A stretch of DNA of 46,054 nucleotides, from contig CAIVAR010000079.1 in the NCBI GenBank assembly GCA_903904005.1, positions 1 to 46,054 on the forward strand, read 5' to 3'. Source of the stretch: an uncultured Anaeromyxobacter sp. (GTDB lineage Bacteria > Myxococcota > Myxococcia > Myxococcales > Anaeromyxobacteraceae). The translations under genes and the position numbers were made by a program. Positions 1 to 46,054 of the stretch are shown here, one piece after another. The first letter of the stretch is position 1. The number at the start of each line of letters is the position of its first letter. Below the pieces are notes generated by a model. The model made no database searches, was not told where the DNA came from, and saw only the letters and a program-made list of their open reading frames with translations.

Positions 1-1809
1 GACTTCGCGAACGACACGCGCGATCCCGACCTGGACAGCCTCTCCGGCCTTCTCATCACCTCGCTCGAGCAGTCGAAGAAGCTCCACGTTCTCACCCGCA
101 GTCGCATGCTCGACCACATGCGGGCGAGCGGAAAGGGCGCCACCGACCGGATCGACGAGGCCATGGCCCGGGACGTGGGGCGGCGCGCCGACGTCCACGC
201 GCTGCTCCTCGCCTCGGTGCGCAAGCTCGGCGACACCTACGTGGTCGAGATGCGGGCCCTCGACCCGGAGAAGGATGAGTACCTGTTCACGCTCCAGGAG
301 AAGGCCACCGGGAAGGAGGGGATCGTCGCCCTCATCGACCGGCTGGCCGACCGGGCGCGCCTCGCCCTCCGGGAGTCGAGCGCCGACGTGGCCGCGTCGG
401 ACGTGAAGCTGGGCGACGGGGTCACGAGCAACCTGGAGGCCTACCGCCACTACTTCCTCTCCCTGCAGGCGCTCGAGGACCACGATTTCGCCCGCACGCT
501 CGCCGAGGCGCAGCGGGCGGTCGAGGTGGACCCGAAGATGGCCATGGCCCACGCCTGGATCGCCTGGCTCGCCTACTTCGGCGTGGCGGGATCCGAGGAC
601 CAGGAGAAGCACATGGAGGCGGCGATGGCGAACGCCTCGGGGCTGCCCCCCAAGGAGCGCCGTTTCGTGGAGGCCCTGAACATGACGTTCCAGGACGACC
701 CGGAGGGGCGCGACGCGTTCAGCCGGCTCGCCGACGATTTTCCCCAGGACAAGTTCCTCGCCTGGTTCGCCGGTTACTTCGCGAAGAGCGCCGCCGGGCG
801 CGACGCCTATCTCAAGAAAATCCTCGCCATCGATCCCACGTTCCTCTGGGCCGTGTACGCCACCGCGGATGACGCCGAGCGGCTCAGGCTCGCGGAACGG
901 GCCGTCCAGCTCCGTCCGGACTTCGCCACCCATTTCAATCACGCCGCAGCGCTAGGCTGGGTCGGCCGGGGAGAGGAGGCGCTCGCGGCGGCGCGGCGTG
1001 CCCAGGCACTGGCCCGGCCGCCCCGGGCCGAGGTCGACGCGATGGTGGCGGCGTCGCTCGCCAGCCTGGGTCGACTTCCCGAGGCGGCCGCCGAGCTCGA
1101 GCGGTGGCGCGGCCCGGACGTCCCCGACGCGAACCGCATGATGGGGCTCGTGCAGTTGCTCCGGATCGAGGCTCTGCAGGGGAGGCGGGGCGCGGCGCTC
1201 CGGACCCTCGAGCAAGCCCGTGCGATCCGTGTGGCGCCCAAGGAACAAGGAGGGAAGCTCACCTACATCCAGATGGGTGGGGATGAGGAGAGCCTCCGGA
1301 AGGCCTACCTCGGCATGAAGGACCCGGACCCTGACCTCGCAGCGGACTTCGCCCGCGTCGGGCTCGTCGATCAGGCCAGGGCGCTCGCGGACCGACTCCC
1401 GCCGGAAGAAGATCGACGGGAGTGGCAGGCGATGAGCGAATGGCGGGCCGGTCGCCCCGGGGAGGCCGCGACGCTGTACGCGAAGTGGCTCGATGAGAAG
1501 GGGTTTCGCAACACCCCCAAACCCTACCTCCTCGGGCGGATGCTGGCCGACGCCGGGCGCTGCGAGGAGGCCCTCGTCGAGTTCGACCGGCTGGTCGCCC
1601 ACTTCCCGTGGGCCTGGGCGTACGCGACCCCCGGGTGGAGCGTCCGCATGCCGCTCGCGCTCCTGGAGGGCGCCCGGTGCCAGGTGAAGCTCGGCCGCCC
1701 GGACGACGCGAAGGCCCGGCTCGACCGGCTGCTCGCGATGTGGAAGGACGCCGACCCGGACCTGCCGGCGCTCGCCGATGCGAAGGCACTTCGGGCGACG
1801 CTTCGCTAG
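1..1809 (+). CDS. TolB/FlgO-like and TPR-repeat protein, 5' end outside window
   Basis: The frame is open from base 1, so the true start lies upstream; 602 residues are visible. The first ~130 visible residues resemble the TolB-like/FlgO-like domain that precedes TPR arrays in many kinase, cyclase or CadC-type signalling proteins (the 'DFANDT...DSLSGLLITSLEQS' pattern). From about visible residue 140 onward the protein is helical repeats with TPR-like 'A..A...A..L.P' spacing ('AEAQRAVEVDPKMAMAHAWIAW', 'AERAVQLRPDFATHFNHAAALG'). What precedes the TolB-like part (kinase, DNA-binding or membrane domain) cannot be seen. Its TAG stop overlaps the stop of the convergent receptor gene. A signalling or scaffolding role is inferred from family architecture only. 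Confidence 0.8.
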   Translation, partial: DFANDTRDPDLDSLSGLLITSLEQSKKLHVLTRSRMLDHMRASGKGATDRIDEAMARDVGRRADVHALLLASVRKLGDTYVVEMRALDPEKDEYLFTLQEKATGKEGIVALIDRLADRARLALRESSADVAASDVKLGDGVTSNLEAYRHYFLSLQALEDHDFARTLAEAQRAVEVDPKMAMAHAWIAWLAYFGVAGSEDQEKHMEAAMANASGLPPKERRFVEALNMTFQDDPEGRDAFSRLADDFPQDKFLAWFAGYFAKSAAGRDAYLKKILAIDPTFLWAVYATADDAERLRLAERAVQLRPDFATHFNHAAALGWVGRGEEALAAARRAQALARPPRAEVDAMVAASLASLGRLPEAAAELERWRGPDVPDANRMMGLVQLLRIEALQGRRGAALRTLEQARAIRVAPKEQGGKLTYIQMGGDEESLRKAYLGMKDPDPDLAADFARVGLVDQARALADRLPPEEDRREWQAMSEWRAGRPGEAATLYAKWLDEKGFRNTPKPYLLGRMLADAGRCEEALVEFDRLVAHFPWAWAYATPGWSVRMPLALLEGARCQVKLGRPDDAKARLDRLLAMWKDADPDLPALADAKALRATLR

Positions 1810-4800
1810 AAGGACAGCGCCACGCCGAAGCGCGCCGATACCGGGGTCTGGTAGCCGGTGGCCCTCCCGTAGTTCAGGTTGGGCGTGACGCGCAGCCCGT
1901 CGGGGGTCCGTGCGTAGGCCAGGTCGGGGCAGTTCGCGAGCAGCGCCGTCGTCGGGTCCAGCTGGGACACCGCGTTCTTCGCCGCGCACTGCGCCCCCGC
2001 GATGGAGGATGCCTCGTCGAACGTGTAGCGCTGGTCCACGCCGGTCGCGACCTGGGAGTTGAGCACGTTGAAAACACTGATCGTGAAGGTCAGGGAGTAG
2101 GGTCCCGAGAGCGCCCAGGTGAGCATGGCGCTCAGGTCGAGCGAGGTCTGCCAGGGAAGCTCGCCGGCCACGCCGCGCGGCAGCAGGAAGTGATCCCCGT
2201 CGCCGAAGGACCAGACGCTCGTGGGGTTGCCGGAGATGGCCCAGAACTGAACGCCGGGCGTGAGCGACACCTCGTCGCCCAGGCCGATGAGGTAGGAACC
2301 GGATGTCTTGATCTGGTGCGTGCGGTTCCCGCTCAGCGGTCCCGACGAGTTGACCAGCATCGAGGCGGAACCGTTCTCGCCGAGCCCGTTGGGCGCCACC
2401 GCGCCGATGTCGTTCCGGATGAGCCCCGAGTAGTTGCCGCGGAGCGAGGACCAGGTGTAGCTCGCCTGGGCCAGCCATCGCTTCGAGAAGAGCTTGTTCA
2501 TCGAGACGGTGACGGCATCGTAGGCGCGGACCGGCGCCGGGAACGCCGCCGTGTAGACGACGCCGGTCGAGGCGGCGACGCCCGCCTGGTTCCTCAGGTT
2601 GAAGGTCGTCCCGGCGTAGGGCCCCTCCGTCACCGTCCACGGCTTCGACACGGCGGGGTTGGCCGTGAACCAGACCGAGCCGTCCGACGTGGAGATCGAC
2701 TCGATGACGTTTCCCTGGCGGCGGCCGATGTAGTCCACGCCCAGGGTGAGGTCCTGGAGGATCTCGTACTGCACGCCGCCCCCGAACTGGTCGGTGTACT
2801 GCCCCTGGAGCCCGGGCGCGATCGGGGAGAAGTAGGGCGACTGCACCGAGAAGCCGGCCGGGGCGAGCGGGCTCGGGTCCAGCGCCTGGGTGTTGGGGCC
2901 GGGCCCCGCCCTCTCCGGGAGGCCGTAGACGTTCGGGCAGCTCGCCGCAGGGTTCCCCCGCGAGGTGGGGCCGGGGATCATGGCGGCCGAGCAGGACGAC
3001 AGCTGGTAGGCGCCGGTGATCGACGGTGAGGAGGAGAGGGAGCTGAAGGCCAGCAAGAGCGGGACCGACTCGTAGTAGCGCCCCCAGGTGGCCTGGACCT
3101 TCCCGCGCCCCTGCCCGGTGAAGTCCCAGATGGCCTGGACCCGTGGCGCCCAGCTGTTCCCGAGGTCGAGCTGCGGGGTCCAGGGCGGATTGTCGGGGGA
3201 GGCGTTCGTCATCACCTGCGTGTCCAGGCGGACGCCGAAGGCGAGGGTGAGGACGTTGGCGATGGTCCAGGCGTCCTGGAGGTAGAACCCGTTCGACCAG
3301 TTGTGGGAGCGGACCGAGACCGAGCTCGTCTGGCCCGGGTCCTTGCCGCCCGGGTTCACGCAGCGTCCGTCCACGATGCTGGTGCACCAGTTCGAGTAGA
3401 CCCGGGGCCCAGGCTGGGCAAGGACGCTCGACGGATCGACCCGGCCGTAGGCGGTCATCTGGAAGGCGTCGTAGCTGCCGCCGGTCCCGGCGACGCCCGG
3501 ACCGAGGAAGCGCCCCCAGGCGTCCCAGAACGCGCCTCCGTAGATGCCCTCGGTCCCGTTGAACTGGGCGTAGTCGATCTGGACGCCGCCCTTCAGGACG
3601 TGGGTGCCGGCGAGGTCGAGGAGGGCCGTGACCGAGGCGGTCCCGGCCAGGCGACGGGTGGTGTACTCCGAGTACCCGCCGCGGCCGCCCGTGCCGTAGC
3701 CCTGGACGTAGCAGCCCGGCGCGTTCCCGATCCCCGTCTGCCGGCTCGGGTAGGGACAGGAACCGGCCCCCGCCGGGTCGAAGTTCTGCAGGGGCTGGAG
3801 GGTGTGCCAGTAGATCGACGGTGCCTGGGCCTGATCCACGCCGTCCACGACCGCCGGCCTCGAGGACTCGGGCGATTCGTACCAGCCGAGGTTCGCCTCC
3901 ACGAGCAGGTGCTTGTCGAGGAGCTTGCCCCCGTAGGCGAGGACCAAGTCGGTGGCATTGACGTCGAACCCAAAGACGCTGGCGGGCCCCGACGCGTACA
4001 GGGCTGTTCGTCCGCCACCCCGGCCCGGCGTGGTGTTGAAGCTCAGGGAGAGGCTCTGGTTCTCGTTCACGAGCCAGGAGAGCTTCCCCACGCCGATGAG
4101 GTAGTTCGTCCCGTTTCCGTAGACGAACTCGGAGCCCGGGATCTGCTGCATGACGAAGTTGCCGTAGGCGTCCCGCTCGGCGACGTTCGGGTTGGCGGCG
4201 CTCGGGACGCGGGACTGGTAGAAGCCGGTCCGGACGTCGTAGTCGAGCTTGGCGGCCAGGCCGGCGTAGAACCAGAGTCGATCCTTCACGATGGGGCCAC
4301 CCACCTCCAGGCCGAAGTCGGTCGCGTAGGCCCCCTTGTACGGGGATCGGTAGGAGGCGATGGCCTGGCCGTTCCGGGTGACGACGTCGCTCGCGGGCGA
4401 GAGGAGTCCCGGGGTGAGGTTTCCCCAGAGCGAGCCGTGGAACTCGTTCGAGCCCGACTTGAGGACCGTGCTGACCACGCCGCCCGACGCATAGCCGTAC
4501 TCGGGCATGAACCCGGCCGTCTTCACGTCGATCTGCTCGATGAAGTTGGTGAGCATGTTCGAGCCCAGCCATCCGGTGGCGGGCTCCGTGATCCGGAAGC
4601 CGTCGAGCATGTAGTTGTTCTCGATGGAGGAGGCCCCCGCCAGGCCGATGCCGCCGGGGTCTCGGAGCGCCGTGGGCAGGGCGATCAGGGTCCCCTGGTA
4701 ATCGCGCGTGGTGGGGACGGTGGCCAGGAACTCCCGGGAGAGGACGCCACCCTGCTCGGCGCTGCCCACGTTCACGGCCGGTGAGAGCCCGCTGCGGACC

Positions 4801-5177
4801 ACCTGGGGCTCCACTTCCACGGCCTCGGGCGTGAGCGCCAGGTTGGCACGCAGGGTGAAGTCGACGCGGAGCGCGAGCTCGCTCCGGTGTGCGGGCTGGT
4901 AGCCCTGGACCTGCGCCGCGACCCGGTAGCGCCCGGGCGGGAGGAGGGTGATGAGGTAGTGGCCACCCGCGTCGGTCACCGCCGTCTGCTCGCCCTGGAG
5001 GCCGGGGCTGGTGGCGATCACGAGCGCACCGGCGACCGGTTTCCCGGTCGATCCGTCGGAGACCGTGCCCACCAGCGTGCCCGTGGTCTGGGCTCGCGCC
5101 GCACCCGCCACGGCGAGCATCGACACGAGTCCCAGCAATCGAACGTCCCGTCGCACGCCCGCGAGGCTCGCCGTCAT
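1806..5177 (-). CDS. Oar-like TonB-dependent outer-membrane receptor
   Basis: A 1,123-residue outer-membrane protein. The start at 5177 is chosen because it follows a G-rich Shine-Dalgarno tract and begins a clean signal peptide ending 'VAGAARA' before Gln30; an upstream in-frame ATG at 5285 would put 36 odd residues before it. Residues ~31-115 form a carboxypeptidase-regulatory-like beta domain ('GTVSDGSTGKPVAGA...GGHYLI'). Residues ~130-240 look like a TonB plug ('SSIENNYMLDGFRI', 'IDVKTAGFMPEYGYASGGVV'). The rest is a long barrel rich in alternating aromatic/polar strands and ends in Phe, the usual barrel-insertion signal. Large receptors of this type in myxobacteria are called Oar-like. 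The ligand is unknown; the divergent secreted S15-type hydrolase suggests peptides. It converges with the upstream TPR gene with overlapping stops. Confidence 0.9.
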   Translation of the reverse strand: MTASLAGVRRDVRLLGLVSMLAVAGAARAQTTGTLVGTVSDGSTGKPVAGALVIATSPGLQGEQTAVTDAGGHYLITLLPPGRYRVAAQVQGYQPAHRSELALRVDFTLRANLALTPEAVEVEPQVVRSGLSPAVNVGSAEQGGVLSREFLATVPTTRDYQGTLIALPTALRDPGGIGLAGASSIENNYMLDGFRITEPATGWLGSNMLTNFIEQIDVKTAGFMPEYGYASGGVVSTVLKSGSNEFHGSLWGNLTPGLLSPASDVVTRNGQAIASYRSPYKGAYATDFGLEVGGPIVKDRLWFYAGLAAKLDYDVRTGFYQSRVPSAANPNVAERDAYGNFVMQQIPGSEFVYGNGTNYLIGVGKLSWLVNENQSLSLSFNTTPGRGGGRTALYASGPASVFGFDVNATDLVLAYGGKLLDKHLLVEANLGWYESPESSRPAVVDGVDQAQAPSIYWHTLQPLQNFDPAGAGSCPYPSRQTGIGNAPGCYVQGYGTGGRGGYSEYTTRRLAGTASVTALLDLAGTHVLKGGVQIDYAQFNGTEGIYGGAFWDAWGRFLGPGVAGTGGSYDAFQMTAYGRVDPSSVLAQPGPRVYSNWCTSIVDGRCVNPGGKDPGQTSSVSVRSHNWSNGFYLQDAWTIANVLTLAFGVRLDTQVMTNASPDNPPWTPQLDLGNSWAPRVQAIWDFTGQGRGKVQATWGRYYESVPLLLAFSSLSSSPSITGAYQLSSCSAAMIPGPTSRGNPAASCPNVYGLPERAGPGPNTQALDPSPLAPAGFSVQSPYFSPIAPGLQGQYTDQFGGGVQYEILQDLTLGVDYIGRRQGNVIESISTSDGSVWFTANPAVSKPWTVTEGPYAGTTFNLRNQAGVAASTGVVYTAAFPAPVRAYDAVTVSMNKLFSKRWLAQASYTWSSLRGNYSGLIRNDIGAVAPNGLGENGSASMLVNSSGPLSGNRTHQIKTSGSYLIGLGDEVSLTPGVQFWAISGNPTSVWSFGDGDHFLLPRGVAGELPWQTSLDLSAMLTWALSGPYSLTFTISVFNVLNSQVATGVDQRYTFDEASSIAGAQCAAKNAVSQLDPTTALLANCPDLAYARTPDGLRVTPNLNYGRATGYQTPVSARFGVALSF

Positions 5178-5263
5178 CGTCCCCCCCGATGGTGTGGGTG
5201 ACAGTACGACGACCCTTCCGGGGAAGGCGATCCCCCCGGGAGGGGTGCAAGTGACGGGAATCA

Positions 5264-5293
5264 ATGACGCAACGTGAAAACGCATCGCGTCAT
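5264..5293. promoter_or_regulatory. Interrupted inverted repeat between receptor and S15 hydrolase genes
   Basis: ATGACGC (5264-5270) is repeated in inverted form as GCGTCAT (5287-5293) with 16 bases between. It lies in the 153-base divergent intergenic region. The half-site resembles that of the perfect palindrome at 11308-11324. A shared regulator is inference. Confidence 0.3.
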
Positions 5294-5330
5294 CGGCCGC
5301 GCCCCCGTCGGACGGTTAGAGTCCAGCACC

Positions 5331-7187
5331 ATGACCGCCACCGCCCTGGCCGCCATCGCGCTCCTCCTCGCCGCCGCCCCCGAACCCGCTCCCGACCTGG
5401 CGCTCTCCTGGGAGCGAAGCGAGGTGATGGTGCCGATGCGGGACGGCGTCCGGCTCCGGACGGTGGTCCACGTGCCGCGGAAGGCTCCGCCCCAGGGTGA
5501 AAAGTTCCCGGTCCTCTTCATGCGGACCCCGTACGGATTCGACCCGGACAAGTCCGGCTTCTCCTTCTGGCTCACCGCGCCTTGGCTGCGCCCCATGCTC
5601 GACGACGGCTACGTGCTCGTCCTCCAGTGCGTCCGGGGGCGCTTCGGCTCCGAGGGGACCTACGTGATGGAGAGTGTCCCGCGCGACCGGGCCGATCCAC
5701 GCTCGGTGGACGAGGGCACCGACGCCTTCGACACGGTGGAGTGGATCCTCGGCAACGTCCCGTCGAACGGCAGGGTGGGGATGCTCGGCGTCTCCATCCC
5801 CGGGCGGCTGGTGGCGATGGCGATGCTCGAGCACCACCCCGCGGTGAAGGCCTACTCCCCCCAGGCCACGCCCGCCGACAACTTCCTCGGCGACGATCTC
5901 TTCCACCAGGGGGCCTTCCGCATCGCCTCGATGTTCGACTTCGTCTTCTCGATGGAGAGCGGGCCCGAGTACGCGACGTTCCCCTTCGATCGCCTCGACC
6001 TCTACGACTGGTTCCTCGGCCTGGGATCCCTCGCCAACGTCGACGCGCGCCACTTCCACGGCCGCTTCCCCATGTGGAACGAGATCGTGGCCCATCCCAC
6101 CTACGACGCCTACTGGAAGCGCCGATCGCTCCCGCGGGTCCTCACCCATGCCCCGGCGCCGACGCTGCACGTCGGCGGGGCCTTCGACCAGGAAGACCGG
6201 CGTGGACCCGTGGCGCTCTACGAGGCGATGGAGCGGAACGATGCCGAGGGATGGAACTTCCTCGTCCAGGGGCCGTGGGCCCACCGGACCTGGCGGCTCG
6301 GTGACGGCGATCGGCTCGGGAAGGTCGAGTTCGGCAGCGCCACCGGGAAGTTCTTCCGGGAGGAGGTGCAGGCCCCCTTCTTCGCCTGCCACCTGAAGGG
6401 GCGCTGCGGTGGGCCGCTCCCCGAGGCGCTGGTGTTCCAGACGGGGTCGAACCTGTGGCAGCGGCTGCCGGCCTGGCCGCCGAAGGGGGCCAAGGAACGG
6501 AGCGTGTATCTCGGCGCCGGGGGGCGGCTCTCCTTCGGTCCCCCCGCTCCGGGGAAGCCCGAGGAGGTGCGGGCCTGGACCTCCGATCCGGCCAGCCCGG
6601 TTCCGTACCAGGTGCGACCCGTCCCGGCGCCCAACCTCGACGGGAAGGGAGCGTCCGCCGCCTGGCCGGTCTGGATGGTGGCCGACCAGCGCTTCGTCTC
6701 CGACCGCCCCGACGTCGTCTCCTGGCAGACCGGGCCGCTCGCCGAGGACGTCGTCCTGTCCGGATCGATCACGGCGCACCTCTTCTTCTCGACGACCGGC
6801 ACCGACGCCGACCTCGTGGCCAAGCTCGTCGACGTCCAGCCGGAGAAGGTCGAGGGAGACCCGTCGCTGGGCGGCGCCCAGATCATGGTGGCGGCCGAGA
6901 TCCTCCGCGGGCGCTTCCGCAAGGGGTTCGAGCGTCCGGTGCCCTTCACGCCGGGGAAGGTCGAGGAGGTGACGATCGACCTCCTCACCCGCAACCACCT
7001 CTTCCGGAAGGGGCACCGCATCCTGGTCCAGGTGCAGAGCACCTGGTTCCCCCTCTACGACCGCAATCCGCAGACCTTCGTGCCGAGCGTCTTCCAGGCG
7101 AAGGAGTCGGACTTCCGCGCCCGGACCCACCGGATCCATGCGTCGAGCCGCCACCCGTCACGGGTGACGTTCCAGTCGCCGGAGTGA
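5331..7187 (+). CDS. Exported CocE/NonD-type (S15-like) alpha/beta hydrolase
   Basis: A 618-residue hydrolase of the X-Pro dipeptidyl-peptidase/cocaine-esterase/glutaryl-7-ACA-acylase family. The ATG at 5331 starts a short signal peptide ('TALAAIALLLAAAP'), supporting an exported enzyme. The nucleophile elbow is GVSIPG with Ser155; the family usually has a tyrosine or other aromatic after the serine, here Ile. Asp286 ('GGAFDQED') and His318 ('GPWAHRTW') complete the triad. The strand-turn before the triad reads 'LQCVRGRFGSEG', where most members have Asp before the VRG/TRG. Residues ~400-618 form the C-terminal jelly-roll typical of the family ('VVLSGSITAHLFFSTTGTDADLV'). It is divergent from the Oar-like receptor, a pairing that suggests peptide or ester scavenging. 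Exact substrate cannot be read. Confidence 0.9.
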   Translation: MTATALAAIALLLAAAPEPAPDLALSWERSEVMVPMRDGVRLRTVVHVPRKAPPQGEKFPVLFMRTPYGFDPDKSGFSFWLTAPWLRPMLDDGYVLVLQCVRGRFGSEGTYVMESVPRDRADPRSVDEGTDAFDTVEWILGNVPSNGRVGMLGVSIPGRLVAMAMLEHHPAVKAYSPQATPADNFLGDDLFHQGAFRIASMFDFVFSMESGPEYATFPFDRLDLYDWFLGLGSLANVDARHFHGRFPMWNEIVAHPTYDAYWKRRSLPRVLTHAPAPTLHVGGAFDQEDRRGPVALYEAMERNDAEGWNFLVQGPWAHRTWRLGDGDRLGKVEFGSATGKFFREEVQAPFFACHLKGRCGGPLPEALVFQTGSNLWQRLPAWPPKGAKERSVYLGAGGRLSFGPPAPGKPEEVRAWTSDPASPVPYQVRPVPAPNLDGKGASAAWPVWMVADQRFVSDRPDVVSWQTGPLAEDVVLSGSITAHLFFSTTGTDADLVAKLVDVQPEKVEGDPSLGGAQIMVAAEILRGRFRKGFERPVPFTPGKVEEVTIDLLTRNHLFRKGHRILVQVQSTWFPLYDRNPQTFVPSVFQAKESDFRARTHRIHASSRHPSRVTFQSPE

Positions 7188-7217
7188 GCGCGGGGCACGC
7201 CGCCACCGCCCGGCGGT

Positions 7218-7703
7218 TCACTTCCCGAGTTGCTGGAGCACCATGTCGAGGATGGCGAGCTCGAGCCGTTCGGCCGCCTCGCTCGCCAGAACGCCGAAGG
7301 TGAAAGACACCCGCACGTAGCCCATCTGCGCAGTCGACCCCACCACCTTCACCGGCACGACGAGCGGGTCTCCGCCCGGAAGTCGGATGGCCGCCGTGAA
7401 GATCTCGCCCGGCTCGGGCGCGGTGCCCATGGGCGCCGCGAAGCCCCCGGAGGAGATGTCGAAGGTGGTCAGCTTCTCCTTGCGCCCGTTCCCCGTGAGC
7501 TCCACCTGGAGCGCGCGGGCGATGCGCAAGGACTGACGTTGGGCCTGGCCCGGCTGGCGGGTCAGGCTCTGCGCCGCGAGAAGCGCGCGGGCGAGCTCGG
7601 CCCGGCGCGCGCGGTAGTCACGACCCTCGGCGGGCTCGAGCTCCCCGAGCTTCGCCTTCGCGTGCAGCGCCCTGAGGTCGGTCAGCCATTGGCCAAGATC
7701 CAC
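7218..7703 (-). CDS. PilZ-domain cyclic-di-GMP-binding protein
   Basis: A 161-residue cytoplasmic protein. I chose the GTG at 7703 because GGGGAG at 7710-7715 sits six bases upstream; a TTG at 7736 would add 11 residues without a ribosome site. Residues ~1-50 form a charged helical N-terminus. The PilZ domain follows: RxxxR is RQSLR (Arg56 to Arg60) and DxSxxG is DISSGG (Asp82, Ser84, Gly87), so both c-di-GMP-binding motifs are intact. The C-terminal helix ('AAERLELAILDMVLQQL') is amphipathic. Single-domain PilZ proteins act as c-di-GMP effectors for motility, exopolysaccharide or transcription; the partner here is unknown. It is divergent from the TolB/TPR membrane protein, 58 bases away. 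Confidence 0.88.
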   Translation of the reverse strand: MDLGQWLTDLRALHAKAKLGELEPAEGRDYRARRAELARALLAAQSLTRQPGQAQRQSLRIARALQVELTGNGRKEKLTTFDISSGGFAAPMGTAPEPGEIFTAAIRLPGGDPLVVPVKVVGSTAQMGYVRVSFTFGVLASEAAERLELAILDMVLQQLGK

Positions 7704-7761
7704 CGGCACCTCCCCGTTTCCGACACACCGTACCAAGACGGCGCGCCCCCCGAGGCGTTAT

Positions 7762-9540
7762 GTGTATCCCCTGGAGGGGTGCCTGGGGAGGTTCGAAGAG
7801 TTCATGACCGGTCCGGGGCCCCGCCGCGTCGCCGGCGCGCTCCTCGTCTGGGGCGTCGTCGCCCTCGTGGTCCTGCGCTTCCACGAGCACATCGCGACCC
7901 GGCTGAACCTCCCGCCCTGGAGCGTCGCGGTGGCGCTCGGGATCGGGTTCCCGGTCTCGGTCGCGCTCGGCTGGCGGTTCGGCGGCAGCCGAGCGCGGTC
8001 GGGCGCGCCCACCCGCAGCGGAACGCCCACGGCCGGAGCGCCCGGGCTCGCGGTGCTGGTCCTGCTCGGGTTCGCCGCGGCGGCGCCCGGACTCGTCTAC
8101 TTCTTCGCCTGGCCCGAGGTCACCCGGGAGCCGGCGCTCCCGGCGGGCGTCCCCTCCGTCGCCGTGCTCCCGTTCACCGACATGAGCCCCAGCAAGGACC
8201 AGGAGTACTTCGCCGACGGTGTGGCCGAGGAGATCCTGAACTCCCTCGCCCAGGTGGAGGGGCTCCGCGTCGCGGGGCGCACCTCCTCCTTCGCCTTCAA
8301 GGGCAAGGGGGAGGACCTCTCGACCATCGCGCGGAAGCTCCGGGTCAAGAGCGTCCTCGAGGGCAGCGTCCGCAAGGAGGGGAACCGGGTCCGGATCACC
8401 GCCCAGCTCGTCAACGCGGCCGAGGGCTACCACCTCTGGTCCCGGACCTTCGAGCGGGACCTCTCGGACGTGTTCGCCGTGCAGGACGACATCGCCCGGG
8501 CCGTTGCCGAGGCCCTCCAGGTCCGTCTCCAGCCCACCTGGGAGACCTCGATCCGCGGACGCCGCACCGCGAGCCCCGACGCCCACGAGCACTACCTGCG
8601 CGCCGTGCTGCTGCTCGGCCGCTACCGGCTGCGCGAGACGATGCAGGCGCAGGCCGAGCTGGGGCAGGCCGTCGAGCTGGATCCGGGCTACGGCCTCGCC
8701 TGGAGCGAGCTCGCCGCGACCTGGGCACTCCTCTCCGACTGGGCGACGCCGGCCGAGCAGCCGGGGCTGCAGCGGAGGGCCATGGAGGCGGCCGACAAGG
8801 GGGTGGAACTGGCGCCGGACCAGGCCGACACCTGGGCGCGGCGGGGCCTGCTCCGGATGCAGGTCGCCTGGGACTGGGGCGGCGCGGTCGGGGACATCGA
8901 CCGGGCGCTCGCGATCAACCCGCGCGACGTCTCGGCCAACGAGGCCCGGTCACGCCTGCTCGCGGTCCGGGGCCAGATCCCGGAGGCCATCGCCATGGCG
9001 AACCGGGTCGTATCCATCGACCCGCTCTCCCTCTCCGGCTGGCTGCGCCTCCACGCCCTGCAGGTGGCGAGAGGGGACCCGGCCCGGGCCCGCGAGGCGC
9101 TGGCGCAGGCGGAGGCGGTGTCGCCGGCCTCCTACCAGGTGATCGTCCTCCGTGCGCGGGCGGAGCTCGACGCGGGCCGGCCGGCGTCGGCCCTGACGCT
9201 GGCACGCCGCCCCGAGGTCCCGGAGGACTCCCGGTTCCTGCTCACGGCGCTCGCGCTCCACGCGCTCGGCCGGGCGGACGACTCGGCGCGGGAACTCGAG
9301 CTTCTCTCCGGGGGCTACGCCGACACGGAGGCCTACCAGATCGCCGAGGCCCACGCCGGCCGTGGGGACGGGGAGCGGGCGTTCGAGTGGCTCGAGCGGG
9401 CGTGGCGGCAGCGCGACGGGGGGCTCGTCGGCGTGCTTCCGTGGGTGAGCCCGGTGAAGTGGAACCCCGCCTTCCGGGGGCTCCACGGCGACCCGCGCTT
9501 CACGGCCCTGCTCGGCAAGCTGAACCTGCCGGCCGACTGA
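7762..9540 (+). CDS. Membrane-anchored TolB-like/TPR protein
   Basis: 592 residues, starting at GTG 7762 with GAGG six bases upstream. Three predicted membrane segments (residues ~23-40, 53-72 and 95-116) are followed by a TolB/FlgO-like domain at ~131-250 (VAVLPFTDMS, 'YFADGVAEEILNSLAQV', 'VLEGSVRKEGNRVRITAQLVNA'). TPR-type repeats run from ~255 to the end. This matches the common bacterial layout in which a cyclase, kinase or winged-helix module is sometimes added at the N-terminus; here no such module is present, only membrane helices. The truncated protein at 1-1809 has a related TolB-like plus TPR layout, so the two are likely paralogues. Function is not established; a periplasmic or membrane scaffold is the most that can be inferred. 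Confidence 0.8.
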   Translation: MYPLEGCLGRFEEFMTGPGPRRVAGALLVWGVVALVVLRFHEHIATRLNLPPWSVAVALGIGFPVSVALGWRFGGSRARSGAPTRSGTPTAGAPGLAVLVLLGFAAAAPGLVYFFAWPEVTREPALPAGVPSVAVLPFTDMSPSKDQEYFADGVAEEILNSLAQVEGLRVAGRTSSFAFKGKGEDLSTIARKLRVKSVLEGSVRKEGNRVRITAQLVNAAEGYHLWSRTFERDLSDVFAVQDDIARAVAEALQVRLQPTWETSIRGRRTASPDAHEHYLRAVLLLGRYRLRETMQAQAELGQAVELDPGYGLAWSELAATWALLSDWATPAEQPGLQRRAMEAADKGVELAPDQADTWARRGLLRMQVAWDWGGAVGDIDRALAINPRDVSANEARSRLLAVRGQIPEAIAMANRVVSIDPLSLSGWLRLHALQVARGDPARAREALAQAEAVSPASYQVIVLRARAELDAGRPASALTLARRPEVPEDSRFLLTALALHALGRADDSARELELLSGGYADTEAYQIAEAHAGRGDGERAFEWLERAWRQRDGGLVGVLPWVSPVKWNPAFRGLHGDPRFTALLGKLNLPAD

Positions 9541-9554
9541 GGGCGGCGCCGGCG

Positions 9555-11249
9555 TCACCTCGCCGGGTAGACCACCTCGCCGCCCACGATCGTCTGCAAC
9601 GGCCGGATCTTGTCGATCGACATCGGGTCCACGGTGAGCAGGTCGTCCGAGAGCACGGTCATGTCGGCGAGCTTTCCCTTCTCGATCGAGCCACGCGTGC
9701 CCTCCTCCTGGATGGATCGGGCCGCCCACAGCGTCCACATGCGCAGGGCGTCGGTCACGGAAAGCGCCTCCTCCGGCTGGAGGACACCCACGTCGCTCCT
9801 GCGGGTCACCGCCGCCTTCATGTGGACGAAGGGGTTGACGGCCTCCAGGTAGGCGCCGGTGGTGTCGCTCGACCCGGCCGGACGCAACCCGGCCTTCACC
9901 ATCGAGCCGTAGCGGAAGGAGGTTCCCGCGCGCTCCTCCCCGAGCAGGTGCTGGGTGGCCCCGCCCAGGAAGAGGAGCCAGGCGGGCTGCGTGATCACGT
10001 GGAGCCCGAGGTCCTTCGTGGCCCGCGACACCTCCGGGGTGGGGCCGACGAACTGGCCGTAGTGCTCGAGCCGCTGGGGCGTTCGCTGGCCGCCCTCCTT
10101 CGCCACGGTGCCCAGCGCGCGAACCGCGATCTCGGAGGAGGCGTCGCACGACGCGTGAAGCGCCACGGCGAGCCCCGCGGCCCGGGCCCTGCGCGCGAAG
10201 TCGGTGGCCTGGGCCTGGGTCGTCACCAGGAGTCCGCGCCCGCCGTCGGGCACGCCGGTCGGGTCGGCGTAGGGTGCGGTGCAGTAGCCGGATCCGGCAT
10301 CCACCTCGCCGTCGATCCAGAGCTTGATGCCGGTGGTCTTGAAGCGATCGCGCGGCGCGCCCCTGGGGATGGCGAGCACGCCCAGGTCGGCGGGCATGCC
10401 GACACCGTTCGGCTCCGCGAAGACGAAGTGGGAGTAGCGGATGGAGGGGAGGGTGCCCGAGCCGGCCACCGCGCGAAGCGCCGCGGCCTCGTCGAGCGCC
10501 AGCATCCCGTTCAGGGTGGTGAAGCCGTGGGCGTTCCACAGCGCCGGGATGTCCTTCGCGAACCAGGCCTGGAACGTCGCGCCATCGGGCGCGAATGGCA
10601 CGTTTCCCTCTCCCTCGAAGATCTGGCCGGTGGGCTCGCCACCCGCGTCCACCTCCACGCGGCCGCCCCTGGGAAGCGTCAGGTGCCCCTTCGAGATCCC
10701 GAGCGCCGCGAGGCCGCGGGAGTTGACCACCTCGGCGTGGGTGCCGTTCCAGAACCACACCGGGTTGTCGGGGGCGGCGCCATCGAGCTCGGCCCTCGTG
10801 GGCAGCCGCTTCTCGGCGAACTTGGTCTGCGAGGCGGAGGCGCCCACCGCGACCACCCACGCCCCCTTCTGCGTGACCTTGGCCTGGGCCGAGACGTTCT
10901 CGAGGAGCCGGGCCACGGAGGGCACGCCCGGCGCCCGCCCGTCGACCGACCGGGTGAAGAACACCGTCGTGACCGGGTGGCAGTGGGCGTCGATGAGGCC
11001 GGGGACGACCGTCCTTCCACCCAGGTCGACGACCTTCGTGCCCTTCCCCGCGAGCGCGCGGATGGCCTTCGTCGAACCCACGGCGACGAAGCGCCCGTCC
11101 TTCACGGCCACCGCCGACGCGATGGTCCCCTTTGCATCGAGCGTGACGATCTTCCCGTCGAGGAAGACCACGTCGGGGGGAGCCTTCGTCGCGCCGCGCG
11201 CGGGGAGGCAGGCCAGGAGCATCGGGATCACGAGCAGGAGTCGACGCAT
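9555..11249 (-). CDS. Exported amidohydrolase (YtcJ-like, Amidohydro_3)
   Basis: 564 residues if translation starts at the ATG at 11249, which begins a signal peptide ('RRLLLVIPMLLACLPARGA'). Cys14 after Leu-Leu-Ala could be a lipobox, so a lipoprotein is possible. No good ribosome site is visible; in-frame ATGs at 11291 and 11336 are alternatives. The metal motif HxH is His89-Cys-His91 ('GLIDAHCHP'). Other family blocks are present: 'LWIDGEVDAGSGY', 'VALHASCD', 'RLEHYGQF' and 'AGSSDTTGAYLEAVNPF'. The ending 'IVGGEVVYPAR' is the usual C-terminal strand. The family hydrolyses C-N bonds in varied amides and cyclic substrates; the actual substrate is unknown. It diverges from the liv operon across a region holding a perfect palindrome. 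Confidence 0.88.
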   Translation of the reverse strand: MRRLLLVIPMLLACLPARGATKAPPDVVFLDGKIVTLDAKGTIASAVAVKDGRFVAVGSTKAIRALAGKGTKVVDLGGRTVVPGLIDAHCHPVTTVFFTRSVDGRAPGVPSVARLLENVSAQAKVTQKGAWVVAVGASASQTKFAEKRLPTRAELDGAAPDNPVWFWNGTHAEVVNSRGLAALGISKGHLTLPRGGRVEVDAGGEPTGQIFEGEGNVPFAPDGATFQAWFAKDIPALWNAHGFTTLNGMLALDEAAALRAVAGSGTLPSIRYSHFVFAEPNGVGMPADLGVLAIPRGAPRDRFKTTGIKLWIDGEVDAGSGYCTAPYADPTGVPDGGRGLLVTTQAQATDFARRARAAGLAVALHASCDASSEIAVRALGTVAKEGGQRTPQRLEHYGQFVGPTPEVSRATKDLGLHVITQPAWLLFLGGATQHLLGEERAGTSFRYGSMVKAGLRPAGSSDTTGAYLEAVNPFVHMKAAVTRRSDVGVLQPEEALSVTDALRMWTLWAARSIQEEGTRGSIEKGKLADMTVLSDDLLTVDPMSIDKIRPLQTIVGGEVVYPAR

Positions 11250-11307
11250 CCGACGAGCGTGGATCACTTCGGGCAGGCTCCGGGCGGCCATTTGGGAGTC
11301 CACATGG

Positions 11308-11324
11308 TTGACGCGACGCGTCAA
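11308..11324. promoter_or_regulatory. 17-base perfect palindrome, probable operator
   Basis: TTGACGCG-A-CGCGTCAA is a perfect 8-base inverted repeat around one central base, in the 183-base gap between the divergent amidohydrolase and liv binding-protein genes. Each arm contains TTGACG, five of six bases of a sigma-70 -35 box, so a dimeric regulator here could cover promoters in both directions. No clear -10 box was found for either side. Confidence 0.5.
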
Positions 11325-11432
11325 TGATGCCTTCATCCCGCTTACCCACGCCGTGTTAGGTTTCGTGGCCGTCCGTTCACCCTGCGCCGGAACCCCACCC
11401 CGGCGCGCCCACCAAGAAAAGGGGAAGAAACG

Positions 11433-12656
11433 ATGAAGGCATTCCTCGCAGCGCTCCTCTGCGCCCTCGCCGTGCCGGCCCTCGCGGCGGACACCGTCAA
11501 GATCGCCCTCACCGGCCCGTACTCGGGCGGTTCAGCCCCCATGGGCACCTCGACCCGCGACGGGTCGAAGCTCGCCATCGCCGAGATCAACGCCGCCGGC
11601 GGCATCCAGATCGGCGACAAGAAGATGAAGATCGAGATCATCGAGCGCGACGACGAGGCCAAGAACGAGCGCGGCGCCCTCATCGCGCAGGAACTGGCCT
11701 CGATGGCCGACCTCTCCGGCGTCATCGGCTCGGTGAACACCGGCGTCGTCATGGCCGGCGACAAGCACCTCCAGGAGAAGGGCATCACCAAGATCATCTG
11801 CCCCGCCGCCGGGTCGGCCTCGATGACCCAGTGGGCCAAGCCCGATGGCCCGACGGAGCTCTCCATCTTCCGTTTCGCCGCCCACGACGGCATCCAGGCC
11901 GCCATGGTGGTCGAGGAGGCCCTGCGGCTCGGCTTCAAGAAGGTCGCCATCTTCTACGACTCCACCAACTACGGCGTTTCCGGCCGCGACGACCTCCTGA
12001 ACCAGATCAAGAAGCAGGGGGACAAGCTCGAGGTGGTGGCCAGCGAGAAGTGGAACATCGGCGACAAGGACATGACCGCCCAGCTGCTCAAGGCCAAGGC
12101 CGCCGGCGCCCAGGCCGTCCTCATCTGGGGCATCGGGCCCGAGCTCGCCGCCATCGCCAACGGCAAGGCCAAGGTCGGCTACAACGTGCCGCTCATCGGC
12201 GGCTGGACCCTCTCGATGTCCAACTACATCGACAACGCCGGCGCGAACGGCAACGGCGCGCTCATGCCCCAGACCTTCATCGAGGAGAAGGGCATCTCGC
12301 CGAAGATCGACAAGTTCATCAACGACTACCACGCCTCCTACAAGGTCGAGCGCATCCCCTCGCCGGTCTCGGCCGCCCAGGGATACGACGCGGTCCTGAT
12401 CTTCGTCGAGGCGATCAAGCAGGCCCAGAGCACCGACTCCCGGAAGATCAAGGCCGCGCTCGAGGATCTGAAGACGCCGGTCAAGGGCGTCATCGCCACC
12501 TGGACGAAGCCCTACACCAAGTGGGACCGGAGCAACGTCGAGACGCACGAGGCCTTCCGCCGCGCCCAGACCGTCATGGGCAAGGTGCAGGACGGCCGCG
12601 TGACCTTCTCGAACCCGGCCGACCGCGACCGGCTGAAGGCCCAGGCCGCCAAGTAG
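11433..12656 (+). CDS. livJ: Branched-chain amino-acid ABC transporter, periplasmic binding protein
   Basis: 407 residues. The ATG at 11433 follows a purine-rich ribosome site (GGGGAAG) and starts a classical signal peptide ending 'ALAVPALA' before Ala19. The mature protein is a type-1 periplasmic-binding fold: 'KIALTGPYSG' opens domain I, and 'NTGVVMAGDKHLQEKGI' and 'ICPAAGSASMTQWA' match the LivJ/AmiC family. It is the first gene of livJ-livH-livMG-livF and should deliver leucine/isoleucine/valine or a related amide to the permease. A strong hairpin sits just after the stop codon, before livH. Substrate specificity within the family cannot be told from sequence by eye. Confidence 0.93.
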   Translation: MKAFLAALLCALAVPALAADTVKIALTGPYSGGSAPMGTSTRDGSKLAIAEINAAGGIQIGDKKMKIEIIERDDEAKNERGALIAQELASMADLSGVIGSVNTGVVMAGDKHLQEKGITKIICPAAGSASMTQWAKPDGPTELSIFRFAAHDGIQAAMVVEEALRLGFKKVAIFYDSTNYGVSGRDDLLNQIKKQGDKLEVVASEKWNIGDKDMTAQLLKAKAAGAQAVLIWGIGPELAAIANGKAKVGYNVPLIGGWTLSMSNYIDNAGANGNGALMPQTFIEEKGISPKIDKFINDYHASYKVERIPSPVSAAQGYDAVLIFVEAIKQAQSTDSRKIKAALEDLKTPVKGVIATWTKPYTKWDRSNVETHEAFRRAQTVMGKVQDGRVTFSNPADRDRLKAQAAK

Positions 12657-12668
12657 CCAAAGCCGCCC

Positions 12669-12695
12669 GGGGGAGGAGGGCACGCCTCCTCCCCC
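12669..12695 (+). terminator. livJ-livH intercistronic hairpin
   Basis: An 11-base-pair perfect stem, GGGGGAGGAGG (12669-12679) with CCTCCTCCCCC (12685-12695), closes a five-base loop. No T-tract follows, so it is more likely a partial terminator or an mRNA-stabilising structure than a full stop. Such a hairpin would keep binding-protein output above permease output. Confidence 0.55.
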
Positions 12696-12723
12696 CCTTC
12701 CCGCATCCTCACGCGAGCATCCC

Positions 12724-13602
12724 TTGCCCGAATCGATCATCGCCCAGATGGCCGTGAGCGGCGCGCTCATGGGGCTCGTGTACGCCCTCATCGCGTACGG
12801 CTTCCAGCTCACCTTCGCCACCAGCAAGAGCCTCAACTTCGGGCAGGGCGAGCTGGTGATGGTCTCGGCCTTCTTCAGCCTGACCTTGCTCACGCTGGGG
12901 CTCCCGTACCTCCTCGTGGTCCCGGCCGGCCTCCTCTTCGGCGCGGCGGTCGGGATGGCCGTGGAGCGCACCGGCGTCCGGCTCGCGCTGGAGCAGCGGA
13001 GCGAGGGCTGGATCCTCCTCACCATCATCATCGGCCTCTTCCTCTTCTCCTTCGCCGAGAACATCTGGGGGCGCGACGACCGTCCCTTTCCCACGCCCAT
13101 CCCCTCCACCCCGTTCCACGTCTTCGGCGTGGACGTCACCCCGCTCGAGATCTCGGTGCTGGTGGGCGTGCTGGCGGTGATGGGGATGATCGAGCTCTTC
13201 AAGCGGCAGACGCTGCTCGGCAAGGCGGTCGAGGCGGTGGCCGCCGACCGCGACGCGGCCGAGCTGATGGGGATCTCGGCCACGCGGACCGTCGTGCTGT
13301 CCTACGCGCTGTCCGGCGGCGTCGCGGCGCTGGCCGGCATCCTGGTGTCCCCCATCACCACGGTGGGGCCGACCATGGCGTCGGCGCTCGTGCTCAAGGC
13401 CTTCTCGGTGGCGGTCGTGGCCGGGCTCGAGTCGGGGTTCGGCGTGGTGGTGATCGGCCTCTTCCTCGGCGCCCTCGAGAGCCTGGCCTCCTTCTACCTG
13501 GGGAGCGGCTGGCGCGAGGCCCCCGGGCTCATCCTCCTCATCCTGGCGCTCGCCGTCCGCCCCACCGGCGTGTTCGGCAAGGCCGTCATCCGGAAGGTCT
13601 AG
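12724..13602 (+). CDS. livH: Branched-chain amino-acid ABC transporter permease LivH
   Basis: 292 residues, almost entirely hydrophobic, with about eight membrane helices. The likely start is TTG at 12724 (weak GCGAG upstream); an ATG at 12748 is a possible alternative. The N-terminal segment 'GLVYALIAYGFQLTFATSKSLNFGQGEL' is the LivH hallmark. The cytoplasmic loop with 'LGKAVEAVAADRDAAELMGI' is the EAA-like coupling loop that contacts the ATPase. It pairs with the LivM half of the next gene, 12 bases downstream. It has the usual LivH length. Confidence 0.93.
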   Translation: MPESIIAQMAVSGALMGLVYALIAYGFQLTFATSKSLNFGQGELVMVSAFFSLTLLTLGLPYLLVVPAGLLFGAAVGMAVERTGVRLALEQRSEGWILLTIIIGLFLFSFAENIWGRDDRPFPTPIPSTPFHVFGVDVTPLEISVLVGVLAVMGMIELFKRQTLLGKAVEAVAADRDAAELMGISATRTVVLSYALSGGVAALAGILVSPITTVGPTMASALVLKAFSVAVVAGLESGFGVVVIGLFLGALESLASFYLGSGWREAPGLILLILALAVRPTGVFGKAVIRKV

Positions 13603-13614
13603 GGAGGCCGAACC

Positions 13615-15582
13615 GTGCTCAAGCGCCTCCTCCTCGTCCGCGGCTCCGAGCTCGTGATGTTCGCGTTGCTCGCGATCATCCCGCTCTTCGTGCAGTCCGG
13701 CTACGCGCTCGGCCTCCTCACGCTCCTCGCCATCTACGGCATCCTCCTCATCGGCCTCGACGTGACGGTGGGCTACCTGGGGCAGGTGAACCTGGCCCAG
13801 GCCGCCTTCCTCGGCATCGGCGCCTACGCGGCCGGCATCGGCGTCACCCGGTATGGCATCGGCATCTTCACGGCGGTGCTGGTGGCGGCGGCGATCTGCA
13901 CGCTGCTGGGCGCGCTGCTGGCCCTGCCGGCGCTGCGGCTCGACGGGCCGCAGTTCGCGCTGGCCACGCTCTCCTTCACGGCGCTCACCACCATCGTCCT
14001 GAACGAGCTCGAGCCCCTCACCATGGGTGCGCAGGGGCTGTCGCTCTCCCGGCCGCCGCTCCTGGGGCGAACGCTCACCTCGCGCGACTTCTACTGGCTG
14101 TGCATGGGCTTCCTGGCGCTGGTCTGGATGGGCATGCGCAACCTGCTCTCCTCGCAGTGGGGGCGCGCCTTCGAGGCGCTGCGCGACAGCCCCATCGCCA
14201 CCGACGCCATGGGGGTGGGGGCCTACCGGCACAAGGTGGCCGGGTTCGCCCTGGGGTCGGCGCTGGGCGGGGTGGCCGGGGCGCTCTACGCCTTCAACTT
14301 CCAGTACCTGCAGCCCCACGCCTTCGTCTACGAGCTCACCGTCATCCTGCTCCTCGGGGTGGTGCTGGGCGGGCGCAAGAGCCTCTGGGGCGCCTTCGTG
14401 GGGGCGTCGCTGGTGGCGCTCCTGCCCAACCTGCTCTCCAGCAAGACCCTCTTCCAGGCCTTCTCCGCCGCCGGGTTCGCCATGGCGCTGTTCGCCGGGG
14501 TCCGCGGCCTCTCGCAGAAGTCCCTGAAGCCCTTCCAGGCCATCTCCCCCATCGTCGCCACCGCCACGCTCCTCGTCGGCAGCATGGTCGTCAAGAACAC
14601 CGAGGACTGGCGCAAGGCCATCTTCGCGCTGATGCTCTTCTCGGTGGTGGTGGGGCTGCCCGAGGGGCTCATGGGGTTCGCCACGGGTTTCCTGGCGCGC
14701 CTCTTCCGCGTCGATCCGCCGCCGCTGCCGCCCCCGGCCCCGCTCGACGAGGTGCTTCCCAGCCGCCCCGCCGACGGCGAGGTCCTCCTCGAGATCCGCG
14801 ACCTGAAGCGCTGGTTCGGCGGGGTGAAGGCGGTCGACGGGGTCACGCTGCGCGTCCGCTCCGGCCACATCCACGGGCTCATCGGGCCGAACGGCTCCGG
14901 CAAGAGCACGGTGGTGAACGTGGTGTCCGGCCTCTACACCCCCACCGAGGGGACGATGCTGCTCCGCGGGGAGCCGCTGCCGATCGGGAGCCTTTTCCGG
15001 GCGGCGCGGGCCGGCGTGGCGCGGACCTTCCAGAACCTCCAGCTCTTCACCGGCATGACCGCCCTCGAGAACGTGATGGTGGCGCTGCGGGGCGTCTACC
15101 GGGTGCCGCTGCCGCTCGTCCTGCTCGGGTTCGGCCGGGGCGAGGAGCGGAGGGCGCAGGCCGAGGCCCTCGCCCTGCTCGCCTTCGTGGGGCTCGAGGG
15201 GCAGGCCCGCGCTCCGGCCAAGGACCTCACCTACGGCGCCCAGCGCTTCCTGGAGATGGCGCGCGCGCTGGCCCGGCGCCCCGAGGTGCTCATCCTCGAC
15301 GAGCCTGCGGCCGGCCTCGCCCATCCCGACGTGGTGAAGCAGGTGGAGATCATCCGGCGGATCCGGCAGCGGGGGATCACCGTGGTCCTCATCGAGCACC
15401 ACATGGACGTGGTCACCGAGCTCTGCGACGTGGTCACCGCGCTCGACGGCGGGAAGATGATCGCCGAGGGCACGCCTGCGGAGGTGAAGCGCCACCCCAA
15501 GGTGATCGAGGCCTACCTGGGATCCGAGGCGCCGGGCGACGCCGACACCCACCCGCTCGCTCCAGAGCCGGCTGGCGGCTGA
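13615..15582 (+). CDS. livM-livG: Fused LivM permease - LivG ATPase
   Basis: 655 residues, starting at GTG 13615 with AGGGAGG six bases upstream. Residues ~1-310 are LivM ('LDVTVGYLGQVNLAQAAFLGIGAYAAG', 'EALRDSPIATDAMGV'). Extra hydrophobic helices at ~310-360 and a proline-rich linker at ~364-383 lead into LivG. The ATPase has Walker A GPNGSGKS at 424-431, a Q-loop in 'ARTFQNLQLF', signature LTYGAQ (usual LivG is LSYGQQ), Walker B LILDEP with Asp562-Glu563, and the H-loop in 'LIEHHMD'. One polypeptide thus carries a membrane half and a nucleotide-binding half, giving a fixed 1:1 ratio. LivM-LivG fusions occur in other bacteria, so the fusion is natural rather than a sequencing error; the reading frame is continuous. 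Confidence 0.93.
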   Translation: MLKRLLLVRGSELVMFALLAIIPLFVQSGYALGLLTLLAIYGILLIGLDVTVGYLGQVNLAQAAFLGIGAYAAGIGVTRYGIGIFTAVLVAAAICTLLGALLALPALRLDGPQFALATLSFTALTTIVLNELEPLTMGAQGLSLSRPPLLGRTLTSRDFYWLCMGFLALVWMGMRNLLSSQWGRAFEALRDSPIATDAMGVGAYRHKVAGFALGSALGGVAGALYAFNFQYLQPHAFVYELTVILLLGVVLGGRKSLWGAFVGASLVALLPNLLSSKTLFQAFSAAGFAMALFAGVRGLSQKSLKPFQAISPIVATATLLVGSMVVKNTEDWRKAIFALMLFSVVVGLPEGLMGFATGFLARLFRVDPPPLPPPAPLDEVLPSRPADGEVLLEIRDLKRWFGGVKAVDGVTLRVRSGHIHGLIGPNGSGKSTVVNVVSGLYTPTEGTMLLRGEPLPIGSLFRAARAGVARTFQNLQLFTGMTALENVMVALRGVYRVPLPLVLLGFGRGEERRAQAEALALLAFVGLEGQARAPAKDLTYGAQRFLEMARALARRPEVLILDEPAAGLAHPDVVKQVEIIRRIRQRGITVVLIEHHMDVVTELCDVVTALDGGKMIAEGTPAEVKRHPKVIEAYLGSEAPGDADTHPLAPEPAGG

Positions 15583-15595
15583 CGAGGACACGCGC

Positions 15596-16312
15596 ATGCT
15601 CGTGGTGAAGAGCCTTCACGCGGGATACGGCCTCAGCGAGGTCCTGGTCGGGACCTCGCTCGAGGTGAAGGCCGGCACGGTGGTGGCCCTCATCGGCGCC
15701 AACGGGGCCGGGAAGACCACCACCATGCGGGCCATCTCCGGCCTGCTGCGCCCCTCCAAGGGCGAGGTGATCCTGGACGGCACCCCGGTGCAGGGGCTCG
15801 AGGCCTCGCGCATCGCGCAGATGGGGCTCGCCCACTCCCCGGAGGGACGGAAGGTGTTCGGGCCGCTCTCCACCGAGGACAACCTGCTCCTCGGCGCCTA
15901 CCGCCGGCTGCCCCACCTGGTCGGCTTCCACGCCAAGGCCGCCCCCGACCTGGAGCGGGTCTACGACCTGTTCCCGCGGCTGAAGGAGCGGCGGTCGCAG
16001 CAGGCCGGCACGCTCTCCGGCGGCGAGCAGCAGATGCTCGCCATCGGCCGGGCCCTCATGGCCCAGCCCAAGGTCATGCTCCTCGACGAACCGTCGATGG
16101 GGCTCGCGCCGGTCATCGTGCAGGAGGTCTTCCGCACCATCGCCCGGCTCAAGGCCGAGGGAATGACCATGCTCCTCGTCGAGCAGTTCGCGCGCGCCGC
16201 GCTCGACGTGGCCGACTACGCCTACGTCATGGAGCGGGGCCGGATCGCCATCGAGGGCACCCCCGCCGAGCTGCGGCGGGACGAGCGTGTGGTGACGGCG
16301 TACCTGGGATAG
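15596..16312 (+). CDS. livF: Branched-chain amino-acid ABC transporter ATPase LivF
   Basis: 238 residues, the normal LivF length. The ATG at 15596 follows GAGGA by seven bases and lies 13 bases after the livMG stop. Walker A GANGAGKT spans 34-41, the signature is 'LSGGEQQMLAIGRAL', and Walker B is 'VMLLDEPSMGLAP'. The arrangement 'LVEQFARAALDVADYAYVMERGRI' is LivF-specific. It forms a heterodimer with the LivG half of the preceding fusion and completes the transporter. It is the last gene of the operon; no terminator is evident before the M13 peptidase gene 10 bases on, so read-through is likely. Confidence 0.95.
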   Translation: MLVVKSLHAGYGLSEVLVGTSLEVKAGTVVALIGANGAGKTTTMRAISGLLRPSKGEVILDGTPVQGLEASRIAQMGLAHSPEGRKVFGPLSTEDNLLLGAYRRLPHLVGFHAKAAPDLERVYDLFPRLKERRSQQAGTLSGGEQQMLAIGRALMAQPKVMLLDEPSMGLAPVIVQEVFRTIARLKAEGMTMLLVEQFARAALDVADYAYVMERGRIAIEGTPAELRRDERVVTAYLG

Positions 16313-16322
16313 AACACCGGGC

Positions 16323-18386
16323 GTGCGACCCACGACCTTCGCCCCGGCCCTCGCCCTCCTCGTCGCCTGCTCCTCCGCCTGCTCCACGACCCGCCCGCCG
16401 GCCGCCCGGAGCGGACTCGACCTCTCCGGGATGGACCGCGCGGCCGTCCCCGGCGACGACTTCTACGGCTTCGCGAACGGCGCCTGGCAGGCGCGGGCCG
16501 TCATCCCCCCGGAGCGCTCCAGCTCCGGCCCGGCCCTCGCGATCCAGGAGCGGGTCGCCGCCCGGGTTCGCGCCATCGACGAGGAGGCGGCCCGCACCCC
16601 GTCGCCGCCCGGCACGGAGCTCCAGCAGATCGGCGACTTCTACGCGAGCTTCCTGGACGAGGGCGGGATCGAGGCCCGCGGGCTCGCTCCGCTGCAGCCG
16701 ACCCTGGCCCGCATCGCCGCCATCGCCGACCGGCGGGCGCTGGCGACGGAGCTCGGGGGGACGATCCGGGCCGACGTCGATCCCCTGAACGCGACCGACC
16801 TGTCGACCGGCAACGTCCTCGGTCTGTGGGTCGAGCAGGACCTGAACGTGCCCGGACGGAACGCCCCCTACCTGCTCCAGGGAGGGCTGGGGCTTCCCGA
16901 CCGGAGCTTCTACCTGGACGAGGGGGCCGACTTCTCCGCCCTGCGGGTCCGCTACCGGGAGCACCTCGCCGCCATGTTCCGGCTGACCGGGGTTCCGGCC
17001 GCGGAGGCCGACGCCCGCGCCGATCGCGTCCTCGACCACGAGACCCGGATCGCGCGGACCCACGCCACCCGGACCGAGACCTCCGACGTGGCGAGGTGCA
17101 ACAACCCCTGGACCCGCAGCGATTTCGAGACCCGCGCGCCCGGGATGGACTGGGGCGCGTTCCTCTCCGCAGCCGGGCTCGACCGGCAGCAGGCCTTCAT
17201 CGTGTGGAACCCCGCCGCGGTCGCCGGGCTCGCCGCGCTGGCGCAGGGCGCTCCGCTCGAGACCTGGAAGGAGTACCTCGCGGCCCACGCCCTGGAGCAG
17301 GCGGCCCCTTTCCTGCCGAGGGCCTTCGTCGAGGAGCACTTCCGATTCCACGGGACGGCGCTCCAGGGCACCACCCGGATGCTGGAGCGGTGGCAGCGCG
17401 GGGTCGCCGCGACCGACGCGGCGCTGGGCGAGGCGGTGGGGAAGACCTACGTGGCGCGCCACTTCCCGCCGGAGGCCCGCCGGGAGCTCACGGAGATGGT
17501 GGACCGGGTCGTCGCCGCCTTCGATCGGCGCATCCAGGCGCTCGGCTGGATGGCCCCGGCCACCCGGGCCCAGGCCCGCGCCAAGCTCGCCGCGATGCGG
17601 GTGGGCATCGCCCACCCGGACGCCTGGCGAAGCTTCGAGGGGCTGCGCATCGAGCGGGGAGATGCACTCGGCAACGCCGAGCGGGCCCGGCTCTTCGCCT
17701 ACCGCCAGGCCCTGGCCCGGATCCCCCGTCCCCCGGACCGGGGCGAGTGGGCGATGCTGCCCCAGGTCGTGAACGCGGTGAACCTCCCCGTCCGCAACGC
17801 CCTCAACTTCCCGGCCGGGTACCTGGAGGCGCCCTACTACGATCGCGATGCCAGCCTGGCGGTGAAGTATGCGACCATCGGGGCCACCATCGGGCACGAG
17901 GTGAGCCACGGGTTCGACGACCAGGGGGCCCTCTTCGATGCGGCCGGACGGCTCGCGAACTGGTGGACGCCGGACGACCTGCGCCACTTCGAGGCCGCCG
18001 GCGCGCGGCTCGTGGCCCAGTACGACGCCTACCGGCCCTTCCCCGACCTCGCCGTGAACGGCAAGCTCACCCTCTCCGAGAACATCGCCGACCTGGCCGG
18101 GCTGGCCGCGGCCTACGACGGCTGGAAGGACGCGCTGGGCGGCGCGCCCGCCCCGGTCCTCGACGGCCTGACCGGGGATCAGCAGTTCTTCCTGGCCTAC
18201 GCCCAGAGCTTCCGGGAGAAGGAGCGGGAGCAGGCCCTGCGGGAGGGGATCCTCACCGACGGCCACTCCCCGTCGAGGTACCGCGCCCTCACCGTGCGCA
18301 ACCTGGACGCCTGGTACCCCGCCTTCGACGTCCGCCCCGGACAGGGGCTCCACCTCGCGCCGGGCGACCGCGTCCGGGTATGGTGA
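16323..18386 (+). CDS. M13-family (neprilysin/PepO-like) zinc metallopeptidase lipoprotein
   Basis: 687 residues starting at GTG 16323. The N-terminus has a lipobox, Leu-Val-Ala-Cys16 (a second Cys20 follows), so it should be a lipoprotein facing the periplasm or surface. The zinc motif is HEVSH (His525, His529, catalytic Glu526); the third ligand Glu586 lies in 'SENIADLAG', 61 residues on, normal for M13. The C-terminus 'YPAFDVRPGQGLHLAPGDRVRVW' is the family ending. The substrate-strand motif NAYY/F is replaced by NAVN (Asn484-Asn487) before 'NFPAGYLEAPYYD'. Length matches the ~650-700 residue family. It follows livF by 10 bases and overlaps the next gene by seven bases, so a peptide-degrading function coupled to amino-acid import is plausible. 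Confidence 0.93.
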   Translation: MRPTTFAPALALLVACSSACSTTRPPAARSGLDLSGMDRAAVPGDDFYGFANGAWQARAVIPPERSSSGPALAIQERVAARVRAIDEEAARTPSPPGTELQQIGDFYASFLDEGGIEARGLAPLQPTLARIAAIADRRALATELGGTIRADVDPLNATDLSTGNVLGLWVEQDLNVPGRNAPYLLQGGLGLPDRSFYLDEGADFSALRVRYREHLAAMFRLTGVPAAEADARADRVLDHETRIARTHATRTETSDVARCNNPWTRSDFETRAPGMDWGAFLSAAGLDRQQAFIVWNPAAVAGLAALAQGAPLETWKEYLAAHALEQAAPFLPRAFVEEHFRFHGTALQGTTRMLERWQRGVAATDAALGEAVGKTYVARHFPPEARRELTEMVDRVVAAFDRRIQALGWMAPATRAQARAKLAAMRVGIAHPDAWRSFEGLRIERGDALGNAERARLFAYRQALARIPRPPDRGEWAMLPQVVNAVNLPVRNALNFPAGYLEAPYYDRDASLAVKYATIGATIGHEVSHGFDDQGALFDAAGRLANWWTPDDLRHFEAAGARLVAQYDAYRPFPDLAVNGKLTLSENIADLAGLAAAYDGWKDALGGAPAPVLDGLTGDQQFFLAYAQSFREKEREQALREGILTDGHSPSRYRALTVRNLDAWYPAFDVRPGQGLHLAPGDRVRVW

Positions 18387-19522
18387 CTGGCGTGCGCACC
18401 TCCCTTGCGGCCGTCGGTCTTCTCCTCGTTGCCTGCGCCACCATCCCGACGCAGACGAAGTTCATGCAGGAGCACGGAGCGAAGGTCTCCTCCGAGGCCC
18501 TCCGGACGAGGCTGCGCTCGGAGGCCATCCCGTTCACGGGGCTCATGGAGCAGGCCGCGGACGTCGCCGCCCAGGAGGCCACCGAACCGGCCCAGCGCCG
18601 CCGGGCGCTCATCTGGAAGATCAACGTGGTCCCGGCCATGTACCGGACCCTCTTCGACCAGCGGCCGCTCCTGGCGCTCCTCGACACCTGGGCGCTCCTC
18701 GTCCAGGCGGAGGACTACCTCGGGTCCCCGGATGGGAGGAAGGCCCTGGGGCCAGGAGTGACGACGATGCTCGCCACGACGAAGGCGCTGCAGGCGCGGG
18801 CCGCCGAGATCGCCCGCTGGGCGCTGCCCGAGAAGGACCTCGCGGCGGTCGACGTCAAGGTGCGGGGGTGGGCCGAGCGCCATCCGGTCAAGCTCACCTT
18901 TGCCACGAGGGACAGCATCGAGCCGGCCCTTTCCATCATGGCGCCCGGCGAGGAGCTCTCCGCCTTCGCGGTGGTGGGCCAGATGAGCGAGGACCTCGAG
19001 GGGCTCATCAGCCGCATGGACTTCCTGCCCATCATGGTCCCGCGCCAGGCCACCTGGCAGGCCGAGCTCGCCTACCTCGACCTCATGGAGCCGCGGGTCG
19101 ACAGCGGGCTCGCCAAGGCCGGCCAGGTGCTCACCCGTGTCGACGACATGATCGCCTGGCTGGGGACGACGGGTCTCGAGGGCTTCGCCGAGGAGCAGCG
19201 CATCCAGATGACCCGCGCCTTCGCCGCCGAGCGGGTCGAGTTCGAGAAGCTCCTCGACCGGGAGCGGGCCGGCGTGGAGGCCTTCGTCGACCGGGAGCGG
19301 GTCGAGATGGCAGCGCTCGTGCAGCGGGAGCGGCTCGCCACCATGGCGGACGCGCAGCGCCTCGCCGACCACGCCACCGCCGAGGCCGCGCGCCAGGCCC
19401 GGGAAGTCGTGGACCACGCCTTCACCCGCATCGCCGTCCTGCTCGGTGCGGTGCTCGTGGGCGTGCTCGCCATCGTCCTCGTGGCCACGCGCAAGCGGCG
19501 CGCGCCGGTTCCGCCGGCCTAG
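18380..19522 (+). CDS. Putative lipoprotein with coiled coil and C-terminal membrane anchor
   Basis: 380 residues, function unknown. The ATG at 18380 overlaps the M13 stop (ATGGTGA); GTG at 18392 is an alternative start. A lipobox (Leu-Val-Ala-Cys19) opens the protein. Residues ~25-270 are mostly alpha-helical. Residues ~275-345 are a highly charged helix with heptad-like spacing ('RAFAAERVEFEKLLDRERAG', 'VDRERVEMAALVQRERL'), a probable coiled coil. Residues ~350-370 form a single membrane helix ('IAVLLGAVLVGVLAIVLVAT'), followed by an Arg/Lys-rich tail. An acylated N-terminus plus a C-terminal membrane helix would tether both ends, possibly spanning the periplasm. The membrane-proximal coiled coil resembles chemoreceptor or stator geometry, but no receptor motif is visible. 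Translational coupling suggests a link to the M13 peptidase. Confidence 0.75.
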   Translation: MVTGVRTSLAAVGLLLVACATIPTQTKFMQEHGAKVSSEALRTRLRSEAIPFTGLMEQAADVAAQEATEPAQRRRALIWKINVVPAMYRTLFDQRPLLALLDTWALLVQAEDYLGSPDGRKALGPGVTTMLATTKALQARAAEIARWALPEKDLAAVDVKVRGWAERHPVKLTFATRDSIEPALSIMAPGEELSAFAVVGQMSEDLEGLISRMDFLPIMVPRQATWQAELAYLDLMEPRVDSGLAKAGQVLTRVDDMIAWLGTTGLEGFAEEQRIQMTRAFAAERVEFEKLLDRERAGVEAFVDRERVEMAALVQRERLATMADAQRLADHATAEAARQAREVVDHAFTRIAVLLGAVLVGVLAIVLVATRKRRAPVPPA

Positions 19523-19632
19523 AGAAACCTTTTCTCACGTCGGGACCGATCGCTTACGCCCCGTCATGGGGGGTCGGGCCGTGGAGCGTTCCGCTAGGGT
19601 CCCCGTGCGGGGAGGAGAACAGGAGCGGAACC

Positions 19633-20091
19633 ATGGCACTCGACCTGAGGCGGGCGTCGCGACGGTTGATCGAGGAGGCGTTCGGGAAGGGCAACCTCGA
19701 GGTCTTCGAGGAGCTCTGCGCGATGGAGTACCGCACCCACGATCCGCTCACCGGGGACACCGACCGGGCCGGCGCGCGGCAGAACTGCGCGATGTACCGG
19801 GAGGCCTTCCCGGACCTGCGGCCCGCCTTCGTGGCCGCCTATACGGACGGTGAAATGTGCGTCACCCACTGGCGCATGACCGGGACCCACGAGAAGGCCT
19901 TCATGGGGCTCGAGCCAATGGGCGTGCGCTGCACGGTCGAGGGGATCACCATCGACCGCTACTGGGGCGGCAAGATCGTGGAGAGCTGGACCCAGTGGGA
20001 CGCGCTCGGGCTCATGCGCCAGCTGGGGGTCGCCCCGACGGTGGGTGCGGCCGCGGCGCGGGCCGCCCTGGAGAGGCGCCACCGCGCCTGA
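19633..20091 (+). CDS. SnoaL-like ester-cyclase-family protein
   Basis: 152 residues. The ATG at 19633 has AGGAG seven bases upstream. The pattern 'YRTHDPLTGDTDRAG...YREAFPDLRP...THWRMTGTHEKAFMGLEPMG...IDRYWGGKIVESWTQWDALGLMRQLG' is the SnoaL/ester-cyclase family (NTF2-like fold), including the usual acidic and histidine positions lining the pocket. Many members are uncharacterised and not polyketide cyclases, so no reaction is claimed. The 3' end overlaps the convergent methyltransferase gene by 80 bases (20012-20091). Confidence 0.85.
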   Translation: MALDLRRASRRLIEEAFGKGNLEVFEELCAMEYRTHDPLTGDTDRAGARQNCAMYREAFPDLRPAFVAAYTDGEMCVTHWRMTGTHEKAFMGLEPMGVRCTVEGITIDRYWGGKIVESWTQWDALGLMRQLGVAPTVGAAAARAALERRHRA

Positions 20092-20791
20092 TCGCCGGGC
20101 GCCGGCCGCCGAACACGGCGAAGTGGAGCCACTTGTAGCCGCAGTCCACGTCGACGAAGCCGGTGCGGCGCAGCCAGGAGAGCTGCGCGTCGAGCGGCGC
20201 GAGCACGTCGAGCCGGGTGCGCCGCAGGGCGGCGGCGAGGTCGCCCTTTGCGATGCCGCTCGCCCGGATCCGGGCGATCCAGAGGGCGCGGTCTCGGGCC
20301 GCCAGCGCCGGGGTGGGGGCGAGCACGTTGTCGGCGTCGACGAACCGGCCGCCGGGGCGGAGCGCCGCCCAGGCGCGGCGGAACAGGGCCCGCTTCCCGG
20401 CGTCCGGCAGGTGGTGGATGGAGAGGGCCGAGACCACCGCGTCGTAAGGCCCGCCGAGCGGGTCGCGGAGGTAGTCGGCGGCCCGGATCTCCACCCGGTC
20501 GACGGTACCGGCGAAGCGCTCCCGGGCCCGCTCGAGCATGTCCGGCGAGAGGTCGACGAGGACGAGGCGCGCCCTGGGCCAGCGGGCGAGCAGCCGCTCG
20601 GCGAGCAGGCCCGTCCCGGCGCCGAGGTCGAGGATGCGCGGGGCCGCCCCGTCCGGGAAGCCGAGCATGTCGACCGCGGCCCCGTAGAAGTCGTCGAAGC
20701 AGGGGATCAGCTGCCGCCGCAGCCCGTCGTAGGAGGGCGCGGCAGCGTCGAACGCCCGCCTCACCCGGGTTCCGGCCTCACCGTCCGTCAT
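20012..20791 (-). CDS. Class I SAM-dependent methyltransferase
   Basis: 259 residues. The ATG at 20791 overlaps the stop of the upstream C45-type gene as TGATG, with GAGGGGG just before, so the two are translationally coupled. SAM-binding motif I is 'ILDLGAGTG' (53-61), the acidic end of strand 2 is Asp80 ('LVLVDLSPDML'), and 'YDAVVSALSIHHLPD' is motif IV of the UbiE/Methyltransf_25 type. The last ~30 residues are Arg/Pro-rich and read through the 3' end of the convergent SnoaL gene, so the natural C-terminus might be an extension acquired by stop loss. The substrate is unknown; the methylated group is not predictable. Confidence 0.88.
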   Translation of the reverse strand: MTDGEAGTRVRRAFDAAAPSYDGLRRQLIPCFDDFYGAAVDMLGFPDGAAPRILDLGAGTGLLAERLLARWPRARLVLVDLSPDMLERARERFAGTVDRVEIRAADYLRDPLGGPYDAVVSALSIHHLPDAGKRALFRRAWAALRPGGRFVDADNVLAPTPALAARDRALWIARIRASGIAKGDLAAALRRTRLDVLAPLDAQLSWLRRTGFVDVDCGYKWLHFAVFGGRRPAIRRGGASPGRPAPRPHPPSGRPPAGA

Positions 20792-23700
20792 CAGGCCCCC
20801 TCGACCACCACCGCGACGTCGAGCCGCGTCGCGCCCAGGAAGCCCTTCGCCACGACCTCCCCCTCCTTCCAGACGGCCCAGCTGGGCACGTTCCGGCTCC
20901 AGGCCCGCAGCATGCGCCACGTCTGGACCTTCGAGTTGGCGAGGTACAGGAAGACGGTGCGCTTCGGGTTCCACGGGTTCGGGAAGGCCACCGCGATTCC
21001 GTCCTCGGGGCGGGCGTAGGTCTTCCCCTGCCAGCGGAAGTAACCCTTGCCGACCTCGAGCGGGATCGTCCAGCGCGCCGCCATGCGGGCCGCCACCGCG
21101 TTGTCCTCGGGGCCGCCCACCACCACGAGGTCGTGGGAGGCCAGCGCGGCGTCGGAGACCTCGGCGTCGGACACCAGCGGCGGGAGCACCTCGACCGAGG
21201 TGTCGGCGACCACGTCGCGCCAGAGCAGCGCGAGCGACCGGTTGGCCTCGACCTCGCGCGACGTCCCCTGCACCCAGAGCAGCGCCGAGAAGTCGTCGAG
21301 GATCGAGGTGAGGGCAACTCCCCCGTCGCGAGCCACCGGCACGTCGGCGGCCGCGTCGTAGATCACGCGGAGCGGCTTCTCCTTCGAGGTGAAGGTGAAG
21401 GTCTCGTCGGCCTGCGTCACCCGGACCCGCTCGTAGCGGAGCCCCTTCTCGCCGGCGATGGCGACCGCTGCGGCATAGCGCCAGGGGCGCTGGTGACGGA
21501 CCTTCACGGTGACCGTCCAGGCGTCGCCCGCCCGGACGGCGCCGGCCGAGACCACCGGGTCCGGCACGTCGGCGCGATCGACCCAGGGGAGCAGCACCGG
21601 TCCCACGTCCTGCTTCGCGATCTCCGAGGCCAGCGCGACGAAGGCGGTGGTGGTGAGGGGCTTGCCGGCCGACCGCTCCACGGCGGCGCGCAGGATCCGG
21701 GAGAAGGTCGCGTTGCCGACGGCGAGGCGGAGCTGGTGCAGCGCGAAGGTGCCGCGTATCCGGGGAACGCCGTACGCCGCGTACCCGTCGTAGGCGGAGC
21801 GGGTCGAGGCCGGCGCGACCACCGGCTCGCGCGCCGCGAGCCAGGCCAGCCGGAGATCGGCGTCGGAGAGGGCCTCGCGCAGCGCGTCGAGCGCCTTCAC
21901 CGGGTCCTCGGGCAGCTTCTTCAAGATCGCCCAGTAGGCGGCCGAGCCGCTGGTGAGCCAGTTGTCGGCGTCGGAGGCCGGGAAGAGGGTTCCCTCCCAG
22001 AGCAGCTTCCGGTCGAAGGAGAGCTCGCCCTTGATCGCCGCCACGTCGGGCTTCGGGTCGGCCGGGACCGGCACCGCCTTCGCGGCACGCGCCCGGGCGG
22101 CCTTGAGGCCGTCCGCCACCACGACGGGGCTGAAGGTCGTGTAACCCAGCGTGAGATGGGGCACGGCGTTGGGCAGGTCGGGGATGAAGCGGCTGCCCAC
22201 CCACTTCTCGCGCAGCGTGGTCTTGCCGTAGTGGGCGATGAAGACGAGCCGGTCGGCCATCTCGCCGGTGGTGAGCTTCCCGTCGCAGGCGTGGGGCCGG
22301 TTCACCGGGGAGGAGGCGAAGAGCCGCACCGCCGCCTCGAGGTCGATCTTCCCCTTGCCGTTGCGGGCGTAGAAGTCCCAGAAGGCGATGTCCCGGTTCC
22401 AGGCGTTGAAGGCCATGTCGGCCGGGGCGCCGTCCGGAGCGCGGGCGTACTCGCGCCGCACCGCGGGGTCGCGGGTGTTGTTGTTGGCCCAGACGAAGTC
22501 CTTGAGCCCGCCGGGGGTATCGGAGGCGTGCCCCGGGGAGCCAGTGCGCCAGAGCTTCCAGGCGTTGGTGCCGAGGAGCAGGTCGGCACCCTCGTCGGTC
22601 TTGGCGTCGGCGATGGTCCAGTCGTTCGTGTAGAGGCCGTTGTTCCGCTCCCGCAGGATGCGGGCCACCTCGTCGATGGAGGTGCCGTACTGCGCCGCCT
22701 TGCGGGCCCGGTTGGACTGCGGCGTCCCCTCCGGCGCGAAGGGGGTCTGTCCCACCGTGGTCTCCCCGATCACGATGCCGGCGTCGTTCATGTACCAGTC
22801 GGACCCGGAGTGGATGCCGCCCGGGAAGGTCTGCATCACGGTCCGGCGCCCCTTCGTGGGGACCACGTCCAGGATGACGTCCCAGTGCACGCCGCTGTAG
22901 CCGTTCCACATGAAGAGCTGCCCCATGACGAAGCGGCCGTCGGGGGTGGCGCTCTTCGTGGCCACGAAGGAGGAGCAGCGGTCTCCGGCGGTGACAGCCG
23001 GATCGGTCTCGTCGTCGGCCGAGAGGAAGCTCTTGCCGGTGATGGCGCTGGGGGAGGTGCGCAGGGCCTCGTCGAGCTGGGAGAGGTCGACGGCGCTGTT
23101 GAGCGTCACCACGTCGAGCAGGTCGACGGCGCGCCCCTTGAACTTCGCCCCACCCTTGGCGGCCCCGTCGGCGATGCCCTTCATCTCCTCCAGGTACTCC
23201 GTGTCGTAGCGGCGCAGCATGAGCGCATCGGCGAGGCGCCGCAGGCCGTTCCAGCCCCGCTCCGGATCGCCCTTGTCCTGGAGGATGGCGAGCTTCTCGA
23301 GGTAGCGGGCCAGTTCCGGGGCAACGAGCTCCCCGTACTGCCGGCCGCGCGGGTACGGCTCCCCCTCCACGTGGACGAAGATCCAGCCGCCGTCGTCGTA
23401 GCGGAAGCCCGGCCCGGACCACTTCACCTGGGCGAGCGGGACGTAGGCGGTGACGTCGGGGACATCCTCCAGCCGTACGGCGGAGAAGGTGGCCGACCCG
23501 GTGGCCTTTCCGTTGCGACCGAGGTGGAGGGCCACCCGGTCGTCGGCGGTGGTGGCGAAGAAGAGCAGCTCGACCTTGCGCCGGGCGTCGCCGGCCACCG
23601 AGGCCGAGCAGTTGGTGAACGGGAAGCTGCGCATGGCGATGCAGGCGCCGAGCGGCGTGGGATAGCGCCCCACCGGGTCGACCGCGACGCCCCGCGCCTC

Positions 23701-23940
23701 GACCTCGGCCGTGAGCCGGTAGAGCTTGCCGACCGAGAGCTTCACCGGGGCGGAGAGCGCGGTGGTCTCGCCTCCGGCTGCGGGGGAGGCGAGGGTGATC
23801 GCCGCGGCGCGCGCCGGGTCGCCGGAGGCGGCGCTGGCCGTCCCCGTTCCCGAGGTGGTCCAGCCCGAGGGCGAGAGGTCGAGGGGTGCGGGAGCGGGGG
23901 CCGGGGCGGCGAGGAGCAGGGCGGCGAGGAGGGCGTGCAT
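20791..23940 (-). CDS. Exported composite C45/phospholipase-B-like Ntn hydrolase
   Basis: 1,049 residues with a signal peptide ('HALLAALLLAAPAPAPAP'). Residues ~20-160 form a beta-sandwich-like module. Residues ~180-680 match the C45 autoproteolytic acyltransferase/phospholipase-B-like group: 'WIFVHVEGEPYPRGRQYGEL', then Cys322 in 'GDRCSSFVATKSATPDGRF', the expected N-terminal nucleophile after self-cleavage, and 'MNDAGIVIGETTVGQ'. Residues ~690-795 resemble the helical C-terminal part of M1 aminopeptidases ('LHQLRLAVGNATFSRILRAA'), without any HExxH. A beta-sandwich (~798-877) and a final unknown module with 'DLVVVGGPEDNAVA' complete it. No Shine-Dalgarno is visible, but TATAAG ends eight bases before the ATG. 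It may cleave amide or ester bonds outside the cytoplasm; substrate unknown. Confidence 0.78.
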   Translation of the reverse strand: MHALLAALLLAAPAPAPAPLDLSPSGWTTSGTGTASAASGDPARAAAITLASPAAGGETTALSAPVKLSVGKLYRLTAEVEARGVAVDPVGRYPTPLGACIAMRSFPFTNCSASVAGDARRKVELLFFATTADDRVALHLGRNGKATGSATFSAVRLEDVPDVTAYVPLAQVKWSGPGFRYDDGGWIFVHVEGEPYPRGRQYGELVAPELARYLEKLAILQDKGDPERGWNGLRRLADALMLRRYDTEYLEEMKGIADGAAKGGAKFKGRAVDLLDVVTLNSAVDLSQLDEALRTSPSAITGKSFLSADDETDPAVTAGDRCSSFVATKSATPDGRFVMGQLFMWNGYSGVHWDVILDVVPTKGRRTVMQTFPGGIHSGSDWYMNDAGIVIGETTVGQTPFAPEGTPQSNRARKAAQYGTSIDEVARILRERNNGLYTNDWTIADAKTDEGADLLLGTNAWKLWRTGSPGHASDTPGGLKDFVWANNNTRDPAVRREYARAPDGAPADMAFNAWNRDIAFWDFYARNGKGKIDLEAAVRLFASSPVNRPHACDGKLTTGEMADRLVFIAHYGKTTLREKWVGSRFIPDLPNAVPHLTLGYTTFSPVVVADGLKAARARAAKAVPVPADPKPDVAAIKGELSFDRKLLWEGTLFPASDADNWLTSGSAAYWAILKKLPEDPVKALDALREALSDADLRLAWLAAREPVVAPASTRSAYDGYAAYGVPRIRGTFALHQLRLAVGNATFSRILRAAVERSAGKPLTTTAFVALASEIAKQDVGPVLLPWVDRADVPDPVVSAGAVRAGDAWTVTVKVRHQRPWRYAAAVAIAGEKGLRYERVRVTQADETFTFTSKEKPLRVIYDAAADVPVARDGGVALTSILDDFSALLWVQGTSREVEANRSLALLWRDVVADTSVEVLPPLVSDAEVSDAALASHDLVVVGGPEDNAVAARMAARWTIPLEVGKGYFRWQGKTYARPEDGIAVAFPNPWNPKRTVFLYLANSKVQTWRMLRAWSRNVPSWAVWKEGEVVAKGFLGATRLDVAVVVEGA

Positions 23941-23948
23941 GGCGCACG

Positions 23949-23978
23949 CTTATAACCACGAACTCACTTCCACGTGAA
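23949..23978 (-). promoter_or_regulatory. Probable promoter of the C45-type hydrolase gene
   Basis: On the minus strand TTCACG (23978-23973, four of six -35 bases), an 18-base spacer and TATAAG (23954-23949, five of six -10 bases) precede the ATG at 23940. Only eight bases separate the -10 box from the start codon, so the transcript would begin at or within a few bases of the ATG. The -35 box lies inside the upstream hypothetical gene. Confidence 0.5.
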
Positions 23979-24359
23979 CCGGAAGACCAGCTTGGCCGCC
24001 CGGCCGCTCCAGCGGACCTGGAGCACCTGGTCCGGGTCCAGGGACAGCGCCTGCTGCAGGAGAAAGGGCGCCACGGCCAGCCCGTCGGGCGTGAACTGGG
24101 CCACCTCGGAACGGCGGTTGAGATCCTCGAGGGTGCGGCGGACGTCCTCGGGGTCGATTCCCGAGATGCGGAGTTCGGCCCGCAGCAGGCGCGGCGGCGG
24201 GTCCCGGGGGAAGAGCAGGGCCTGCAGCTCCAGCCGGCCCGGCACCTCGGGCGGGAGCGCCAGGGAGGGCGGATCGTCCTCGGCCGCGCCGCCGGGCGCC
24301 GCCACGGCGAGCAGGGAGACGAGCAGGGCGGCGAGCGCCGGGCGCCACGACCGGTCCAC
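23964..24359 (-). CDS. Small exported hypothetical protein
   Basis: 131 residues, not recognised. I chose GTG 24359 because the frame upstream (to 24440) runs through the groEL terminator hairpin, while the residues after 24359 form a signal peptide ('WRPALAALLVSLLAVAAPGGA'). The mature part has a beta-rich body ('RLELQALLFP', 'LLRAELRISGI', 'VLQVRWSGRAAKLVFRF') with a central helix ('DVRRTLEDL'). It ends 23 bases before the C45-type gene and points the same way, so it may be co-transcribed or share its function in the envelope. Start choice is moderate confidence; the ribosome site is weak. Confidence 0.55.
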   Translation of the reverse strand: MDRSWRPALAALLVSLLAVAAPGGAAEDDPPSLALPPEVPGRLELQALLFPRDPPPRLLRAELRISGIDPEDVRRTLEDLNRRSEVAQFTPDGLAVAPFLLQQALSLDPDQVLQVRWSGRAAKLVFRFTWK

Positions 24360-24423
24360 GATCCGAGGATGGGCCCGGCCGGCGGTCGCCACAAGGCCCC
24401 ATCCGGACGGCGTGGAACCCCCC

Positions 24424-24457
24424 GAAAGAAGAAGGGCCACCGGTTTCCCGGTGACCC
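24424..24457 (-). terminator. Rho-independent terminator of groEL
   Basis: Read on the minus strand, a ten-pair stem GGGTCACCGG / CCGGTGGCCC (one G-U pair) with loop GAAA is followed by TTCTTCTTTC. It starts about 30 bases after the groEL stop. The single wobble pair makes it asymmetric: it folds better in the groEL transcript than in the opposite one. Confidence 0.8.
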
Positions 24458-24487
24458 CTCGAGACTGCGGGCTCTGGAGAGCCTGGA

Positions 24488-26459
<1,972 letters not shown>

Positions 26460-26573
26460 GTTGTTCTCTCCTCTTTCGAATCCGCGACCGTCGCCCTGGG
26501 GGGACGCGCGGAGACCGGTTGGAACGATTTGGGCCCTGGCAGTCGGGATGTCCGTCTGCCAACGGGCAGGCAG

Positions 26574-26601
26574 AGTGTAATCACGCGCCTCCGGGTGTCA
26601 A
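26574..26601 (-). promoter_or_regulatory. groESL sigma-70-type promoter
   Basis: On the minus strand a consensus TTGACA (26601-26596), a 16-base spacer and TACACT (26579-26574, four of six) predict transcription from about 26567 toward groES. The short 5' hairpin starting near +1 could stabilise the mRNA. The promoter lies 54 bases downstream of the CIRCE element. Confidence 0.65.
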
Positions 26602-26610
26602 CCGGCGAGC

Positions 26611-26635
26611 GAAGAATAGAAAAATAAGTAAATAC
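26611..26635 (-). promoter_or_regulatory. A/T-rich block upstream of groESL -35, UP-element-like
   Basis: Twenty-five bases that are over 70% A/T in a ~70% GC genome sit directly upstream of the -35 box, where an UP element for the RNA-polymerase alpha subunit would be. The role is inferred from position and composition. Confidence 0.45.
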
Positions 26636-26654
26636 GAACGGTTACGGAATCGAT

Positions 26655-26681
26655 CTGGCACTCGACCCGAATGAGTGCTCA
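26655..26681. promoter_or_regulatory. CIRCE operator (HrcA site)
   Basis: CTGGCACTC, nine bases, GAGTGCTCA matches the CIRCE consensus TTAGCACTC-N9-GAGTGCTAA at 15 of 18 arm positions with the correct nine-base spacing. HrcA binding here would repress groESL until heat stress. hrcA itself is not in the window. Confidence 0.82.
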
Positions 26682-26699
26682 CCGGCGCAGGCGCCGGTG
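26680..26699. terminator. GC-rich hairpin after rpoZ
   Basis: CACCGGCG and CGCCGGTG form a perfect eight-pair stem around a four-base loop, 47 bases past the rpoZ stop and abutting the CIRCE. No T-tract follows in the rpoZ direction, so termination would be weak or Rho-assisted. Confidence 0.4.
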
Positions 26700-26745
26700 A
26701 GGCGCCGCGACCAGGACTCGGGACGGAGGGGAACGGCGGAGGAGG

Positions 26746-27006
26746 CTACTTGGAGCGGGACGGGGTCCCGGCGACCGGCTTCTCGCGGTCGAACTTCCCG
26801 GCCAGGGCGTCGCGGACCGAGCGGTCGAACCGGACCTTGCCCGTGGCGATCTCGCGGAGCGACTGCACCGTCGCCTTGTTCCGGGTGGCGGCGAGCAGCG
26901 GTCGGGCGCCTGCCATCAGCTGGCGGGTGCGCTTCGTGGCGAGGAGGACCAGCGCGAACCGGTTCTCGACCATCGGGAGGCAGTCTTCGACTGTGACGCG
27001 TGCCAT
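26746..27006 (-). CDS. rpoZ: RNA polymerase omega subunit
   Basis: 86 residues. ATG 27006 begins the conserved '[20 protein letters not shown]', with AGAGG nine bases upstream; in-frame codons before it are not conserved-looking. '[15 protein letters not shown]' and '[16 protein letters not shown]' are the omega signature that clamps the beta' C-terminus during polymerase assembly. The tail ('[15 protein letters not shown]') is a short variable extension. It lies between the GldG-like cluster and groESL on the same strand, separated by 70 bases from the former. Confidence 0.96.
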
Positions 27007-27076
27007 CGCTCGGGACCTCTTGGAATCGGATGTTCGGGAGCCGGGAAGATAAGGGCAAGCCCCCGGAAGATCAAGC

Positions 27077-27625
27077 TCATCCACCGCCGGGCGGGGCGAG
27101 GAGCCGATCGGGGGCCGGATCGAGCGCCACCGCCGGGACCCCCTCGATCGCGAGGATCTGCCCGTCGCGCAGGCCGAACCGGGTGCCGTCGAAGGAGCTT
27201 TCGTCCCCCAGGTCGAGAGAGATCCGGGACCCGTCCCGGAACGTGAGGGTCACCCGGGAGGTGGGCGGGTCGAGCCCGCGCCCGGCCAGTTCCCCGGGTC
27301 CGGCGGGGAAGGCGCTTCGGACCCGCATGGTCGAGAGCCGCTCGAGGAGCCCTTCCACCGCCACCGCGGCCACCTCTCCCCCGGCAGGGGAGAGGCGCCA
27401 GGCGGGGCCGGATCGCTCGAGCCGGACCTCCACGGCGCCGCGCGGGGCGATGGCCAGCGCCACCGCGTCGCCCGAGCGGAAGGACAGCACCCGACGCTCC
27501 CGATCGGCGCGGGCATCGGCCGCTCGGTCCGGCCGCTCCACCCGGACGAGCGCCCACGCCACGAGCCCCGCGAGCAGGGCGGCGAGCGACACGGCGATCG
27601 TGAGCGGGCGTCTCCCGGCCGTCAC
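27077..27625 (-). CDS. DUF4340-type accessory protein of a GldFG-like ABC system
   Basis: 182 residues starting at GTG 27625, three bases after the preceding stop, so translation is likely coupled. A single N-terminal membrane helix ('[18 protein letters not shown]') precedes a beta-rich periplasmic domain with '[33 protein letters not shown]' and '[14 protein letters not shown]', the DUF4340 pattern that accompanies GldG homologues. It is shorter than many members, which carry two or more tandem units. Last gene of the four-gene ABC cluster. Role inferred from context. Confidence 0.8.
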
Positions 27626-27628
27626 CCG

Positions 27629-29164
27629 TCAGCGCTCCCGCCGGGAGAGCCACACCGCGATGCCGGCGAGGAGCAGGGCCACCGGGACCACGTCGATGGC
27701 CAGGAACTTGAGGGCGCCGACCTGCCCCTCGGTCAGCTCGAGCCGGGAGGCCTCGCGGGCGCGCGGGCGGATGGAGAGCCGGTCGTCCCGCTCGGCGAGC
27801 CAGCTCACCATGGAGAGGAAGAGATCCTGGTTGCCGAGCAGGTGGAGGTATCCGTTCGAGAAGAAGTCGGAGTCGCCGGCCACGACGGCGCGGAGCTCGT
27901 GGGGCGGATCGCCGGGGACGCGCCACTGCACGGCCAGTGCGAGCGGGATCGGGCCGACCTTCTCCCCCTCGTCGAGCCGTGCCGTCCCGGCGAAGACGGC
28001 GCGCACGTCGTTCTCGGCCCAGGCGCTCTCCGAGGTGAGGGCGAGCGGGACGGCCCGGGCCGGGGCGCCGCGGAGGGCAACCAGGGAGCGGGCGGTGGGG
28101 AAGACCACGCCGACCTCGGCGAGCGGGGCGCTCACCGGGTGGGCCGCGGTGGCCCGGAGCACCGGCATCACCGGCGTGGCCCCGGCCAGCCGCGAGAGCG
28201 GGTTCGGGTCGACGATCATGTCGTTCCCGGCCTCGACGCCCAGCGATCCGAGCAGGGGGTCGAGCCCGGCGTCCGACTCGGGCTCGACGAAGAGGCCGAG
28301 GTGGCCGCCCCGCGCGGCGTAGGCGCGCAGCGCCGCCACCTCCGGGTCGAGGAAGGGCTTTCGCGGACCGGCCACGAGCACCGCCGCGGCGTCGGTGGGC
28401 ACCTCCCCGGCCGAGAGGAGGGCCAGCGGGACGAGTTCCACGTTCTCCCTGTCGAGCGCCCGGGCGGCCAGCGACCAGCCCCCGCGCCCGGCGTCGGCCG
28501 GCGACGACTCCCCGTGACCTTGCGTGAAGTAGACGCGGGGGCGGGCGGGGTGCGACACGCGCACCAGCGCGTTGGTGAGCGACTCCTCGGAGAGCTCGCG
28601 CAGCCGCGCCTCCCCGGGGCCGGGCGCCACCACCACCCGCGTCCCCGAATCGGAGATCTGGTGGCGCCGCACCCGCTCCGGGCTGCGGTAGGGGTCGATG
28701 AGCTCGAACCGGAAGCGCGGGGACTGCTCGGCGTAGCGCCGGAGCAGGTCCTGCGCCGGGGCGAAGGCGGCGTCGTCGGGCCGGTAGAAGGCCAGCACCT
28801 CGACGTCGCCGGGCAGGGACGCGAGGGTCCGCAGCGTGTCCGGCGAGAGGGTGTGGAGCCGCTGCCGGGTCACGTCGAGGACGAGCGGGCGCCGGTGGGC
28901 CATCCAGTTCGCGACCCCGAGCGCCGCGGCGAGCAGGACCGCCGAGAGCACCGTGACCGCGGCGTACCGGGTCCCCCGACCCCGAAGGGCGAGGCCCGAC
29001 GCCTTGCGGCCGGACAGGAGGAGGCCGACCACCACTGCCGCGACCCCCAGCGCCACCTTCCCGAGCAGCAGGCGCGCGTCGCCGAGGAGGAGCGTCACCA
29101 CCGCGCTCGCCAGCAGGACGAGGCCAGCGGCGAGGAGGATGCGGGCGGCGAGGGAGCGCTTCAC
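27629..29164 (-). CDS. GldG-like ABC-system auxiliary protein
   Basis: 511 residues from GTG 29164. Three N-terminal hydrophobic segments within residues ~8-88 and a C-terminal helix (~488-505, 'FLAIDVVPVALLLAGIAVWL') bracket a large periplasmic domain. That domain has the GldG/ABC_transp_aux pattern: 'QRLHTLSPDTLRTLASLPGDVEVLAFYRP', 'VYFTQGHGE', 'GHLGLFVEPESDAGL' and 'VVAGDSDFFSNGYL'. In Bacteroidetes GldG works with GldA and GldF in gliding and secretion; in other phyla, including myxobacteria, the role of this trio is unclear. Three-base gaps on both sides indicate a tight operon. Confidence 0.88.
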   Translation of the reverse strand: MKRSLAARILLAAGLVLLASAVVTLLLGDARLLLGKVALGVAAVVVGLLLSGRKASGLALRGRGTRYAAVTVLSAVLLAAALGVANWMAHRRPLVLDVTRQRLHTLSPDTLRTLASLPGDVEVLAFYRPDDAAFAPAQDLLRRYAEQSPRFRFELIDPYRSPERVRRHQISDSGTRVVVAPGPGEARLRELSEESLTNALVRVSHPARPRVYFTQGHGESSPADAGRGGWSLAARALDRENVELVPLALLSAGEVPTDAAAVLVAGPRKPFLDPEVAALRAYAARGGHLGLFVEPESDAGLDPLLGSLGVEAGNDMIVDPNPLSRLAGATPVMPVLRATAAHPVSAPLAEVGVVFPTARSLVALRGAPARAVPLALTSESAWAENDVRAVFAGTARLDEGEKVGPIPLALAVQWRVPGDPPHELRAVVAGDSDFFSNGYLHLLGNQDLFLSMVSWLAERDDRLSIRPRAREASRLELTEGQVGALKFLAIDVVPVALLLAGIAVWLSRRER

Positions 29165-29167
29165 CGG

Positions 29168-29965
29168 TCAGCCCCAGCGTCGCCCCTCGACGGCCCGCTC
29201 GGCCACGAACAGGCCGAGGGCGCAGAGGGACAGGTAGTAGAGGACGTCGGCGAGGGCGATGCGCCCCTGTAGAAAAGGGGCGAGGTGCTCGGAGGCGGAG
29301 AGACCCGCGGCCAGGTTCCGGGCGGCGCTGCCCGAACCCACCGTGAAGAGGCCGGCGAGCCAGAGGCCGAGGAGCACGAGGAGCGAGAGCAGGGCCGCGA
29401 CCACCGGCGTCGCCGACAGCGCCGAGAAGGCGAGCCCCACCGCCAGCGCGGCCGCCCCGAGCAGGAAGAGCCCCAGGAGCCCGGCGGCCACCGTGCGCCA
29501 CTCGACCGCGCCGCCCCCCTGCGCGCCCCGGCCGGCCACCGAGAGCGCGGCCGGGAGGAGCGCCACGAGCGCCAGCGCCGCGACGAGCACCACGAGGGAG
29601 GCCAGGTACTTCCCGGCCACGATCTCGGCGGGGCGAACCGGGGAGGTCATGAGCAGCTCGAAGGTGCCGGTGCGCCGCTCCTCGGCCACGAGCCGCATGG
29701 AGAGGAACGGGGAGGTGACGAGGAGGAAGAGCCCGACCGACCCGAGCAGGCGCGCCACCACGGCATCGGTCAGGTTGACCCGCTCGAGCAGCGCGGCGCC
29801 GCCGGGGATCTCCCCGGCCCGGGTGGTGAGGAGCCGGAAGCCATCGAGCGCGCCGGCGAAGACCTGGGCCGAGAAGAACGCCACCACCACGAGCACCACC
29901 CAGGCCACCGGGGTGGTGAAGTAGACCGAGAGCTCCTTGCGGGCGATGGCGAGGGTGGCGCGCAC
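29168..29965 (-). CDS. GldF-like ABC-2 permease
   Basis: 265 residues from GTG 29965, four bases after the ATPase stop. About six membrane helices are visible. The N-terminal '[33 protein letters not shown]' and '[33 protein letters not shown]' are typical of ABC-2 membrane proteins of the GldF/NosY type. It should form the membrane channel used by the upstream ATPase and the GldG-like protein. The exported substrate is unknown. Confidence 0.92.
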
Positions 29966-29969
29966 GGGT

Positions 29970-30713
29970 TCAGGCCGGGGTGACGAGCTTCCCGAAGATC
30001 TCCTCGAGGAAGGCGATGTCGTCGAGCGTGACCTTCCGTCCGGGAAGGTGGCGGGCGATGAGTCCGTCGAGGGTGTCGAAGTCGACGAGGCGGCCGGCGT
30101 TCAGGACGATGGCCTTGGTGCAGGTCATCGCCACCTCGGGCAGCAGGTGGGAGGAGAGGAGCACGGTGTGGCGCCCGCCCAGCGAGCGGACGAGGTCCCG
30201 CACCTCGCGGATCTGGATGGGGTCGAGCCCCACGGTGGGCTCGTCGAGGATGAGCACGTCCGGGTCGCCGAGGAGCGCCTGCGCGATGCCCACCCGCTGC
30301 CGGAAGCCCTTGGAGAGGTTCGAGGTGAGCCGGTCGAGCACGCCGTCCACCCCGGTGAGCCCGGCCACCCGCTCCACCTCGCCGGGGACGAGCCGGCGCG
30401 GGAGACCCTTGAGCTCGGACGCGAACCGGAGCTGCCCCCGCACCGTCATGGCCTCGTAGAGCGGCGGGACCTCGGGGAGGTAGCCGATGCGGCGGCGGGC
30501 CTCCATGGGCTGCTCGAAGACGTCGAAGCCGGCGATCCGGATCGAGCCGGAGGTGGCGGGCAGGAAGCCGGTGAGGAGGCGGAGCGTGGTGGTCTTCCCG
30601 GCGCCGTTCGGGCCGAGCAGCCCCACCACCTCGCCGCGACCGATGGAGAAGGTCAGGTCGAGGACGGCGGTGCGATCGCGGAAGCGCTTGGTGAGTCCGC
30701 TGACCTCGATCAT
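29970..30713 (-). CDS. GldA-like ABC transporter ATPase
   Basis: 247 residues. ATG 30713 has GGAGG six bases upstream and starts directly at the strand '[10 protein letters not shown]'; an upstream frame extension is not needed. Walker A is GPNGAGKT, Q-loop in '[14 protein letters not shown]', signature LSKGFRQR (the Gld/Nos ABC-2 variant of LSGGQ), Walker B '[13 protein letters not shown]' and H-loop in 'LLSSHLL'. First gene of ATPase-permease-GldG-DUF4340. A consensus -35 lies upstream (30772-30777). It diverges from aspartokinase. Confidence 0.95.
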
Positions 30714-30748
30714 CCGCGCCCTCCGGACGCCATCCGCCGCCCCGGCCG

Positions 30749-30777
30749 ACAATCGCGTCCGGCGCGGGGACTGTCAA
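30749..30777 (-). promoter_or_regulatory. Promoter of the GldA-like operon
   Basis: TTGACA (30777-30772) is a perfect -35; 17 bases later GATTGT (30754-30749) is a weak -10 (three of six). It points to the ATPase gene, whose ATG is at 30713. Weak -10 suggests moderate or activated expression. Confidence 0.45.
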
Positions 30778-30836
30778 GCCGCGGCGGGGTGGTAGGATCC
30801 GCGCGCCTCCCGGGGCGCCCGGGGCGGAGGGATGCG

Positions 30837-32012
30837 ATGAACGTGGTGGTCCAGAAGTTCGGCGGCTCCTCGGTGGCCGACGTCGAGAAGGTGCGCAAGG
30901 TTGCGGAGCGGGTCGCAGCGGCGAGCCGGGACGGTCGCCGGGTCTGCGTGGTGGTCTCGGCCATGGGCAAGACCACCGACGAGTTGCTGGCGCTCGCCAA
31001 GCGCATCTCGCCGAGCCCGGCCCGCCGGGAGCTCGACATGCTGCTCACCGCCGGCGAGCGCATCTCCATGGCGCTCCTCGCCATGGCCCTCGAGGACCTG
31101 GGCGTCCCCGCGGTGAGCTTCACCGGCAGCCAGGCCGGCATCCTCACCGACGAGATGCACGCCTCGGCGCGCATCGTCGAGGTGCGGCCGGTGCGGGTCT
31201 GGGAGGAGCTCGACCGGGGGCGGGTGGTCATCGTGGCCGGTTTCCAGGGGGTCTCGCCGCGCAAGGAGGTGACCACCCTGGGTCGCGGCGGCTCCGACAC
31301 CACGGCGGTGGCGCTGGCCGCCTCGCTGGGGGCCGACTGCGAGATCTACTCCGACGTCGACGGGGTCTACACCGCCGACCCGCGGGTGGTGACGGGCCCG
31401 CGGCGGCTCGACGAGATCTCCTACGAGGAGATGCAGGAGCTGGCCCGGGCCGGGGCCAAGGTGCTGAACGCCGAGGCGGTCGAGTTCGCGCGCGAGAAGG
31501 GGATCGCCATCCACGCCCGGGCCACGTCGGGGTCGACCGCGGAGACCGTGGTCCGCGGCCATGCCGCGCCGGGCGGGCGGGTGGCCGGGGTGACCTCGCA
31601 GAAGGGGCTCGCGCTCGTGGAGGTCCCCTGGGGCGGGCTCGAGGCGGCGCTCGGGGCGCTCTCGAGGCGGGGCGCGATCCCGTCGGAGGTGGCCGCGCAC
31701 GGGGGGCGGGCGCTCGTCGTGCTGCCGCTCGACAACGTGCACGAGTGGACGGTGGCCCGGGGGGAGCTCGTCGCCGCCGTGCCCGACGCCGCGGTCGACG
31801 ACCGGGACGCCGGGTCGGTGAGCGTGGTGGGCGCGCGCGCGGGTGCCGGGCCGGGGCTGCTCCTCGACGTGGTGGCGGCGCTGCGCGAGGTGGGGGAGGA
31901 GCCGCGGGCGCTGCTCGCCGGGCCGCTGCGGGTGACGGCGTGGTGCGCCGCCGCGCGGGCGCCGGATGCGGTGCGGCTGCTGCACCGGAGGCTGGTGGAG
32001 GAGGCAGGGTAG
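30837..32012 (+). CDS. lysC: Aspartate kinase with divergent ACT region
   Basis: 391 residues. ATG 30837 has GGAGG six bases upstream; an out-of-frame ATG at 30832 hits TGA at once. The kinase part is intact: '[15 protein letters not shown]', '[13 protein letters not shown]', '[15 protein letters not shown]', '[30 protein letters not shown]' and '[13 protein letters not shown]'. The C-terminal ~145 residues should be two ACT domains. They are recognisable only loosely: ACT1 '[20 protein letters not shown]' lacks the usual acidic effector residues, and ACT2 '[27 protein letters not shown]' is Ala/Gly-rich. It makes aspartyl phosphate for lysine, threonine and methionine synthesis. Feedback control may be altered. 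The only ASADH-like gene here, 9 kb away, lacks its catalytic cysteine. Confidence 0.95.
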
Positions 32013-32030
32013 GCGGGCGAAGCGCCTACC
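32008..32030. terminator. Bidirectional hairpin between lysC and the DnaC-like gene
   Basis: GGTAGGCG (32008-32015) pairs perfectly with CGCCTACC (32023-32030) around a seven-base loop. The TAG stop of lysC (32010-32012) and the TAG stop of the opposing gene (complement of 32026-32028) both lie in the stem and pair with each other. No T-tract is present on either side, so efficiency is uncertain. Confidence 0.5.
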
Positions 32031-32907
32031 GCCAGAACGAGCCGCGCCCCGGCTCGGAGTCCTTGCGCTTGTCGGGCCCGTCGATGGCCACGAAATCGCA
32101 CATCTCGTTCAGGCGCGAGTAGATGCGCTGCCCGACCCGCTCCTCCAGGCTCATCTGCTCGGCGTCGCGCTGGAAGTCCTTCGAGGCGGTGTGGAACTTG
32201 CCGCCGGTCGGCACCGGCACCGGCTGGGGATCGCGCGGGTAGTTGGTGGCGAAGACCGTGGTGAGGCCGGCGTTGTAGCGGCGGCTGATGAGCTCGTCGA
32301 GCATCGACCGCTCCCACTCCGTGCCGCGCTCCTTGCCGAGCTCGTCGATGGCGAGCACCGGGACGCTGGCGAGCGGGCCCAGGATCTCCATGTGCCCCCG
32401 GTTGGAGCCGAAGCCCGCCCGGATGTCCGAGAGGAGCAGCATGAACTCCACGTAGCGGCAGGAGATCCCCTTCTCGAGCGCCAGCCAGCGGAGCGTGGCC
32501 GCGAGCAGGTGGGTCTTGCCGCAGCCGGGCTTGCCGTGGAGGAGCACGCCGCGGCTGGCCTGGTCGGGGCGGGCCTGGTGGGCGAAGTTCTCGCAGGCGC
32601 TCTTGGCCTTCGACTGGCTCTGCGACCAGGGGCGGAAGGTGTCGAAGGAGGCCCGGGCCACCGCGGCGGGAATCCCGGCGGCGTTGAAGGTGGCGATGCG
32701 CTGGTCGAGGTGGCGGCAGCTGCAGCCCTGGGCCACGTGTCCGGGACCGGTCGAGATCATGACGTAGCCGCTGCCGCCGCAGCGCGGGCAGGTCGCCTGG
32801 CAGGTGCAGCGGTGGGCCCTGGCCGCGACGCCGACCACCTGGTCGACCACGTATCCCGCCCCGCCGCACAGGGTGCAGGCGGCGCCGCTCTCTGTGGGTT
32901 CCGGCAT
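32026..32907 (-). CDS. DnaC-like AAA+ ATPase with DnaJ-type cysteine motifs
   Basis: 293 residues. The N-terminus carries two CxxCxGxG units as in the DnaJ zinc domain: Cys11-Cys14 (CTLCGGAG) and Cys40-Cys43 (CPRCGGSG), plus Cys34, Cys36, Cys62 and Cys64, so probably two zinc sites. A DnaC/IstB-type ATPase follows: Walker A GKPGCGKT (125-132), Walker B VLAIDEL (184-190), sensor I at Asn222 in 'TTVFATNYP', and the '[10 protein letters not shown]' helix near the end. Helicase loaders DnaC/DnaI share this ATPase; a transposon IstB role is unlikely because no transposase is nearby. It follows an unknown gene by 13 bases on the same strand. Helicase loading is inferred. Confidence 0.82.
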
Positions 32908-32920
32908 CGGGCGGCGGAGT

Positions 32921-33586
32921 CTACACGGTCCCGCGCAGGCAGAGTATCCCCGCCCGGCGGGCCGCCTCGAAGAGGTGTGTCCTCAAGGTCTTCCGGTAGG
33001 CGGAGCGCCTGGCCCGGCGGGTCCGATCGCCCGCCAGCAGCCGGCAGGGGGGGCCGAGCGCGGCACGCTCCGGCCGCGGCAGGGAGGCGATCCACCGGTG
33101 CAGGAGGAGGTCGTCGGCCACGGCCAGGGCGTGGTCGAGCGTGTCGAGCGTCACCGCGTCCGCAGGCAGGGCCGCCGCGGCGTCCCGGTAGGCGCATCGT
33201 CGCTCGCCGCTCGTCGCGCCCTGCGCCTCGTCGAGAAGGTTCCGCGCCGCGGCGAGGCGGGCGCGGGCCGCGTCGGCCTCGGGCCCGGGCGCGCCGCCGT
33301 CGCCGACCCGGCCGTCCCGGTAGGCCCGCCACTCCTCCTCGACGAAGCCCCGCAGCGCACGCAGCGAACGCGGCGGCGCCGCTCCGGGGGAGCGACCCTG
33401 CGCCAGGTCGTCCCACCCGCGACGCATCCCCCGGCAGGCCACCGACGCCGGCACGCCGCGCCGTTCCCACTCGGCGACCAGCTCCAGATCGAGCGGGGAG
33501 AGGAGGAGCCCCGTGCCGCGGAGCTGGAGGAAGTACTCGGCGATGAGCGCGGTGTAGGAGAACTCGCCGGAGGGGATGAGCGACAC
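32921..33586 (-). CDS. Unknown protein, upstream partner of the DnaC-like ATPase
   Basis: 221 residues, no confident family assignment. It is rich in Arg and Ala, has no signal peptide or membrane segment, and looks all-helical. The N-terminal part ('YFLQLRGTGLLLSPLDLELVAEWERRGVP') and the repeated 'WRAYRDG'/'RCAYRDAAA' helices are the most distinctive. The last ~40 residues are strongly basic ('RTRRARRSAYRKTLRTHLFEAARR'), suggesting nucleic-acid contact. The start is GTG 33586, with no clear ribosome site; TACGAT lies six bases before it. Its position 13 bases before a DnaC-like gene suggests a replication-initiation or primosome role, but this is inference. Confidence 0.6.
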   Translation of the reverse strand: MSLIPSGEFSYTALIAEYFLQLRGTGLLLSPLDLELVAEWERRGVPASVACRGMRRGWDDLAQGRSPGAAPPRSLRALRGFVEEEWRAYRDGRVGDGGAPGPEADAARARLAAARNLLDEAQGATSGERRCAYRDAAAALPADAVTLDTLDHALAVADDLLLHRWIASLPRPERAALGPPCRLLAGDRTRRARRSAYRKTLRTHLFEAARRAGILCLRGTV

Positions 33587-33611
33587 GGGCGGATCGTAGC
33601 GGGTGGGGCTG

Positions 33612-34748
33612 TCACGCCGGCGCGGTGAGGCCCGCCGCGGCCAGGACCTCCGCCGCGGTCTGGTGGCGCATGGCCGGGTCCTTGCGGAGCAGCCGTTCCG
33701 AGGCCGCCGCGAGGAGCGGGTCGGCGCCGGGGTTCATGTCCAGGATCCCCGGCGGCTCCACCGAGGTGATCTCCCGCCACAGCTCGGCGGGCACCGACGA
33801 GGGGAAGGGCGGTCGGCCGACGAGCAGCTCGTACAGGATGACCCCCAGGCTCCACAGGTCGGCGCGGTGGTCCACGTCGCGTCCCGCCGCCTGCTCCGGC
33901 GCCATGTAGCGATAGGTCCCGACCACGCGACCGGAGAGGGTGAGGGCGCTCGAGTCGACGAGCTGCTTCACCAGCCCGAAGTCCATGATCCGCGCGTGCC
34001 GGGCGTCGTCCACCATGATGTTCGACGGCTTGATGTCGCGGTGCACGAAGCCGCGGCCGTGGACGAAGTCGAGCGCCCCGAGCACCTCGCCCAGGACGGT
34101 CCGCATCCGCGCCATCCGCTCCGGCCGGTTGAGCTGCATCGCCAGCGCCCCCGACGGCGGCTCGGGCTCCGGCTCCTCGCCAGCGGCCAGATCCACCATG
34201 TGCGGCGGGTCGGCGGCCCGCTCCCACGAGCCCGATCCGTCGTTGGTCTCCGGCTCTTCCATGAGGTCGGCGAAGGCCCGGATGTCGTCGACGCCGGCGC
34301 CCGGAGGACGGGAGACGATGGCCTCCACGTCGGCGTGGGTCTCCGGCTCGCGCAGCCAGGCCTCCATGTCGAAGACCAGGCCGCTCCCCTCGCAGGAGGT
34401 GGACGGTCCGTGCACGGTGGAGAGCTCCAGGATCGGCGAGCCGGCGAGCGGCGCCAGGTAGGTTCGAAGATCCAGCCCCTCGACCAGTTCCATCGCCAGC
34501 CAGGAGTACCCCTCGGCCTGCCCGGCATCGAAGACCCGGACGACGTTGGGGTGCTCGAGCGCCCGCAGCACCTCGAACTCCCGGGCGAGGCGCCGCGCCG
34601 AGGTGGGGTCCACCGCCGGTGCTGGGCCGAGCAGCTTCACCGCGGCCGGCATGCCGTCGAGGAGGTGGCGGGCACGGTAGACCGTTCCCACTCCCCCACG
34701 GCCGATGACCGTGAGGATCTCCCATGGACCGACGCACCGCGGGGGCAC
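33612..34748 (-). CDS. Soluble Hanks-type Ser/Thr protein kinase with insertion
   Basis: 378 residues from GTG 34748. The kinase motifs are complete: glycine loop GRGGVG (16-21), Lys38 in 'AAVKLL', alpha-C Glu57, HRDIKPSN with Asp238, DFG at 256-258, and 'GTYRYMAPEQ'. Between the N-lobe/alpha-D ('MELVEGLDLRTYL') and the helix before HRD, an acidic insertion of ~105 residues (about 98-205) breaks the domain. It contains 'EAWLREPETHADVEA' and 'EEPEPEPPSG'. There is no membrane helix and no PASTA, TPR or other sensor tail; the protein ends just after the kinase fold. It diverges from uppS with 85 bases between starts. Substrates unknown; myxobacteria carry many such kinases. Confidence 0.93.
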   Translation of the reverse strand: MPPRCVGPWEILTVIGRGGVGTVYRARHLLDGMPAAVKLLGPAPAVDPTSARRLAREFEVLRALEHPNVVRVFDAGQAEGYSWLAMELVEGLDLRTYLAPLAGSPILELSTVHGPSTSCEGSGLVFDMEAWLREPETHADVEAIVSRPPGAGVDDIRAFADLMEEPETNDGSGSWERAADPPHMVDLAAGEEPEPEPPSGALAMQLNRPERMARMRTVLGEVLGALDFVHGRGFVHRDIKPSNIMVDDARHARIMDFGLVKQLVDSSALTLSGRVVGTYRYMAPEQAAGRDVDHRADLWSLGVILYELLVGRPPFPSSVPAELWREITSVEPPGILDMNPGADPLLAAASERLLRKDPAMRHQTAAEVLAAAGLTAPA

Positions 34749-34755
34749 GAAACAA

Positions 34756-34785
34756 AGGATAGAGGTCGCCGGCCACGTGGGTCAA
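34756..34785 (-). promoter_or_regulatory. Kinase promoter, likely leaderless
   Basis: TTGACC (34785-34780, five of six), an 18-base spacer and TATCCT (34761-34756, four of six) precede the kinase GTG. Seven bases separate the -10 box from the start codon, so transcription should begin at or next to the GTG. No Shine-Dalgarno sequence is present. Confidence 0.55.
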
Positions 34786-34817
34786 ACAGACCCCGTCCCC
34801 AGCCGGCGGGGTCGGCA

Positions 34818-34826
34818 TGCTATAAG
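34818..34826 (+). promoter_or_regulatory. Extended -10 promoter of uppS, likely leaderless
   Basis: TGC-TATAAG is an extended -10 (TGn plus five of six bases). The uppS GTG at 34834 begins seven bases later, which is about where transcription would start. No -35 or Shine-Dalgarno is seen, consistent with an extended -10 and a leaderless mRNA. Confidence 0.55.
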
Positions 34827-34833
34827 CCCGCCC

Positions 34834-35577
34834 GTGGCCGAGAAAAACCTCGTTCCCTGGATGGAGGCCCAGGTCAGGGCCCGCCCCCTCCCGCGCCACG
34901 TCGCCATCATCATGGACGGCAACGGCCGCTGGGCCGAGACCCGCGGTCGGTCCCGGGTCGAGGGGCACCGGGTGGGATCCGAGTCGGTCCGGGCGGTGAC
35001 CCGGGAGGCCCGCAAGATCGGGCTCGAGGCCCTCACCCTCTACGCCTTCAGCTCCCAGAACTGGGGACGTCCCGACGAGGAGGTCGGGGCGCTCATGCAG
35101 CTCCTCGCGGAGTACCTGGACTCGGAGCGGGCCGAGATCATGGACAACCGGATCCGGCTCCACACCATCGGAGAGACCGATCGGCTGCCCGGTTTCGTCC
35201 GGGAGCGGCTCGAGTCGGTCCGGGCGGCCTCGGCGGGAAACGACGGCATGGTGCTCACCCTCGCGCTCTCCTACGGCGGGCAGGAGGAGATCGTGCAGGC
35301 GGCGCGGGCGGCGGCGAATGCCGGTCCGGTCGAGGTGGCGACGATCGAGGCGCACCTCTGGACCGCCTCGCTCCCCCCGCTCGACCTGCTGGTGCGCACG
35401 AGCGGGGAGCGGCGCATCTCCAACTTCCTCCTCTGGCAGGCCGCCTACGCCGAGATGGTCTTCGTCGACACCCTCTGGCCCGACTTCCGCGAACTCGACC
35501 TGCTCGGGGCCATCGCCGACTTCCAGGCCCGGGAACGGCGCTTCGGCCTCACCGCCGCGCAGGTGGGGAGCGGATAG
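34834..35577 (+). CDS. uppS: Undecaprenyl-diphosphate synthase (cis-prenyltransferase)
   Basis: 247 residues from GTG 34834, matching the family length; ATG 34861 is an alternative that would lose nine residues. The active-site block is 'RHVAIIMDGNGRWAETRGRSRVEGHRVG', with the catalytic Asp in MDGNGRW. 'TLYAFSSQNWGRP' and 'LDLLVRTSGERRISNFLLWQAAYAEMVFVDTLWPDF' are also signature blocks. It makes the C55 lipid carrier for peptidoglycan and surface polysaccharides. It begins the uppS-cdsA-dxr-rseP-tsaB cluster, four bases before cdsA. The promoter is likely the TGCTATAAG immediately upstream. Confidence 0.97.
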   Translation: MAEKNLVPWMEAQVRARPLPRHVAIIMDGNGRWAETRGRSRVEGHRVGSESVRAVTREARKIGLEALTLYAFSSQNWGRPDEEVGALMQLLAEYLDSERAEIMDNRIRLHTIGETDRLPGFVRERLESVRAASAGNDGMVLTLALSYGGQEEIVQAARAAANAGPVEVATIEAHLWTASLPPLDLLVRTSGERRISNFLLWQAAYAEMVFVDTLWPDFRELDLLGAIADFQARERRFGLTAAQVGSG

Positions 35578-35581
35578 CCCG

Positions 35582-36409
35582 ATGCGCGAGCAGAACCGGA
35601 ACCTGGCCGTCCGCGTCGTCACCGCGCTCCTGCTCTTCCCGTTCGCCGTCTGGATGACCTGGCTCGGCAACCAGTACTTCGCCCTGCTCGTCGCCCTCGT
35701 GGCCGCGCTCTGCGCGGGCGAGCTCGTCTGGATGTTCGAGAAGCGGCTCTCCCCCACCGGCTGGATGGGCGTGCTGGGCGCCGCCGCCTTCCCCATCGCT
35801 GCCTGGCTGTGGACCGAGGGGGGCGTGCGTTTCCAGGACTGGTCGGGCGTGGCCGGGGCCGGGGCGGTCGTGGTGCTCCTCGCCCTCAGCATGCTGCAGC
35901 GCGGGGAGCTCGCGCAGGCGCCCCGCTCGGCGGCGCTGGCGGCGCTCGCATGGGGGTACGCCGGGCTCCTTCCGGCGGCGGTGGTGGCGCTCCGCGAGCG
36001 GGCCGGCTGGCAGTGGGTGGTGCTGCTCTTCGTCGTGACCTGGGCCAACGACACCCTCGCCTACTTCACCGGGCGCTTCCTCGGGAAGCACCCGCTCGCG
36101 CCCCGGTTCTCCCCCAAGAAGACCTGGGAGGGGTTCTGGGGCGGGGCGGTGGGCAGCGTCGTAGGCGCACTCGTGGTGAAATGGCTCTTCCTCCCCGACC
36201 TGGGCGTCCCGGCCGCGGTGCTGGTGGGGGCCGGGGCGGCGCTGCTCGGCCCGATGGGCGACCTCGCCGAGTCGATGCTCAAGCGTGCGGCGGGCGTGAA
36301 GGACTCGGGCCGGGTGGTTCCCGGGCACGGCGGCCTGCTCGACCGGATCGACGCCATCCTCTTCGTGGCCCCCTGGGTGGTGGCCTGCTCCATGTGGTTC
36401 CACCGATGA
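35582..36409 (+). CDS. cdsA: Phosphatidate cytidylyltransferase (CDP-diglyceride synthase)
   Basis: 275 residues, multi-spanning (about seven or eight membrane helices). ATG 35582 follows the uppS stop by four bases. The family signature is present: 'SPKKTWEGFWGG', then 'GDLAESMLKRAAGVKDSGRVVPGHGGLLDRIDA'. It converts phosphatidic acid and CTP to CDP-diacylglycerol for phospholipid synthesis. The stop overlaps the dxr start as ATGA, indicating translational coupling. Gene order is the classical bacterial cluster. Confidence 0.97.
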   Translation: MREQNRNLAVRVVTALLLFPFAVWMTWLGNQYFALLVALVAALCAGELVWMFEKRLSPTGWMGVLGAAAFPIAAWLWTEGGVRFQDWSGVAGAGAVVVLLALSMLQRGELAQAPRSAALAALAWGYAGLLPAAVVALRERAGWQWVVLLFVVTWANDTLAYFTGRFLGKHPLAPRFSPKKTWEGFWGGAVGSVVGALVVKWLFLPDLGVPAAVLVGAGAALLGPMGDLAESMLKRAAGVKDSGRVVPGHGGLLDRIDAILFVAPWVVACSMWFHR

Positions 36410-37554
36410 AGCGCCTCTCCATCCTCGGGTCGACCGGGTCGATCGGGGTGCAGGCGCTCGACGTGGTCTCCCGCTCCCCCGAGCGCTTCTCGGTGGTGGG
36501 GCTCGCGGCGGGGCGCAACGTCGAGCGGCTGGCCGGGCAGGTGAGGACCTTCCGCCCGCTGCTCGTGTCGGTGGCCGACGAGGCAGCCGCCACCGACCTC
36601 CGCGCCCGGCTCGGCCCCGACGCCCCGGAGATCCGGCACGGTGAGGCGGGTGCGGTCGCGGTGGCGGCGCTCGCCGAGGCCGATTTCGTGCTCGCCGCCA
36701 TCTCGGGCGGCGCCGGGCTCCGTTCCACGGCGGCCGCCGTCGAGGCCGGCAAGCCGGTGGGGCTCGCCAACAAGGAGTCGCTGGTTCTGGCCGGGGAGCT
36801 CGTCATGCGGCGGGCGGCGGAGCGGAACGTCGCCATCCTGCCGGTGGACAGCGAGCACAGCGCCATCTTCCAGTCGCTGGCCGGCCACAACCGCTCCGAG
36901 GTCCGGCGCCTCATCCTCACCGCGTCGGGCGGGCCGCTGCGCAAGCACCCCGCCGACCTCCTGCCCACGGTGACGCCCGCCGAGGCGCTGCGCCACCCCA
37001 ACTGGAGCATGGGCGCCAAGATCACCATCGACTCGGCCACCCTCATGAACAAGGGGCTCGAGGTCATCGAGGCCCGCTGGCTCTTCGACGTCCCGCCCGG
37101 GCGCATCGACATCCTCGTCCACCCGGAGTCGATCGTGCACTCGATGGTCGAGTACGTCGACGGCCAGGTGCTGGCCCAGCTCGGCGTCTCCGACATGCGT
37201 GGCCCCATCAGCTACGCGCTGGCCCACCCGGACCGCATCGCCCTCGACCTGCCTCCGCTCGACCTGGCGAAGGTGGGGCGCCTCACCTTCGAGCCGCCCG
37301 ACCCGGCGCGCTTCCCGGCCTTCACGCTCGCCTACCGGGCCCTGGAGATGGGCGGCACCGCGCCGGCAGTCCTCTCCGGCGCCGACGAGGGGGTCGTGGA
37401 GGCCTTCCTGGCCGGCCGATGCGCCTTCGACGCCATCGCCCGGGTCTGCGCCCAGGTGCTCGACGCCCACCGGCCCGAACGGCTCGAATCGGTCGATCAG
37501 GCCATCGCCGCCTCCGACCGGGGGCGTTCCGAGGCGCTGCGGCTGGTGGGATAG
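36406..37554 (+). CDS. dxr: 1-deoxy-D-xylulose-5-phosphate reductoisomerase
   Basis: 382 residues, standard length, with ATG 36406 overlapping the cdsA stop (ATGA). The NADPH-binding 'LGSTGSIGVQALDVV' opens the protein; 'ANKESLVLAGEL', 'PVDSEHSAIFQ' (metal-binding Asp and Glu), 'NWSMGAKITIDSATLMNKGLEVIEA' and 'HPESIVHSMVEYVDG' complete the active site. It performs the committed step of the MEP isoprenoid pathway, supplying precursors for UppS two genes upstream. No unusual substitutions seen. Confidence 0.98.
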   Translation: MKRLSILGSTGSIGVQALDVVSRSPERFSVVGLAAGRNVERLAGQVRTFRPLLVSVADEAAATDLRARLGPDAPEIRHGEAGAVAVAALAEADFVLAAISGGAGLRSTAAAVEAGKPVGLANKESLVLAGELVMRRAAERNVAILPVDSEHSAIFQSLAGHNRSEVRRLILTASGGPLRKHPADLLPTVTPAEALRHPNWSMGAKITIDSATLMNKGLEVIEARWLFDVPPGRIDILVHPESIVHSMVEYVDGQVLAQLGVSDMRGPISYALAHPDRIALDLPPLDLAKVGRLTFEPPDPARFPAFTLAYRALEMGGTAPAVLSGADEGVVEAFLAGRCAFDAIARVCAQVLDAHRPERLESVDQAIAASDRGRSEALRLVG

Positions 37555-37604
37555 GACCCGGGATGGACGGGAATCCTCCTGCGCGCCCCCGGTTGAGGAG
37601 ATAA

Positions 37605-37624
37605 GTTCCCGGCTTCGCGGGAAC
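37605..37624 (+). promoter_or_regulatory. Hairpin just upstream of rseP
   Basis: GTTCCCG and CGGGAAC form a seven-pair stem around GCTTCG, ending ten bases before the rseP ATG. It could limit ribosome access or mark the end of the dxr message. No T-tract follows. Confidence 0.35.
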
Positions 37625-37634
37625 CCGAGACCCC

Positions 37635-39308
37635 ATGGCCAGCGACATCCTCCTCAAGATCGGCTCCATCGTCCTCCTCCTCGGGGGGCTGATCTTCGTC
37701 CACGAGCTCGGCCACTTCGTCGCGGCCAAGCTGCTCGGGGTGAAGGTGGTCAAGTTCTCCATCGGCTTCGGCCCCCGCATCTTCGGCTTCCGGCGGGGCG
37801 AGACCGAGTACGTCCTCTCGCTCCTGCCGCTGGGCGGGTACGTGAAGATGGCCGGGGACGAGCCGGGCGCGGAGGTGGCGCCCGAGGACCGAGGGCGGGG
37901 CTTCCTCGAGGCCGCCCCCTGGAAGCGCTTCGTCATCGCCTTCGCCGGGCCAGGAGCGAACCTGGCCTTCCCGGTGATCATCTACTTCGCCCTCGCCATG
38001 GCGCAGAACGGGTCGCCCGTCCCCGGGCCCACCCTGGGCACCGTCATGCCCGGGTCGGCGGCCGACCGTGCCGGGCTGCGCGCCGGCGATCGCGTGGTCG
38101 CCGTGACGGTGCCGGGCAAGCCGCCCGCGCCGGTGCGCTACTTCTCCGACCTGCGCCAGATGGTCGCGCCGCGCGCCGGCGAGAGGATCGAGTTCACGGT
38201 GGCCCGCGGTGACGGGCAACTGGTCGTGCCCGTGGTCCCGGCCGCCGAGAAGGAGTCGAACCCCGTCGAGACCGTCACCCGCGGGGTGATCGGGGTCTCC
38301 CCGGCCTGGCCCTCGGCGGTGGTGGCGCCGGTCCTGCCGGGCAGCGCCGGCCCGCTGGCCCCCTTCGACCTCGTGGTCCGGGCGGGTGGCGTGCCGGTCA
38401 GGAACATGGGCGACCTCGACCGGGCCCTGGGCGCGGCCGCCTGCGCGCCGATCGACCTCGAGGTGCTCCGCGAGGTGGCGGTCCGGGCGCCGGGCGTCGC
38501 GGTCTCCTCCTACGAGCCGGTGAAGCTCGGCCCGGTGCCCACCTGCACGGACGGGAAGCCCGCCTTCCAGGCCGCCGATCCCACCGTCTCGGCGTTCGTC
38601 GCCGAGGTGCTCCCGGGCAGCCCCGCCGACCGGGCCGGGCTGCGACGCGGCGACGCCATCACCGCGGTGAACGGGAAGCCGGTCCGGTCCTTCCGCGAGC
38701 TCAACCAGATGTCGGGCGACTTCCTCTCCGGCACGCCGGTGAAGCTCGCGCTCCGGGACGGACGGGCCACCGAGCTGGTGCCCGCCGACCAGGAGTATGT
38801 CGACGAGATGACGCGGGAGCCGCGCCGCCGGGTGGTGCTGGGTTTCTTCCCCGACCAGCGCGGACTCGTGGAGTCGCGGGCGCTCGTGGCCCAGGAGGTC
38901 CCGCTCTCCATCGGTGTCGGCGAGGCGCTCGGCAACGCCTTCGGTCACCTCGGCGAGGTGGTGCGCCTCACCGCGCTCGGCATCGCCCGCATCGTCCAGG
39001 GGGAGATCAGCTTCAAGACGGTGGGCGGCCCGATCATGCTCTTCCAGATCGCCGCCCAGGCCGCGCAGGAGGGCTGGTCGAGCTTCCTCTTCAAGATGGC
39101 GCTCATCAGCGTGAACCTGGGGCTCATGAACCTGCTCCCCATCCCGGTGCTCGACGGCGGCCACATCGTGGCCACCGCGGTCGAGGCGGCCACCCGCAAG
39201 CCGCTGTCGCTGCGCACCCGCGAGGTCGCCAACCTGGTGGGCATCCTGCTCCTCGTCTTCCTGATGATCTTCGTCTTCAAGAACGACATCGTCCGGCTGA
39301 TGGGGTAG
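37635..39308 (+). CDS. rseP: RseP-like site-2 protease with extra PDZ-like domain
   Basis: 557 residues, about 100 longer than typical RseP (~450). The zinc motif HELGH is His23-Glu24 with His27 in the first membrane helix ('LIFVHELGHFVAAKLLG'); the third ligand region 'NLLPIPVLDGGHI' lies near the end. Between them are a PDZ at ~136-204 ('VMPGSAADRAGLRAGDRVV'), a divergent PDZ-like segment at ~218-282 ('VLPGSAGPLAPFDLVVRAGG'), and another PDZ at ~318-382 ('VLPGSPADRAGLRRGDAIT'). It should cleave membrane anti-sigma factors or signal peptides. It sits in its usual place between dxr and tsaB. A hairpin precedes the start. Confidence 0.94.
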   Translation: MASDILLKIGSIVLLLGGLIFVHELGHFVAAKLLGVKVVKFSIGFGPRIFGFRRGETEYVLSLLPLGGYVKMAGDEPGAEVAPEDRGRGFLEAAPWKRFVIAFAGPGANLAFPVIIYFALAMAQNGSPVPGPTLGTVMPGSAADRAGLRAGDRVVAVTVPGKPPAPVRYFSDLRQMVAPRAGERIEFTVARGDGQLVVPVVPAAEKESNPVETVTRGVIGVSPAWPSAVVAPVLPGSAGPLAPFDLVVRAGGVPVRNMGDLDRALGAAACAPIDLEVLREVAVRAPGVAVSSYEPVKLGPVPTCTDGKPAFQAADPTVSAFVAEVLPGSPADRAGLRRGDAITAVNGKPVRSFRELNQMSGDFLSGTPVKLALRDGRATELVPADQEYVDEMTREPRRRVVLGFFPDQRGLVESRALVAQEVPLSIGVGEALGNAFGHLGEVVRLTALGIARIVQGEISFKTVGGPIMLFQIAAQAAQEGWSSFLFKMALISVNLGLMNLLPIPVLDGGHIVATAVEAATRKPLSLRTREVANLVGILLLVFLMIFVFKNDIVRLMG

Positions 39309-39323
39309 GGGAGACCGCCCCCC

Positions 39324-40052
39324 ATGCTCGTCGCCGCCATCGACACCGCCACCCCGACCCTTTCCTGCGCGCTCCTCGAGCTGCGCGGCGGCGAGGTGGA
39401 GGTGCTCACCACCCGGACCGACCGGCAGGTCGCCCCCGGGACCGGGCACGGCGCGCGCCTGCCGGGCGCGCTCGCCGACCTGCTCGGCGCCCTGGGGCGC
39501 AAGGTGCCCGACGTGGAGGGCTTCGCGGTGGGGCTCGGACCCGGCTCCTTCACCGGGCTCCGGATCGGCCTCGCCACATGGAAGGGGCTCGCCTACGCGA
39601 ACCGGCGACCGATCGTCGGCGTGTCGAGCCTCGCCGCGATGGCGCTCGAGGCCGCCGCCGCACTTCCGCCGGGGAGCGACGCGGTGCTCGTGGCGCTCCT
39701 CGACGCCCGCAAGGGCGAGGTGTACGCCGGCTTCTACCGGGTGGCCTCGGGGGGCGTGACCGTCGTCCGGCCCGAGGAGGCACTCCCGCCGACGGCGCTG
39801 GCGGCGCGGCTCGAGGGGCTCGGCGCGGCGGTCGGATTCGGGGAGGGCTACGCCGCCCACGAGGGCACCATCGCCCCGCTCCTGCCCCGGCTCGACGGCG
39901 CGCCCTCCACGCCCTCCGGTGACGCCGTGGGACGGCTCGCCGCGCCCCGCCTTCACGGGGCGTCCTGCGACGACCAGGCCCTCTTCGCGCTCGAGCCCCA
40001 CTACGTGCGCAAGAGCGAGGCCGAGGTGAAGTTCCCGAACGGAAACCCCTGA
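39324..40052 (+). CDS. tsaB: tRNA t6A threonylcarbamoyladenosine protein TsaB
   Basis: 242 residues. ATG 39324 begins the ASKHA strand 'LVAAIDTATPTLSCALLEL'; a purine-rich GGGGAGA lies upstream, rather far. 'GFAVGLGPGSFTGLRIGLATWKGLAYA' is the TsaB hallmark, and 'LDARKGEVYAGFY' is the other conserved strand. TsaB bridges TsaD and TsaE in t6A37 synthesis on ANN-decoding tRNAs. The C-terminal ~30 residues ('HYVRKSEAEVKFPNGNP') are typical in having 'YVRKSEAE'. Two bases separate it from the next gene. Confidence 0.95.
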   Translation: MLVAAIDTATPTLSCALLELRGGEVEVLTTRTDRQVAPGTGHGARLPGALADLLGALGRKVPDVEGFAVGLGPGSFTGLRIGLATWKGLAYANRRPIVGVSSLAAMALEAAAALPPGSDAVLVALLDARKGEVYAGFYRVASGGVTVVRPEEALPPTALAARLEGLGAAVGFGEGYAAHEGTIAPLLPRLDGAPSTPSGDAVGRLAAPRLHGASCDDQALFALEPHYVRKSEAEVKFPNGNP

Positions 40053-40054
40053 CC

Positions 40055-40966
40055 ATGCGCGTGTTCCTCACCGGAGCCACCGGGCTCATCGGGCGCGCCC
40101 TGGCCGCCTCGCTCGCCGCCGACGGCCACGAGGTGGTGGCGCTCTCGCGGGGCGCCGCGCCCCAGGGGCTTCCGGCCGGGACGATGGTCGTCACCGGCGA
40201 CCCGTCGGTGGCCGGACCGTGGCAGGAGGAGCTGGCCCGCTGCGATGCCTGCGTGAACCTGGCCGGGGAGCCGGTAGCCGGGGGGCGCTGGACCGACGAG
40301 CGGCGCAAGCGCATCCGGGACAGCCGGGTGCTCTCGACCCGGAACGTGGCCGCCGTGGTCGGCGCGGGCGGTCCCGGCGTGCTCGTGAACGGCAGCGCCA
40401 TCGGCTACTACGGTCCCCGCGGCGACGAGGTGATCGACGAGACCTTCCCGGCCGGGAACGACTTCCTCGGGCACGTCGCGCTCGAGTGGGAGGAGGCCAC
40501 CCGTGCGGCGTCGAGGCGGGCGCGGGTGGTGCTCGTTCGCACCGGGATCGTGCTCTCCCCGGACGGCGGGGCGCTGCCCAAGCTGGTCCTGCCCTTCAAG
40601 ATGCTGGCCGGTGGACCCATCGGCGACGGGGGGTTCTGGCAGTCCTGGATCCACGTGGCCGACCAGGTGGGCATCCTCCGGCTGGCGCTCGAGGAGCCGC
40701 TCGCGCAGGGGCCCTTGAACGCCACCGCACCCGACCCGGTTCGCAACCGCGACCTGGCCCGGGCCCTGGGGCGGGTCCTGCGCCGCCCCAGCCTGCTCGT
40801 CGCCCCCGCCTTCGCCGTCCGTGCCGTGCTCGGCGAGATGGCCGAGGTGGTGCTCGCCAGCCAGCGGGTGGTGCCCACCCGGGCGCTGGCGCTCGGCTAC
40901 CGGTTCCGCTGGCCGTCACTGGAGCCCGCGCTCCGGGACCTTCTGCTCCAGGAGTCACGCCGATGA
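40055..40966 (+). CDS. TIGR01777-family NAD(P)-binding epimerase
   Basis: 303 residues. The Rossmann motif is GATGLIG (7-13); 'NLAGEPVAGGRWTDERRKRIRDSRV', 'NGSAIGYYGPRGDEVIDE', 'RTGIVLSPDGGALPKLVLPFKMLAGGP' and 'QSWIHVADQVG' define the TIGR01777/YfcH extended short-chain dehydrogenase group. The C-terminal domain begins at 'NATAPDPVRNRDLARALG'. Biochemical role in this family is poorly known. It is two bases after tsaB and its stop overlaps the next start (ATGA), so it belongs to the same transcript. No membrane segment. Confidence 0.93.
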   Translation: MRVFLTGATGLIGRALAASLAADGHEVVALSRGAAPQGLPAGTMVVTGDPSVAGPWQEELARCDACVNLAGEPVAGGRWTDERRKRIRDSRVLSTRNVAAVVGAGGPGVLVNGSAIGYYGPRGDEVIDETFPAGNDFLGHVALEWEEATRAASRRARVVLVRTGIVLSPDGGALPKLVLPFKMLAGGPIGDGGFWQSWIHVADQVGILRLALEEPLAQGPLNATAPDPVRNRDLARALGRVLRRPSLLVAPAFAVRAVLGEMAEVVLASQRVVPTRALALGYRFRWPSLEPALRDLLLQESRR

Positions 40967-41985
40967 CCGAGAAACCGTTGAAGCTCGCCGTCGTGGGTGC
41001 CACCGGTTCGGTGGGTCGCGCCGTGCTCGAGGACCTGGAGGCCCGCGAGATCAAGGTCGAGCTCCGGCTCCTCGCCACCTCCCGCTCCGAGGTCGACCTG
41101 CTCGAGTTCCGGGGCGACGAGCTGGAGGTCGAGACCGTCTCCGATCGTTCCTTCCGCGGCTGCGACGCGGCCATCCTGGCGGTCCCGGCGGCTGCGGCCC
41201 GGGAGCTCGCGCCGAAGGCCTGGGCCGAGGGCTGCCTGGCCATCGACCTCTCCGGCGCCTTCCGGTCGACCGACGGGGTCCCGCTCGTCGTGGTCGGGGT
41301 GAACGACGCCGACGTCGCCAGTGGGGAGACGCGGGGGGTCGTGGCCGCGCCGTCCGGCCCGGTGGTGCCGCTCGCCCTCGCGCTCGCCCCCATCCACCGC
41401 GAGGCGTCGATCCAGCGCATCGTCGCCACCATCCTCTTCGCGGCCTCGGGCTCCGGGCGGGCCGGCGTGCGGCAGCTCGAGAAGGAGATGGTCGCGCTCC
41501 TGAACGGCGAGGAGCCCGATCCTTCCGACCTCTCCCACCGGGTGGGCCTGAACCTCGTTCCGCAGGTGGGTGCCTTCGGCCCGGCGGGCATCACCGACCA
41601 GGAGGCGGCGGTGGGGGTCGAGCTGCGCCGGCTGCTCTCCGCGCCGGGACTCGCCGCCACCGCCACCGCCATCCGCGTCCCGGTCTTCTACGCTCACGGA
41701 CTCGTGGTGAATCTCCGGACCGCCCGGGCGATCTCCGCCGACGCGGCCCGGGCCGTGCTCCGCGCCGCGCCCGGTCTGAAGGTCATCGACGCCCCCGGCG
41801 AGCGGGTCTACCCCATGCCCATGCTCGCGGTGAACGACGACGCGGTCCTGGTCGGACGGGTACGGGAGGACGCTTCCCAGGAAAACGGGCTCGACCTCTT
41901 CGTGGTGGCCGACAACCTCCGGCGCGGCGCCGCCGGCAACGCCGTCCGCATCGCCGAGACCTGGGTCCGCACCCGCCGCACCTAG
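40963..41985 (+). CDS. ASADH-like (USG-1-type) protein without catalytic Cys
   Basis: 340 residues of the aspartate-semialdehyde dehydrogenase fold. The N-terminal NADP motif is 'LAVVGATGSVGRAVLEDL'. In true ASADH the catalytic cysteine lies in PNCST; the matching strand here reads 'AAPSGPVVPLALALAP' with Gly132 where Cys is expected. The second half retains Arg238 and His245 ('RVPVFYAHG'), the substrate-binding pair. This combination matches the USG-1-like branch, which is not considered to have ASADH activity. It is translationally coupled (ATGA) to the TIGR01777 gene. Its role is unknown; a true Asd should be encoded elsewhere. Confidence 0.85.
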   Translation: MTEKPLKLAVVGATGSVGRAVLEDLEAREIKVELRLLATSRSEVDLLEFRGDELEVETVSDRSFRGCDAAILAVPAAAARELAPKAWAEGCLAIDLSGAFRSTDGVPLVVVGVNDADVASGETRGVVAAPSGPVVPLALALAPIHREASIQRIVATILFAASGSGRAGVRQLEKEMVALLNGEEPDPSDLSHRVGLNLVPQVGAFGPAGITDQEAAVGVELRRLLSAPGLAATATAIRVPVFYAHGLVVNLRTARAISADAARAVLRAAPGLKVIDAPGERVYPMPMLAVNDDAVLVGRVREDASQENGLDLFVVADNLRRGAAGNAVRIAETWVRTRRT

Positions 41986-41992
41986 CCCTGGG

Positions 41993-42041
41993 TTGCCAAA
42001 ATGGCATCTCCTGAGACCGGCGAGCCCGCCGTTTGCCAAAA
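41993..42041 (+). repeat. Two TTGCCAAAA repeats 40 bases apart, one in a palindrome
   Basis: TTGCCAAAA occurs at 41993-42001 and again at 42033-42041, start-to-start 40 bases, nearly four helical turns. The first copy is part of TGCCA-AAA-TGGCA (41994-42006), a perfect five-base inverted repeat. The pair sits upstream of the MYXO-CTERM gene and is likely a regulatory site. Confidence 0.45.
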
Positions 42042-42089
42042 AGTCCGGGTCGCGACCGGCCCGGCCCGTGTCCGAGCGGCAACGGGAGC

Positions 42090-42118
42090 TTGCATGGCTG
42101 GCCCCGGCCTTGCAGAAT
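42090..42118 (+). promoter_or_regulatory. Possible promoter of MYXO-CTERM gene
   Basis: TTGCAT (42090-42095), 17 bases, CAGAAT (42113-42118, four of six) precede the ATG at 42127 by eight bases. The -35 match is weak. If used, the transcript would be leaderless, as proposed for uppS and the kinase. Confidence 0.3.
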
Positions 42119-42126
42119 CGCGTCCC

Positions 42127-43005
42127 ATGCTCCGCAGAGCCTCTCTTCTCCTGCTCCTCCTCCCCGGATTCGCCCTCGCCCAGACCGGGACGGTGACCGC
42201 CTTTGCCACCTCTCAGGGCGTCATCGGCCAGGCCAACCGCGCCGACTGCACCTCGGCCACCGCCGTCGCGACATGGGCCATCGTCACGACCGGCCTCACG
42301 CTCGCCACCGGCGACAAGTGGCGCCTCTCGACGAGCTCCGGTTCGTGCAGCACGACCGTGCCCACCACCTACCTCACCGAGGTGCTGGCGAGCTCCACGA
42401 CCCAGTCGATCCCCGGGGTCTTCGTGGCGCAGATGGCGACCGAGGCCAGCGTCAGTTGCATCGGTGCCAACAACCAGACGATCAACCTCTGCGTCTACTA
42501 CCTGCCCACCGGGACCATCCCCAGCAACCCGCTCGTCTTCACCGGCACCCTCAACTTCCAGACCGCCATCCCCCCCCCGCCCAGCGTGAACAGCTCCTCC
42601 CCCGGCGACGGGCAGCTCTCCATCAACGTGACCTCCGGGACGGCGACCGCCACCGAGACGGCCGTCACCGGCCTCACCTTCACGGTCACGTGCACGCCGC
42701 CGGCCGGGGGCTCGGCCAAGTCGGCCACCGGCAACGCCGGCAACATCGTCTGCAGCGGCCTCACCAACGGCACCCCCTACACGGTCACCGCGGTGGCGAC
42801 GAGCTCGGCCGGCAACGTCGGCGCGGTCTCGGCCGCCTTCGGCCCCGGCGACAGCACGACGCCGCTCCCCTTCGTCGACTTCTGGACCGTCTACAAGTCC
42901 GCGGGCGGCGTCGAGACCGGAGGATGCGGGGCCGGCGGCGCCGGTTCCCTGGCCCCGCTGCTGGCCGTGCTCGGCTTCCTCGTGGCCCGCCGGAGGCGCT
43001 CGTGA
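42127..43005 (+). CDS. MYXO-CTERM-anchored surface protein with fibronectin-III-like domain
   Basis: 292 residues. ATG 42127 starts a signal peptide ('LRRASLLLLLLPGFALA') before Gln19; an upstream ATG at 42001 would place 42 residues before it. The Ser/Thr-rich mature part begins with 'GTVTAFATSQGVIGQ' and has several Cys. Residues ~155-250 resemble a fibronectin type III domain ('PPPPSVNSSSPGDGQLSINVTSG', 'LTNGTPYTVTAVATSSAGN'). The C-terminus is a MYXO-CTERM tripartite signal: Cys267 in GGCGAGG, the hydrophobic 'LAPLLAVLGFLVA' and 'RRRRS'. The protein should be processed by myxosortase and surface-anchored. Its stop overlaps the start of the barrel gene (GTGA). From memory this pair resembles the MXAN_2561/MXAN_2562 families; not checked. 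Confidence 0.85.
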   Translation: MLRRASLLLLLLPGFALAQTGTVTAFATSQGVIGQANRADCTSATAVATWAIVTTGLTLATGDKWRLSTSSGSCSTTVPTTYLTEVLASSTTQSIPGVFVAQMATEASVSCIGANNQTINLCVYYLPTGTIPSNPLVFTGTLNFQTAIPPPPSVNSSSPGDGQLSINVTSGTATATETAVTGLTFTVTCTPPAGGSAKSATGNAGNIVCSGLTNGTPYTVTAVATSSAGNVGAVSAAFGPGDSTTPLPFVDFWTVYKSAGGVETGGCGAGGAGSLAPLLAVLGFLVARRRRS

Positions 43006-43751
43006 AGAGGGTCCTCCTCGCGCTCGCGCTCGCCGCGGCGCTCCCCGCGGCCGCGCAGAGCCCGGTCATCACCGTGAAGGAGTCCCCGCGCTGGGGCTCC
43101 TTCCAGATCTCCATCTCCCCCTACAGCCCCAACATCGACTCCGAGTTCACGGCGACCCCGTTCCCGCCGTACGCCACCATCTTCGGCACGAGCCGGCCGC
43201 TCATGGTCCAGGCCCTGTTCAACAAGTCCCTCTGGGTCACCCAGTTCGGCACGCTCGAGCTCGGCCTCGGCGTCGGGTTCTGGCAGGTCTCGGGCGAGGG
43301 GATCTACCAGGCGCAGGACGGCACGCTCGTGCGCGGCGGCAGCACGAATCTCATGCTCATCCCCATCCAGGCGCAGGTCGGCTACCGCTGGGAGTGGTTC
43401 TACGAGCGCTTCGAGGTCCCGTTCGAGCCCTACGCACGGTTCGCGATCATCGACTCGATCTGGAGCACGAGCGGGCAGAACGGCACCTCGTCCTGGACCA
43501 CGGCGGACTTCGTCATCCAGCGCGGCTCGGGCGCCACCTTCGGCTGGTCGGCCACGCTCGGCCTGGCGCTGGTGCTCGACTTCTTCGACACCGGGCTGTC
43601 GCGCCAGATGGACTACGACGTGGGCATCAACCGGACCCTGCTCTTCTTCGACTTCACCCGGTCGAGCATCAACGACTTTGGATCGAAGAACAGCTGGCAG
43701 CTCGCCCCCAGCTACTGGGCGTGGAGCATCGGCCTGCAGTTCGTCTTCTGA
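43002..43751 (+). CDS. Outer-membrane beta-barrel partner of the MYXO-CTERM protein
   Basis: 249 residues from GTG 43002, overlapping the previous stop (GTGA). A signal peptide ('KRVLLALALAAALPAAAQ') precedes a run of about ten alternating strands with aromatic girdles ('WGSFQISISPYSPNID', 'FGTLELGLGVGFWQVSG', 'QAQVGYRWEWFYERFEVPFEPYARFAI', 'FGWSATLGLALVLDFF'), and the last residues 'GLQFVF' end in Phe, the BAM insertion signal. It is probably an eight- to twelve-stranded barrel. Coupling with the MYXO-CTERM protein suggests a two-component surface structure. No enzymatic motif. The stop abuts the kbl stop directly. Confidence 0.82.
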   Translation: MKRVLLALALAAALPAAAQSPVITVKESPRWGSFQISISPYSPNIDSEFTATPFPPYATIFGTSRPLMVQALFNKSLWVTQFGTLELGLGVGFWQVSGEGIYQAQDGTLVRGGSTNLMLIPIQAQVGYRWEWFYERFEVPFEPYARFAIIDSIWSTSGQNGTSSWTTADFVIQRGSGATFGWSATLGLALVLDFFDTGLSRQMDYDVGINRTLLFFDFTRSSINDFGSKNSWQLAPSYWAWSIGLQFVF

Positions 43752-44942
43752 TCAGGCCGGGACGACGCCCCGGCGGCGCCCCACCTTCACGAAGGCGGCC
43801 ACGGCGCGGTCCACCATCTCCGGGGTGTGGGCCGCGGAGAGCTGCACGCGGATGCGGGCCTCCCCCTTCGGCACCACCGGGAAGCTGAACCCGACCACGT
43901 AGATCCCCTCCTCGAGGAGGTCGCGGGCGAGGTCGACCGCCAGCCGCGCGTCGCCCAGCAGGATGGGGGCGATGGGGTGGAAGCCGGGCCTGAGCCGGAA
44001 GCCGGCCGCGGTCATGCCCTCCCGGAAGCGAAGGGCGTTCGCCATGAGCCGGTCGCGCAGCCCCGTCGAGCCTTCCAGGAGGTCGAGCGCGGCGAGGCTG
44101 GCGCCGACGATGGGGGGCGCCAGCGTGTTGGAGAAGAGGTACGGCCGGGCCCGCTGCCGCAGCAGGTCCACCACCTCGCGGGGGCCGGCCACGAAGCCGC
44201 CGGCGGCGCCGCCCAGCGCCTTGCCCAGCGTGGAGGTCAGGATGTCGACCCGCCCCTGCACCCCGAAGTGCTCGGGCGTGCCGCGGCCGGTCCGTCCGAC
44301 GAACCCGGAGGCGTGGGAGTCGTCGACGAGGACCATGGCCCGGTGGCGCTCGGCGATGGCGCAGATCTCGTCGAGCCGGGCCAGATCGCCGTCCATCGAG
44401 AAGACGCCGTCGGTCACCACGAGCCGGAGGCGGGCATCGGCCGCCTCGACGAGCTTCGCCTCCAGATCGGCCAGGTCGGCATGGGCGTAGCGGTACCGCC
44501 GCGCCTTCGCGAGCCGGATCCCGTCGATGATCGAGGCGTGGTTGAGCGAATCGGAGACGATGGCGTCCTCCTCCCCGAGGAGCGCCTCGAAGACGCCCCC
44601 GTTGGCGTCGAAGCAGGAGGAGAAGAGGATGGCGTCGTCGAAGCCGAAGAAGGCCGAGAGGCGCCGCTCCAGCTCCCGGTGCAGGTCCTGGGTGCCGCAG
44701 ATGAAGCGGACCGAGGAGAGGCCATAGCCGCGCCCGTCGAGGGCGGCGCGCGCGGCGGCGAGCAGGTCGGGGTGGCTGGAGAGCCCCAGGTAGTTGTTGG
44801 CGCAGAAGTTGAGGACAAGGCGGCCGCCCACCTCGATCTCCGCCCCCTGGGGCGACTGGAGGATCCGCTCCTCCTTCCAGGTGCCGGCGGTGCGGATCTC
44901 CTCGAGGGTGCTCCGGAAGAGGTCGCGGGCGATCTCGTACAA
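43752..44942 (-). CDS. kbl: 2-amino-3-ketobutyrate CoA ligase (glycine C-acetyltransferase)
   Basis: 396 residues, standard length. The start is TTG 44942 with GGAGG six bases upstream. It is a PLP enzyme of the alpha-oxoamine synthase family: Lys241 in '[15 protein letters not shown]' forms the Schiff base; '[17 protein letters not shown]', '[14 protein letters not shown]' and '[13 protein letters not shown]' are also conserved. It cleaves 2-amino-3-ketobutyrate with CoA to glycine and acetyl-CoA, the second step after Tdh. It is 16 bases downstream of tdh in the same operon. It converges with the barrel gene with zero bases between stops. Confidence 0.96.
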
Positions 44943-44958
44943 GGGGGGCCTCCGGCCG

Positions 44959-46054
44959 TCAGGGGAACTGGATGAGCACCTTGGGATGGGCCTTGATCTT
45001 CTCCTCGAACGAGGCCGGCTCCCAGGTGGAGAAGGGGACGACGGTGTCCTTTCCCGATTGCAGGATCACCTTCCAGACCTGCTCCTGGATGTTCGGCGAG
45101 GTCGACTCGAGCAGGTTCCGGGTGATGTGCCAGGTCTCGAAGATGCGGCGCCCCACCACCGCGTGCAGGCTGATGCCGTCGACGATGACCCGCTCCAGGC
45201 TCTCGATGACCGCCTCGCCGCTCTTCAGGCCGAAGAGGATGACGTGGCCGCCCCGGCGCACCACCGAGATGGCGGTGTTGAGCGCGGCGTTCGACCCCGA
45301 CATCTCGAGCGCCACGTCCACGCCCACCCCGCCGGTCAGGTCGTGGATGGCGCGGGTGATCCCCTCGTCGTGGACGTAGGAGGTTTCGGTGGTCTTGGTC
45401 GGCTCGACCACGGCGTCGGCCCCCAGCTTCTTCGCCATCTCGATGTGGGTCCGCATGGGCTCGACCCCGATCACCTGCCGGGCGCCGAGCGCGCGGGCCA
45501 CGGCGATGGCGAAGAGGCCGATGGTGCCGCAGCCGATGATGGCCACCGACTTGCCGCGCAGGTTCACCTTGGTGCAGGCGTGCACGGCGTTGCCGAAGGG
45601 CTCCTGGAGCGCCGCCACCTCGGGCCGGATCTTGGAGACGTCGGTGGGCCAGAGGGCCTGGGCGGGCAGCTTCACGTACTCGGCGAAGCAGCCGTCCACG
45701 CTGATGCCGATGATGCGGTCGGTGGCGCAGACGTGGTTGTCGCCGATGCGGCACTGGTAGCAGGTGTTGCAGATGATGTGACTCTCGGTCGATACCACGT
45801 CGCCGGGGCGCAGGCCGAAGTCGCGCGTGGCCTCGGGTCCGGCCTCGGCCACCTCGCCGAGCAGCTCGTGGCCGATCACCCGCGCGTCCTTCCCCTCGGC
45901 CGCGAGCGTCGACTGGATCATGTCCCCGAAGGCCCGCCGGAACCAGATGCCGCGGTCGGAGCCGCAGAAGCCCGCGAAGCGCGGCTTCACGATCACCATC
46001 CCGGCGTCCCGGTAGTCCTTGCCGACGTCGAGGGTGGGGCGCGCCACCTGCTCC
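44959..46054 (-). CDS. tdh: L-threonine 3-dehydrogenase, 5' end outside window
   Basis: A zinc-dependent medium-chain dehydrogenase. The frame is open to the window edge, and the sequence before the GTG at 46047 continues without a stop, so the first residues (perhaps ~20) are missing. 'FCGSD' gives the catalytic-zinc Cys, 'GHELLGEV' the Glu-His pair, '[15 protein letters not shown]' the four structural-zinc cysteines, 'EPFGNAVHA' is Tdh-like, and '[22 protein letters not shown]' binds NAD. The segment '[21 protein letters not shown]' between the two zinc motifs differs from E. coli Tdh. Pairing with kbl fixes the function: threonine to 2-amino-3-ketobutyrate. Sorbitol or other polyol dehydrogenase remains an outside alternative. 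Confidence 0.88.

Follow-up and report, generated by a model that had tools for sequence, protein, structure and literature searches.

We favor, on balance, reading two overlapping genes of an uncultured Anaeromyxobacter, here termed A and B, as a surface module in which a probable receptor is partnered with an outer-membrane barrel, an arrangement that would be like that of TraA/TraB in layout and not homologous to it. The window analyzed is a stretch of 46,054 nucleotides, in which the pair and its upstream neighbor comprise the following features:

40963..41985, + strand: asd (aspartate-semialdehyde dehydrogenase); NF011456 303.3 bits, cut-off 223, scanned as 40984-41985, with the start at 40963 placed by an ATGA overlap
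42127..43005, + strand: gene A, predicted MXAN_2561-like MYXO-CTERM-type surface protein, 292 aa; NF045522 114.7 bits, below the curated 150
42127..42180, + strand: signal peptide of A, residues 1-18, from sequence, with a predicted cleavage site
42181..42564, + strand: N-terminal Ig-like domain of A, with cysteines C41, C74, C111 and C122, hypervariable in relatives; from cysteine conservation, fold and variability
42565..42864, + strand: FN3 domain of A; from PF00041 in relatives, profile and predicted fold
42865..42927, + strand: linker of A (DFW..Y...GG..TGGC), with the tag cysteine C267 at its end; from an alignment of 97 relatives
42928..43002, + strand: MYXO-CTERM-type hydrophobic helix and Arg cluster (four arginines) of A; from TIGR03382 and the predicted helix
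42992..42996, + strand: Shine-Dalgarno-like GGAGG for gene B, within Arg codons of A; from sequence
43002..43005, + strand: GTGA stop/start overlap of A and B, the B start being GTG; from sequence
43002..43751, + strand: gene B, MXAN_2562 family outer-membrane barrel, 249 aa; NF040596 152.9 bits
43002..43055, + strand: signal peptide of B, residues 1-18; from sequence, with a signal-peptide-like segment at the same place in fused relatives
43056..43748, + strand: mature 8-stranded barrel of B, 231 residues; from an AlphaFold2 model

The original prediction, made from this DNA alone, assigned A a MYXO-CTERM-type signal and an FN3-like domain, and both assignments were upheld. The layout expected of MYXO-CTERM proteins is present in the sequence, with a signal peptide at one end and a cysteine, hydrophobic helix, and arginine cluster at the other; the helix spans residues 256-271 of the structure model. 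In an NCBIfam scan, the tail scored 17.1 bits with TIGR03382 (cut-off 15.85), while with TIGR03901 MYXO-CTERM it fell short of the cut-off of 20, at 14.7 bits for the protein alone and 18.8 in the genome search. Pfam gave no match at E<=1 in either window protein, so that A itself does not reach the PF00041 gathering score for FN3. Three of seven scanned relatives (L083, L091, and L074) do pass it, a profile built from 97 A relatives matches solved FN3 domains, and the predicted structure of A (mean pLDDT 88.8), which comprises an Ig-like N-domain, an FN3 domain, the linker, and the helix, and thus two Ig-like domains by fold, matches an FN3 domain of NCAM at a Z of about 12 over its second domain. 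Given its NF045522 score, we regard A as a relative found at the same locus and do not count it within the MXAN_2561 family as curated. Where relatives were aligned (97 out of 101 non-redundant loci), the four N-domain cysteines were kept in 93-95%, and C267 aligned in 97/97, irrespective of the type of tag carried.

The outer-membrane barrel predicted beside A was likewise confirmed. B exceeds the NF040596 cut-off of 100, and its AlphaFold2 model (mean pLDDT 94.5, pTM 0.87) has the eight strands of an OmpA-type barrel, with OmpA (Z 14.8), a Legionella porin, NspA (14.4), and OprF as the nearest folds (Z 14.8 to 13.8) and OmpW also among its fold relatives. A PDB sequence search with B returned no match at E<=1, nor was there a match to the TraB profile NF033763 in the NCBIfam scan or to an OmpA domain in Pfam at E<=1. 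Eight-stranded OmpA/NspA-like barrels are not known to pass folded proteins. The suggestion that the barrel may secrete its partner, i.e., that B serves A as a pore for export or display, could draw on the tight pairing and fusion of the two genes, as in two-partner or autotransporter systems, but it is very unlikely, considering that autotransporter chains (BrkA, AaaA, and AIDA-I) appear only far down the structure-match lists for B and that the available text of PMC11980579 gives the type II secretion system as the export route of MYXO-CTERM proteins, with GspD being present in the window genome (516 bits, over its cut-off).

A and B had also been proposed to form one coupled unit through GTGA, and the phylum-wide data agree with this. 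In the window, GGAGG lies five bases 5' of the GTG of gene B. Across the phylum, the barrel was found in 180/195 genomes (145/149 good genomes), mostly with one match per genome, and an A-family match in 184/195, only 90/195 of which pass the NF045522 cut-off. We read the DNA at 150 genome-loci spread over 30 families, and the pairing in other myxobacteria on which the proposal depended was seen in nearly every one: A lies directly upstream of B in 101 split loci, and the two are a single fused gene in another 45, the remainder being one locus with a long gap (a second copy, in G034) and three barrel fragments without A. Fusion is seen in 18 of the 30 families, and split forms are seen in others, with a minimum of seven split/fused changes on the barrel tree (97 rows, the window row being unlabelled). 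Chance overlap of the two genes can be dismissed because B starts 4 nt inside A in 88/101 split loci (and 1 nt inside in six more). A Shine-Dalgarno-like core precedes B in 85/89 overlapping pairs, versus 11.9 expected. Two A genes that lack a B partner run up against a contig edge, and the barrel is missing from 15/195 genomes, at least two of which (G051 and G145) represent contig ends; its absence from family f20 (three genomes, 59-85% complete), G107, and G186 may reflect real losses, and the sole split locus of family f11 (G004) may be a frameshift. The named relatives of the window barrel (17 loci, found with one short pattern) belong to Anaeromyxobacter, Myxococcales, Myxococcota, and Deltaproteobacteria only.

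The surroundings of the pair are conserved as well. In the window, uppS, cdsA, dxr, rseP, tsaB, a TIGR01777 oxidoreductase, and asd follow one another between 34705 and 41985, ahead of A and B. Elsewhere, asd is the next gene upstream on the same strand in 112 of the 126 loci whose flanks were long enough to judge (a further 19 were too short), a linkage that extends over most families. The gene truA comes directly after the pair in 26/122 (26 too short), all outside the window's family. No mechanism emerged for the deep linkage to asd, which we treat as inherited order. It could nonetheless be taken to mean that A and B are merely co-transcribed envelope proteins, without direct contact, in a region whose order is conserved anyway. 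We consider this improbable, as the pair stays together in the 14/126 loci that have no asd upstream, the A+B unit was duplicated as a pair in two genomes (G034 and G054), and the recurrent fusions, the retained 4-nt overlap, and an excess correlation between the evolutionary rates of A and B all argue for a closer tie. Specifically, A and B distances correlate within families beyond what asd accounts for (partial r 0.50; a value reached in 0/500 permutations) over the 77 genomes in which all three proteins were long enough.

The fused genes indicate how the two proteins could still be separated. Their order is the FN3 domain of A, the tag (cysteine, helix, and Arg cluster), a further hydrophobic stretch that adjoins the tag directly and is closed by AxA, and the barrel. 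A signal-peptide-like segment with [AV]xA occurs at the junction in 41/45 fused loci, against 17.2 after shuffling, and the same crude test applied to split barrels found one in 78/106, against 21.8. With such a topology, A and the barrel would share one side of the inner membrane, the arginines being cytoplasmic, and one myxosortase cut plus one cut by signal peptidase I would then yield the same two proteins as the split form. In four genomes of family f2 (G019, G022, G025, and G028), the fused pair has an internal MYXO-CTERM and MrtX went undetected at E<=0.001, either because the protease has diverged or because its match was missed.

In families f11, f12, and f15-f19, A carries a CFI-box-CTERM (NF041770) in place of the MYXO-CTERM, as seen by pattern at 18 loci and with scores of 72-93 bits (cut-off 40) in the six proteins scanned from those families. 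Two examples, in which the cysteine aligns with that of MYXO-CTERM orthologues, are:

L083, 1935-3830, - strand: A with CFI-box-CTERM
L084, 6001-8046, - strand: A with CFI-box-CTERM

The tag cysteine, that of the CFI-box included, aligns with Cys267 over all 97 proteins, which suggests that the CFI-box may be a sorting tag equivalent in function to MYXO-CTERM. The domain occurs in 117/195 genomes, and most f6 genomes carry it on a different protein; it is in neither the window A protein nor the window genome, and a literature search found no paper with the word CFI-box.

Machinery suited to MYXO-CTERM tags is present in the window genome, as had been proposed for checking. A myxosortase-family protein (C139:70970-71650) matches NF040914 Mrt_core at 116.9 bits (cut-off 100), and scores 139.1 bits with NF040593 MrtX, below the cut-off of 180. 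The accompanying idea of co-occurrence with myxosortase genes did not bear fruit: MrtX was detected in 182/195 genomes (124 over the cut-off), and its joint presence with the barrel is not significant (170 with both, 10 with the barrel only, 12 with MrtX only, and three with neither; Fisher p 0.066), a weak test because nearly every genome has both. Only one tag in the window genome passes TIGR03901, and two fall just below, A and a protein on contig C63. The latter (L180, 1483-5000, - strand) is a MYXO-CTERM-type protein with Ig-like and laminin-G domains, and 3 nt past its stop lies a gene with a signal peptide and an OmpA domain that is weakly TraB-like; these look like a second pair of the receptor-barrel kind, in a genome where tags of this type are scarce. 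The sub-threshold TIGR03901 score of window A and the 13/195 genomes with undetected MrtX leave a slight chance that A is neither cleaved nor exposed at the surface, its tail keeping it in the inner membrane on the periplasmic side, with B as a plain porin. This reading sits badly with the invariant tag cysteine, with fast evolution, which is expected of exposed domains, and with the surface location of other MYXO-CTERM proteins in M. xanthus according to the available text of PMC11980579.

The layout of A and B invites comparison with TraA/TraB. In the parts of PMC6372800 available, the TraA variable domain is polymorphic, TraB does not set specificity, and traA and traB overlap in an operon. 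As in A/B, a variable N-terminal domain on a MYXO-CTERM surface protein is combined with a gene overlap with a conserved outer-membrane barrel gene. The components nevertheless differ. The PA14-like domain and the Cys-rich repeats of TraA were not found in A by Pfam or fold, and two Ig-like domains occur instead; in place of the TSP3 repeats and OmpA domain of TraB, B has a 231-residue barrel only. The distributions differ too: A/B is near-universal, including in relatives of Anaeromyxobacter, whereas the same available text reports Anaeromyxobacter and Vulgatibacter to be without traAB (PMC6372800).

A is set apart by the divergence of its N-domain. A comparison by domain over 140 genomes used 91 pairs whose barrels resemble each other (0.89 identity on average); mean identities in these were 0.57 for the N-domain, 0.64 for FN3, 0.86 for the linker, and 0.92 for the TM segment. 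Within the best-sampled genus (g19, with 16 species), 61 pairs had an asd dS below 0.15, and their median dN/dS values were.014/.11 for asd,.030/.17 for tsaB,.022/.14 for rseP,.035/.11 for the barrel,.050/.28 for linker plus tag,.144/.35 for FN3, and.370/.34 for the N-domain (omega 1.03). The effect is weaker in a second genus (g33; 24 species), which gave.166/.29 for the N-domain and.034/.25 for the barrel in its closest 15 pairs, with an N-domain omega of.48 there and of.75 and.62 in two wider bands; its rseP column has a paralogue mixed in for G133. The effect is smaller in the window's own family, with an N-domain dN of.08-.18 versus.02-.06 for the barrel in four pairs (comparison medians from 49/54 pairs). 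Further, for codon positions 1/2/3 in g19, the share of columns that vary was.69/.64/.80 in the N-domain and.17/.10/.43 in housekeeping genes. An alignment artefact behind the high N-domain dN was ruled out by the few indels in the 16-species alignment. Variation is higher outside the strands (p 0.026 in g19 and 0.0005 in g33), and the four N-domain cysteines are invariant in both genera.

TraA of the same genomes provides a yardstick. Over the same 42 pairs of g19, the A N-domain stands at.374/.37, while the TraA region with the variable domain has a dN of.06-.11 and a dS of.30-.74 in most 50-column bins, its position in the alignment being a reading of the published layout, with 13/14 TraA loci used. 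TraB stands at.030/.09 (39 of the 42 pairs). By this measure, the protein divergence of the A N-domain in g19 appears to be about four times that of the TraA variable domain, with the same local rise in dS. At the TraA/TraB loci themselves (L259-L272), a dS of.30-.74 in the TraA variable region stands against.09 in the adjacent traB, and this local rise suggests allele exchange. Other MYXO-CTERM ectodomains, surveyed in three genomes (28/30 loci recovered; the pair L238/L254 was apparently read in the wrong frame), had a dN mostly of.02-.11, with two at.25-.30. Those two are an M36 peptidase (L235 and L239) and an ELWxxDGT repeat protein (L246 and L256), putative orthologues in close species.

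Exchange of N-domain alleles is suggested for A as well. When the N-domain data were set against groupings from housekeeping genes, two groupings were strongly rejected and one was not (p 2e-45, 4e-125, and 0.125). In the reverse comparison, five N-domain groupings were set against housekeeping data, which rejected two (p 0.003 and 0.03) but left three standing (0.12-0.18). The groupings were picked after the trees were seen.

In the model that we propose, A would be exported by Sec and cut after Cys267 by the genome's myxosortase, after which the type II system would carry it to the surface, where a lipid would hold it and it would act as part of an outer-membrane complex with B. The N-domain would then be an outward recognition surface pressed to diversify, as its evolution implies, on a constant part made up of B, the linker, and the tag. 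Surface location, cleavage, binding, and any recognition role are thus predictions for A and B. Kin recognition is not implied because the lineages sampled include non-social ones that carry the pair. A less probable but still serious explanation of the N-domain diversity is escape from phages, predators, or competitors that bind the pair, with no partner to be recognized. An N-domain dN of.370 at an omega of about 1 in g19 and the excess of variation outside the strands would suit escape, as would the presence of the pair in Anaeromyxobacter, said in the available text of PMC6372800 to lack traAB and social traits. The paired cysteines and the constant barrel fit either view, and the data as a whole suit recognition and escape alike; a point against escape is that TraA, a proven recognition receptor, shares this local rise in dS across those genomes.

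Counterparts of the pair exist in the model species. MXAN_2561 (NF045522) and MXAN_2562 (NF040596) correspond to A and B in profile match, gene order, and locus position, with A scoring below the NF045522 cut-off; their NCBIfam names give no function and hold no mention of fusions, tag swap, or hypervariability, and a literature search of main texts found no paper that names either gene. The closest parallel to the fused form is MXAN_5598, which, in the available text of PMC11980579, combines an adhesin, an internal MYXO-CTERM, a barrel, and OmpA in one protein, with processing of its N-part having been proposed. Like fused A-B, it has an internal MYXO-CTERM followed by a barrel, but it has a large adhesin and an OmpA domain and is one atypical protein, whereas A-B fusion recurs in 18 families. 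Relative to the original prediction, the single coupled unit stands, secretion by the barrel finds no support, and the barrel may still anchor or display A; the fusions, tag swap, asd linkage, and hypervariable domain had been missed. Phylum-wide pairing, split/fused switching, the tag swap, asd linkage, and N-domain hypervariability are new here.

More broadly, and more tentatively, the pair may be a second polymorphic surface recognition system of the Myxococcota, unrelated to TraA/TraB, older, and far wider, that is made in many lineages as one polyprotein, later split by myxosortase and signal peptidase into receptor and barrel, and in which the CFI-box is a working tag. TraA/TraB is the best-studied receptor of such a layout in myxobacteria. 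If the proposal is true, its Ig-like domain diversifies faster than the variable domain of TraA, on a constant barrel, even in lineages reported to be without TraAB. The fused forms offer a natural test of myxosortase action inside a protein, the tag swap points to a role for the unexplained CFI-box-CTERM domain, and MXAN_2561/2562 are the counterparts in which A and B could be tested in M. xanthus. A near-universal, usually single-copy pair of this kind could serve in recognition, phage reception, or predator-prey contact throughout the phylum.
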